From Quercus robur (lineage: Eukaryota; Streptophyta; Magnoliopsida; Fagales; Fagaceae), in contig NC_065541.1 in assembly GCF_932294415.1 (NCBI RefSeq), positions 48,834,290 through 48,898,289 of the forward strand: a stretch of 64,000 nucleotides of DNA. Reading direction: 5' to 3'. Made by a program: the position numbers and the translations under genes. A model generated the notes under the pieces. That model was not told the DNA's origin. It did no database searches and saw nothing but the letters and a program-made list of their open reading frames with translations. Positions 1 through 64,000 of this stretch are shown here, in pieces (positions within the stretch are counted from its first letter, which is position 1; each line of letters opens with the position of its first letter).

Positions 1-407
1 TGTAAATTTTGATGTTTGGCGGATAATTTGAGCTAATGACCCAAGGCCATGATGCCAGTAACTTTACATAATGCATTGTATTCAATGACTGAAAATTGGG
101 TTTTGAGGGGCATGTTATTCTTTGTTATGAATTATGTGTTTGATGATTTTCAAGTTTTTACTTTATGCATGATGTTGTAATTGAGTTTTGATTTCTTATT
201 TTGATGTAACCATCAACAGATTGAGCTAATGGCTCAAGCCTATAGTTAGGAAGCTATTGTTGTTTATTTCCTTGAAGCTCTTGTTGTCATCATTGCCATT
301 TTGAGGACAAAAAGAGATCTTTGGATTTAGATTGGCCATTTTATTCTTTGTTGGAGATGAGGTCAAATGTTTTTCTCTTATTCATGAACACTTCTCTTTT
401 GTAACAG
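1..407 (+). other. Intron of the WNK kinase gene
   Basis: AT-rich, T-rich sequence with no reading frame. It ends in a pyrimidine tract and acceptor AG at 406-407, directly before the first visible coding exon. The exon(s) coding the N-terminus (start codon and the residues just before the glycine loop) must lie left of the window. Confidence 0.75.
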
Positions 408-2921
408 TACAATGAAATCTTGGGCAAGGGTGCTTTCAAGACTGTGTATGATTCCAAAACCACTCTTTATCTTTCTTTATTATTTTATTTTCTTTTGATC
501 TATTTTCTAAGGAGTTATTATCTTTTAAGGGATAAACTTTTTATTAACTTGGAGAATGGTTGTACTTGGGGATTCCTGATTTCTTTTTGCAGTTTTAAGG
601 CGTTTGATGAAGTTGATGGAATAGAAGTTGCTTGGAACCAAGTTAGGATAGATGATGTCTTGCAGTCACCAGAAGATTTAGAGAAATTGTATTCTGAAGT
701 TCATCTGCTGAAATCGTTGAAACATGATAACATCGTCAAGTTCTGTAATTCCTGGGTGGATGATAAGAAGAAAACTGTCAACATGATAACCGAGCTCTTC
801 ACATCTGGGAATCTGAGGCAGTATGTTCTCTTTGTTTGTTTCCTGTCCTGTCTTTAAATTGATTGACAGTATTATGTGTGATTGATACCTTTTGGTGCTC
901 AGATATCGGAAGAAGCATAAAAATGTTGATATGAAGGCAATAAAGAATTGGGCAAGGCAGATTCTCCGAGGTTTAGTCTATCTTCACAGTCACAATCCAC
1001 CTATAATTCACAGGGACATAAAATGTGACAATATTTTTGTGAATGGAAATCATGGAGAGGTTAAGATTGGAGACCTTGGATTGGCAATTGTTATGCAGCA
1101 GCCTACTGCTCGAAGTGTGATTGGTAAGAGATTTTTTCCCCCTGATGCTCTCCCCTCTACTAGACAGGCTTTATGAAAAGTTGTGAAATCTTCCCTCTTT
1201 TTTTAACATTACATTAGGGACTCCTGAATTTATGGCTCCTGAGCTTTATGAAGAGGAATACAATGAACTTGTTGACATATATTCTTTTGGGATGTGCATG
1301 TTGGAGATGGTTACTTTTGATTACCCATACAGTGAATGCAAAAATCCTGCTCAAATCTATAAGAAGGTTACTTCTGTAAGTTAAGCCACTATCAGTCTAT
1401 CACCATATTCTCTATTGGATGTTTCAGTGTAAAACTTTATGTAAACAACTAATTTATATTCTGATGCATTCTTTCTTAGGGCATTAAACCTGCTTCACTT
1501 AGTAAGGTGAGTGATTACCAAATTAAGGAGTTCATTGAGAAGTGTCTGGTTCCTGCATCAGAGAGATCATCTGCAAAGGAGCTCCTCCAAGACCAATTCC
1601 TTCAAGTTGAGAATCCAAAGGAGCCAATACGTGATCCCTTACAGTTACCTGACCCAAGTCCCAGAGCAAATGGTTTGCTTAAGTCTAGCCCTCTTTCCAT
1701 GGACATAGATACTGACTATAAGCAGCAATCTTTAAGTGCATGTACAGAAAGCATCAATGGGAGTAATCACTGTCCAATTTTGGAATTTCAGAGGACGAAT
1801 ATGAACAATGAATTTAGATTAAAAGGGAAGAAAAATGATGATAACTCAGTATCGTTAACCTTGCGAATTGCTGACTTTTACGGTAAGTTGAGCGTATGGT
1901 TCCTTTTTTTTTTTTGGGGGGGGGGGGGGGGGGTGGGTGGGGTGTTGTTAGAAGTGAACATAGACTTCGATTATTGATAAATATTACTGTTTTGTAGTGT
2001 AACATCGTGGATTTAATTTTATTACCTGCAGGCCGAGTGAGGAATATACACTTTCTCTTTTACCTTGATACTGATACTGCACTTTCGGTGGCCAGCGAGA
2101 TGGTTGAACAACTGGATTTAGCAGATCATGATGTAGAATTCATAGCAGAGTTGATTGATTACTTGATAATGAAACTTCTACCTGGATGGAAGCCCTCGTC
2201 TGATTACTCCTCAAGTGGAGTAGTGACTCCCTCTGATGTTTCCCCAGTCTTTGGAGAAGAAAAAACAGTAATGGCATGTCCATGGGATTCAATGCTAATT
2301 CCATCTGGGTTGGAGGTTGTGCAAGATGTTTTCTCTAGTTTAAATACAAGCCCTCAAGAAGGTGGTGTACAGGCTGAAGAAGGCAGTGTATGCAATAACC
2401 CTGACAATTCTGTTTGCCATGGTGAATGTAATTCTTCTCCAAATTTAGCAAATTTTGAAAATCAACATTCACAAGCATCAATTGCTTCAGAGATACTGGT
2501 AGAAGATGCTTCTACCAAAACTGATAAAGCAGCTGAATTTGTTGATTGCAACATTAAAGGAAGCTGCAAAGGCTTAAGTGGGTCTTTCCCTGAACTAGAG
2601 CTTGGGGATGCATGTTATGATGTCTTCAGATTGCAACAAATTGATAGCAACGATTCAGAAGACATCATGAATGAATTCGCAAAGAACTCAGAACTGTCAA
2701 TGCCAGTTCAAAGTGGAGTATCAAATGTTATGAGCTTAACAAGCAGCTGTTCATCTTTGTCCTTAGCAGACAAAGATATTGATATCGCGCTTAAGTTGGA
2801 ACTTGAAGCAATTGACTCACAGTATCAGCATTGGTTTCAGGAACTTTCTAGGATGAGGGAGGAAACATTGGAGGCTACCAAAAGGCGATGGATAGCAAAG
2901 AAGAAGCTGGCTGGCCAATGA
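408..2921 (+). CDS. WNK8: WNK (with-no-lysine) serine/threonine kinase, WNK8-like; 5' end outside window
   Basis: Six coding exons with GT/AG joints: 408-445, 593-820, 903-1123, 1218-1375, 1480-1882, 2032-2921 (stop TGA at 2919). They join in frame to 645 visible residues; about 20-30 N-terminal residues are missing. The glycine loop GKGAFKTVF holds the lysine that WNKs use for ATP, while the usual beta-3 lysine is replaced (VAWNQV), the family's defining trait. Further motifs are [14 protein letters not shown] and [10 protein letters not shown]. After the kinase comes an OSR1/WNK C-terminal domain (about [11 protein letters not shown] to LLPGWKP), then a long low-complexity tail ending in a coiled-coil-like stretch ([17 protein letters not shown]). 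WNKs are cytosolic signalling kinases; plant members act in flowering time, osmotic and G-protein/RGS1 responses. Similarity is closest, from memory, to Arabidopsis WNK8/WNK10; the paralogue number is uncertain. A G-run of about 18 bases sits in the fifth intron. Confidence 0.93.
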
Positions 2922-3644
2922 TTAGGCATGTTGCTGAACCTTTTTTTTTTTTTTTTTTTTTTTCCTTTCTTCATTACTCTTGTTCAAGTTGTTTCATTAT
3001 TGTCCATAAGGTCCTTTGAAGTATCTATTTGAGGGTTGTGATTATGTAATCCGAAACTAGTATCGGATGCGACTATTTTTTTGTGGAAGTCGTAATCCTT
3101 TCTTTGGATTTAATTTTTGTGATTTGGGGGTCAAGTTCCTTATAACTTTGTTCAATGTATAAAGTATATATTCTTGAATGTTCTGATTTTTTTTTTTTAT
3201 TACTTTATCCTTGGTCATGAGTATTGCACAATTCATGCCTAATTGGTTATAGGATCTCTCCATAATTTTTAGTGTACCACTTGGAAGATTGACAAGCTCC
3301 TAAAATCCAAGGTCAGGATCTTAGGCAGCAGTTTTTTTACGGGCAAAACAAAATTCTACAGGGGCCACAACAATCGGCATACTGAAGCTCAAGCTGGTTT
3401 AACTTCTTCCTAATTCATTTATATGTTTAATTTAAATATTACAATTCTTTTTGTCTGAAAAGCTGTATCTAAAACAAAGTAGTAGAGTTTTAAAAAGTTG
3501 TAGATTGTAATTTAAACTAATGTGACGAAATTAATCTTTTAGAGTTGGGGTTGAGGGAATTTTATCATGAAGTCCCTAAAATTCAATCCATCTATTTTGA
3601 ATCTAGTAGATTGGATTTGACTGCATCGTCAATAATTTAAATAA
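2922..3644 (+). other. WNK 3' flank and spacer
   Basis: Begins with the probable 3' untranslated region, including a T-run of about 23 at 2941-2963. The rest is AT-rich and I see no gene in it. The last nine bases (3636-3644) are the left target-site duplication of the next element. Confidence 0.6.
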
Positions 3645-3871
3645 GAGAAATGTTATGTTCACAATATTTTCACAACATTTTTACAATAAATTTTAAGTGA
3701 TATGTTATTATTGATTGTTATTAATAGACAAAAAAATAATTTTAGTAGTAAGTTGTTATCGATTGTTATTAATGAACAAAAAAATAATTTCAGTAGTGGG
3801 TTAAAATTAAAACTAACAACAACTTACTACTTATAATTTGTTATGAAAATATTGTGGATGTAGCATTTCTT
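3645..3871. mobile_element. Mutator-type MITE, 227 bp
   Basis: Terminal inverted repeats begin GAGAAATGTTATGTTCACAA on the left and, read on the other strand, AAGAAATGCTACATCCACAA on the right. It is flanked by a perfect 9-bp duplication TTTAAATAA (3636-3644 and 3872-3880), the target-site length of the Mutator superfamily. There is no coding capacity. Confidence 0.85.
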
Positions 3872-3922
3872 TTTAAATAAATACCTATATGGATCGAGAA
3901 TAGTAGGCCAGCCCTCGAATTG

Positions 3923-4500
3923 TGTTGGGCCTCGTGTTCATTAGGACAACTTCGGCCCAATTTAGGCCCATATAGCCTAGCAATTGGGAGTTAGCTGAGC
4001 ATATAGGAAAGTATCCGAGATAACCGAAAACAAGAGATAATACCTTGGGGAAATCCGCTCATCGGGCAATAAAACCCAATGTCAGGCACAAGTTATGAGA
4101 GAGTCATTTCAACAGCAGGAGGTGAGTCCCCTTTAATAGGTGTGATTCAATATGGAGAGACTCACCGACATGCCGAATATTCTTCCATCATGACTACCCC
4201 ACTTAAAAAAGAGCATAAATAAAAGGGGAGGGGTAAGAAGAGGGGATTGGAACAAAATTTAGGAGAGAGACACGAGAGAAGTGAGAAAAACACAATGTAG
4301 GGAGAAGGAAGTCCTGTTTGGATTTCAGAGAGGGGGCTTGGCTACTCAGTAGCCTTCACGGCCAAGCTAAAATTAAGGTAGTTTAGCGCTAAGGAAAAAC
4401 CATAACACCATCGGTGATACTACCAATCACTTCTTTGGACCTCCCATTGTCGGATGCGCCAAATCCAGAGTACAAGTAAATTAGGGGTCTAGGCCCAACA
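3923..4500 (+). mobile_element. Probable solo LTR, about 578 bp
   Basis: Starts TGTTGGGCCT and ends AGGCCCAACA, the TG...CA ends of an LTR with an extended inverted match. A TATA-like AT-rich stretch followed by purine-rich leader-like sequence lies near 4215-4330. It has no coding region. I could not find a matching target-site duplication, so the exact ends, and whether it is a solo LTR or a truncated piece, are uncertain. It lies between two MITEs of one family. Confidence 0.5.
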
Positions 4501-4560
4501 ACCCAAGGTTATTGGGAATGGACCACCCCAATACCAAAATGATGCAAGTCAATGTTTAAA

Positions 4561-4736
4561 GGGAAGTTTTGTTTTCATAATATTTTTACAACAAATCATA
4601 AATAATAAGTTATTATTAGTTCTAATTTGAATTCACCACCGAAATTACTTTTTTTGCCCATTAGTAACAGTCAATAACAACCTGTCACTTAGGATTTGTT
4701 GTGAAAATATTGTGGACATAACATTTCTCATTTCTC
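4561..4736. mobile_element. Second Mutator-type MITE of the 3645 family
   Basis: The right end carries the family terminus (TGTTGTGAAAATATTGTGGA ... ACATTTCTC) and the left end a degraded inverse of it; the interior is inverted relative to the copy at 3645. Flanking nonamers ATGTTTAAA (4552-4560) and ATATTTAAA (4737-4745) match at 8 of 9 positions. The last seven bases of the terminus appear twice. Confidence 0.65.
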
Positions 4737-4745
4737 ATATTTAAA

Positions 4746-5006
4746 TGTAATGACATGAAAAAATTGGATCCACTCATTTCAAAATGAATGTATTCATAGG
4801 ATTGTAGAAACTCCATAATGGAGTCATCTTAAGAACTGTGAATTAGGGTGATAGCAGAAGAAAATCAAAAAATAATTTAGTAATAATAAAAATTTGCCAT
4901 AACCCATAGTCAATCAATTCAGACCAAGTCAGATTTGGGCGAAACTTTATTGCTAAATAGAAGTGTTGGTATATAATTGTAAGATGTCTCTATTAAGATA
5001 TCTTGA
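4746..5006. other. 3' flank of NRPC11
   Basis: AT-rich spacer containing the 3' untranslated region of the minus-strand gene to its right. No further feature seen. Confidence 0.5.
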
Positions 5007-7520
5007 TTAGTCCTCTCGCCAGGTACTTCTACAAGTCTCATTCATGCACGTATAGAATATTGTTGCCGGCTCATCAGCTGATCTAGTCTGAAATTGTACG
5101 TACGCAGCCCTTCCATGACCACATTTTGGGCATGTTGCTGTCATAATAGAAAGGAGCAGGTAAGAAAGAAAGGAGAGGTGCAGGAAAAAAAAAAAAAAAA
5201 CAAGAAGCCGCAATTGCCATCTCTTGAAAATATTGTATATGTAACAGATAATCTTGCAAGAATGCAGCATCGACAAGAACAACTGTAACACAATTGTAGC
5301 TTAAAGATAGTGATTCATGCTTGAAACTCCAAGCTTTGAGCACTAAATATTCAGATATTGGTTATGTAGTTGAACACTAATGATTCAATTGTATTCCATC
5401 TAGTTGAGAGATAAATTACATACAAAGTCAACAAAGACCAATAACTCAGATGTCTCAAATAATCCAAGATCACTAATTCCCCATACCCATGAGAGGGCTT
5501 AGCTTAATCATCTAAAAATGAACTAAACCTAAGACTACTACTCAACAAAACCTTTGGCCCATCTTCACCTGGTATGGTTACCAATGTTTTAACTCTATCA
5601 GTGTTCTAAAGCTATATATCCAACTTATAACTTAGTCAAGATTTCAAAATCAACTAATAGATTATCAAATGAATTGAAACCTCAGGCAGCTGGCAAGTGA
5701 CCCATAACAATCCCATAAAAACATAACATTAGCATAGAAGTGTTCATGCATCATCAAGGTATCTAAAAACTGAAAAAGAAACTGTATTCATATTGGTCTA
5801 TCATATGCGATTCTACAAGCAGACAAGGTGATCATTGGTCTGTTCTATACAACCAAATGTCTTCCCAAGTATATCCAACAGAACAATGTGGTCTAGTTAA
5901 CTCAGCATCCAAGGTCTCAATAACACCCCCACCACCAATGTTCTGAAAAAATGGGGATTTAGAACAAATAGAAAGGGAGGATAATCAACAGAAACTCAAC
6001 TTTACTCAACTCAACCATGCCATAATCCCAATTATAATGGGGTTGGCAACTGACTACAGATTCTCCTCAATTAATAGGAATTGACCACATGTATTCTTCA
6101 ACACCAATCTATCCTACTGAAATTCATACTCTTTGTTGTCTCCCTGCCTAACATACCCCTTTTCACTACTTCTACCCTATACTATTTTAGGCCTCCTTCA
6201 ACCTCTTTCCACTCCATCCACTTATTAAATTAATCTTTCTCACTCAGTACATAAATAGGTCTTTGTTGCACTTTACCAATCCATCATAAGGGAGAAACAA
6301 AGTGAAAAATAAGAAGCATTACCATGAAGTTTAACCCTTCACACCTATAATTATATGCAACAATTCAGTAAACTACAACTCATAAAAATCAAGCTTCATT
6401 TCCATATAAACCATCTGAGAGATTGATGAACTACAGCTCACACATAGAAGTAAATTTAACTATTTAGCGTATAACACCCAGGATATACAAGCAATGGTTC
6501 AGTACTTTACAACTGATACAGATTGAGCATCATTTCCATAAAAACCAGCTGAGAGATTGATGAACTTCAACCCACACATTGAATAACCATTTTCAACAGC
6601 AGCAGCAGCAAGAAATATAAGCGGATAGGTGCACAATATATATAATTCTAGTAGCAAGCAAAACCAGCTGATAAACTAAAATGCGTACCCTTGCAAGATC
6701 ATTAGAGTTTAATTATATAAACTTGGCATTACACTACATTATAAAAAATAACTCTATTTTTTTCCCTTTGGAGTTAGGTAAATGCTTGAGCAGATAAGAT
6801 AAGATACAAAATTACATCAATTTACAGGGTATTGTTTCCAGGCATGACACGGCAGCACTAAAGAACTAGCCATTATGCATACACTGAATAATCTTTGAGC
6901 TAAAATACTATTTTTAACAAATTATTATATCAATAGAATTACTTGTTACTCCGTTTACAGACCTTTACTCTTCCCCTGACATCCCATTATATTTCCACTA
7001 GAATGGAATATTACTTTACTTACAGCTCAATGAAACAAACCCGCTGACCTTTTTTTATCACTATTCTTCTAGAATTGAGTTCATACACTGATTAATAGTT
7101 CGTTACTTAAAACTAAAAAAGAGTGAAAGAAAAAGAAAAATGAATCCACCAAGCACAAAAGTTGAACAAGAGACGCACCATCAGTTTGAGATGCATTCTT
7201 CATGTCATCGTCAGTGATGACAGGTTCTAAATCCTTCTTATCCAAATGCATCTTTTTCTTTATCTTAACCTGCACTTATGAAATCACACACACACATGAG
7301 CACAAGTTATAAAGAGAAGAGATATTAACATAGCTTCACAAAAGTACAACCAGAGATCTTCATACATTAATCAGTTTAACTACAATAAGATCAATGAACT
7401 ACATACCTTGTTCTCTATATAGCATACATAGGGACATGTCGGGCAGAAGAATCTGGAAGGGCGCCCCATATGGGGCAACTCATATTGCAGCATAGTCCCA
7501 CAAGTAGGACAAAACTCCAT
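5007..7520 (-). CDS. NRPC11: RNA polymerase III subunit C11 (RPC10/POLR3K type)
   Basis: Three exons on the minus strand with GT/AG joints: 7520-7407, 7269-7179, 5137-5007 (stop TAA). They join in frame to 111 residues, the usual length of this subunit. Start MEFCPTCG opens the N-terminal zinc ribbon (CPTCG ... CPTCPYV); a lysine-rich linker follows (VKIKKKMHLDKKDLEPV). The C-terminal TFIIS-like ribbon has CPKCGH ... CMNETC and the invariant acidic loop RSADEP that reaches the polymerase active site. In yeast and human this subunit gives Pol III its RNA-cleavage activity and takes part in termination and reinitiation. All eight zinc-binding cysteines are present, so the gene looks intact. The second intron (5138-7178) is about 2 kb and holds only AT-rich sequence and a local repeat. 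The identification rests on motif order and resemblance to the plant and animal proteins from memory. Confidence 0.93.
6350..6585. repeat. Local direct duplication in NRPC11 intron 2
   Basis: Two diverged copies of a block of about 100 bases, 6350-6450 and 6485-6585, sharing CATTTCCATA and GAGAGATTGATGAACT. The offset is about 135 bases. It is intronic and has no coding potential. Confidence 0.6.
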
Positions 7521-8250
7521 TAGCTATCAGCTTCTAACACAAACCCTCTCTCTGCAATTTGCTTTCTGTAACATGTTAATACATTTCGCGCAATACATAA
7601 CATTACTAACAAATCAAGAAAATATATTTTAAGAATAACCCATTATAAATTTGACATTCAAAAACATTAAAAATGAAGCCCAGACAGAGTTCTACAAGAT
7701 TCTAACTTCTATGATACTCATTAGAGAAGCAAAATCAACAAAATTGCAATGACAAAACAATAAAGCGAAGAATCATTTTTGAAAGCACTGGCAGCAAGCA
7801 GCCCTTTATCAGAGAGATGGAGAAGGATCGAGTTATGGTGAATAAAGCGGAGCTTCAGAGAGACAAACCTTGCACACAGCCACAGGCGGTGGTTTTTGAG
7901 GGAAGGAAGGAAGGAGGCAGGTATTTTGGGAGCGTAAATAAACAAGCAAAGGCAAAGGCAGGTCATGTGGGAATGGGCCAACCTTTGAAAGCCCACTCTC
8001 CTGTCGTGGACAATAATAATAATAATAAGACTCATTTCGGCCCATATGTGTCGAACCAGATTATTATGGAACCTGGCCACTGTTCCAACTCTCACCAAAC
8101 TAACCTAACCTTAACCGCCCCATTGTTTGTGATTTTGATGAGTTGGGTGAGACATCGTGTCCCTCCGGCCCAAGCACAGAGAATAAAGGCGTGAGCTCTG
8201 TTGTGGTGCCACTGATCGTTGGAAACATTTCAACAATTTACTTTGTAATT
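7521..8250 (-). promoter_or_regulatory. NRPC11 leader and promoter region
   Basis: Upstream of the ATG on the minus strand. A plausible acceptor (AAATTGCAG) near 7550 and donor (TGTGCAAG then GT) near 7868 suggest a split 5' leader, with its first exon in the pyrimidine-rich block around 7870-7920. GGCCCA/TGGGCC boxes at about 7975 and 8040 resemble the site II motifs common in promoters of plant translation and transcription genes. The leader intron is an inference. Open frames here on both strands look like chance. Confidence 0.4.
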
Positions 8251-9009
8251 AAGGAAAACGAATAACATACATATATAAATATAAATAATAACACAAATAA
8301 ATGTGATAGACAAAAATAATAAATAGATAAAAGAAATTTTTAAATAATTAAAAATTCATAGACCAAATACGTGAATGATAAATGATTCAGATCAAGTCTT
8401 GTGTTTGACACAATTTCCTTAAAGTAGATTTCGCCCCTTACATAATCATTGTGGTACTTTGAGACTCACGGACGTCTGTCTTCCAGGATAAAATGATATA
8501 CAGCACGAAAACAAAACACACAAGATCATGTTCTGCGAACTACTCAATGTCTCTTTCTCTCTCTTTGACACAAAATGAAAATGCACAAAATATTCACACT
8601 ATGAGAGTTTTTTGAAAAAGTGGTTTTTATGAATGAGGGACTATGAATTATTATACGTTATTGAATAGACACTCTATTTCATTAATAACTGTTGTACACA
8701 GACTGACTGACTCAAAAATTAAAATAATAAAATAATATTATTTAGACAGGTAGGCCTAGTGCATATATGTCAAAAATCCAACTCAATGTCCATGAGCATA
8801 TAAACTCATATATTATCTATTTCATTTCCTACGTGGGACTTAGGATTTTTTCCACATTTAATAACATCTTCAAGTGAACATAAAAAAAACATCAATTTCT
8901 TATTCTCTCAATGCTATTTTTCCAACAATCCCGATATATGCAGTGACATCCACATCGGCGCCGGAAACTGCAAACACTAGCGAGAGTTGGAAAGAAGGTG
9001 GTGGTGCCG
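8251..9009. other. Spacer, no gene seen
   Basis: AT-rich sequence without a long reading frame or clear repeat ends. The last 130 bases, before 9010, become GC-richer and may be the leader of the next open segment. Confidence 0.4.
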
Positions 9010-9534
9010 ATGGAGATCGAGCGACAGGCAATAGGAATTTTAAAGGACTCTGTTTTAAATGAGCTTAACGTTGGAGATGATTCGGGGTCTTCCTTGATGC
9101 TTATAGATGGAGAATCTGAGTGGGATAGGGTGGTTGTGGAGGATGTGGATTCTGAGGAGGGATCTGACGAAAGTGATGGGAATGGGATGGTGGAATTTGC
9201 TCGAATAGATTCAGATTGTTCAGAACTTTTGAATGTGACTCCTTCGGCTATATCGAATTCTATTGGGATCCATGATGATGAGAATCTTTCTGGTTTGTTG
9301 GAAGATGATCAGTCTGGAAATCAGGCTTGTTTGTCACCTTCGTTTCAGAGCAAATACCAGGAATTTGGCCCTTTTTTAGGGACATCGATTAAAGGACTGG
9401 AGGAACTCGCTTCTAATTTTCTCTTGGCTGTTGAGGAAAAAAGTAGACAATGGGCAACGAAGGGAGTTTGGTGTGCTCTATCATTTATGAATAAGATATT
9501 AATTTCTAAAATTAATATATTTTTAAATAAATAA
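9010..9534 (+). CDS. Unrecognised acidic protein segment, probable 5' fragment of a host gene
   Basis: An uninterrupted frame of 174 codons from the ATG at 9010 (MEIERQAIGIL); an in-frame ATG at 8998 is also possible. The protein is rich in Asp, Glu and Ser (VVVEDVDSEEGSDESDGNG) and balanced in codon use until about residue 155 (EEKSRQWATKGVWCALSF). After this the frame enters an AT-rich tract with lysine, isoleucine and asparagine codons, which looks like intron or spacer. I see no continuing exon downstream, where repeats begin. It is either the first exon of a gene cut off by insertions, or a working first exon whose remainder I cannot see. I do not recognise the family. Confidence 0.4.
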   Translation: MEIERQAIGILKDSVLNELNVGDDSGSSLMLIDGESEWDRVVVEDVDSEEGSDESDGNGMVEFARIDSDCSELLNVTPSAISNSIGIHDDENLSGLLEDDQSGNQACLSPSFQSKYQEFGPFLGTSIKGLEELASNFLLAVEEKSRQWATKGVWCALSFMNKILISKINIFLNK

Positions 9535-10266
9535 ACTTTTCATAACCACATAATAATTATGAAAATAAAAAATTATAAAAAAATAATATTTCTTTTCAAA
9601 TTTAAAAAATAATAATATTTTTTAAGAAATATAATTAAATAAATAAGATATTTCCTAAAATATATCTTAAGTTTTTTATTAAAATTCTTTCATTTTTTTG
9701 TCTTTAAGGTTCTAATATTGTGTTGTCACCAAACAGATGAATAGTAATATATATATATATATATATATATTATATTATAACATCTTGTATTTTTTGTAAT
9801 ACCTATTCCTATTTTTATGTAATTACCATTATAGTCTACCAAACGTGTCCATAATTTAATGACAGTGTATTAAAGTGGAGTATCCCCCCCCCCCCCCTTT
9901 TTGAGAAGATAATCAAGTAAGAGTATTCACATAGGTATATGTAAAAATTGTCGTCTATTTTAGAATAAGAGCCTTTTTTTTAGCTAGACATTTTTCAAAA
10001 CATCCACGTATGATTATCTATTCGATACTCTATTTCATTAAAATATCTTTTTTTTATAATTATTTCGATTTCTTCATATACAATAATCATCATTCACTCT
10101 CTTTCCTCACTACCGAGAAACACAAATAAATAATAAGCAATTGTTTTGCATAAACTATAGTAACTTGTATATTTGCATAAGCACTATAGCAAAATCCCAT
10201 TTTGCATAACTAGTTTATAATTTGATGTGGGTAATTTTTTAGCTTTATGCTATTTTAGATGAGTTA
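9535..10266. other. AT-rich spacer with an (AT)n microsatellite
   Basis: Very AT-rich. A run of TA dinucleotides spans about 9747-9770, and a C-run/T-run lies near 9886-9902. No gene seen. Confidence 0.6.
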
Positions 10267-10549
10267 GGGTGTGTTTGGATACCGCTTATTTTGCTAAAAA
10301 CTGAAAACACTATAGCAAAATAATTTTTAAATGTGTGAATAGTACTGTGGGACCTAGTTTTAAAGTTTTTTTTTTTTAATAAAGTACTTATGGGTCCTGT
10401 GAACAGTGCACGGGACCCACTGGAAAATAAAAAAATGCCCCTCTTCCTACACGGGACTCACAGTGCACGTTCTTAAAAAAAAAAAAAAAAAAAAAAAAAG
10501 AAGCCAAAACACAAACACTAGCCTTAATCAGCTGTATCCAAACAGGTAC
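10267..10549. mobile_element. Harbinger-like MITE, GTGTTTGGATACC family, copy 1
   Basis: Ends GGGTGTGTTTGGATACC and, inverted, GTACCTGTTTGGATAC, flanked by TTA on both sides (10264-10266, 10550-10552). The interior carries the family block AATAATTTTTAAATGTGTGAATAGTAC in part, and GAACAGTGCACGGGACCCA. Three more members lie at 42944, 44444 and 46268. The TTA target site suits the PIF/Harbinger superfamily. Confidence 0.8.
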
Positions 10550-10578
10550 TTAGTGCGAATGCTCAAATTAGGGACACA

Positions 10579-11544
10579 TAGGGCTATAAAAGAGTCAAGT
10601 TTTGTCAAGTAGTGCATGTTTAAGTTTGGCTCATTAGGAAAAATCAGAAGCTCAAGCTTGGCTCAAGCTCGGCTCAAGCTCGTGATAAACCTAAAAATAA
10701 TGTTTAAGCTTGAGTTCGTGAGAAAGCCAAAAACCTTGAGCTTGGCTTGGCTTCGTTTGGTTTGATTAATTAGTCAAGCCAAGCTCAAGCTTAAGTTCAT
10801 ACTCGAGCTCAGGTCAATCTTTTGAATTTGGAATCTAAGAAAATTACATTATCAAATACTTAAATCTCTAAAATTAAGAAAGAAACCAAAAAAAAAAAAA
10901 AAAATAGTATACTTATTTTATCATGCGCCTAGTCCTACTTATGATTAGCCATCATTCAAATTAAAAATTCATATAATTAAATTCATCCATTCATCCTTCT
11001 TTGTCTACAAATTTAGCAATTGTTCAAAATACAATTTTTACATTTACGTTAGATGGTGAAGAACTAGAAAAATACTTGTTTGTAACTATTATGAATAGGA
11101 AAATGCTAACATGTTTCATAACTTTACATTAGATGGTTGATGGAGAAGGATCATATGTGATCCACTTAATTAATTTATTTATTTTTAAATGTAACTAAAG
11201 TCTAAAGTGGTTCTTGGTCAGTTTAGAGGAAATAAAAAAAAAATTAAGGAAATGGGTAGTGGTCCCATGTTGGCCATGTCATTATTAAGATATGTGTAAT
11301 GAATAAATTTAACTAACACATATAAACTTATAAATGAGTCTATACTTAAATTGTTTTGTATCAAGCCTTATAGCTCACGAGCTTGTTCATGAACGAATTT
11401 TTTGCTTGGGCTCGGCTTGTTTATTAAATAAGTCTGAAACTAAGGCTAAAACTTAGTTTATTTATAAACAAATAAACATGAACGAACTTTTTATCAAGTT
11501 GAGCTTGAGTTGTTCATGATCGGTTTGGTTCATTTATAGCCCTA
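10579..11544. mobile_element. Non-autonomous hAT element, 966 bp
   Basis: Terminal inverted repeats TAGGGCTATAAA at both ends and a perfect 8-bp duplication GGGACACA (10571-10578, 11545-11552), both typical of hAT. Just inside the left end are repeated AGCTCAAGCTTGGCTC motifs. No transposase frame. A second copy lacking the left terminus is at 16259-17174; the left breakpoint of the tandem duplication lies inside this element. Confidence 0.85.
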
Positions 11545-12559
11545 GGGACACACCCATATATATACCCAAATCTCAAATATACTTGAGTGTTACCTTGTAA
11601 TTAGTGCACTTTTTTTTAGCAAGTTAAGTATATGTGGTGGTCCTATGTGTAAGTGCTTAAATCCAATTACAAGTTGACACCCAAACAATGTCTAACTCTT
11701 ATGTGTGAAAAACATGATGTGTCACATCATTATTGGAGGGTATAAAAGACCCAATTTATACAAAATCCCGATCATATATTCTCACTATGACACATTATGT
11801 ACAATGAAGATGAAATGTTGGACAATGACATACATATGTGGGAGTATTGAGATTTATGTTCGCCTTGGATTCAAAGAGCAATGCTATAGGCAAAAAAATA
11901 TTCACTGCATTTTCACTATAGATTTTTTTCTTTTTCTTTTTTCTTTTGAGGAAACACTATAGTTGAGTTAGTAGACTTTTATTGATTTTCATCTGAGCCC
12001 ACTTCTTCTGATATCACTTTTTTACCTACTATTAACAATCTGCCACAATAACAATTGTGGTTTTTTTTGGGGTCAAATTTTGTGTCTATAGACTTTCTCA
12101 AATTCAAATTAATTTGACACATAACCTACATACCCAGATGAATTCGTGTTGACCTGGATAATGTTGTAGCTAAGGTTTATGGGTTTTGTCTAAAACCCTA
12201 ATTGGAACTCATTTGTTCTTAATTTCACTAATCAATCACTAAAACTATGAGTCTTAAACCATCCAATACTCTAATTTCAAAGCTTCCAACTATAAGGATC
12301 TTTTCAGTTGTGCCCCTGTAATTTTCAAATGATTTTTTTTTTTTTTTTTGGTTTAAATACAAGGAAATACACGTTTAGTATTTAGAGCATTCTCATCCAC
12401 TACTCTCAAAATAGTGTTTTTAGCTTTAACATTATTAAGATTTTTTTCATTTTGCTACAAGAATTTATATTGCAGTAACATCTAATCATCTATATCTTAA
12501 ACAATATTATTATCTTCTACCCCCAATTATTTTACTCTTACAAAAAAAGAATAGAGTAC

Positions 12560-12835
12560 TAGCCTCTGAGCACATGTTCACATGCATGCTCAGAGACTCT
12601 TCTATTTTTTTGAAAAAAAGTTAATAATTTACATCCATTATAATTTTGGATTACTACATTTTCCAATCACAAAAAAAACTTAGGGGTGTGATGAAAAATT
12701 ATTTCAGTTGCAAACTCATAATACTTATCACAGTCCTAGATTTTTTTGTGATTGGAAAATGTAGTAATTCCAAATTATAATGGATACAAATTATTAACTT
12801 TCCAAAAAAAAAAAAAAAAGAGCCTCAAAGAGGCC
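12560..12835. mobile_element. Foldback MITE with arms of about 105 bp
   Basis: The arm AGTTAATAATTTACATCCAT ... CATTTTCCAATCAC (12618-12682) is repeated in inverse at 12740-12802. Outside the arms are GAGCCTC-type motifs (12568 onward and near 12820-12835). The paralogue at 18180-18342 keeps only the left arm and centre; its right arm is missing at the border of the gypsy element. Confidence 0.75.
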
Positions 12836-13202
12836 AGTGTTTATTTTATTGAGTATAGTTGTAACCTTAGGTTACAACCAATTTTATACTTAAGCTTTGT
12901 GCTTTTTTTAATAGCAATTCAAACACAAACTCTCACTAACGTATTTTCAAAAGTTTTCCCTTTTTTATTTTTATATAGGAATTCAAACACAAACAAAACA
13001 TGTGAATAATTCAGTAAAAATATATCTTTAACTCCCACATAAAACTAAACTACTCTTTTTTTCATCAAATCCTAAATTTTAACCTTTTTTATCTCTCCCT
13101 TTATTTTTAAAAAATTTCTTTTTTTATTTTTTTTTTATTTTTTTATTTTTTTTATTGTTGTTTCTTTAAAATTTCAATTCTCACATTTTTTTGTTAAAAA
13201 TT

Positions 13203-13930
13203 TGTGGGTGCTCAAGGACCGAGGATGAAGTTAAGGAGTTGTAGCATTGGTGTGGGAATGCCACGGGCCACAGGCCCGAGGAAGAAAGCCGCCCGAGGAA
13301 AGGAAGAAATGAGTTAAGGTACTCTATAGTATTCTAAGTGGGAGCTGGAATTTGAAGAGAGAGAAAGTCAGTGGACATTAGGGAAGCTTTTGGTCTAGTG
13401 TAGCCTGTTGCATCCGCATTAAATGGTAGGCAACAACTTTATCAACCGCATTGATGAGGAAGTGACCTGAATAGTGTAAGTCACAGCTAAGTAGATTCCT
13501 TCCACCATCTTTTTCAGATGTTAAAAGCGACAAGTGTCATGAAAGTAGGGAGGTTAGGTGAGAATGGATGGTTGAGATATGATAGAGATAGAAGTATATA
13601 AGGAAAAGAAGGAGCATTGAGAAAGGGATCGAGACACAGGTACCAAAAAGACATAAGCACAAAAGGGAAGAAGAAGAAGAATAAGAGAGAAAAAGGAGAG
13701 TGAACAGTGTAACTTGTACAAATTTAGCCTCCTCGGGTGAGCTTGTGGAGGGATATATACCTCTTTATTTTATAAGATTAACCCTTTCTTCTCTATCTTG
13801 ATCCTCGGGCAGAGTCCCCTCTTGTTGTTCGTTTCCCTCTCTTACAAATTCTATTAATTTGGGCCAATGTTTAATTGTGCAAATCACTGTTCTAAGTGGG
13901 TTTGGGCTGCAAGATTTTTTGGTCCTTACA
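13203..13930 (+). mobile_element. Solo LTR, Tat-like, about 728 bp
   Basis: Starts TGTGGGTGCTCAAGG and ends GGTCCTTACA. A TATA-like TATATAAGG lies at about 13595, followed by purine-rich leader-like sequence and CCTCGG motifs like those in the other LTRs of this window. No internal region is attached. Flanking pentamers do not match clearly, as the site lies in A/T runs. Confidence 0.7.
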
Positions 13931-13964
13931 TTTTTTTTTTTCTAAATCTCTTCTTCCCTATTTG

Positions 13965-14990
13965 AAAAGTATATTTTCTATTTGAATTTGGTTACTTCTT
14001 GGTCCTTCCTTTCTTTTCTTTTTTTATTTTTTAACTCAAATACTCTTTTTTTTTTTTTTTAATCTTTTTTTTGGGGAAGTACTTTTTTTTTTGAACCATT
14101 TAGGGAAGTATGTTGGGTTACTTTAAAGAAAAGAAAGAAAGAAAATGTCAAAAAAGAAAAAAATTTCTCCTTTCAAAATCACGATTTTTTTAAATCTCAA
14201 ACAAAAATAATTGAATTTAAACAAAGTGATAAACATCAATTTGTTATTGATAAACTTCTCAAATTCAAATCCTTTAAAAAGCATTTGTGTTTGAGTGAAA
14301 AGTTTGAGAATATCCACACACAAAAGGAAAAGATAAGCAAAAAAAAAAAAATCTGATACACGTAGATAAGTATATTTTCTATTTGAATTCGGTTACTTCT
14401 TAGTCCTTCCTTTCTTTTCTTTTCTTTTTTTCTTTTTTTTTTTTAACTCAAATACTCTTAATTGTTCGGTTACTCTTTTTTTTTATAATTTTTTTTTGGG
14501 AAGTATGTTGGGTTACTTTAAAGAAAAGAAAGAAAAAAAATTCTCCTCTCAAAATCACAAATTTTTTTTTTAAAATCTCAAACAAAAATAATTGATTTTT
14601 TTTTTCAAGCAAACAAAAATAATTGAATTTAAAACAAAGTGATAAACATCAATTCGTTGTTGATAAACTTCACAGATTCAAATCTTTAAAAAGAGTTTGT
14701 GTTTGAGTGAAAAGTTTGAAAATATCCACACACAAAAGGAAAAGGTAAGCAAAAAACAAAACTGATACATGTAGATGCAAATGACAAAGGTATACAACAA
14801 ACACTCAAATAGAGTTTTATGCCAAAGTGAATCCTTTTGGGCTTTATTATACGTATAGACAACTTCAAAAAAAAGAGTTTGTGTGAGTTAAAACTTAAAA
14901 CTAGAAAGTTTGAAAACATTCACACACACACAAAAAAAAAAGGAAAAGATAAGGAAAAAAGAAAAGAAAAAGAAAAATAGATACACGTCG
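13965..14990. repeat. Local direct repeat with period about 400 bp
   Basis: The block beginning AAGTATATTTTCTATTTGAA recurs at about 13966 and 14367, each followed by GGTTACTTCTTAGTCCTTCC-like sequence and a later GAGTTTGTGTTTGAGTGAAA-like block (about 14281, 14690 and, degraded, 14876). The same arrangement is present in the right copy (29417 and 29840 onward), so the repeat predates the tandem duplication. Confidence 0.7.
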
Positions 14991-14999
14991 GTGCAAAGG

Positions 15000-15990
15000 A
15001 ACAAAAAAGAAGAAGGAAAATATAAGGAAAAAAAAAAAAGATATTGAGGCATGTGATATTGAAGTCAATTACATGCAATAAGCACTAGTCAAATACCATT
15101 GAATTCCTAGAAAAATCTCATTCACCCACATGTAAGTACACCTCAAATTCTAAATCATTGGTAGCCATGGAAGGTAAGAACTCAAACAATAGTCAACGAT
15201 GAAGAAAAGAAAATAAAAGAAAATAAAGAACAACGATGAAGAAAAGAAAATAAAAGAAAATAAAGAACAACTTGCAATTTAGATTAGAGAAGCAGAAGAT
15301 AGAACTTGAAAAGCCATTTGAATTATGTAAATTATGTTGAATTGTTTAGAACCCAAATCTGGAAATAGAAGAAGAAGAAAGAAGTGGACGTACCGTTGAG
15401 ACTGAGTTTGTGTAATTTGAAGAAGAATGAGAGTAGATGTTATTGGGTTGTAAACTAGCAAAGCGTACATGGATTTGTGGGTTATTAAAGTAAAAAAGTT
15501 TTATTTTACATATTTATCCTTATTAATTGAAAACTTGTAAGTGAATGGTATAGGGATATTTTAGAACTATGAAAATTAGGAATCCAAAGAGGAGAAACCC
15601 ATTAAATAGTAGCATAGATAAGATGTAAATAAAATAGTTTTTTTTTTTTTTTTTGATAGATAAGATGTAAATAAAGTAGTTTTTTGATTATGCAAAATGC
15701 TTTTTTTTTTTTTTATGCATTTTCGAATGTGAATAGAGTTTAGACCATGATGATTTTAGTCTCCCTTTTTTAGTGCAAAGGATTTACGTAAAGTAATTGT
15801 TTTTAATCATTTAGATGATCTGATAAAACCAAAAAAAAAAAAAAAAAACTAATAGTCACTAGTTTATAGGAACAAAAAATGGTAATTTTAAATTTGTTAG
15901 GTACGTTAGGTACTAAAAGATATCACTTTAAATTTGTTAGGATATTTAGAAACTAAAAACGATAGCTTTATTGCTTAAAAAAAAAAAAAA
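15000..15990. other. AT-rich duplicated spacer, left copy
   Basis: Shared with about 31170-32010 of the right copy. It contains a short direct repeat of AATAAAGAACAACGATGAAG type (about 15196-15270) and several A or T runs. No coding region supported on either strand. Confidence 0.5.
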
Positions 15991-15999
15991 AAAAAAACC

Positions 16000-16258
16000 T
16001 ATAGCTTTATTATAAACTGTATCTTCATTGTGGGCACTTCTCACTCTCTCTCTCTTTCTCTCTCTCTCTGCCTCTGGTTGTTATTTTCTGATGGGTAGGT
16101 GCTAAACTAGTCCTTCCTTACTACTCCCTAATTAAGCAACAAGGATCAACTTGATTTAATTAAATGTTTACTTCTGACTTAAAAATAAATAAATAAATGA
16201 AGACAGCAATTATGTATTTACCTCTTAAAGTATTATATTATTAAGTGATTTTTTATTT
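16000..16258 (+). promoter_or_regulatory. Orphan copy of the Yippee-like gene promoter and leader
   Basis: Nearly identical to 35966-36217 just upstream of the Yippee-like gene, including CTGTATCTTCATTGTGGGCA, the CT-rich leader and GCCTCTGGTTGTTATTTTCT. Here it is followed by the right copy of the duplication instead of coding exons. It holds the probable leader exon and its donor, so any transcript would run into the truncated hAT element. Confidence 0.65.
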
Positions 16259-17174
16259 GTCAGGTAGTGCATATTCAAGTTTGGCTCATCAGGAAAAATT
16301 AGAAGCTCAAGCTTGGCTCGATCTCGTGATAAACCTAAAAATAATGTTTGAGCTTGAGTTCGTGAGAAAGCCAAAAACCTTGAGTTTGGCTTGGCTTGGT
16401 TTGATTAATTAGTCAAGCAAAGCTCAAGCTTAATATCAAGCTCAAACTCGAGCTCAGGTCAAGCTTTTGAATTTGGAATCTAAGAAAATTACATTATCAA
16501 ATACTTAAATCTCTAAAATTAAGAAAGAAAGAAAAAATAGTATACTCATTTTATCATGCGTCTAGTCCTACTTATGATTAGCCATCATTCAAATTAAAAA
16601 TTCATATAATTAAATTCATCCATTCATCCTTCTTTATCTACAGATTTAGCAATTATTCAAAATATAATTTTTACATTTATGTTAGATGGTGAAGAACTAG
16701 AAAAATACTTGTTTGTAACTATTATGAATAGGAAAATGCTAACATGTTTCATAACTTTACATTAGATGGCTGATGAAGAAGGATCATATGTGATCCACTT
16801 TATTTATTTATTTATTTTTAAATGTAACTAAAGTCTAAAGTGGTTCTTGGTTAGTTTAGAGGAAATGAAAAAATTAAGGAAATATGTAGTGTCCCATGTT
16901 GGCCGTGTTATTATTGAGATATGTGTAATGAATAAATTTAACTAACACATATAAATTTATAAATGAGTCTATACTTAAATTGTTTTGTATCATGCCTTAT
17001 AACTCACGAGCTTGTTCGTGAATGAATTTTTTTGCTTGGGCTCGGCTTGTTTATTAAATGAGCCTAAAACTAAGGCTAAAGTTTAGCTTATTTATAAACA
17101 AATAAACATGAATGAACTTTTTATCGAGTCAAGCTCGAATTGTTTATGATTGGCTTGGTTCATTTATAACCCTA
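16259..17174. mobile_element. Truncated hAT element, second copy
   Basis: Matches 10604-11544 and ends TTTATAACCCTA followed by GGGACACA (17175-17182), the retained right target site. The left terminus and left target site are absent because the duplication breakpoint cut the element. Confidence 0.8.
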
Positions 17175-18179
17175 GGGACACACCCATATATATACCCAAA
17201 TCTCAAATATACTTGAGTGTTACCTTGTAATTAGTAAACTTTTTTTTTAGCAAGTTAAGTATATGTGGTGGTCCTATGTGTAAGTGCTTAAATCCAATTA
17301 CAAGTTGACATCCAAACAATGTCTAACTCTTATGTGTGAAAAATATGATGTGTCACATCATTATTGGAGGGTATAAAAGACCCAATTTACACAAAATCCC
17401 GATTGTATATTCTCACTATGACACATTATGTAAAATGAAGATGAAATGTTGGACAATGACGTACGTATGTGGGAGTATTAAGATTTATGTTCGCCTTGGA
17501 TTCAAAGAGCAATGCTACAGGCAAAAAAATATTCACTGCCTTTTCACTATAGGTTTTTTTTTTTCTTTTTTTTTCTTTTGAGGAAACACTATAGTTAAGT
17601 TAGTAGACTTTTTACTGATTTTCATCTAAACACACTTCTTCTGATATCACTTTTTTACCTACTATTAACAATCTGCCACAATGACAATTATGATTTTTTT
17701 TTGGGGTCAAATTTTGTGTCTATAGACTTTCTCGAATTCTAATTAATTTGACACATAAATTAAATGCCCAGATGAATTCATGTTGACCCGGATAATGTCA
17801 TAGCTAGGGTTTATGTGTTTTGTCTAAAACCCTAATTGGAACTCATTTGTTCTTAATTTCACTAATCAATCACTAAGACCATGAGTCTTAAACCATCCAA
17901 TACTCCAATTCCAAAGCTTCCAACTATAAGGATCTTTTCAAATGGTTTCAAATGGTTTTTTTTTTTTTTTGGCTTAAATACAAGGAAATACATGTTTAGT
18001 ATTTAGAGCATTCTCATCCACTACTCTCAAAATAGTGTTTTTAGCTTTAACATTATTGAGGTTTTTGCATTTTGCTACAAGAATTTATATTGCAGTAACA
18101 TCTAATCATCTATATCTTAAACAATATTATTATCTTCTACCCCCAATTATTTTACTCTTACAAAAAAAGAATAGAGTAC

Positions 18180-18342
18180 TAGCCTCTGAGCACGCGTGTG
18201 CACGTGCTCAGAGGCTTTTCTATTTTTTTGGAAAAAAGTTAATAATTTGCATCTATTATAATTTTGGATTACTACATTTTCCAATCACAAAAAAACTTAG
18301 GGGTGTAATGAAAAATTATTTCAGCTGCAAACTCATAATACT
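18180..18342. mobile_element. Left part of the foldback MITE, cut at the gypsy border
   Basis: Equivalent to 12560-12720. It includes a short near-palindrome CTCTGAGCACG...CGTGCTCAGAG at about 18185-18215. It stops at the first base of the gypsy 5' LTR, and its right arm is not found beyond the 3' LTR. Confidence 0.7.
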
Positions 18343-19109
18343 TGTAGGATTAAGGGCCCAAATTATATATTGGGCCTTGGGCCTTGTCTGAGAGCGTGGG
18401 TGGTCCGAGGAGGAACGAATGGTAAAGAACTGTTCAAGCTCAGGATTTAATGAGCAAGATGCAAATAGGAAGATTATCCGAGGAGGAATATCTCCTCGGA
18501 TACGATAAGTGCAGCTCAAATATGTCTTCCAATGATCAAAGTGACCTTCCATGAAGCTCCAGTGATAGAGACGTGCATCATGAATATACGAGAAGGAGGG
18601 GACTCCAAAATATCTAAGGAAAAGTTGCTACCACCGCATTGAATGCACTGCAGCTACTTTCCTGACCGCATTTATGTGGAGAATACCTCTGAATAGTGTT
18701 GCCTTGGCTACCACAACTCACAGAAAGCCAAAAAGGGTGTCTAGTGGGACAGGTACTGAAATAAGGGCTCAGATGATCAACAAGTGTAAGATCAAGATGG
18801 TTCAAAGGGAGTTATATAATATAAGAGATCATCCATGAGGAAGGGATCAGAAAAACAGAAACTGAATACTGTAGCAATCAAAATTTTACCTGTACTCTAT
18901 TTAATTGATTTATGTGAAGAATAACCTCCTCGAATAGTGAATTCATTTAGTTCTGTATTCCTTGTTCTTACTTGACCATCTTCTAAATCTATTCAAGCCA
19001 TTGTCCAATTCATTAAGGCCTAGTTCTTTAACCCACTCTCTACAAATATATTGTACTGGGACAATATCCCACACACTTTTGGGCTTAGGTTGTCAAACGT
19101 GTCCCTACA
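18343..19109 (+). repeat. 5' LTR of the gypsy element (767 bp)
   Basis: Starts TGTAGGATTAAGGGCCC and ends GTGTCCCTACA. A TATA-like GTTATATAATATAAGAG lies near 18810. CCTCGG/CCGAGG motifs occur repeatedly. Its partner is 28640-29414. Confidence 0.92.
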
Positions 19110-19110
19110 A

Positions 19111-19129
19111 TTGGCGCCGTCTATGGGGA
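19111..19129 (+). other. Primer-binding site
   Basis: TTGGCGCCGTCTATGGGGA starts one base after the 5' LTR. The same type of site lies beside the LTRs at 34904 and 61309. It is the typical tRNA-primed start of plant Tat-lineage elements. Confidence 0.85.
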
Positions 19130-19147
19130 GAACTTGTGCAATAGTGA

Positions 19148-20430
19148 GTGCAACACTTAACTATGGTAGGATCAGGTCCACACCGTGCAGAGTCTTTGGG
19201 ATCCCAACTTGGCGATCCATTTATCAATCTTAAGCAGAGAGGTGACCGTGAGAGAAGTGTGCATACCGTACATACTGATAGGAGTCAACCTCGAGGTGGA
19301 ACCCATATCTCCCAAGCAAAGAGTAACAAGGACCTGCAACTGGAGATTGACCAGTTAAAGAGAAAGTTGCGCCATGCACGGCGAGACCGAGTCCCTTCCA
19401 ACTCTGACATTTCCTCTGAGGAAGAAGAGGATGTTAGTTATAGGTGAAGGTCAAGAACTCCACCTAGCGAATCTTTTCCCTACGAAGTAGAACATCATCA
19501 TGAACGTAGACACAAGATCCCGCCACGCAGAGGCTTGGGAAATGATGCTATGAGCAGGACGTTGAACTAAATTTCCAGATCGCCCTTCACGCGCAACATT
19601 GAGGGGGCAATACTCTCTCGGCAGTTCCACCAGCCAACATTCACCATCTACAACGATCAAACGAATCCTGTGGAGCATGTGAGCCATTTCAACCAAAGAA
19701 TGGTCGTCCATTCCAAGAACGAAGCCTCGATGTGTAAGGTGTTTCCATCCAGTCTAGGACCAATGGTGATAAGATGGTTTGATGGCCTGGGGGCAGATTC
19801 CATAAGTTCCTTTAAGGAGCTCACCCAAGCATTCGGCTCTCATTTTATTATGTGCAGCGGGGTTTCTCGACCCTTAGACTCTCTATTGTCCATGTCCATG
19901 AGGGAGGGGGAAACCGTGAAAGCATACTCAAACAGATACTAGGAGATGTTTAACGAGATAGATGGTGACTTTGACGATGTGGTCATTAGTACTTTTAAAG
20001 TCAGCCTCCTAGCCGAGCATGGTTTAAGGAAATCCCTGGCTGGCAAACCTGTCACCAATGTGTGCTAACTCATGGATCGGATTGATAAGTATAAAAGGGT
20101 TGAGGAAGACCAGCAGCAAGGGAAAGGAAAGACTAAGGTTATCCTTTAGGAAAGGAGGGATTTCAAGTCGGACCGATACAATAACAACCAGCCGCGGAGA
20201 GATTTTGCTGGGCAGTCAGGGTCTGCTAATGCTCAAGTGGTTAATGCTGTGTTCCGAGAACCGATGCATCAGGTTCTTAAAAAGATTAAGAATGAGTCAT
20301 TCTTCAGATGGCCAAATAAGATGGCAAGAAACCCCATAAGGCGCAATCAGAGCCTTTATTGCCACCACCACTAGGATCAATGACACACCACCGAGGACTG
20401 TAAGAGTTTGTGGGATCATTTGGACCAGCT
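19148..20430 (+). pseudogene. gag remains
   Basis: Broken capsid-polyprotein region. A recognisable Tat-type gag core lies around 19640-20050 (for example VEHVSHFNQRM and MVIRWFDGLGADSISSFKEL), preceded by a charged N-terminal part. It is decayed and not expressible as one product. Confidence 0.8.
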
Positions 20431-23400
20431 GGTCCGAGAGGGAAAACTCAAGCAATCTTGCATCATTCTAGTTACCAAGGGGGCCAGATAAATTCAGAAC
20501 CCCGGAGAGATGATTCCTCAAGACCTCCCTTGGGAACGATAAATGCCATCTTCGCTGCTCCAAGGAGAACTGGCTCTTATCCCTCCAAAGTGATGTCTAT
20601 TACTCGGCTACCTGCCGAGGATGCTAATTTGGAGCCAAAGAGGGATAGAACAAAAATCCAATCGGTTCTGGGCTTCTCGGACCATGATAAGATCGGAATC
20701 ATCCAACCCCACGATGATGCTTTGGTGGTCACATTCAGGATTGGGGGCTACGATGTGAGGAGGGTGTTGATAGACCAGGACAGTGGTGCTGAGATTATGT
20801 ACTTCGACCTTTATAAAGGGCTAAATTTGAGACCCGAGGACCTAACATTCTATGATTCCCCTCTGGTGAGTTTCGATGGAAAGGCTGTCATTCCTAGGGG
20901 TATGATAAGACTACCTGTGCAAGCTGGTTCAGAAATAGTGGAGGTAAATTTCATCGTAGTGGATGCGTCTTCCCCCTATACGGTCATTGTAGCTAGACCC
21001 TAGCTTCATGCCTTGGAGGCCGTCTCTTCCACTCTGCACCAGAATATGAAATTTTCGTCGGGGGACCACATTGAAGAAATCATGGGGAGTCAATCCACAG
21101 CCAGGCAATGCCTAGTGGCTACCATCTTACATCAACCTAAAGCTGAGTCCTCAGCCTCTGCTGGAGGGGGCTTATAGTAATCAAAGGCTCTGTCATCGCC
21201 TATAAATGGACCAGCTGAGGAGGCAAAGTGTGAAGATTTGGAAATGGTTATGGTTGGTGATGACCCGGAGAAGTTATTTCTGATTGGAACTCAATTACCT
21301 CCCCAGGAAAAGGGAGAGCTAGTAGAATTTCTTAGGAAAAATGTTGACGTGTTTGCATGGAATGCTTACGAAGCACCGGGGGTGGACCTGAGCTTCATCT
21401 GCCATCATTTAAATGTTAACCCATCCATCACCCCCCAAAAAGAAATCACCTCAATGCCCATCTAAGGAACATGCAGATGCTATCAGAGATGAAGTGATGA
21501 AGCTCAAACAGGCATGGGCTATCACGGAAGTTTTCTACTCGGCATGGCTGGTCAATACTGTCGTAGTGAAAAAGAAGAACGGGAAGTAGTGAGTGTGTAT
21601 AGACTTCACAGATCTGAATAAGGCTTGCCCAAAAGATCCCTTCCTTATGCCTCGAATAGATCAGTTGGTGGATGCAACGGTGGGACACCCTCGGATGAGC
21701 TTATTAAACGCTTTTCAAGGATACCATCAAATACCACTAGCCCTAGACGATCAGGAAAGGACAACTTTTGTCACTCCCATTGGAAACTACCACTACAAAG
21801 TGATGCCCTTCGGTTTGAAGAATGCAGGGTCTACCTATCAAATGATGATGACGAGAATGTTTGAACCGCAGTTAGACAAGAGAATTGAGATATATATAGA
21901 TGATATGGTGGTGAAGAGTAAGGTGGTGTCTGAGCATATGGAAGACCTCGGAAACATCTTTGAAATCCTAAGAAAACACAAGTTGCGCCTAAACGCTTCC
22001 AAGTGCTCATTTGGTGCGGGATCAGGCAAATTCTTGGGCTACATGGTAATTCACAAGGGAATTGAGGTCAATCCCAATCAAATCAAAGCCATTAACAGTT
22101 TACAACCACCTCAGAATCCCAAAGAGGTCTAGAAGCTTAGCGAAATGACTGTTGCCTTGAACCGATTTATTTCACGAAAGGGATTTGAGTGGACTGAGGA
22201 GTGTGCTTTGGCCCAGCGGATAGGTGCAGACACTTCTTCCTCTTGATGAATAAATGGAAGAGATTTGAATGGACCGAGAAGTGTGCTTTGGCTTTCCAGC
22301 AACTTAAGGAATATATATCTCGACCACCTATCATGTCCAGTCCTGAGGTAGATGAGGTCATGTTTGCCTATATCGTTGTAGCCCCTCATGCTGTAAGTTT
22401 GGTATTGATACGATTTGACAGTGGCATACAACAGTCAGTTAACTGTGTGAGCAAGTCACTACATGAGGCCAAGATTCGTTATCTACTATTGGAGAAAGCC
22501 ATCTTGGCGGTGGTGCATGGTACACGAAAACTTCCCCATTACTTCTAAGCACACACAGTTGTTGTCCTAACTCAACTTCCACTCAAAACTATTCTTCGAA
22601 GTGCTGATTACACGAGGAGGATTGCTAAATGGGGCAAAATTCTAGGGGCTTTTGACATCAAGTACATGCCTCGTACCTCTGTCAAGGGCTAGGTCTTCAT
22701 GGACCTAGTGGCCAAGTTCACTGAACCCCCATTAAAAGAAGTGGTAGCGACACAGAACATGGATGGAAAATCGGTTGGCACAATCTCCCTGCAAGAACCT
22801 TTATTCTAGAAGGTATACGTTGATGGTACAGCAAATCAAAGGGGTTCTAGAGTGGGGCTAGTTCTAGTTTCTCCTGAACAAATCACCATTGAAAATTCAC
22901 TAAGACTGGCTTCTCGGTTACAAATAATAAGGCTGAATATGAAGCTCTACTGGAAGGAATGTTCGTGGTTCAGAGAATGAGGGGCAAGACAGTGAAGATA
23001 TTCTCGGACTCAAGACTGGTTGTTAGCCAAGTGAAGAGCGAGTTAGAAGTAAGAGATGAGAGAATGCAAGGGTACTTAAGTCAAGTTAGGCATTTGCAAT
23101 CAAATTTTGAATCATTCAGCCTACTGCACATCCCTAGAAGTGGAAACACACTTGCTAATTCCCTAGCCACGCTTACAACCTCCTCGGCACAAAGTTTACC
23201 TTGGGTTATTCTTATAGAGGACTTGTGCAAACCCACGAAGGTAAGGGGAAAGGCTGTCCATGTTCACTAAGTTAGAGTAGGGCCTAGCTGGATGGATCCC
23301 ATAATACTATTCTTGAGAGAGGACATCTTGTCGGAAGATAAATTGGAAGCTGACAAAGTACGGAAAAAGGCACCTCGTTTTTTGCTATCGGAGGACCGAA

Positions 23401-24521
23401 AATTGTACAAACGCTCCTTTTCTGGGTCATATCTACTCTGCATACACCCTGAGGTATTAGAATTACTCCTTGAGGAGTTGCATGAAAGGATTTGTATAAG
23501 TCACACGTGAGGCAAATCTTTATCTCACAGAGCCATCACACAGGACTATTGGTGGCTAAATATGCAGAAGGAAGCACTTGTGAAGAAATGTGATTAGTGC
23601 CAAAAATTCGCACCAAACATTCACCAACTAGGAGGAGTCCTTAACCCCTTGTCCAGCCCGTGGCCATTTGCTCAGTGGGGTTTAGAAATCGTTGGCCCTT
23701 TCCCTAAGGCAGTAGGAAATAAGAAATATTTGCTGGTCGGTACGGACTACTTCACCAAGTGGGTTGAAGCTAAGCCTTTAGCAAATATAAGGGATGCGGA
23801 TGCCAAGAAATTTGTTTGGAAAAACATCGTCACACAATTCGGAGTTCCACGTACCCTCATCTCTGACAATGGCCTTCAATTTGATAGCAAATCTTTCAGG
23901 AGATACTGTCATGATCTTGGGATTACGAACAGGTACTCCACCTAAGTTTATCCCCAAGGAAATGGATAAGCCGAGACTGCAAACAAAGTCATAGTAAATG
24001 GACTCAAGAAGGGGCTGGATGACGCGAAGGGAAAATGGGTAGAAGAGATATCACATGTCCTCTGGACGTATAGAACTACTCCTCGCAGGTCAACAGGAGA
24101 GACCCCCTTTTCAATGACTTATGGAGTCGAGACTGTCATCCCTTTAGAAACTGGCTTCCCAACATTAAGGACCAACTTATTCAATCCGAGCAGTAACAAT
24201 GAGTTGCTAGAAAAGAGCTTAGACCTTATTGAAGAAAGAAGAGAAAGTGCAATGGTTCAATTGGCATACTTCCAACACAAGCTCAAGTAAGGTTATGATG
24301 CCAATGTAAAGCTGAGGCCATTAGTGCCTGGTGACTTGGTATTGAGGAAAGTTCTAGGTACTGTAAAGAATCCAGCGTGGGGAAAGCTAGGGCCCAATTG
24401 GAAAGGACCATATCGCATCACTTCGGTGGCTGGTATAGGAGCATATTTTTTGGAAGACTTAGATGAGCATGTAATACCGTGCCCTTGGAATGTAAATAAC
24501 CTGAAAATGTATTATTATTAA
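20431..24521 (+). pseudogene. pol remains (protease, RT, RNase H, integrase)
   Basis: Order of parts: aspartic protease region about 20640-21000 (DSGAEIMYFDLY); reverse transcriptase about 21240-22130 with the YIDDMVV signature; RNase H regions about 22300-23270; integrase about 23290-24300, with the zinc-binding part first and the core DYFTKWVEAKPL near 23750. The order places it in Ty3/gypsy. Several breaks are spread over the region, so it is a fossil. Confidence 0.88.
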
Positions 24522-24589
24522 TGAAAGTTTCCTTTGTCAATATGTTCATTTGTTGTATAAAGGCTTTGTACTTCCCTTTATTCATTCTT

Positions 24590-25110
24590 TCCAAGTATTA
24601 AACAAAACCTTAATCATGCTTGGCTCCTCAAACCACATGCTTTGGCCAAATTAATACTTGTTAACATCTTTATAAGTGATTAAACAGAACCTTAGCCATG
24701 CCTGGCTCCTCGGACCAGATGTTTTGGGGAAATTAACACTTAATGACATCTTATATAAGTGATTAAACAGAACCTTAGCCATGCCTGGCTCCTCGAACCA
24801 GATGCTTTGGAAAATTAATACTTAATGACATCTTATATAAGTGATTAAACAAAACCTTAGTCATGTCTAGCTCTTCGGACCAGATGTTTTGGGGAAATTA
24901 ACACTCTATGACATCTTTATATAAGTGTTAAATAGAACCAATATTATATCAGGCTCCTCGTATCACATACTTTGGTAAAATTAATACTCTGTGATATCTA
25001 TTTATTTCTCACTAACTGTCAAGACGAACCCAATATTATAACCAACTCCTTAGATTGGTAGCTTTGAGTAAGTTAATGTTCTTAATTATTTATCTAAGTG
25101 TTAAGCAGAG
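24590..25110. repeat. Tandem repeat, about 82-bp period, about six copies, in the post-pol region
   Basis: Units begin ATTAAACAGAACCTTAGCCA and carry GGCTCCTCGGACCAGATG; starts fall at about 24597, 24679, 24762, 24844 and 24927, then decay. It lies between pol and the antisense frame, where Tat-lineage elements often hold tandem repeats. Confidence 0.85.
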
Positions 25111-25489
25111 TGAAGAATATCTCTCACTCTTATTCTTTACAAAGATATTACTTATCTTCATTAGATCTAGCCTTCATTGCAGAAAGGTCAATTCACAGTA
25201 CAGGTTTGTGGTAAACTTCTCTATTGCTGGTACTTGGTTAAATTGATTAAATTGTTAATAGTGTATTATTATAAGTTTTTACTAAAAATAAAGCAACAAC
25301 AGTTCAATGCTATTCATGATAGTAATACTCCTCAAAGCATATAAAGTAAAAGTGCAAGAGATGAAGAGAAAAACATTCTCATTAAATGAAAAAAGGAATA
25401 CATTACATACATTGACAAAATGTCATTAAAAAAAAAAAAAAAAAAAAAAAAAAACTACTACAAAAGAAATTGCAAAGAAAATCCTAAGT

Positions 25490-28082
25490 GCTAGGCCTTG
25501 GCCTTGGGAGCATGAGGGTCTTCTTTCTAACTCGGTTGGGAGGTAGAAGCATCCTTGGCCTTAGGATCAGCTTCTTAGGTCTTGACCTCTGCTTCCTTTG
25601 CCTTTGTTGCAGCTTCCTTGTCCTTGCAGCATCCTTGGCTTCTAAGGAGGGCTTTTTCTTCTTACCCTTACCCTTGTCTTTGTCCCCCTCAGCCCCCTAG
25701 CCTTGATCACTAGCTTGGTTGGATCCCCTCGAAGTCTCAGGGAGAGGGAGCGCAGCTTGGATAGTCAGGGGTTGCTCAGAAGTCTCTAGAGTAAGGGCAA
25801 AGGGAGAGGAGGTGGCACCTGGGACTTCATGGATATCTGGGTGATAGTATACGCTCATAAGCTACCTCCAAACATAGTCTGCAGGGACTCCTACAACACT
25901 AAGGGCCCTATCCCATGTCGCATTGCAATAATCCCTGCATACCTGTGAAAGCTCATCAGCAAGCCTAATTTACGTCTCCTCCACATCGAGTAGATAAGAC
26001 GCTTGTTTCTCAGCCTTGGCTGCTTCCACGGTCAATTAATCTGCTTCCTTGGCCTTCTGCAGCTCAACCTTAAGATCTATGACCAACTGCCTTTGAGTGG
26101 CTAGATCTATCTCGGTCAAGTGCAGTTTTTGGTGCTGATCCTCAGCCTGCCTCTCCCCGGTCTTTAGACCTGCCTCAGCATTCAGGAGAGCCTAGTCCGC
26201 CGCTTTCAGCTTTTCGGAAAACTCAGCCTGCTCCTATTTGAGGGCCCCCAATGATTTTTCAACATCAGCATGGGAGAAGGCCTCAGCCTCGGCCTCATTA
26301 CGGGCGTCACGAACCCACTCCTCAACCACAAAAACTTGCTAAGCAATCTGCCCAAAGACAACAAAAAAATCACATTAGTTAAAAAGTAAAGAAAGAACGA
26401 AAATGCAGCTTAGCATTTAAATTCACAAATATGATAGGTTGCTTACCATAGCGAGGTCCCTCTTTAGGAACAGGAAGAGGTCATTCTACTTGAAGTGCCT
26501 GTAAGCTTCCATATCTCTCGGGAGGAGTAAAGACTGCTCTAGGGCTTCAACAATATATCTGGCACGCCCCCTTTGGAAGTCTCTGATTGAGGCGTTCCAA
26601 GGGATGGCAATCCCATCCACCTCCAGCCAAGGAGACCAGGTGCATTGCGTCATGCGCACATCAGCCCTGTTTTGCTCCTCTCAGCTATCCATAGAGTTGG
26701 ATCTGTTGTCTCGAGCATCTTTGGCCACCTTCTGTTGTTTTGTCCCATTCTGAGGGCCCACCTCCCCTTCTTTAAGCACCTGCATTGACCTTTTCTTCTT
26801 TAAATTAGGAATGACCTTCAGTCCTAGGTCGGTGGAGATCGGAGGAGGAAGAGTAAGAGGAACTTAGGAATTGGGGACTTCTTGTGAAGTTGTCCCATTG
26901 TTCCTTGCTGCCATGAGGTCTCTCAGGCTTCTGTTCCCCCAATTCAGTGCCATCTCGTCCTCTTCTTCTTCGGAGGTGCTGTCTACACAAGCAACAACCA
27001 GGGTAGGATGGTGAACACCCGAGTATCTGTCAGCCTCCTCCTCAGCGTCCGAGATGTTAACTAAGGGAGTCTCTTGAATCTCCCCTTCTTCAAATTGAAA
27101 TTTGTCTATCTTCTCCTAGAGTGATAAACGAGAAGAGGCATCCTCCTCCCTTGGTGCTGCTGCTGCCTCGGGCAAATCCTCCTGAAGTGGTAACACCACG
27201 GGTGGAAGGTCTCTCTGAACCAAAAACCCTGGCTTAGAAACTTCTTTGCGATTCAACCTAGGGTCACCAGCCTTTATTGCCTGGCTTTCGTCCTAAAATG
27301 AGCGAGACAAGGGCTCGTATTCCAAAATTAAATGAACGGCCCGTAGCTGTCTATCTTCGCTTATAAATATCTCAGATCTCAGCACTTTGTTGAGAACCGC
27401 TACGTTGACGAAACTGAGTCTCGGAGCGACGTGGTTTTTATTTGCAAAAACATCCGAAGAGGAAATCATGGTCAGACCAATAAAAACTGCCATCAAAATG
27501 AGATGAAGTATTAAAAGTGAAAGGGAATGAAACTAAGAGCGCTAAATCCCTTGCCAAAGGGACTAATCCTAGGGTACCCCACCTGGCTCTCCCACCCGAG
27601 TTGGGCAGTGAAGATTGTCATTCCACTCCCCAGAGACAATAAGGTAGTCATCCTTCATGCCCTTATTTGACTTAGGAAGGCACGATATCGGTCTGACGAA
27701 ATCGGACCGGGACTTGAGATAGTATCCCGCACCGGCAAGCTTGTGGCACTCGTACATGTGAAACATCATGCTACGTGAGCCCCAAGCCTATTTACTCGTT
27801 GAGAACGTCTACGCAACCCAAGACCCTAAATAGGTTAGGGGCGCACTGATAAAGAGTCAGTCTGTGGTTAATCAAGTAATCCCTGGTTACCCTACCCATG
27901 GGAAGCATCATTCCTTCTTCTATGAAAGCAATCATGGGAATGACGACTTCACCCACTTCTCTATTGGTAAGAATTTGGTCTGGGGCACAATATTGTAGGG
28001 CTACTCCCCGCGGAATGTGGTATCTAGCCCTAAATCCCTCCATACCAGCCGAAGAGTCTACTAAGTGCTTAAATCTACCCAT
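25490..28082 (-). pseudogene. Antisense ORF (aORF) remains of the Tat element
   Basis: Minus-strand coding remnants opposite in sense to gag-pol. The clearest part (about 27792-28082) reads like the plant-mobile-domain-related protein of Tat aORFs (ARYHIPRGVALQYCAPDQIL; VVIPMIAFIEEGMMLPMG). Farther along the minus strand the sequence is charged and probably coiled-coil. It is broken in several places. A minus-strand TATA-like TATAAAG at 28354-28360 lies 270 bases upstream of its start. Confidence 0.7.
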
Positions 28083-28353
28083 CTAAGCAAACGCAGGTGA
28101 CACGAAGGAAGCTTTCTAAAAAAGAAAGAAGGCCAAGGAGGTTGGCTGAGGAGAAAACGAAAGTTTAAAGAGATAGATACTTACGAAAGCAAGTGTATTA
28201 AATCCTAAACTTTTAGAAAAATCTTTTGGAAATTTCTTAAGGAAAAGAGTTAAGGAAACTTAGGAGTGTGGAGTTTTTGGTGAGTTGGAGTGCTTGAGAT
28301 CTTTGGAGAGCTTGAAAATTTGTAAAGTGAGGGGAGAATGATTTCCCTCAAGG

Positions 28354-28360
28354 CTTTATA
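28354..28360 (-). promoter_or_regulatory. TATA-like box for the antisense frame
   Basis: TATAAAG on the minus strand, 280 bases inside the 3' LTR and about 270 bases before the antisense frame's first ATG. A matching layout is seen in the second Tat-like element (33069). Function is inferred. Confidence 0.4.
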
Positions 28361-28604
28361 CAAAGGGTGAAAATGAGTGGGAGTTATCTCATTCAAAATT
28401 TCAAGAAAAAGATCAACCGTTGGATTTGCGTGTCATTGTTAGATTTGGGGAACAAAGCGCTGCCTAGAGCAATTAATGGCGCCTCGTAGACTTCAAAGCG
28501 TCAGTGGTAATTATGGGGCGCGTAAAACAGCACTCCCACACATGTAAATCAAAGGATAAGGTAGAATTAGCTCTTAAAAATTCAAAACCACAGTTTTCTC
28601 CTCA

Positions 28605-28639
28605 GATGAGAGGAAAAAACCGGAGTTTTGAGGGACTAT
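28605..28639 (+). other. Polypurine tract before the 3' LTR
   Basis: Purine-rich AGAGGAAAAAACCGGAGTTT then TGAGGGA immediately before the 3' LTR start at 28640, the plus-strand priming site of LTR elements. Confidence 0.7.
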
Positions 28640-29414
28640 TGTAAGATTAAGGGCCCAAATTATATATTGGGCCTTGGGCTTTGTCCAAGAGCGTGGGTGT
28701 TTCGAGGGGGAACAAATGGTAAAGAACGATTCAGGCTCAGGATTTAATGAGTAAGATGCAAATAAGAAGATTATCTGAGAAGGAATATCTCCTCGGATAC
28801 AATAAGTATAGCTTAAATATGTCTTCCAATGATCAGAGTGACCTTCCATGAAACTCTAGTGATAGAGACATGCATCATGAACATACAAGAAGGAGGGGAA
28901 TCCCAAATATCTAAGGAAAAGCTACTACCACCACATTGAATGCACTGCAGCTTCTTTCCTGGCCGCATTTCTGTGGAGAAGACCTCTGAACAGTGTTGCC
29001 TTGGCTACTACAACTCACCGAAAGCCAAAGAGGATGTCTGATGGGACATGTACTCAAATAAGGACTCAGATGATCAACAAGTGTAGGATCAAGATGGTCC
29101 AAAGGGAGCTATATAATGTAAGAGATCCTCCATAAGGAAGGGATCAGAACAATAGAAACTGAATACTGTAGCAATTAAAATTGTACCTGTATTCTGTTTA
29201 ATTGATTTATGCGAAGAATAACCTCCTCGGACAGTGAATTCATTTAGTTCTGTATTCCTTGTTCTTACTTGACCATCTTCTAAATATATTCAAGCCGTTG
29301 TCCAATTCATTAAGGCCTAGTTCTTTAACCCACTCTCTACAAATTTATTATATTGGGCTCACTAGGCCAATATCCCACACACTTTAGGCTTGGGCTGTCA
29401 AACATTTCCCTACA
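28640..29414 (+). repeat. 3' LTR of the gypsy element (775 bp)
   Basis: Starts TGTAAGATTAAGGGCCC and ends TTTCCCTACA. Colinear with 18343-19109, with roughly 70 differences counted by eye and a few indels. Confidence 0.92.
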
Positions 29415-30076
29415 TTTTCTATTTGAATTCAGTTACTTCTTGGTCCTTCCTTTCTTTTCTTTTTTATTTTATTTTGTCTTTTGTTTTTTTAAACTCAAAT
29501 ACTCATTTTTGTTTTTTTTAATCTTTTTTTTTTGGGGGAAGTAATTTTTTTTTTGAACCATTTAGGGAAGTGTTTTGGGTTACTTTAAAGAAAAGAAAGA
29601 AAGAAAATGTCAAAAAAAAAAAAATTCTCCTCTCAAAATCACGATTTTTTTAAAATCTCAAACAAAAATAATTGAATTTAAACAAAGTGATAAACATCAA
29701 TTTGTTATTGATAAACTTCTCAAATTCAAATCCTTTAAAAAGAGTTTGTGTTTGAGTGAAAAGTTTGAGAATATCCACACACAAAAGGAAAAGATAAGCA
29801 ACAAAAAAAAAAAAAAAATTTTCTAATACACGTAGATAAGTATATTTTCTATTCGAATTCAATTACTTCTTAGTCCTTCCTTTCTTTTCTTTTCTTTTTT
29901 TTTTTTTTTTGTTTTTTTAAACTCAAATACTCTTAATTGTTCGGTTATTCTTTTTTGTTTTTTTTTTTTTTTTAAATTGGGAAGTATGTTGGGTTACTTT
30001 AAAGAAAAGAAAGAAAAAAAATTCTCCTCTCAAAATCACAAATTATTTTTTTTAAATCTCAAACAAAAATAATTGA

Positions 30077-30756
30077 TGTGGGGCCCGGCCCAAAAATGAT
30101 GGGCTATCCCAAGCTCAGGCCCGTCCGAGGAGCGTCCTGTCCAACGAAAAGCCTCATATGAAGCGCTATTCAACCCCAATAGCGTCAAGGAAACCTGTCC
30201 GAGGAGTAACTCCTCCTCGGACATCACGAAGCCCAGACGAGAAACTCTGCTCAGCCATTTCAGCTCACCTTCCCCAACATATAAAACGAATGAAATTCAA
30301 AATATCTCACGGAAGGCTACCACCACATTAATTGCGCCCCAACCACCCTCTTGGCCGCATTAATGAGGAAAAGACCCCTGAACAGTACCGCCTTGGCCTC
30401 TGCAACTCACAAAGGGTCTGATGAGGGCGTCTGATGGGACAGGTGCTCGAGTGGATGCTTGGATGACTAACAGGTGTAAGGCTGGGATGAAAAGGGGAGA
30501 AATATATAATGTAGTGAAGTCCCTCAAAGAAGGGACGGCAGAATTGTAAGGGAAACAAGAGAAATAAAACCAGACTTGAGGAATCCTTCTTTACGTTCTT
30601 ATTTCCTTCTGCAAACAGTACATTACATGCATTAGACTTGTTAGTTTCACTGAGGCCAAGTTCTTTAACCCATTCTCTACAAGTATTTATTGTGGGTTGT
30701 GCTTTGGGCCAAGGCCTGATCAACAGCAGTTGGGCCAGGAAAATCGTTCAACCACA
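30077..30756 (+). mobile_element. Solo LTR, Tat-like, 680 bp, with target-site duplication
   Basis: Starts TGTGGGGCCCGGCCC and ends TTCAACCACA. It is flanked by a perfect 5-bp duplication ATTGA (30072-30076, 30757-30761). The left copy of the tandem duplication shows the empty site AATAATTGATTTTTTTTTTC at about 14588. Contains paired CCGAGGAG/CTCCTCGG motifs and a TATATAA near 30510. Confidence 0.92.
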
Positions 30757-31104
30757 ATTGATTTTTTTTTTTTTTTTTTTTGCAAGCAAACAAAAATAAT
30801 TGAATTTAAAACAAAGTGATAAACATCAATTCGTTGTTGATAAACTTCTCAAATTCAAATCTTTAAAAAGAGTTTGTGTTTGAGTGAAAAGTTTGAAAAT
30901 ATCCACACACAAAAGGAAAAGATAAGCAAAAAAAAAAAAAACCGATACACGTAGATGCAAATGACAAAGGTATACAACAAACACTCAAATAGAGTTTTAT
31001 GCCAAAGTGATTCCTTTTGGGCTTTATTATACGTATAGACAACTTCAAAAAAAAGAGTTTGTGTGGGTTAAAACTTAAAACTAAAAAGTTTGAAAATATC
31101 CACA

Positions 31105-31137
<33 letters not shown>

Positions 31138-31890
31138 AGATACACGTCAGTGCAAAGGAACAAAAAAGAAGAAGGAAAATATAAGGAAAAAAAAGAGATA
31201 TTGAGGCATGTGATATTGAAGTCAATCACAGGTAATAAGCACTAGTCAAATACCATTGAATCCCTAGATAAATCTCATTCACCCACAAGTAAGTACACCT
31301 CAAATTCTAAATCACTGGTAGCCATGGAAGGTAAGAGCTCAAACAATAGTCAATGAGGAAGAAAAGAAAGAACAACTTGCAATTTAGATTAGAGATGTAG
31401 AAGATAGAACTTGGAAAGCCATTTGAATTGTGTAAAATATGCTGAATTGTCTAGAACCCAAATTTGGAAATAGAAGAAGAAGAAAGAAGTGGACGTACTG
31501 TTAAGACTGAATTTGTGTAATTTGAAGAAGAATGAGAATAGATGTTGTTGGGTTGTAAACTAGCAAAGTGTACGTGAGTTTGTGGGTTATTAAAGTCAAA
31601 AAGTTTTATTTTACATATTTATTCTTGTTAGTTGAAAACTTGAAGATGAATGGTATAGAGGTATTTTAGAACTATAAAAATGAGGAATCCAAACAGGAGA
31701 AGCCCCTTAAATAATAGTATAAATAAGATGTAAATAAAGTAGTTTTTTGATGATGCAAAATGCTTTTTTTTTTTAATGCATTTTTGAATGTGAATAGAGT
31801 TTAGAGCATGAATGATTTTAGTCCCCCTTTTTTAGTGCAAAGGATTTACATAAAGTAATTGTTTTTAATCATTTAGATGATCGGATAAAA

Positions 31891-31923
<33 letters not shown>

Positions 31924-32051
31924 AATAGTCACTAGTTTATAGGAACAAAAAATGGTCATTTTCAATTTGTTAGGTACTAAAAGATATCACTTTAAATTTG
32001 TTAGGATACTTAGAGCATCTCCAATGGTCTATGCAAAAATAAAATATTCTT

Positions 32052-32733
32052 TGTAGGGACACGATTTTTAACGACCCAAGGATGACATTGGGTTCGTATG
32101 TAATGGGCCCAAACAATATAATTTGTAGAGAGTGGGCTTGAAAGGCTTGCCCTTGGTCGCCGGGCAACGATCTGGTCCTGATTTTATGGAAGCTCATACA
32201 AAGGTAGGTTTGGTCTGAATAGCTAAGCCTTACATCGATTTAGCTTGAAGGGTTTGAGTCCTCGGACTTAGTCCGAGGAGCATCACATTCTTCCCATTCT
32301 TCTTTTTGTAGGATTTTTCTATCCCCCCTTCCTCTCTCTCAATTTTCTTTCCCTTTTATACTAGTGTTTACTTCCCCCTTAGTGTCCACGTGTAAGTTTT
32401 GCTTTTTGAGGTATAGACTCGTCCTATCCATCCATACATCTGAGTGGTTGGGGGTGGTTGGAAAAGGTTAAACAGCATGGTCTGAAGTATGGGCCTGTCA
32501 GATGCAGGGCTCCATACTGCGATATTGGCAATTTGCTCCCTTGTCCTGCCCTTGTGCTGAGTTTGTCCTTTTCTTCAGGCGTTTTGTGAGGTGTTGAGCG
32601 TGAGATCATCCTCAGCCATATCCTTGGGCCTTTGTGGGGCTTTCATCATACGTCCTCGGCAATAGGGCTCCTCGGCCTGGGCTTTGGGCCCTGAATGTAA
32701 AGTGGGCTGAGACCTCAGATTTTGGGCCCCACA
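32052..32733 (-). repeat. 3' LTR of the non-autonomous element
   Basis: On the plus strand begins TGTAGGGACACGATTTTTAA and ends TTTTGGGCCCCACA. On the element's own strand this reads TGTGGGGCCC ... GTCCCTACA. Colinear with 34904-35585. Confidence 0.9.
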
Positions 32734-33068
32734 ATAGCCCCTCAAAATCCTACTTTCCGACCTTGTGGTTAGGGAGGAGGGTTTTGGTGATGTTAGACCC
32801 AAACCATGACTTGTCCAGCTCAACATTTCTTTAATGCCGGGGTTTCTTCGTTTGCATGGGGGGCGCGCCAAATTGTGAGACATCCCTCTAGGTTTTCTCG
32901 CGTGGCGTCCTCAACGTTTCAGTGTCCAAGGCGCGCCATTAATACGTTTCCTTCACGAGGTTATTCAAACCTTGCAGTTGTAGATGGTGTTGGAAATTGT
33001 GCCAGGACCGTCTTGTCTGTAGCACTTATTGGAAACTGGCATGGATTAAATGCCACCGATTCGCTCTC

Positions 33069-33576
33069 TATATAAATAGGATAGGGGGTCACTCCCCTTG
33101 CATATAAACCCTTCTGCTCCCTTCAGAATCATAATCCTTCCGCCATACTCACAATCTCCATTTCCAGTGCCATCCACCCTCAGAGCAATATGTTTGAGGC
33201 ATGGGTGGGGATGAAGGATCTTCACCCGCTTCAGAGGCATCGAATTCTTCCAAAACTCAAGGTGTTGCGGTCTGGACAGGGAAGACATAGACTCAAGATG
33301 ATCTTTCGTTCTGATAAGGTGGGGATGGTATCTCTGCCTCCTTCAGTCAAAATCCGAAGCAAGCACTGGTTGCATCAGATTCTTGGTGCGTTAGAAGTAA
33401 GGTTTTCCGTCATCAGCACCGTCTGCTCTATCGCAGGCGTGGCTAACATGGAGGCTCATCAACTTCCGGCTCCCTGCACCTTTTCTTCAACGGTGCCAGC
33501 CTCAAGTTGGGCTCCCTGCACCTTTTCTTCAACGGTGCTAGCCCCAAGTTGGGTTCTTTTGCTGCCTGAGTCATAG
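33069..33576 (+). other. Antisense TATA-like box and open frame inside the non-autonomous element
   Basis: TATATAAATAGG at 33069-33080, then a leader-like pyrimidine-rich stretch and an open frame at 33190-33576 on the strand opposite to the element. Position and direction parallel the antisense frame of the 11 kb Tat element. The product is not recognisable; the frame may be a remnant. Confidence 0.35.
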
Positions 33577-34149
33577 GCATGTAAAAGTATTGAGGAATGG
33601 TCTCCTTAGACAACATTTTGGAACGGCAGCATCCCTCTTCTCTGCACCACTTCTTCGACTTTTTCTTCACTCTCTTGTATCTTTTCTTTCCGCTTATGTA
33701 GTTAGCTTTTAGTATAAGCTTATTCAAGCTTTTTCATTGTACGTTGTACTGTTTCTTTGTGCTAATAAAAGATGAATTTGTTTCCCTCTAAATACTTTTC
33801 TTTTCTGCGGCAATTACTTTGTGAATGGGTATACTACATGTGTATTTTCCTTTAATGATACTTAGGACAGGAAACCTTGTGACAAAAAACTACCAATTTG
33901 AACCTATTGAAACTATCAAATATAAGAACACCAATCAATAGCAAATTAAACTTATGAGACTGACCGAGATAACGATTGAGTGTACCGCAACGCGCGTGAG
34001 GTAGGTGCCCGAGAATGAGGAACCCAAAATAATCCATCCTAGAGGGTTGCCGAGTAGTGTGGAACTTTGGCCGTGTTTTCGATAATACCTGGCCTCTGAT
34101 CCGAGGACCGACGTTTGATTGTACTGGGTTGTGCCCAAAACTTGTATTA

Positions 34150-34655
34150 TTTATTTATTTATTTATTTAAGTAGTTGGTTTCCCTATGGGCTTGAGTCCG
34201 AGGACCAAACAAGGCCTTGGTTCTGTCCAAAACTTGTATTTCTTCTTTTAAGTAGTTGGTTTCCCCATAGGCTTGAGTCCGAGGACCATACAAGGCCTTG
34301 GTTCTGTCCAAAACTTGTATTTTTTCTTTTAAGTAGTTGGTTTCCCCATAGGCTTGAGTCCAAGGACCATACAAGGTCTTGGTTCTGTCCAAAACTTGTA
34401 TTTTTTCTTTTAAGTAGTTGGTTTCCCCATAAGCTTGAGTCCGAGGACCATACAAGGCCTTGGTTCTATCCAAAACTTGTATTTTTTCTTTTAAGTAGTT
34501 GGTTTCCCCATAGGCTTGAGTCCGAGGACCATACAAGACCTTGGTTCTGTCCAAAACTTGTATTTTTTCTTTTAAGTAGTTGGTTTCCCTATAGGCTTGA
34601 GTCCGAGGACCATACAAGGCCTTGGTTCTGTCCAAAACTTGTATTTTTTCTTTGT
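34150..34655. repeat. 81-bp tandem array, about six copies
   Basis: Unit starts (GTAGTTGGTTTCCC) fall at 34171, 34252, 34333, 34414, 34495 and 34576, exactly 81 bases apart. Copies differ by only a few bases. Because 81 is a multiple of three, frames on both strands stay open across the array. Each unit carries GAGTCCGAGGACCA and CAAAACTTGTATTTTTTC. The array lies in the leader part of the non-autonomous element, near its primer-binding site. Confidence 0.95.
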
Positions 34656-34903
34656 ATTTATTTATTTATTTTTCGAAGGTTAGCCCCTCGACCAAGGTGG
34701 GGAGAGTTAGCTTGAGGTTGGAAGCCCCTAGAGCTGCCCGTGCCATCGGCACTACAAGGCGTAGCCCCTAGCGGAAGTTTATGTCGGAGCAACAACTGCA
34801 TGTCGTTGGAAATGGAGGAACCTTCGCAGACCTCTGCTTGATAGAGGCTTGACTCCATCGCCACCTGTGCCAACGCGCAAGCCTTCCCACAGACGGCGCC
34901 AAT

Positions 34904-35585
34904 TGTAGGGACACGATTTTTAACAACCCAAGGATGACATTGGGTTCGTATGTAATGGGTCCAAACAATATAATTTGTAGAGAGTGGGCTTGAAAGGCTT
35001 GCCCTTGGTCGCCGGGCAACAGTCTGGTCCTGATTTTATGGAAGCTCATACAAAGGTAGGTTTGGCCTAAATAGCTAAGCCTTACATCGATTTAGCTTGA
35101 AGGGTTTGAGTCCTCGGACTTAGTCCGAGGAGCATCACATTCTTCCCATTCTTCTTTTTGTAGGATTTTTCTATCCCCCCCTCCTCTCTCTCAGCTTTCT
35201 TTCCCTTTTATACTAGTGTTTACTTCCTCCTTAGTGTCCTCGTGTAAGTTTTGCTTTTTGAGGTATAGACTCGTCCTATCCATCCGTACATCCGAGTGGT
35301 TGGGGGTGGTTGGGAAAGGTTAAACAGCATGGTCTGAAGTATGGGCCTGTCAGATACAGGGCTCCATACTGCGATGTTGGCAGTTTGCTCCCTTGTCCTG
35401 CCCCTGTGCTGAGTTTGTCCTTTTCTTCAGGCGTTTTGTGAGGTGTTGAGCGTGAGATCATCCTTGGCCATATCCTTGGGCCTTTGTGGGGCTTTCATCA
35501 TACGTCCTCGGCAATAAGGCTCCTCGGCCTGGGCTTTGGGCCCTGAATGTAAAGTGGGCTGGGACCTCAGATTTTGGGCCCCACA
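34904..35585 (-). repeat. 5' LTR of the non-autonomous element
   Basis: Plus-strand ends TGTAGGGACACGATTTTTAA and GGGCCCCACA. Separated by one base from the primer-binding site at 34885-34902. Confidence 0.9.
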
Positions 35586-35965
35586 TTCTCTATAATAGAT
35601 AATGAGACCAAAAAAAAAGCCACTCCAATAGATTCTCTATACCCAAAAGGTTTTTTTGGCTCATGAACTGTAGTTCATCAAGTCTAATGGGCTACTGTTC
35701 ATTCTCCAAAAATTTTTTTCTATTATAATAATCAGGTGTTGAATAAAAAAAGTTTTGGAAGATGTGTAGTTGTTAAAAAAAGAATAAATAATAAATAAAG
35801 AAATAATATTTAAATGAGATAAAGAATCTGTTGGAAAGTGTATTTGAAAAAGTAGGTAAATAAAAAGTAAAAGTCATTGTTCATTCTCCAAACAGTACAA
35901 AAATTTGACGAATTTGTTGGAGATACTCTTAGAAATTACAAAAAAAAAAAAAAAAAAAAAAAAAA

Positions 35966-36600
35966 CCTATAGCTTTATTATAAACTGTATCTTCATTGTG
36001 GGCACTTCTCTCTCTCTCTCTCTTTCTCTGCCTCTGGTTGTTGTTTTCTGATGGGTAGGTGCTAAACTAGTCCTTACTTACTACTCCCTAATTAAGCAAC
36101 AAGGATCAACTTGATTTAATTAAATGTTTACTTCTCACTTAAAAATAAATAAATAAATGAAGACGGCAATTATGTATTTACTTCTTAAAGTATTATATCA
36201 TTAAGTGTTTTTTTATTTGTTATGTTACTACTTTTTTGGGTTATATTGGGCGTGGATCATTGTGATTTTAATGCTAATAGGACTCATTACTCATATTCTA
36301 AACCTGTCTTTATCAACCCCATTTGTTTATTCAATGTTCTGTATCTTGTTTAGAATCTTCACTCAATCACCTATCCTGGGTTTTTCCTTTTCATTAAACT
36401 ATATCTCAATCATTGAAGCCATAATGTTTTTATTTGAACTCTAATCTTTTCAAATCCAAAACCTGGCTTATAGAGACGATTGGCTTTTGTTTTCAGTCTT
36501 TTGAAAGGAGATGTTTGGCTTGTTGGTTAACATTTTGCTAATTACTTCCCATTTGTCCTGGATTTTTTTTTTTTTTTTTTATTCAGTTTTTGTGGGGGCA
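35966..36600 (+). promoter_or_regulatory. Promoter, leader exon and leader intron of the Yippee-like gene
   Basis: A CT-rich leader with GCCTCTGGTTGTTGTTTTCT ends at a possible donor (GATGGGTAG then GTGCTA) near 36056. A matching acceptor GTGGGGGCAG lies at about 36600, giving a leader intron of about 540 bases before the exon with the ATG. The first 250 bases are duplicated at 16000-16258. The leader intron is an inference from splice-site shape. Confidence 0.5.
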
Positions 36601-36631
36601 GTACATTGATTGGTATTGAGAAAATTCAACA

Positions 36632-37376
36632 ATGGAGGACTTGGGTGGGCCAAGGTTGTACAGCTGCTTTAGGTGCCGGAACAATGTGTGCCGACACGAT
36701 GATATCATTTCTAAAGATTTTCAGGTGAACTCCCTCCTGATCATCATCTCCAAATTTTGACACTGCAACTTTTTAATATCTGTGCTTAAATCAATAAATA
36801 TTTGTATGATTAGTTTAGTGTATGAGTCTATGAGATTCAAACTTCCAAGGGTGTTTTGTGGTAGCCATAGGTACAAATTCAAAATTTTTCTTTGTTTATA
36901 CAAAGCCATATTTATATGTAACTCACAGTTTGTGTCAAGTTGAAGTGAAACTTGAATGTTAGATGGATAAAGGTTAATATGGTTTATACTAATTTTCATG
37001 CGTTTCAGTGTTTGTTTTCTACACTGCATACATGGTCCTGTGAATTCTTAAAACCACTTCTGGTGTTCCTAAATGAAACATGCTGCTCAATGTTTCTTCA
37101 AGATTTAATTTTTCTCAACATTTGTGTACAAAATTTTATTTTTTCTAGTCGGGCAACAACAGAGCCTTTCTGTTCTCCCATGCGATGAACATTGTGGAAG
37201 GGCCTAAAGAGGATCGGAACCTTATTACAGGTCTTCACACGGTTGCTGATGTATTTTGCTCGGACTGCGGGGAATTGTTGGGTTGGAAATATGAACGAGC
37301 TTATGAGGAATCCCAAAAGTACAAAGAAGGGAAAATCATACTTGAAAAGTTTAAGATCATCAAGGATAATTGGTAG
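36632..37376 (+). CDS. Yippee-like zinc-binding protein
   Basis: Two coding exons, 36632-36724 and 37149-37376, with GT/AG joints, give 106 residues from [20 protein letters not shown] to KFKIIKDNW. The Yippee/Mis18-type domain is complete: CFRC near the N-terminus and CSDCG about 50 residues later are the paired CXXC zinc ligands. [19 protein letters not shown] and [20 protein letters not shown] match the family core strongly. Plant Yippee-like proteins are small and poorly characterised; animal YPELs localise to nucleus and centrosome and some act in an E3 ligase complex. Length is standard and no defect is seen. Its upstream region was tandemly duplicated and the right copy filled with transposons, but the last 400 bases before the gene are clean. 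Confidence 0.93.
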
Positions 37377-38654
37377 CACACAGAAATGGCTGTGAATTCC
37401 TCTATTTCTTGTTGACACAAGTTACTTCATGCTTCATTATGTTCATCTAGTGCAAAGAATTGAATGTCATTGATTATTAAAAGCATGAAAAAGTCATTGT
37501 TCTTGTATATGGATAAAACTTGTGCAAAAGTGCCTTGCATTACACGTTATGGTATTATTTATGCATAAATTGAAAAGATGACTATTTAGGAATGAAAAGT
37601 TGGAAACTTCTGTAGTGATCATTCTTCTTCATTTGTATAGAATTTGTGTCAGCAATCGATAGAAGGTGAATTTTCTACCTAACAAGGGACCAAATGTCTT
37701 GTATATTTAATAGGCAATTTCTTTGTAGCTTCATGTTTTCTGTCTGAGTCACCGCCCTTGAAACTGATCTATTGTTACTTTGTTTCTATTAGCTAGGGAA
37801 TATGACACTGCTAAAAGCATTTATAATCAGGTTTCCAATCACCTCAAAAGTCATGTTGGTCTCTTATTGTTTGCATCATAGGGAAAAGCACCAATCAGCT
37901 AAGCCTAACTATTGCAAACTACAAAAACACAAAAGTAGAGCATCTATAATTTCTTTTCACCTTTCCTTGCAAAGTGCAAACAAGTAAAGGGAGGCATATG
38001 GAAGGGCTTGATCGTTTTGTTGTGATAATTGTACTCGTGGTATCTTAAACAAACTTTATTTGTCTCTACTAAACTTCAAGTTACCTAAATAAAATTATGT
38101 TTGAAAATTTTGAGTCTTTAAATTTTAGATTGAAGAATTTCCAAGAAACGACAGACAATATTATACTTGCGTACAAGATATAAACAATTTTAATTATGGG
38201 CTAGTTTATCTATTTTGGTTGTAATTCTCTCAAAAGACAATAATGGTGAGTTTTGACGTTTCACATATCAAAGATGAGACTTTACAAATTTTCAATTCGA
38301 TCTCATCCCATATGATGATCAAGGTGTGGAAATTGTAGGTATTGAGAACGCTATGGAAGGTACAACCCAAGTTTTAATGTTATATAATGCAACGAACAAT
38401 ATTTTTCAGAACATATTTCATAAGTTATTATTGGCTTATTGTTTCTTCTCTGCACTCACCTATTGTCTACCATTTACAACTAAACATCTCAGTAGTTGTG
38501 AAAAAAAATTGTCGCTTTAAACAATTGTTTAATAGTTGAGTTTTATCAAGTCACACTAAGAAAATCATGATGTTCCAGGGACTGGGACGGCATGATCCTT
38601 GCATAATAGTAATAGTGGCAAAAGTAATGCTCAGTCTAACAACTCTTAGAAGTA
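37377..38654. other. 3' flank of the Yippee-like gene and spacer
   Basis: Probable 3' untranslated region to about 37480, then AT-rich sequence. I see no gene or defined repeat. Confidence 0.5.
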
Positions 38655-38770
38655 ATCAATGGGCTAATCGTATAGCATAATGCCTCCTTGGGAAGGTTGA
38701 TATCTGGGTTTCAATCTTTGTCTTACCATACTAAAAAACCTTAACCTTTTTTAAAAAGATTTATTATTAC
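38655..38770 (+). mobile_element. Possible tRNA-derived SINE remnant
   Basis: GGGCTAATCGTATAGCATAA ... CCTTGGGAAGGTTGATATCT followed by GGGTTTCAATC resembles a tRNA-type A box and B box about 35 bases apart. The ends and target sites are unclear, so it may be an old truncated copy. Confidence 0.35.
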
Positions 38771-39711
38771 TTATACAATTGTAGTGTTTTTCCTTTATCT
38801 TTTATAATGAGTACTTATCCCCTTTGTTAGTATTTTCTGTCATATTAATAGAAAATTCAAAAAAAAAAAAAAATTGGCAAAAAGCATTTGGACCCATACA
38901 TTAATATCTTGATGTCCTCTAATATGAAAAATACATTATGTGCGCAACTGTCAACGACCTTTTCGGTGTTTATCAAGGGAGACATCCCAAAGTTAAATCC
39001 CCCATAAGTCATGGCCCTCCTAATCCTAATAATTTTTAAAGATTTTGCGACCAAAAAAAAAATGATTCCCCCAAAAAAAAAACTAATTTTTTAAGAAAAA
39101 TTAAATAAAAAAATTTAAAAAAATTATAATATACCATAAAAAATAATAAGATTATAAAATTTATAAGTAAATTATACAAATTTTATAAAAGTTTCGCTTA
39201 AATTCATTATTTTGTGAATATATGCATGAAAATTCTTTAATGATTTGAATACAATAAGTAGGTTTAAGGCATATAGCTGATTCTTAAAAAAAAAAGGTTT
39301 AAGGCATATAGCTAAAGAAATTTCATTGTCAAGTCTATAATAAAATGCCTATTTAATATGAGTAATAAAATAATAACAAGTTTTGTCACGCGAGTTCCAA
39401 CTATGCATTTTTTTTTTCCTATGTGCTGATATGCTTAGTTTTCATAATTTTCTTGAATAAAATTGTTTTCTTCAATTTAATGTTACGTACTTTGTATTTT
39501 TAGTTTAGGTCTCTCACACAAAATATGAAAATATTTGCTCACAATTTCAAGTAAAACATCAAATCCATACATAACAAAGTACAAACATGTTTGCATGTAT
39601 GTGATTTGAATTTTATGTACAATTTAATTTTGGTCCAAGAGATCTCTTTTGCCCCCTTAAAATGATTTCTGACTTCGACTCTGATAATGAGGTTCCTAGC
39701 GTAAGGAGGAA

Positions 39712-39742
<31 letters not shown>

Positions 39743-41468
39743 TAACTTGATCACATATACAATATGAAGGGTCATCATTGTGCATGTGATGTGTTTGTTA
39801 TTAGAGGGTATTTAAGTCATTAATATGTAGATCCAAATTCCAAACACGTTTAAAAAAAAAAAATTGTTTTTGTTAATTTAACGTAAAATACAAACATGTT
39901 TCGAAAAAAACGTAAAATACAAACAAAAGAGAGAAAATGCGAAGAGATAAGAAGGGCCATTGCTACGTTTTAAACTAAAGGGGTCAATGGACTAATGGAT
40001 ATTCTAACTGTCCTGTACTTAAAGAGGAAAACTCAATTTGCCCTAAAAAATCTTAGAAAAATAGGCACAAATTCCTACAAAATTTTTTGTATTTGTTTGA
40101 TTATATAATAGTTCAAGGATTTGTATTTTCCTCCCCTTTATGTGACTGTATCATTTTGATAAAATCTCTTCTTCTTTTTTTTAAAGTTAAACTTACCAAA
40201 AGATAATGTTCTGTTAAAATTCTACTAGAAGTCTCTCATTTAACTATATATTTTAAGGAGAAAGTTTGGTTACAACTCTCACTAAAAAATATTAACATAA
40301 CTATATATTTTAAAAATTTAACTGTTAAATTGCATATTCTTTATATTCTTAACATGCATGTTAAATTTTATGCTAATCAGATGTTATTTACCATTTAATC
40401 CATAAAATTATTTTTCATACATAATTTTAGAATACAAAAACTTGAAATGTAAACATTTGATTGATAACATTATTAATTTTTTATTCTTTGGAAATTTTGT
40501 AAGTATGAAGGATATAAGAAGAAAATGTAATATAATGATGAATTTGACAAATTCAAATTCAATAAAAAGATATTGAGTGGAGTTGTAGACTTGTAGCCAA
40601 ATTTATAGTCCATATTTTTATTGATTTGTGTAGAATATTTCTAGTTTATGTTCTCGGGGTTATATTCTAAAAGCAAAAGTAAAAGAATTCAATGAAAGAT
40701 GCATTATTTTTAAAATACATAAATAAACCTCTATAGAATTTCAATAATGGGTTTTTTAGGGAAGGTTTATTTTTGGGTATAGTTATTCTAAAGACACAAT
40801 TTATGTCACAATTTGTTGAATTGGTTGACTGTGAGTGAAGGTCTTGGTGGATAATTATTTTTATATGAATCCACAATTTTTCTCTATCAATCACAATCAA
40901 TTACTTTAGCAAATTATGCCAAAACTTGTAACAAAAATTGTGCCCAAAAACTTTCTATTTAGAGTACGTTTTCTGGTAAAGGTCTAATTTATCAGTATAA
41001 TGGGGGGAGTAAGTTTTCTGGTAAAGGTCTAGTTTATCAGTATAATGAAGAAATGTGGACAGTCTACGATAAAGCAAATAAATTTTCCATTAAGCAAAAT
41101 AAATAAATAAATAAAAAGAAAATAAATTTGCTTCCTCAATGTGCATGTACGGGTGTTCACTCTTTGTTTTGGTGACTTTCTTGGAAGGTCCCTCCTTAAT
41201 TTTTAGTACATTTTAATATTTTACTTTAGTCAAAGCTTCTAGATTTATTTTTTTTTTTTCCCAATAATTGGGTAATGGATCAATTCATGGGTGATATCTT
41301 GCGTAGATTTATTATTATTGTTGATTTGATTAATCTTTTATACCGTTATCTATGCCAGCTTTTATAGTATGTAGTAAGGTGATTACTGATTAGTGATGAG
41401 CATTTTCTTTGATGAATATTGTACAATTGCTTTAGATGTGAAACCATGTCTACCTTCACGATTTCCTC

Positions 41469-41499
<31 letters not shown>

Positions 41500-41837
41500 C
41501 AACCTTCGGGAAGACAATTAATTGTAGATAAAAAATTTCGAGTAAAATAATTGATAACAACCATCACCAAAGATTGTGATATAACCAAGCGTTCTTTACC
41601 TTTTAATTTGATTTTTTTTTTTTTGGGTCTAGAAGATATGCCTTATGTTTGATTAATATTTTCCTCCATGGTTTTTGGTTTATTAGGGGGCATGGTAAGC
41701 CTTTTTGTTTTTCTCCAATGCAATGAACTATGTTTTGGGGCCTAAAAGTACCTATCACTTGTTTTATCATCTCCAATTGAATTTAATTAGTTAATTTGTA
41801 TTGAATTGGAAAACCCTAATATAGCATAGTAAATCAA
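38771..41837. other. AT-rich spacer
   Basis: No gene supported. Contains an A-run near 38862, an (AT)n near 39720-39744, a direct repeat of AAGGTTTAAGGCATATAGCT around 39263 and 39295, a block at 40290-40450 related to repeats near 43500 and 43940, a short duplicate TTTTCTGGTAAAGGTCTA (40968, 41013), and an A-run at 41469-41496. Confidence 0.5.
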
Positions 41838-42000
41838 TTTTTTTTTTTTTATACAAGATAAAAATTCTACTCTAGCCTAATCTAAGTGTATATGTGTGTG
41901 AAGCTCCCTCATAGAGACTTGAATCTCGGCTCTTGCCCCCTACACCGCATAAGCACTTATACTTATGGAGTGACCATCACACGAAGGGTATGCAGTGGTT
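41838..42000 (-). mobile_element. tRNA-derived SINE, minus strand, 163 bp
   Basis: Read on the minus strand it runs from CACTGCATACCC through an A-box-like TGATGGTCACTCCATAAG and a B-box-like GAGATTCAAGTCTC to TACACTTAGATTAGG and an A-tail (the T-run at 41838 on the plus strand). It is flanked by an 11-bp duplication TAGTAAATCAA (41827-41837, 42001-42011). It is complete, without coding capacity. Confidence 0.8.
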
Positions 42001-42011
42001 TAGTAAATCAA

Positions 42012-42943
42012 ATCTTAAAAAACCTTCTTTCGTGATATTTATTTAATTTACCCATAGACAAGTTACAAGTTATAATCTTTAATTAGAGAATTTAATGTCA
42101 TTAGTAAGCACTTAATTTAATGGGAAATAGCCACAATTCTCCAATTTGTATGTGTATAATAGCCAAAGTCTAATTATTTTAAAAATCATTCAAAAATAAC
42201 AATCTAATTGAATTGAGGGTTTAAATCACCAATTAGGACTCTCAATTACAAGTTTGAAGGATCAATTAGAATAATTGATAACCCTAATATTTCTCTCAAA
42301 AAAAAAAAGAAAAAAAGATAACCCTAATATAAAAAATCCCTCAAATTGAGCTTAAAACCTAACCTTAGCTTTGAAATCTCTCAAATTCCCACCAAATCAT
42401 TAAAAAATAGGTAAAATTGACATCAAATATTGAAAGAATAAGTTGGAGTACATACTCGGGAGGGTTCAATTGAGTCAATGAGAAAAGACATGGATCACAA
42501 CCATCAAACACCCGAACATTTCTTGCAAGATTTGGCTAGAATTCAACAGTGACTAATTATCCCAAAGTTGGATAGAGAGACCTTTCAATAGGGGAAGTTG
42601 AATAACCCCTTGGTTGCCTTAAATGAATCATTTAAGCTTGAAGCAGGATCTTTGGAGTCATGGGAGGTCTAGGTGCTTTTGAATTCTAATATTTGGGTTT
42701 ATATAGGTTTAGGTAGTTTAAGTTTAATGGAATAAGATTTTTTCCCCTTTTTCCCTATTTTAATTTTTTAGTGGTACAATAAATATATATATAAAGTACT
42801 AATGCAAAGTAAAATGATGTGTACTATTTATCTATCATATGAGTCACCCGTACAACCTTATTATTGAACAAGAAAAGATCACCTCCCAATTAAATCCTTG
42901 TGTTCCTTCAAAATTTAGTTAGATATGAGATACGTGATATTTA
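42012..42943. other. Spacer, no gene seen
   Basis: AT-rich sequence with no long frame. The last bases TTA at 42941-42943 are the target site of the next MITE. Confidence 0.5.
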
Positions 42944-43213
42944 GGATCCGTTTGAATACAACTGAAAATTAAAAACTGAAATTGAAAACTGAAAAACATT
43001 GTAACAAAATAATTTTTAAATGTGTGAATAGTACCGTGGAACCCATTTTTAATGAAAAAGTTGCTGAAAAGTGATGTTTGTAGGTCCCGTGAACAGTGCA
43101 CGGATACACTGTTCACGGGAGAAAAGTCAAAAGTTCCGGCTTTGAAAAAAAAAAAGTCACAAAAACGCAAACATGCATCTAGGAAGCGCAAAACGCGCTT
43201 CCCAAACGCACTC
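42944..43213. mobile_element. Harbinger-like MITE, GTGTTTGGATACC family, copy 2
   Basis: Starts GGATCCGTTTGAATAC, ends TTCCCAAACGCACTC, flanked by TTA on both sides. Contains GTGAACAGTGCACGG followed by its inverse ACACTGTTCACGGG, a strong internal hairpin typical of the family. Confidence 0.8.
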
Positions 43214-43479
43214 TTATTTGATTTTGTGTTAAGCGGTGCTACCTACATGGCTCGGGTTCCTATTAATTTGGTCTACCTCTCTTGTTGATTACAAACATCT
43301 AGATCAATATAGAAAGAGGCAAATTGAGGTTGGCCATGTTGTTAAGGAAGCTAATCAATGTGTCGGTCATTTGGCTTCAAAGGGTACTGTGGACGGTGGG
43401 GCTCCACATTAAAGTATGTTTATCAATGAAACAAAATTTAGCTACAAAATTAGTTGTAGCCTAAAACTATAATCTTACT

Positions 43480-43640
43480 TAATAAAATAAATATTACTGC
43501 ATATTTTGAAAATCTAACCGTTGAATTGCATGTTCTTTATACTTTTAATACATATGTCAAATTTTGTGTCAAACAGATGTTATTTAATATATGATCTATA
43601 AGCTTATATTTTATGCATAATTTTAAACTTAAAGTGCTAT
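43480..43640. repeat. Dispersed repeat, CATGTTCTTTAT family
   Basis: TTTTGAAAATCTAACCGTTG ... GCATGTTCTTTATAC ... CAGATGTTATTTAATA; related to 40300-40450 and to both arms of the inverted repeat at 43900-44235. Ends not determined. Confidence 0.5.
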
Positions 43641-43899
43641 GCTTAATAAATGAATAAAACTTTCGTTTGACTAAGGCGTAGGGAGAAAGCTAGGAATAAA
43701 CACATCCAATTACGTTGATTCCTATACAACAAGCAAATGCTCTCTTTTTTTTTTTTTTCTTTTCTTTTTTTGATAGGAACAAGCGAACGCTCTTGATGTG
43801 CAATCTAATACTCTTTCAAAGTATTTATTAATCGGAAAAGATTTCTCTAAAAATTAGTTTAAACACCTTTCAAAAAATATATATATAGTTTAAATAGAA

Positions 43900-44235
43900 A
43901 CCTTTCAAACTTCTCAAATATCTTTTTATTTGATATAAATTTTGAAAATCTAATCGTTAAATTACATGTTCTTATTATATTTTTCATGATTACAAAATTT
44001 TAAAAATGTCAAAAATTAATAATTATGTCATCAAAAACATGTTTAAATTTCAAATTCTTAGATAAAAAATTTGCATAAAAAATATGTTTATTGATCGAAT
44101 AGTAAATAACATCCGATTTAAACGAAATTTGACGTGTTAAAAACAAAAATAACATGCAATCCAACGATTATATTTTCAAAATTCACATTAATAAAAAGAT
44201 ATAAAAAGAGTTTGAAGAATTTCTCTTTAAAAAGA
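43900..44235. mobile_element. Inverted-repeat (foldback) element
   Basis: The left arm TATCTTTTTATTTGATATAA then ATTTTGAAAATCTAATCGTT is matched in inverse by the right arm around 44160-44215, with further matching out to TTCAAAC/GTTTGAA. About 300 bases overall, no coding capacity; class not determined. Confidence 0.6.
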
Positions 44236-44443
44236 AACGTATATAGGCAGAGCAAAAACTCTTGGAGATCAAATTAATGACATGAAAAAGAAGGAAAAGA
44301 AATTGAGAGAAAGGAGCTCCATGTGAGAAGGAAACTACCCATGGTCCCATACGTCAACCACAGACCAAAAAATCCAGTCTCTCTCTTTTTCTTTTTCCTT
44401 TTTCTTTTTTTTAAGGATAAAACCCAGTCTTATTATTAGGTTA

Positions 44444-44632
44444 GGGTTTGTTTGGATACCACTTATTGCTGAAAATATTGTAACAAAATAATTTTTAAAC
44501 TATGAATAGTGCCCATGGGACCCAATTTTAAAGTTACTAACGCGTTTTTTTTTGTACAAATTGGTCTGTGAACAATGCACAGGACTAAGAAAAAAATGCA
44601 AACACAAATAATTTTGCTATGCAAGCGCACAC
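44444..44632. mobile_element. Harbinger-like MITE, GTGTTTGGATACC family, copy 3
   Basis: Starts GGGTTTGTTTGGATACC, ends AAGCGCACAC, flanked by TTA (44441-44443, 44633-44635). It is shorter than copy 2, with the central hairpin partly lost. Confidence 0.75.
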
Positions 44633-45201
44633 TTAGTTGTCATTTCATTAAAAAAACAAAAAACACACACATATGATATACCCAAAAAAAAAAAAAAAAA
44701 AAAGACGGCACATTTTATGGACTCAAAACAAAAAGAAAGAATCCAAATAATATGAAATTGATAGAGAAAATGTATGAAAGAGAAAAGGAAGCTTCATGGA
44801 AACCGGACAAATTAAGCTATTCCTTTCTATCAAAAGATTACGTAAGCCCACGATATTATTTTCTGTACTCCTACCAATTGCACCTTCCTAGAAACCGTTA
44901 TATTTCAATTATAAAATTAATTCCAAACTATTTATTAAAAAAAATAAAATCAACAACAATATTTATCAACTAGTGAAAATTGAGAGAATCTACACCATAC
45001 ACTTTTTCTGATTAAAATAATGAACTGATCATAACGGTCATGGCTTGAGTTCCACACCTTTCTTGTGTGAACTTGCTAGCATAACTTTATAGATAGATCC
45101 TCCACATGAAGGGCGAAACCACCACAAAAATAGTTTCATGAAAACTCTCTCTCTATATGCTTGCTTATTTACTGGGGTCTAAAATATTCCCTACCTACTG
45201 T

Positions 45202-45209
45202 TATATAAG
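45202..45209 (+). promoter_or_regulatory. TATA box of the EF-hand gene
   Basis: TATATAAG about 100 bases before the ATG at 45307, a normal plant TATA-to-start spacing with a short leader. No other core element is clear. Confidence 0.65.
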
Positions 45210-45306
45210 AGCCAATTGTGCCACTATATTTTTGCGTGTACCATTAAAAACTACTAGCCCAATAGCTAGGAACTAGGAAGCTTCTTCCATTCACCCCAAA
45301 AACACA

Positions 45307-45663
45307 ATGGAAAACAACATGAAAAGTGAATTTGAGGACTTGTTGCCAGTGATGGCTGACAAGCTTGATGTTGAGGCCTTTGTGGGTGAGTTATGTAAGG
45401 GGTTCAAGCTTTTGGCAGACCCAGAAAGGGGTTTGATAACATCCGAGAGTCTAAGGAAGAACTCAGCTCTCCTTGGCATGGACGGGATGAGCAAAGAGGA
45501 TGCAGAGGCAATGGTTAAAGAAGGTGATCTTGATGGTGATGGCGTGCTTAATGAGAATGAGTTTTGTATCCTAATGGTGAGGCTGAGCCCTGAGATGATG
45601 GAAGATGCTGAGGCATGGCTTGAGAAGGCGCTTGACCCAGAGCTAAAGAAGTCTTCAGCTTGA
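45307..45663 (+). CDS. Small EF-hand calcium-binding protein, PBP1/KIC type
   Basis: One exon, 118 residues, from MENNMKSEFEDLLPVM to DPELKKSSA. It has a single canonical EF-hand loop, DLDGDGVLNENE (about residues 77-88), with Asp/Asn and the final Glu in coordinating positions. It is preceded by a conserved helix-rich N-terminus (EDLLPVMADKLDVEAFVGEL) and followed by FCILMVRLSPEMM. This arrangement is that of plant PBP1 (PINOID-binding protein) and KIC (kinesin-like KCBP interactor), which link calcium to auxin-transport kinase activity or trichome kinesin. It is intronless, as usual for the group. ATG context is AACACAATGG. Whether it is the PBP1 or the KIC orthologue cannot be settled by eye. 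Confidence 0.9.
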   Translation: MENNMKSEFEDLLPVMADKLDVEAFVGELCKGFKLLADPERGLITSESLRKNSALLGMDGMSKEDAEAMVKEGDLDGDGVLNENEFCILMVRLSPEMMEDAEAWLEKALDPELKKSSA

Positions 45664-45904
45664 TCATCATGTTATTACTTTTTCTTTTTCTTTTTTTTTT
45701 CTTTTTTTGTAGCAGTCGAATTTATATAGACTGTTCCATCTGTTTTCTGTAATTTGGCTAAGGGAGACAATTATTTAAATTATGATGATCAAATTGTTTA
45801 GATTGATGCGGGCTATAGTTTTTTTCATCAATAGGAGATGGAATATGGATGGGAGTTACCAATGGGAGCTTTAGCCTTTAGCTACATCTGCCTTTTCTGG
45901 TATG

Positions 45905-46160
45905 TATTGTCTTATTACTCTAGGATCAATATGGACCTAAAGATCCCCCAAACTCCTTGATGAACTTTCATTAATTGGTCAAAGACTAGATGGAAACTGC
46001 ACCATTGATATATTGGTTGGATCAATGGTAAATTCTCTTATTACTCTTTGATCAATATGGACCTAAAGATCCAACAAACCCCTTCATGACCTTACATTAA
46101 TTGGTCAAGAGTCAAGACTAGATGGTAACTGCATCATTGATTTCTAGTTCGATCAATGTT
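45905..46160. repeat. Direct duplication of about 120 bp
   Basis: Two copies, about 45909-46027 and 46033-46157, share ATCAATATGGACCTAAAGAT and CATTAATTGGTCAA. It lies 250 bases downstream of the EF-hand gene and is non-coding. Confidence 0.75.
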
Positions 46161-46267
46161 GAATAAACCATGATAAACAAACACTAAACTAATCTCATAA
46201 AAAAATTAGTTAAATAATTTATCCATTATTCTTGACTATTGGAATTGTGAAATTAAATGTCATACTA

Positions 46268-46622
46268 AGTGTTTATTTGGATATCACTTATTTTGCTGAA
46301 AATTAAAAATACTGTAACAAATAATTTTAAACACCAACTGATTCTTTGGGGCTGAAACTACTGTAGCTTCAACTAAAAGTACTTTAGCTTTTTTTCTTTT
46401 TCTTTTTCACTCCTTTCCTAATAGTCACATAAAAATTTGAACATAAAATAATAAAAATAAAATAAAAAACTTTAGCTTTTTCGACACTGAAAAGTGAAAT
46501 GTCATCTAGGTCTTGGAGGACACTGAAAAGTGAAATGTCATCTAGGTCTTGGAGGCCCAGTGTGAAGGAGTTCCCAGCACTAATTGAGAGAAGAGATGGG
46601 GAGCATGGTCTCTCGACCTAAA

Positions 46623-46673
<51 letters not shown>

Positions 46674-47306
46674 ACGAGGTGGAGCTTCGTCTCTCTTTCT
46701 CCCATGGAGTTTGCTCTTATGAAGATCTAATGTTTTAGTTTCTTGATTTGGGAACTCAGTAGTGGTGGATGGGTTGATCGGTGGTGGGTTTGATTGGTTG
46801 ATCGGAAGTGGGTTTGATGAGTTTGATATGGGAACTCGATGGTGCTGGGTGAGGATGAGATTGGTGATGGGTTTGATTTGCGTTTGATGGGTAGATCCAT
46901 TTGATGGGTTTGATTTGGTTTTGGTTTCATATGGGTTTGATGGGTTGATCGGTTTTGTTTTTTTTCATATGGGTTTGATCGGTTTGATCTCATATTGGTG
47001 GCTTCTGTCTTGGTTTTGGTTTCATTGTTTTGATCTTTTGTTTTGATGGGTTTGCTGGGTTTCAAAAACATGAATAGTCATGTTCTGGGAAGAACACGAA
47101 GAACAAGTTCTTCCAAAAAAAATAATGAAAAGAAAAGGAACAGTACACACATGCCTAGTTTTATTGAAACAGTGTGTTCAACCAAAAATTTCTACATTTG
47201 TTCTAAAGTTGTGGGCGTTTATCTTGGAGAGTACTGTAACTATGGGTCCCTTAGTTTAAAATGTCAAACGTAAATGCGAGGCAAATAAATGCAATCCAAA
47301 CGCTCA
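46268..47306. mobile_element. Harbinger-like MITE family, long copy 4 (1.04 kb)
   Basis: Starts AGTGTTTATTTGGATATCAC and ends GCAATCCAAACGCTCA, flanked by CTA on both sides (46265-46267, 47307-47309). The outer parts match the other family members, but the interior contains a CT microsatellite and a degenerate GATGGGTTTGAT-rich tract (46735-47060). Either another element inserted, or this is a longer relative. Confidence 0.55.
46625..46669. repeat. (CT)n microsatellite
   Basis: About 22 uninterrupted TC dinucleotides. Confidence 0.95.
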
Positions 47307-47540
47307 CTAAGCAACCAAGATAACTTTGCCATCATCCATGTAATGTTTTATAGTTGCACATATTCCAATGACAAAGGGAGGGACTTTAACATTTTAAATT
47401 TCTCCCCCTTTCTTTTTGAGTAAAAAGGACATAAATTTATCCCTCTTACTACTAATAAAATTATAAAATATATGTTAATTTACTTAAAGGCCCCTTAGCA
47501 TTTTAAGAAAAATTATACTATTACTTTAGCAAATCATTTA

Positions 47541-48116
47541 GGCTCTGTTTGGGAGTTCATAAGAGAATGGAATGAAATGTAATTGAATAATCATAAGGGA
47601 ATGGAAAGGAATAGAATGGAATGGAATGTATTTAAGTAAGGGAAAAGAATGGAATAAAATGAAATTAAGTAACCTTAATTGGATGTTTTAAAATAAAGAA
47701 ATGGAAAGGAATGAAAATGAATGAAATGTAAATAATCTTGTTTGGGAGTAACATGGAGGGAATGGAATGTAATCATTTTATAACAATATTACTATTAGAC
47801 CCCTATTTTAAAATAAAGAATTGAATATATAAGGGTAATTTGGGAGTTTTAATAAAAAAAATCATTAAATTTAATTCCATTCCCTCCCATTCCTCCCAAT
47901 TTCGTGGGGAATGAAAATTTGAGATTTTAAGGGAATAGAGGGGAATGAGTGTTCCCTCCTACCCGTTCCATTCCCTCCTACTTAAACTCCCAAACAAGGG
48001 AATGGACTTTCCATTCCCTCCATTAAAACTCCCAAACAAGGGAATGGAAGAATATTCTAAAATGATTCTTTTCATTCCTTTCCATTCCATTCTATTCCCT
48101 CCTCCCAAACGAGACC
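47541..48116. mobile_element. Harbinger-like MITE rich in GGAATGGAAT, 576 bp
   Basis: Ends GGCTCTGTTTGGGAG and, inverted, GGTCTCGTTTGGGAG, flanked by TTA (47538-47540, 48117-48119). The whole element folds back: the left half is GGAATGGAAT-rich and the right half ATTCCATTCC-rich. It is non-coding. Confidence 0.85.
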
Positions 48117-48119
48117 TTA

Positions 48120-50918
48120 GTCATATTTAAATTCTCTTGTGTCCCTTCTCAAAAAAAAAAAAAAAAATCTCATGTCACATGTAAATCACTCAAATTTGGT
48201 ATATAAACATTATATATCTCTCCCATGCAATCCTCTTTTTACTAAAAGTAAAAGTTTTCCATCCTCAAAAAGAAAAATAAAAGTTTCCCTTATTTAATAA
48301 CACTAATTATAATAAAAGTAATTTAAAAGTGGATCATACGTTACAAATTTTCAAGTTTTGGGATGTAAGTAAATTATGAGGAAACAATCGCCAATTTATG
48401 CATATTTCAAGAGAAAAAGTATTCGTGATTCAAAGTTATTTTCCAATCATCTATCCTAAATAATGAAACTTTAGATTTTGATTCTCTTGAAAAGGCCAAA
48501 GATTTAAATAGATATTATCTCCTTATATTGAGATGATATAATTTCATCAAAACAAAACTTTATAATATGATGAAATATGAGTTTTTAAACGATTGTTTAA
48601 TTGTATATAATTTTTTTTTAAAAAAATGTTAAGAAATTTAGTATATAATCAATTATAAATAATTTTAGTATTATAGAAGGATGTAAAACTCAAGTTTGTT
48701 GAATTTAAATTTAATTTATGAAAGAAAATTTTTGTTATGAATCATTAAAAAATTAATTTGATATTACACTATATTTGAAACAATAATACATGTTAAATCA
48801 TACTAGAAAACGTGCTAGCCATGGCACCTTGAGAAAATCTTCTAACTTCACCATTCACCAACAGCTAACTTCGTCATGATGAAAGAATTGTAATTTTAGT
48901 GAAAAAGAACTTCCATCATTCTTTTCTATTGTAGTTTTGTTCCTTTTTTATACACCCTTCCGTGACTAAGCAAAAAGAGTGTTCGGTTAACTGATGTCTT
49001 TAAGACATTTGTTAATAAAGTATTGGTTAACGAGTGTCTTTTTCATCAACTTTTGTTATATGTTGTGGTTAATTTTTCAATTTTATAAAATTATCTTCAA
49101 ATTTTTTAAATTAAAAGATTCAATTAATGATTGAAAAATCTTTTCTAGATTTTTTTTTTAAAAAAAATTTTAACAAAAGTTAACGGAAATGCCTTAATAA
49201 ATTTGAAACTTAAAGAACTGAAATGATCGAAAGTAAAGTTAGAGGACTGAAATGAAATCTGAAGAAAGTTAGAGGATCAGTTTTGCATTTTAGCCTAAAT
49301 TATTTTAAGACATTGTTAACTTGTCCCAAAGTAAAAATAAAAAATAATGTTAAAGATTATGGGGCGTATTGCTTTGTATGCTCAGATCTGTTTTTAAATT
49401 CTTCTTTTGAGTGTTTTGGCCCAACAAGAATAGCCATTACACTAACAAGGTAACTACAAAAAATGCTCTGTACCATGGGCTAAAATCGAATATTCTTAGC
49501 AAAACAAGGAATAGGAAAACACCCGCTGGAATTATTCATATTTATTCACATTGTACGTGATGGAAGTGCTGCCCTACAGCTACAAGCAACGAAGTTTACC
49601 TAGATCACATATATATGAGAAGCACACTTGTGAACATAAAATATTTTCTTTGGAGGCAACTTCATTCTAGGACCGAAATTATATGATATGAAAGTTAAAT
49701 CACAAGTATATAATATATGTGTTTACTGGGCGAAAGGTAGAAAGGAAGTGACCGAGTCAGGATTTGATTTCAGAGTTGGCGAAATTTATAACTAATATAC
49801 ATATATGTCCTTACAAGAACACGGGACATACGTAGATACACACACATATTTAGATGGAAAACGAGGCCAAACAAATACAAAATCCCAAATCGTTCTTCGC
49901 AAAGACAATGCCATGTGACATTCAAAGGGGAATGTGTAGTAGTAGTAGTAGTTTGGAGGGCACAAAAGGCATCTTTCAATCACCTATCCTGGGCTCGATA
50001 AGAGTTCTTATAAATGGACATTAAATGCTTGAAAGCCCATGAGAGTCTATGAAGGGTATACTAAAACCCTCGTTTATTGATGATTCAATCACATTTAATT
50101 CACTCCCATTTATATCAATGGATCATATCGAACCAAATTAATGAACATAACCGCAGCGCTAAGTACAAAAAGCAACCAGAGCCTCCACTAATCCCACCAC
50201 CCAAAACATAAAATACGATGAAAACCAGAAATTCAAGCAAGCTTGATCCTTTCTTGAGGATTAATTTTACAAAACTATCATGCTGTTAAAAAATTTAGGA
50301 AGAACTAGTTGGGGGCCACCGGTATAAACTCACTCTCCTCAACCTAACACCCAAAACTTTTCAGATAATTTAATTCGTGCTACATAAGGTTGTATTTTAG
50401 AGCTTGATAAATCCAAAATGTACGTCCACCACCATGTCCACATTGATGACAATAATGATTCAGATTTTCTTAACACATGAAAAGTGTATGGTCGGGAGAA
50501 TGGGGGGGGGGGGGGGGGGGGGGGGTGAGGGGAATGAGGTGGGTTGGGCTATTATATCAGGGGTCAAAATCGGATGCCCATCTCAAAACTCGCACAGATT
50601 GTAGGGGTCTCAACAACCCAATTCTAAACCTAAGCTGTTGTCATTGCCAATGAACGGTACGGTTGAAACGTAAATGCAAATCACTTTTAGACATAACATC
50701 AGGTCTTGAAACAAACAAGTTTTGACAAATATAGTCAATTCTAAAAAGGAATATCCAATAACTTTTCCATGATTACTAATTCAAGGGGAAAAAAAACCTT
50801 CTCCATGATCACTGCTAACCCTAATATCCAATGTGCATACAAAAGAAAATACCTAAAACTAGTAGTAACATCTCCAAGCTACATATTCACCACTTCCCCA
50901 GAACCAGGAGTTTCTCTT
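48120..50918. other. Spacer between the MITE and RS31
   Basis: AT-rich, with no gene supported. Includes an AGT trinucleotide run (about 49937-49953) and a G-run of about 22 at 50504-50525. The final few hundred bases are probably RS31 3' untranslated region (minus strand). Confidence 0.5.
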
Positions 50919-53765
50919 TCAAGTTCTTGACCTTCTAACAGGCGATCGGCTGCAAGTCGAGATTCAAGGAGAAAATTAAAATAATAATAATAATAAAAGG
51001 AAACATAAAACAAGCATGTAAGCTCCAAACACAAGTTTTAATAATGCAAAATTTCACAAAAAGTATGACCAACATGAGGAGACATTGAAAGTATGAATAC
51101 CTTCGGTATCGGCCAAATTCAGGACTCCTGTTCCTACCATAATCAGGACCCCTGTGCCTGTCATATGTTGGCCCATTGTACCTATCATAAACAGGGCTGC
51201 CAGGACGACCATAGTCAGGACTTGGCCGCCTGCGATACACTGGACTTGGTGACCTTCGGTAAGGACTAACCCCACGCCCACCATAACCTCCTCTTTTAGG
51301 GCTATCATAACTCCTGTCACCCCTATCATCATCATCCCTCAAAGCATACTCAACCGAAACCACTCTGTCTAATAGCTTTCTGCAAAATGACAGCACTTAT
51401 TTAAGTTCATTAGGTCACATTTACAAAGAGAAAGACTGTAATCATGGGAAGGTTAGCCAAGTAATGCAATGGAAACCCCCTTTACCGACCTCATGTGAGT
51501 AGCCTCAAGGGCTCTGGTAGCATCCTCCTGAGTTTCAAACTGGACAAATGCAAAGTTACGTCGAATTCGGACATGAAGAATCCTTCCATATTGTTCAAAG
51601 TGTCTTTCCATATCGCGAACAGTTGTGCGTATTGGATCAAAGTTAATTACGAACAAGGTTTTAGTAGGCCTCTGGTTTGCCCCTGACCTAGATCCATCAC
51701 GAGGCCGACCTCGTTCACCCTAAAAAAATTAACTCATCATGATCAGGAAGAAAGGATACTGATTCTCAAAAAAATAAAATAAAATAATGGAAGGATATAG
51801 TTTCTTCTTTCTTTTCTTTTTTTTGGAAAAAGTGGATATTGATTCCTTTTTAAAAGGGTTAAAACAGGAATGCTGGCAACTTTAAGAGCATGATGATATA
51901 TAAGTGAGCAAAAAATGGGTACTTTATGTGTAGAAAAATATTGTACCCTTGCCCACTCCACTGACAGCCTACGCCTGTCATAACCAAACGGCCTATTATC
52001 AACGGCACGAATAGCTTCTTCAGCATCACGCTCATCCACAAAATAAACGAAAGCAAAGCCTGCAGTAAGAAAACAAAAGAAAAATCAACAATAGAACTGA
52101 AGGACAGCAATGACAAATCATCCACTCAGCTCATAGCACATTAGTTTCAGGTTTTCTTTATCCCTGGCAAAAACAAAAAATACAACACCTGCATATAAGT
52201 GAGGGGCTGATGAACATAAGGCCGTAGAGGTGTTGCATGATGAACTAATGATTGTTGCATGTAAAAAGTTCTAATCCAAAATTTCAGGTCTGAGATGTCA
52301 CTGCGCATGCTTCGCCATTCAGAAAGCACGAATTCAGTAATGGAAGGCATAGCATGACAGAATTCATTCATCCCACTACATTCAGTTGTTGGCATGGCAT
52401 GCAGATATCATTGATCCCCTATGATCATTGTTGGTAGGCAAGGCATAATAAATTGACTGATTCCACTATGTAAATTCTTGTGAAATGGCATGCGATGAAG
52501 TGGGTGAGTCATGAGTGAAGGATTGATCGGAGTGTAGAAAGTGCAGGATGATGCTATCAGTGGGGTGGAAGGAGATCAGGCAAGCAAGATGGTTTCCTTT
52601 CCAAAATAAGTATTTTGCACAGATGTTGGCGAGCCCAGATAGAAGCTCAGCTCATTTTCCATTAGCAGAAGTTCCTGCGTCAAAAGAAACACTTAAATAT
52701 GGAGATTTTCTCCAAAGAAATTGCAAATTTGTGGTCCCCATTCATTTCCATCAGGAAACAGTCATTGGATATGTACACTACACAAGTGGCCATACATCCA
52801 TATCCAATGAATTGATGTTTGTACAAAACTTTTGTTAATAAAAGACCGCCGTGATGGATATCCTTGAGCCCAGTAATCAAGGGAGCAGCCACAGCCTAAA
52901 AAAATCACCTAGAGGCTACCAAAAAAACCCACACAACCCATACCACTCCGCTTTAAAACAGAACATTCAGATAATTGAGGACAGAAACAGGAAGAAGGAA
53001 CCAGGTAGAGAGTGCCCAAATATATAAGGTGAAAAAAGAGAGAGAGAGAGAGAGAGAGAGAAAGCGGGTTCCGAAGTTTAGACTCAATTACAAAAGAGAG
53101 CACCAAAATTAATTATAATGGTAGTAGCCAATGAGCTGTAGCTAAATTCGCACTTCCTCCCCTCATAAGTTCTAGATATAGGGTGATTCCATGGGTTCAA
53201 AACCGATTGGGTGTGTGTATAACTTACCAATTAGTAAAATTACTTAAAATGGTAATAGTAATAGATGTAGGGACTTCATTGGAGATAACTTCCACAATAT
53301 TAAAAAAATTTAAAAAAAAAAAAAAACCACGCCGATATGAAAGATAACCTCAATCTCACACACTTCAACATGTGGATAACCTCCACAAACGCATGCCACA
53401 ACGTAGAAGCAAGTCTGTTAATGACTCCTACTACGCCACATTACATAAAAGAACAATAAGAAATTAACACAACATGCACTATTTATCTGTACAATTCGAT
53501 AGCTACAACAATGGGCAATCAGCAAAACATTCTAATAAAATAGCTACTACTTCGACATGGGTAGCAAAGATATATAATATATATATAGCTGCAATTATTA
53601 AAAACCACAAGTACCAAACAGTTATGACAAGTTCAACATCAATATCAAAGTTCGCTAACCAGATTTCATGTCGACGCGCTCAATCTTCCCGTACTTTCCG
53701 AACAAGCGTTCCAGTTCAGATTGGCGAGTATCGTACTCAAAGTTTCCCACGAAAATCGGCCTCAT
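50919..53765 (-). CDS. RS31: Arginine/serine-rich splicing factor RS31
   Basis: Five coding exons on the minus strand: 53765-53660, 52059-51947, 51719-51490, 51379-51101, 50949-50919 (stop TGA). They join in frame to 252 residues, close to Arabidopsis RS31 at 264. RRM1 is [20 protein letters not shown] to about [10 protein letters not shown], with RNP1-like GFAFVYF. RRM2 follows the linker [15 protein letters not shown], with NFAFVQF. The tail is RS/SP-rich with repeats such as [17 protein letters not shown] and ends [10 protein letters not shown]. It is a plant-specific SR protein acting in the nucleus in splice-site choice. Intron 1 (52060-53659) is 1.6 kb; long introns here carry alternatively spliced exons in the family. 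The donor after exon 3 (ATGAG then GTCGGT) is the weakest joint; a stronger-looking GTAAAG lies four bases on but breaks the frame. Confidence 0.94.
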
Positions 53766-54160
53766 CGTCGCAACTACCCAAAAAAAAAACCCTAATCCTT
53801 TGTTTGTTTCCTGAGAAAACACAAAAAAAAAAAACAAGAAACTGGCTTATTCGGTAAGTCAAGCAAAAACCATTTAATTAATTGAAACAAAATCAACGGC
53901 AAGTACAAAAGGAATCTTGTCTTTTTTCCGAGAAACCAAACACAGAAAAAGAAAGTAAATAAAAACAAATACAGTGATTTGAAAAAGCAAGAAAGATTAA
54001 CAAATTGTTAAGAGAGAGACTAGATGAAACTACCTTAAGCTTAAAGCCACCGAATCCGATTCGTCTCAGAGCGAGAGCAAAAAGCAAACCCTAAGAAAGA
54101 GAAAAGTGACTGCGTTTCGTAGAGAGTGGTACGGTGCGTTTGTTTATATATATAGCCCAA
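53766..54160 (-). promoter_or_regulatory. RS31 leader, leader intron and TATA box
   Basis: On the minus strand, TATATATATA at 54154-54145 precedes a leader with CTTTCTTAGGGTTTGC. A possible donor (CTTAAG then GTAGTT) near 54034 and acceptor (TTTTCTCAG) near 53814 suggest an intron of about 220 bases in the leader, a common feature of plant SR genes. The splice positions are inferred. Confidence 0.6.
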
Positions 54161-54279
54161 AATTTATTCAGAAGTTATTCGCGGCCGTCCGATTTTGAGA
54201 TTTTGGTCAGCGAATCGGATGGTGGGTTCATTGTGAAGTAGTCAGTGATTGACTTAGAGTCTTCCACTAATTGTATTAA

Positions 54280-54495
54280 AGAATAATTACAACAAACCCA
54301 TCTGAGGTTTGGCCCGTTTACACTTTACCTATCCGTGGTTTAAAACTTATCACTTTGCCCACCTGAGGTGCCTTCTGTTAGAGATCTGTTACCCACCTCT
54401 CCCTTTGTCGTTAGAAAAACACATTTTTAGAGAAAAACAAACATAACAAAGATAAAAAAGTTATGGTTTTTTTTTTGCTTAAGAACTTCTTTTAG
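54280..54495. repeat. Left terminal inverted repeat of the Pack-MULE
   Basis: Inverse match to 55729-55936, including TTGCCCACCTGAGGTGCCTT and GAGATCTGTTACCCACCTCT; only a scattering of differences. Confidence 0.9.
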
Positions 54496-54855
54496 AACAA
54501 AACACAAACCAACAGTATTGCTATTCTCTTGTCCATTGGTTATTCAAACATGTATTCAATCCTTCACCCTTGCATGGAGCTTTGCACCCACCTTTCCTCC
54601 CGTAATTTCCACACTACCCTCGTCATTCCCTCCATCTCCGGCACCACCACCACTCATATTTCCTCTTCCTTCTCTCAAAACCCACTCATCTCGAGTCCTC
54701 CTATGCGCCCTAGATCTAATCCGACCCGCCAGCAATCTACCCTCGAACTCCAAGCCTATATCACCACCAACCGCTCTCAATCCCAACCTCCCATCATCTG
54801 CACCATCGTCAACTTCCAGATCGGGTGGACCAAAGAGGTCTTACAAAAATTAAAC

Positions 54856-55411
54856 TCAGCAAAAAGTAACTGAGTTGCTCCCAGCAACACTAGCGTTATT
54901 AGCCGCAGACGGAATCTCAAAATGCTAGAGCCTCCCGACAGCCTTAACCAAGTACTTCCTACAAAGAAACTCTTCAGCAAAAGCCTTCTCTACTCTCCGA
55001 TCAACATCGTGCAGGAACACGTGCGTCACACCGGATCCCTTCCTGTTCCTCACCATGACCGCCGCCGAGAAAATCGCACCCATCCTACCTGGCGCTTCGG
55101 CGAAGTACCCTCTCGGCGCGTTGATCATTATCAAATCCCACTCCGTCTCATACACCTCGTCGGGAAGATTCTCGAGCGCCAAACGACACCGCGTGTTGCC
55201 ACGTAGGTACGCATTGGACGGCGAGCAAAGGCATTCGGAGCGGTACGAGGAGAGGAGATGGTCGGCCTGGGAGAGCTGGGTTCGGTACTTGACCGTGTGG
55301 GCCTTCAGGTACAGCGAGTCCTTGAGAACCGTCTGGAACCACTTCGGATCTTCCTCGAGGAACACCGTTTTGCCACGTGGGTTCAGCGAGGTGCACCGTG
55401 TTGGCTGGGTG
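54856..55411 (-). pseudogene. Captured DUF579 (GXM-like) methyltransferase copy
   Basis: Minus-strand reading of about 185 codons, starting without an ATG at about 55411 (TSLNPRGKTVFLEEDPKW), through LPDEVYETEWDLIMINAPRG, FAEAPGRMGAIFSAAVMVRN and THVFLHDVDRRVEK to a stop TGA at 54858-54856. DUF579 enzymes are Golgi methyltransferases of plant cell-wall polysaccharides (GXM enzymes 4-O-methylate glucuronic acid in xylan) or related proteins. The N-terminal anchor and the first part of the catalytic domain, including the usual NFLVFG region, are absent. A TAG at 54927-54925 replaces a tryptophan codon expected in GRLWHFEIP. So it is a partial, broken copy. The frame is otherwise clean, which suggests recent capture. 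Confidence 0.85.
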
Positions 55412-55728
55412 AAGCTCTTTCTTACCCGTTGCTTTTGAGCAATGTGACTGGGATGATGGTATCACTCGTCGCCTTGGCATCTGGGCTCATGGTGATCGAT
55501 CATTCTGATCGTAAAATCACGTGGGCTTTGATGTTCAACTTCTTTTCTTTTATTACTCTCCTAAGACTCCGACTCCAAGAACTCTCTTTATCTCTCTCTT
55601 TTGTCATAACAAATGATAGATTTAGAGTTTAGAGATTACAACACTCACAGATCTCTCTCTCCTTTTCTTCTTCCTTTGATTTGATTCATAAGAAAGAGAG
55701 AGAGTTTGAGTTATGCAGTTTTAAGGCG

Positions 55729-55936
55729 AAGTTTTTAAGCAATAAAAAACCCTAACTTTTTGATCTTTGTTATGTTTGTTTTTCTCTAAAAATGTGTTTT
55801 TCTAATAGCAAAGGGAGAGGTGGGTAACAGATCTCTAACGGAAGGCACCTCAGGTGGGCAAAGTGATAAGTTTTAAATCACGAGTAGGTAAAGTGTAAAC
55901 GGGCCAAACCTCAGGTGGGTTTGCTGTAATTATCCC
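55729..55936. repeat. Right terminal inverted repeat of the Pack-MULE
   Basis: Ends TTTGCTGTAATTATCCC, followed by the right target site TTGTATTAA. Inverse match to the left repeat over about 208 bases. Confidence 0.9.
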
Positions 55937-55945
55937 TTGTATTAA

Positions 55946-56290
55946 ACTTTTAAATTGCAAATTATACCTTAAAGTTTGGGAATATTTGAATTTTACAGCT
56001 GAAATTTTAGAATTTTGATTTTCTCCTCTAAAGTTTGGGGTGATTGAATTTTACACTCTAACATTTTAAAATTTAGATTTTATCCCTTAAATTTTAAGAA
56101 TGTTTGGACTTTACTCTTAAAAGTTTGAGGGTTTAAAATCCTTCCAAATTTTAGCGAGTAAAATATAAATTTTAAAATATCAAGGTGTAAAATTTAAACA
56201 CCTTAAACTCCTAGAGTAAATTTTAAATTTTGAAATTTTGTAGTGTAAAATTTAAGCTCTCTCAAATTTAAGAGTGTAACAATTTACCTA
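55946..56290. repeat. AT-rich degenerate repeat, about 50-bp spacing
   Basis: Repeated, diverged phrases such as TTAAAGTTTGGG...TTTGAATTTTACA and, in inverse toward the right, GTGTAAAATTTAAAC. Suggests an old foldback element. Non-coding. Confidence 0.5.
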
Positions 56291-57917
56291 AACTTTTATA
56301 ATAAAGAGTGGCCTGGAATTAAATTCATGCCCAAAACCGAAAGGCCCAAGCTAAACTCTTTCCTATTTGTGATCTGGGCTTAAATCTAGCGAGGGCCCCC
56401 ATTTTATTTTTTGTGGAAGGTTCTACCTTTTAGTAAAGCTGAGTTGCTGTACCTTTCTAAAGAGTTGAAGAAATCGTACTTTTTTATTTGTTCTCATTTG
56501 AAGCAACATAATTTAGTTGATGGGCAATACTTTAGGTGTTGTGCTTTAAGTTTTTCTCTTCAAATTCAGTCATGTGGCTATTTAATTAAAAAATACACTT
56601 TTAACCTATGAGAAAAAATTCACATGGTAGAATTTTAAGAATGAAATCTAAAAAATAGAACCTAATTACTGTACCTAAGTCTTACTCATAATTGATAATA
56701 ACTTATTAGCTTTCATTGATATGATAGCAAAGAAAGATTTTTTTGAACTCTTTATTAGGGAGAAAATGAATCCAAGTTTGCTGGATGGGTGAAAAAGTGT
56801 CTTGGGTTAAAGCAATTGCCCAACCAATCACAAAAACAAAAACAAGGTAAAAGCCATAGATTTAGATATAGATTTACAAGTGATAGTCTGTATGCTTGGT
56901 TGGTAAGACATCATTGTTTCTTCCTATTGCATTTAAATGTGTGTTGGAATAATGATCTGACAGTTAACCGTGCATGCAGATGCAGTGTATTACTGTCCAA
57001 AAAAAATTTGGGCCAAAGCCAAAGTCATTATTCTAAAAAGAATAAAATACTATCTAGTCATGCCAAAAAGAAGGGAAAGGGTTAATAGTTGTCCAAAAAC
57101 CCTTATAAATTGACACTTACTAATTTTAAACATAACATGGAATTATAAAACAATAAAAGTCACAAATAACATTGAATCAAAAAAGTTCATAGTAAGTTTC
57201 TTAACTCCCCCCAAAAGTTACCAGAGGGAGGCTTCCTAGAATCCAACTCAGTTTCTCAAGCCAAGAAGCCCATCAGAAGTAGTCAAGGGGGCATATCTCA
57301 AAGGAGGAGCATCCATCCACTAAAGTTGGAGTTGGAGTACGAATGTAGCAACTCTTTTCTAGAGTCACTTGTATGAAACCGGCTTGAGTACTGTGCACGA
57401 GAGTATTGGACCTATTGAGATGCTGACATATGTCAGATATTTGCCACATGTCAACATCCCAACAGGTCCAATCCTTACCCCACCCTTATAAGGATAAGCT
57501 TTATGATTGTTAGAATTTTGGACTTGACTCAATTGAGGCTCTCCTCAAATCCATACACATTGACATGATATGGGCATGACAAAGTTTGAATAATAGTCTC
57601 AAATAATTGATCACATCATCCTTATGTTCTTAAGTGGTTGGTTGCTTGTAAGACTTTTTAATTTGCAGTTTTGCACTATTTCTTAGGTTAATTTAATTTA
57701 ATCCATACATATATATTTAATTTAACCCTATAAAATGGTATTAGAGATTTAGAATTCCCTCTATCCAAGCATTAACTTCTATAGAAAGACCCTTATAGTT
57801 CTCACTTTTTACCTTTAATAGTTTCTAAATTATATTTTTATCACCTTTATTTATTTGTAAATAACTTTTTTTTATATTTCCCTAATATATTTTAAATAAA
57901 ATATGAATATTTATGTT
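56291..57917. other. Spacer with scattered remnants
   Basis: No gene supported. An open stretch at 56789-57085 has no recognisable family. A 68-bp hairpin at 57405-57472 is listed separately. Confidence 0.45.
57405..57472. repeat. Short hairpin-forming inverted repeat
   Basis: ATTGGACCTATTGAGATGCT at the left is matched in inverse by ACATCCCAACAGGTCCAAT at the right, with further pairing of GACATATG and CACATGTC. The arms are about 30 bases, the loop short. Confidence 0.75.
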
Positions 57918-58710
57918 TGTAGGGATTAAGGGCCTAGAAATGGATATTGGGTCATGGGCCGAATCCAAGGACATTCAAGGACATTAAATCATCTGAGGAC
58001 AAATGGATACTAATGGAAGTATACAAGTTAGTAGTCTGAGGAAGAAGTTTGGTCATGAGGGATTGGGAATATAGTCTGAGGAGAAACACCTCCTCGGCTA
58101 AATAGAGTAGAGGTCAAGGATCCGACCTTTCATCAAGAACAAGGCACCAAACGATCATACTGGTAAGGATAAGCATCAAATTGGGATAAGATAAAGGAAA
58201 GGTGATAAATATCTAAGAAGAAAGCCGCTACCACCGTATTGAATGCTCTATAGCTAACTCTCTGGCAATGTGGAGGTAATAGTAATACTTGAACAGCAAC
58301 ATTCAAAAACTTCAGGAAGGTGCTAATGAGACAAGTATCAAAGCCAGCAACCTGATCTACTTGTGGAGGGCTGAGATGGAATGAAGAAGGGGGATATAAA
58401 GAAGAAAAATCTCATTACAAGAGGTGGGAGAGAGAATCAGTAGAAAAATCACTGTACACTCAAGAACTATAATTGTGTATAAGCCCAAGAGAAATATATA
58501 AGAACTACCTACCTTGGACTTCGCTGAGGAGGATTTTTCTTGCATAAAACCGTTTATTCATACTATTAAGCATCATTTAACCTACTGTGATTGTTGTCCA
58601 GCTCACTAGAGTTCAGTTTCTAGCCTACTCTCTACAAATTCATTGTTTTGGGCTCTTTGAGCCTTAGTCCTTTTCGTTGTTGGGCTTTGCATCCAAATTT
58701 TCCCATTACA
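57918..58710 (+). mobile_element. Solo LTR, Tat-like, 793 bp, with target-site duplication
   Basis: Starts TGTAGGGATTAAGGGCC and ends TTTCCCATTACA, flanked by a perfect ATGTT duplication (57913-57917, 58711-58715). The start resembles that of the 11 kb element's LTR. GGATATAAAG near 58391 is a TATA candidate. Confidence 0.92.
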
Positions 58711-58715
58711 ATGTT

Positions 58716-59229
58716 CTTTTCAAACTATTGTTTTTTTTTTTTTTTTTAAATGTATTCCATTAAAATGAGTTTAGTTTATAATTTTTTTTTTTTTTTAATA
58801 TCATATGAAGCATTTGCCAATCATGTATAGGGTATTGATTATCTCACACTCACTAATGTACCATCTCTATACATATTATCAAACTCATGTGTTAAATATG
58901 AACATTCTTTAAAAATGTGGGCATTGGCTGTGAAAATATGAACATTATGTTTACAGAATGTACATTAACAAATGCGCAACAAAATTTTCCCTTATATTAT
59001 TACATTCATAAGTTGTGCTTTTTTATGTGCTTTTTTTTTTTTTTTTTGCTTAATGACACCAAGTGCTTAAATTTTAAACTCATGTGTCATATATAATGGG
59101 ATGGATCAATTTATAAGTAGGCTAATTTTATCACTTTATTTTTAATATTAAGTTAATATTTATTTTATTTTATTTTGAAAGAAGTAGCAATGAATTCATT
59201 TTGGAAAGAAACAATCCTACGAGCCGATA
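58716..59229. other. AT-rich spacer
   Basis: Several T-runs; no gene or defined element seen. The last bases border the target site of the next element. Confidence 0.5.
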
Positions 59230-59238
59230 TTACAATAT

Positions 59239-59995
59239 GGATAAAGTTTCTATACAAACTGGCTTGGAGGAAGTTCCTCCAAACAACTAGGTGGCAATCT
59301 TAAACAATGACAGGTACCCTGGTCATGTGCACCAATTTTAGAAAAGTAACGTTACTAAACTTCTCTCTCAGTTAGTTGTGTCTCTCACCTAAATCACTCT
59401 TTCTCTTTCTTTCTCTCCTTCGTTCGAAGTCCAAATTAAAACTAACAACATTAAATGGCAGAAATCACTAGTACTGGCACCAGCCAACCTTCTTCTTTTC
59501 TTTTTTTTAAAAGATCAGAAATTTTATCAATGGAGAAACAAAGATTACAATGATCTTGCACAACAGTTGGCACTTGATAATAACTCACCACTAGGTTCAC
59601 GTCCCAAACCCAATCTAGATCTTAGTGAAAGACCCTAAACATACCCACATCAAAGAGATTATGAAGTATAAGACAAGCGAATTAACCCCAGCCTATTTTT
59701 CACAACAAGGATTCTTTTGATAATCAACAAATTTTATTAACAAGGGAACAGAAACTACAAACTAGACAAATTATGTTGTTGTGAACAACAAAATCCTTGT
59801 CGGTGTTGTTCACAACAAGGATTCTAGGTAATTTCTCATTAATAATAATAATAATATATATATATATATATATATTTTTTTTTGGTTTTAGGCTAAAATT
59901 TGAGAGTAATGGAGGTTATTTTTGGTTTGGATTCAGTAGGGATTAGGCGAACTAGTAGAGAGAGCATGTTATTAGGAACCGAGGAGGAGCAGGGA

Positions 59996-60028
<33 letters not shown>

Positions 60029-60266
60029 GAAAAAAGGGGTTTGAAGTCTGATTTTAGTCTAGAACGAAGGAGAGAGAAAGTGTTTTAGGTGAGAGAAACA
60101 TCTAAGAGAGAAGTCAGTAACTTTACTTAACAGCGTTACTTTTCAACTTTAAGCTAAAATTGGTCATCTGCAATGCACATGACCAGGACACTTGTCATTG
60201 TTTAAGATTGCCACCTAGATGTTTGGAGGAGCTTTCTCCAAACCAATTTGTATAGAAACTTTATCC
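59239..60266. mobile_element. Non-autonomous Mutator-type element, 1.03 kb
   Basis: Starts GGATAAAGTTTCTATACAAA with an inverse match at the right end. Terminal inverted repeats are about 205-220 bp (59239-59445, 60048-60266), including GGTGGCAATCTTAAACAATG in both. Perfect 9-bp duplication TTACAATAT (59230-59238, 60267-60275). The interior has a repeated CACAACAAGGATTCT (59701, 59808), an (AT)n near 59855-59875 and a GA-rich tract (59992-60030), and no recognisable gene. Its terminal repeats differ from those of the Pack-MULE. Confidence 0.88.
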
Positions 60267-60275
60267 TTACAATAT

Positions 60276-60738
60276 TTATTTTGGCTCTTTCATCCATATT
60301 TACATCACATCTACACGGATAAGATTTGTTTTTTCTATTTTTATAACACATATGGTATTTAAAAATTAAATAAATGTCAATTGTCATGCATTGACTAAAA
60401 ATAGGAGGGAATTGAATGATTAAATGGAGAAGATTTTTTCCCCACCTACTAAAGTCACATGTTTGACGTGCATGCCTGAAACTATTGATGGCTCTTTTTT
60501 TTTTTTTTTTTTTGAAAGGAACTATTGATGGCTCTTCCATCCATAGTATTTGTCATGTCAATATATAGCTCTTGTTGTAAGTTCTTTTAAAAATAATAAT
60601 TAAAATAAATTGCAAAAATACAAATTACATTGTTTTCAAGTTTGGTCAATTTTTATTTTTGCTAATTAATTCCATTAAATTCACATCAGTTACCATCATT
60701 AATCCTTTCATCTCTAACTACTATATATTTATATTAAC
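60276..60738. other. Spacer with a short direct repeat
   Basis: AACTATTGATGGCTCTT occurs twice (about 60480 and 60520) around a T-run, possibly an old insertion scar. No gene seen. Confidence 0.5.
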
Positions 60739-61309
60739 TGATGGTGTATTATAAAATAGATCAACTCCAAGCTCGTCCATAAGGGTCGTCCAGGGCAAGA
60801 ATAGAAAATTGGACTGTATAGAACGCTCGTCCGTGACAAGGTCATCCATCCAAAAGATACTTGGACGACCTCCATACATTTCGAGCGTGCTTCTCTATAC
60901 ATGTTTTGGACGACCTCCACATTCCTATTTCGGAGCACAAGTAAAAATCGAGGTTTATTGCTACAAACCGCTTCCAATGACGATTATGGAAAATAAGACC
61001 AAACAATATGACTTCCATGGCAGTTACGGAAGTTAACTCCAAACCTTACGACCTCCTCAATGATAGGGGAAGTTATCAGACAAGTAACCGCTTCAAGTAA
61101 GCACTCATCTACGCCAAAATAAAGTAAGTTTTTCGAACATTTTCAAAGAGATTGGAATTCCAGAATTACTGACTTTACCATTGGAGGGTTCTTGGCCAGT
61201 CCTCCCCGGTGACCTTTGATTGTGTATTCATCCTTTCAAGTTTCCCAAGTGATTCTCTTACCATTGAAGCCCGAAGCATTCAGTCTACTGATTTTATTTT
61301 GTATCATCA
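60739..61309 (+). repeat. 5' LTR of the right-edge Tat element (571 bp)
   Basis: Starts TGATGGTGTA and ends TTGTATCATCA, giving TGATG...CATCA inverted ends. A primer-binding-site-like stretch follows one base later, drifted from the sharper sites seen in the other two elements. Contains many CTCGTCC/GGACGA motifs. The left boundary is less certain than the right. Confidence 0.7.
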
Positions 61310-61545
61310 GTTGGTGCTATCTATGAAGAAAGATTTTTTTTTTGCAATTGATCTTTCTTCAACAAAAAGATTGCATGGTTCGGACAAGATCAAGGGCCAC
61401 CAACCCAGGCCATCAAGAAAGTAGGGATGCCTCTAGTAATCCCCACCATGGTTGCCAGTCAGCGCCTGTCATGCAACTGCCATCCGTTCAACACATATAG
61501 TCCATGGCAGCCGCCATGGCATAGTTAACTCATTAGAACCAAGAG

Positions 61546-62400
61546 TTGACCAGAGAGATTGGCTTAAGAAGACAACATCGTGAAAGATATGCAGAGGGGC
61601 AAGCCCAAAGTCAAGAAGATAGAGGAGGAAACGCTGAGCCCAAGAGCCAATCAAAGGGCACCATTTCGCGAAGGGTGCCACACTTGGAGAAGGAGATGGA
61701 TCAGATGAGGAAGGTCATGGACGAGATGAGGGAGAACATGAGAAGGGCGAATCCCATAAAGGATTTAGTCCATCGAACAAACTCCCCTTTCACGGCTTCC
61801 ATCAATGGTCACCCCTTACCCCCGAAGTTCAAGATGCCTTCCTTGGATTCGTATGATGAAACGCGTGACCTTTTCGATCATATTGCTACTTTCAAGACTA
61901 CAATGCACCTTCAAGGGGTTCCAGACGAGATTATGTGTAGAGCCTTCCCTACCACCCTCAAAGGACCAGCACAAATGTGGTTCAGCAAGATACCTCTAAA
62001 CACTGTGAGTTCTTTCGAAGAGTTTAGTAAGTTGTTTGTCAATAATTTCATCAGAGGACAAAGGCACAAACGTTCCTCGTCCAGCCTGCTAACCATTGAA
62101 CAAGGAGAGAATGAAAGCTTGCAGTCCTTCATTACTCGTTTCAATAGGGAAGCCCTAATAGTGGACGAAATGGACGACAAGTTGTTATTGGCAGCCTTCC
62201 ATAATGGAGTTAACTTTGACTTGTTCATCCACAAGCTTTACGAACAAGAGCCTCAAACCATGGCTGAACTCATCCATTCAGCCCCAAATTTTATGAATGC
62301 AGAAGACGCGATTATGGCCAAGAAGAGAAAAAGAGCCGAGAGAATGGAAGCAGATCTCTCGCGCCACTCTAAACAAGGTCCTCGTCCAAAGAAGGGGTAG
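61546..62400 (+). pseudogene. gag region of the right-edge Tat element
   Basis: About 284 codons open, with a coiled-coil-like segment (LEKEMDQMRKVMDEMRENM) followed by the gag core (FDHIATFKTTMHLQGVPDEI, GPAQMWFSKIP, ESLQSFITRFNREAL). Belongs to a fossil element; given as a part, not as a host gene. Confidence 0.85.
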
Positions 62401-63361
62401 ACGGGAGAAAAGAAAGACCAAGACAACAAGAAGGCAGGCTCTTCAGCACGAAGTCAACAATATATGCCCTTGAACATGTTGCTGGAATAGGTGTTTATGC
62501 AAATCAAGGATGATTCTTCTTTGAAGTGGCCCGAAAAAAATGAAGGGAAATCCCAACAAGTACAATAGGAATAAGTATTGTTGCTTCCACAGAGACCATG
62601 TGTATGATACAGACGGGTGTTTTGATTTGAAGCAGCAGATAGAAAATCTCATCAAACAAGGGAAGTTGAGAAACTTCCTTGGACGAGATCATAAAGACGA
62701 GAAGTTGAAGGCAAAGTTGAAAGAGCCATCAAGACCTCCACTTGGAGAAATAAGAATCATCATAGGGGGAACCTCAACAGGACAATCTTCCAAGTCAAGG
62801 AAGACATACCTAAAGGTAGTGTAAAACGTCCAACTTTCAAGACGATCCCCGAGGACGAGGACCACGGACGAGCAGGCCATTACATTCACGGACGAAGATG
62901 CTAAAAGGGTTCACCACCCACATGACGACGCGATCGTTATTACTTTGCTTATTGCTGACTATACAACCAGAAGAGTGTTAGTGGATAATGGTAGTTCAGC
63001 AGACATCTTTGTACTACCCTACTTTCTAGCAAATGAGGCTTGGACGAGACCAACTTAGTCCAGTGAACTCACCTTTGGTGGGATTTGGAGGTATGAAGGT
63101 ACAACCCGTGGGTACTGTTACGTTGCCTGTGGTGGTAGGAGCATATCCATAACAGATAACCAAGGAAGTAAACTTTCTTATGGTAAGGCAAGCGTAATGA
63201 GATCAGTTAGCAACGAGAGAATGTTACGTATCCATGTTGGCTATGGACGAGCAAGTTCAATCAATGAGTATTGAAGAAAGGAGAATTGTTGCAGAACCCA
63301 CCGAAATGCTGGAGGATATCCCTCTGGACGAGAATGACCTGAGAAGTATACTAGGGTCGGA

Positions 63362-64000
63362 GTGAGCATGGAAGAGAAAACGAAGCAAGACCTTGTCCCG
63401 TTCTTAAAGAAGAGCATTGATGTGTTTGCATGGAGTCATGAGGACATGTCGGGTATAGACCTTAGTGTCATTACCCATCGTCTAAATGTAAATCCTTCCT
63501 CCAAACCCATACGCCAGAAGAAAAGAGTATTTGCTCCTGAGCGAGACAATGCCATTAAAGAAGAGGTTCGAAAATTAACTACAGCAAAGTTTATTCGAGA
63601 AGTTTATTATCCAGACTGGTTGGCCAATGTAGTAATGGTCAAGAAGGCTAATGGTAAATGAAGGATGTGTGTGGACTTCACTGATCTAAACAAGGCCAGC
63701 CCCAATGATAGCTATCCATTGTCGCATGTTGATCAGTTGGTGGACTCGATTGCAGGTCATAGGTTGTTAAGTTTCTTGGAGGCTTTCTCAGGTTACAATC
63801 AGATAAGGATGGACAAGGCAGAAAAAGAAAAGACATCCTTTATCACCAATCAAAGCTTGTTCTATTACTAGGTAATGCCCTTCGGTCTGAAGAACACAGA
63901 GGCAACCTATCAAAAGCTGGTTAACCATATGTTTCGTCTATAGATTGGACGAAATGTGGAAGTCTATGTAGATGAAGAGTTTGGACGAGGGGAAACACTT
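63362..64000 (+). pseudogene. Reverse transcriptase region of the right-edge Tat element
   Basis: Recognisable RT blocks: [20 protein letters not shown], then VDFTDLNKASPNDSYPLSHV and LEAFSGYNQI. The region is broken and continues past the window edge. Confidence 0.85.

Follow-up and report, generated by a model that had tools for sequence, protein, structure and literature searches.

A probable Pack-MULE with pieces of three host genes upstream of a presumed RS31 gene in Quercus robur

A segment lying just upstream of a gene that we presume to be RS31 is very probably a non-autonomous Pack-MULE that carries three captured gene pieces and belongs to a multi-copy family (Table 1). We are sure of the element itself, of its DUF579 donor gene, of its copies and of the mutation spectrum that they display. 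The element is of a known kind, and its history is unusually readable. The window analyzed was a 64,000-nt stretch, C37:48834290-48898289 in the 785.7-Mb assembly of 42 contigs that was used for the genome searches.

The sequence-only reading had assigned the segment to the Pack-MULE class, on terminal inverted repeats (TIRs) of about 210 bp, a perfect 9-bp target duplication, a GC-rich interior and the lack of a transposase. The TIRs proved to be about 205 bp long, and the arms differed at 15 of 204 aligned positions (92.6% identity; 93.2% over 207 in BLAST). Their local alignment score of 343 was far above the maximum of 29 reached in 200 shuffles. The duplication was perfect and lay flush with the element on both sides. 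Whether the duplication and the inverted repeats might fail on alignment was looked at, and both held up. The GC content was 0.44-0.62 in the 100-bp bins over 54580-55479, compared with 0.36 window-wide. No transposase match was found among the nine ORFs and five pieces scanned, ORFs below 50 aa being scanned only in part. With the host-derived interior described below, these features agreed with the class assignment.

Over positions 54000-56700 there was no Rfam match, and the viral contigs searched with the TIR pattern gave no relative. Within the 64-kb window, BLAST with the element as query detected no second copy of the TIRs.

Table 1. Features of the element and its surroundings (contig NC_065541.1 window; positions of the 64,000-nt stretch)
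Feature	Position	Strand	Remarks
Pack-MULE element	54280-55936		1657 bp
Target-site duplication TTGTATTAA	left 54271-54279, right 55937-55945	.	9/9 identical
Left terminal inverted repeat	54280..54489	+	BLAST and alignment
Captured UDP-glycosyltransferase piece (N-terminal domain)	54561..54851	+	18-bp internal gap relative to host C2:60479910-60481388
AATT common to glycosyltransferase side and DUF579 donor	54848..54851	.	4-bp microhomology
Captured DUF579 3' part	54848..55396	-	last 179 codons, with the stop at 54856-54858 and several bases past it
In-frame stop in DUF579 piece	54925..54927	-	absent from the other six copies (copy alignment)
Filler between DUF579 and transporter pieces	55397..55425	.	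29 bp
Captured polyol/sugar transporter (MFS) piece	55426..55530	+	105 bp; genome relatives, L019, C40
TTG at both ends of the deletion	55528..55530	.	about 185 bp deleted relative to L017/L021
Pyrimidine-rich subterminal stretch	55540..55727	.	found in sister copies too (copy comparison)
Right terminal inverted repeat	55728..55936	-	BLAST and alignment
RS31 coding region with introns	50919..53765	-	start and end read by eye
TATA run of RS31 promoter	54145..54154	-	125 bp between TATA run and element

An AT-rich, palindromic, MITE-like stretch (55940-56286; 71% inverted self-match) adjoined the element on its right side. The element inserted at or beside the end of this stretch. Elsewhere in the window, visual inspection of the open frames at 19148-24287 and 61537-63658 suggested gag and pol of gypsy-type retrotransposons. 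Just after the former was a tandem array of about five copies of an 82-bp unit (24593-24988). A further array at 34166-34653 contained six 81-bp units with 96% matches and long open frames on both strands.

A genome search with the left TIR, as the sequence-only reading had proposed, was positive and gave at least 40 matches (40 scored of 1092 first-look candidates). All 20 places fetched had both element ends. At 17 of the 20, the ends abutted a perfect duplication of 9-10 bp, and no two of these 17 were alike; the duplications of L013, L018 and L019 were imperfect or ambiguous. These counts refer to the 20 places of the first round, to which L040, L043 and L044 do not belong. L045 was matched to the element and left out of further comparisons.

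The DUF579 piece occurred in seven copies, at different sites, and these copies clustered together in the tree with weak support (74/83). A full sister copy, L009 (C37:48905413-48907064), lay about 15 kb downstream of the RS31-adjacent copy in the opposite orientation, with its own duplication, TAAATTTTA. Four copies (L010, L012, L016 and L020) had the same front and other interiors. These four and L022-L028 are family members with other interiors, and may hold further captured host genes.

The sequence-only reading had placed about 185 DUF579 codons on the minus strand; the 549-bp match to the donor contained 179. The piece matched the profile PF21729 (IRX15/IRX15L/GXM) with E values of 8.7e-58 (54925-55365, minus strand) and 7.7e-65, as a fragment from profile position 31 on. 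The search for a parental gene, also proposed earlier, found an intact DUF579 gene of 294 aa on C3, with an intronless frame and 97.6% DNA identity over the 549 bp (C3:48587958-48588506). The first 115 of the 294 donor codons were absent from the piece, and there was no in-frame start codon ahead of the frame in the RS31-adjacent copy. The frame was interrupted by stops in two of the seven copies (the RS31-adjacent copy and L014), and was free of stops in the other five.

The genome DNA search with this piece accounted for all ten candidates: the seven element copies, the donor, a second MULE and one paralogue. The six other element copies were 96-97% identical to the RS31-adjacent copy. The paralogue, at C2:67077298, had a 299-aa frame and 72% identity. 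The prokaryote and viral collections contained no relative of the piece. Matches to Fc receptors in the PDB (E about 5e-4) were taken as chance.

The piece was 65% identical to AGM1, 49% to GXM and 39% to IRX15 in comparison stretches that were confirmed only as PF21729 members. By these stretches, the piece may be of the arabinogalactan methyltransferase (AGM) type and less like GXM. The earlier claim of a captured intronless GXM-like gene stood for an intronless DUF579 donor; its GXM likeness is less probable than an AGM likeness. The claim also named a single captured gene; the DUF579 capture was upheld, but pieces of a glycosyltransferase and a transporter gene had been captured too.

The glycosyltransferase piece was read from the plus strand, which matched the glycosyltransferase structure 9bcm in two collinear stretches (E 1.5e-4). 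This match alone was insufficient, because the chance match to Fc receptors was nearly as strong. The homology score was 98, whereas 2000 shuffles reached 52 at most; among 679 ORF peptides from the window, the runner-up scored 38. Pfam and NCBIfam searches of the piece gave no match, and a PDB match to caspase-3 (E about 0.02) was taken as chance.

An intact host glycosyltransferase gene of 492 aa, with an intronless frame, was found on C2. Its identity to the piece was 88.2% over 313 columns including the 18 gap columns, or about 94% ungapped, and the alignment continued with mismatch to 54855. All 17 scored places in the genome search were accounted for as 12 whole-piece matches, three half matches, the host gene and one 38-bp match. 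By position, the 12 whole-piece places were all in the family of the element.

For the transporter piece, the first support came from a comparison with a presumed polyol transporter stretch, which scored 102 against a maximum of 59 in 5000 shuffles and was later superseded by genome evidence. Neither a GLUT3 nor a XylE stretch scored above chance (the score was matched by 166 and 329 of 2000 shuffles, respectively), and PDB and NCBIfam searches of the piece were negative. Querying the genome with the right interior yielded 18 rows for 15 candidates, including two host transporter relatives at C40:44256467 (85%) and C40:44231975 (83%) and a partial match at C35:18265335 (90%). A 501-base host stretch around the first of these (L077) reads through as a sugar transporter, GFTKTMFILVATFFFDKIGRRPLILSSVAGM... 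The interval 55417-55700 had been considered, in minus-strand orientation, as the 5' UTR plus exon 1 of some gene; the plus-strand transporter reading took its place and was confirmed by L019 and L077.

A likely order of the captures is suggested by copies that are filled differently. In L019, a front glycosyltransferase piece (282-722; host coordinates 2836-2378) was followed by a transporter piece (728-1093; 366 bp, 87%) and then by a second glycosyltransferase piece (1108-1226; host 2360-2233), which resumed about 17 bp further on in the host gene. The transporter therefore sits inside the glycosyltransferase, replacing about 17 bp. There was no DUF579 match in L019. In L017 (1843 bp) and L021 (1845 bp), the front piece and the transporter piece were both shorter, and DUF579 lay between them. 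The transporter tail was undeleted in both, and L021 kept the second glycosyltransferase piece. The RS31-adjacent copy, L009, L011, L014 and L040 (1657-1659 bp) had a deletion of about 185 bp in common, the junction of which was present in five of the 24 element sequences examined. About nine bases after the TTG at 55528-55530 were a remnant of the second glycosyltransferase piece.

These structures are consistent with the following history. Part of a glycosyltransferase gene would have been captured first by the element lineage. Part of a polyol transporter gene would then have replaced about 17 bp inside this piece. Next, the 3' part of DUF579 would have displaced the sequence separating the transporter core from the front glycosyltransferase piece. 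The 1.66-kb form would have arisen through loss of about 185 bp bounded on each side by TTG. Each step looks as if a gap had been filled from an ectopic template, with joins at a few matching bases, and the element would be mobilized by a transposase supplied in trans. The copies would then have been DNA-methylated and have decayed by cytosine deamination, and would yield no enzyme.

Serial nested capture is likely, and we lean, with some reserve, toward the exact order of glycosyltransferase, transporter, DUF579 and then deletion. That 3-4 bases match at two junctions is suggestive but no proof, because matches of this length are common by chance. The L019-like copies may instead have lost DUF579 and not represent a pre-capture state, but L019 retains longer glycosyltransferase and transporter ends. 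The divergence order (transporter greater than glycosyltransferase) runs opposite to the structural order. The true donors of these two pieces may be other or lost paralogues, since the best host identities were only about 94% and 85-87%, respectively. L013 contained the front and second glycosyltransferase pieces and had no match to the transporter stretch L077. The middle was different in L013, L015 and L018. These middles, together with the copies with other interiors, indicated that the history of the family was branched and not one straight line.

The second MULE found with the DUF579 piece (L041:1280-2994, in C2:19846000-19850000) was bounded by a perfect TTATATATA duplication. Its TIRs measured about 220 bp; the inverted match, which includes the duplications, covered 232 bp at 91%. 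Its ends were related to those of the RS31-adjacent element's family yet distinct from them (about 72% over 121 bp). The partial DUF579 match at C2:19847958 fell in this region. Against the donor gene, L041 aligned in two stretches, one of 388 columns (89%) and one of 369 columns (78%); the paralogue fitted it less well (74% and 71%). The DUF579 stretches of L041 included sequence upstream of the start codon and lacked the 3' end. Since its boundaries and divergence differ from those of the family, we read L041 as a probable earlier capture, made independently, from this DUF579 gene. We are evenly balanced on a broader proposal: that one MULE lineage may build chimeras by repeated interior replacement, new pieces entering inside or between older ones through 3-4-bp joins, and that certain host genes, here the DUF579 gene, would serve different MULE families repeatedly and independently as donors.

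The copies carried a one-sided mutation spectrum. In the DUF579 piece, 57 positions differed between the donor and the seven copies, and 42 of the 45 single-copy changes were C>T or G>A. These 42 changes fell at 23 of 100 CG sites, 10 of 58 CHG sites and nine of 148 CHH sites, an enrichment over CHH for both CG (p 1.6e-4) and CHG (p 0.029). Over the whole element, 83 of the 95 private substitutions in five full copies were C>T or G>A. Deamination of methylated cytosine in plants yields a spectrum of this kind. This suggests that the element copies have been methylated. Such a spectrum offers evidence of methylation from sequence alone, and bears on the silencing of captured gene pieces.

The divergence of the TIR arms (K2P 0.078) was considered for dating the insertion, and the date was dropped. 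At all 12 inter-arm transitions, one arm of the RS31-adjacent copy had A/T at a position where G/C prevailed among the arms of 14 other copies, and the derived base occurred in at most two of those 28 arms. An ordinary clock rate is inapplicable to the TIRs, because all 12 transitions were derived A/T in the RS31-adjacent copy. Reading the arm differences as old family differences was supported for only one of the 15 (a transversion at column 197), with column 175 mixed. The mutation load was 33 in 2070 sites in the TIRs and 62 in 6210 in the interior (p 0.03); this contrast is too weak to build on, because the DUF579 piece (40 in 2725) was nearly as loaded.

The nominal dN/dS of the DUF579 copies relative to the donor (0.21-0.48) resembles constraint. 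Under a context-weighted C>T model with rates from the same data, 61% of the changes were expected to alter an amino acid, and 26 of 49 did so (p 0.31). We therefore see no apparent selection on the DUF579 piece.

These results bear on two readings in which the DUF579 frame would be a gene in its own right. That an ordinary DUF579 host gene lies between unrelated inverted repeats by chance would account for the long frame and the strong family match. It leaves unexplained the 115 missing codons, the lack of an in-frame start, the in-frame stop, the recurrence of the whole TIR unit at other sites with other duplications and the intact gene on C3. The recurrent copies and the intact donor effectively ruled out a full-length host gene at this site, and we give the chance arrangement practically no credence. 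A functional chimeric gene under selection would agree with the five stop-free copies and the nominal dN/dS below 1, but is very improbable: the N-terminal codons and the start are missing from the RS31-adjacent copy, two copies have stops, and amino-acid changes are about as frequent as neutrality predicts.

Two further proposals concern effects of the element on other genes. We consider the RS31-adjacent copy most likely to be a tolerated passenger. The RS31 start codon was placed by eye at 53765-53763, and one exon ORF matched RRM_1. The sequence-only reading had put the insertion about 125 bp upstream of the TATA box, and this distance was confirmed. According to PMC7337890, Pack-MULEs peak just upstream of transcription start sites, which the RS31 insertion site fits, and a strong effect of such an insertion is little to be expected. 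That the insertion alters RS31 expression, as an enhancer, an insulator or by spreading silent chromatin, is accordingly doubtful in our view. The short distance to the TATA run and the past methylation to which the mutation spectrum points would favor it. In PMC4178011, an upstream MULE accompanied a stronger rice PsbS1 promoter in a transient reporter assay, but methylation of that MULE showed no association with the light response. The RS31 insertion provides a concrete allele for an expression comparison.

It is likewise unlikely that small RNAs from the family, arising through antisense transcripts or TIR hairpins, act in trans on the DUF579 donor. The seven copies and the high donor identity of the RS31-adjacent copy speak for this proposal, plus-strand transcripts would be antisense to DUF579, and the two TIR arms could pair (computed -329.5 kcal/mol). 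In maize, siRNAs from captured sequences are reported in a review (PMC13317346). Against it, the branch of the donor was short (0.0036, compared with 0.0093-0.025 for the copies), and so the donor shows no sign of the mutation load of the copies.

Among the literature matches listed, no description of this element or of any DUF579 Pack-MULE was found, which is weak evidence of absence. The origin of Pack-MULEs is termed perplexing in PMC8277862. Here, the donors or their relatives, differently filled sister copies and the junctions survive in one genome, so that the capture order and the junctions are readable and testable.

The element resembles several known systems. The rice OsPsbS1 MULE also lies close upstream of a host gene, there with a possible 9-bp duplication; its promoter activity was measured, whereas the present element is known from its sequence (PMC4178011). 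The DUF579 clade III contains AGM1 and AGM2 (PMC6508755). The donor found here is a DUF579 member that may be nearer AGM1 than GXM or IRX15, whereas the copy in the element lacks the 5' part and the start codon and is decaying. Pack-MULEs of rice, tomato and Arabidopsis, including tomato PM-ZIBP, likewise have long TIRs, 9-11 bp duplications, captured host gene pieces, several copies and a size of about 1-2 kb (PMC3310237); in the present element, three gene families are represented in two orientations, with living relatives that suggest a capture order. Pack-TYPE elements with DNA from several loci are described in rice and maize (PMC8903248). In contrast to these, the element described here comes from a different genome and has one piece nested in another, with a third between.
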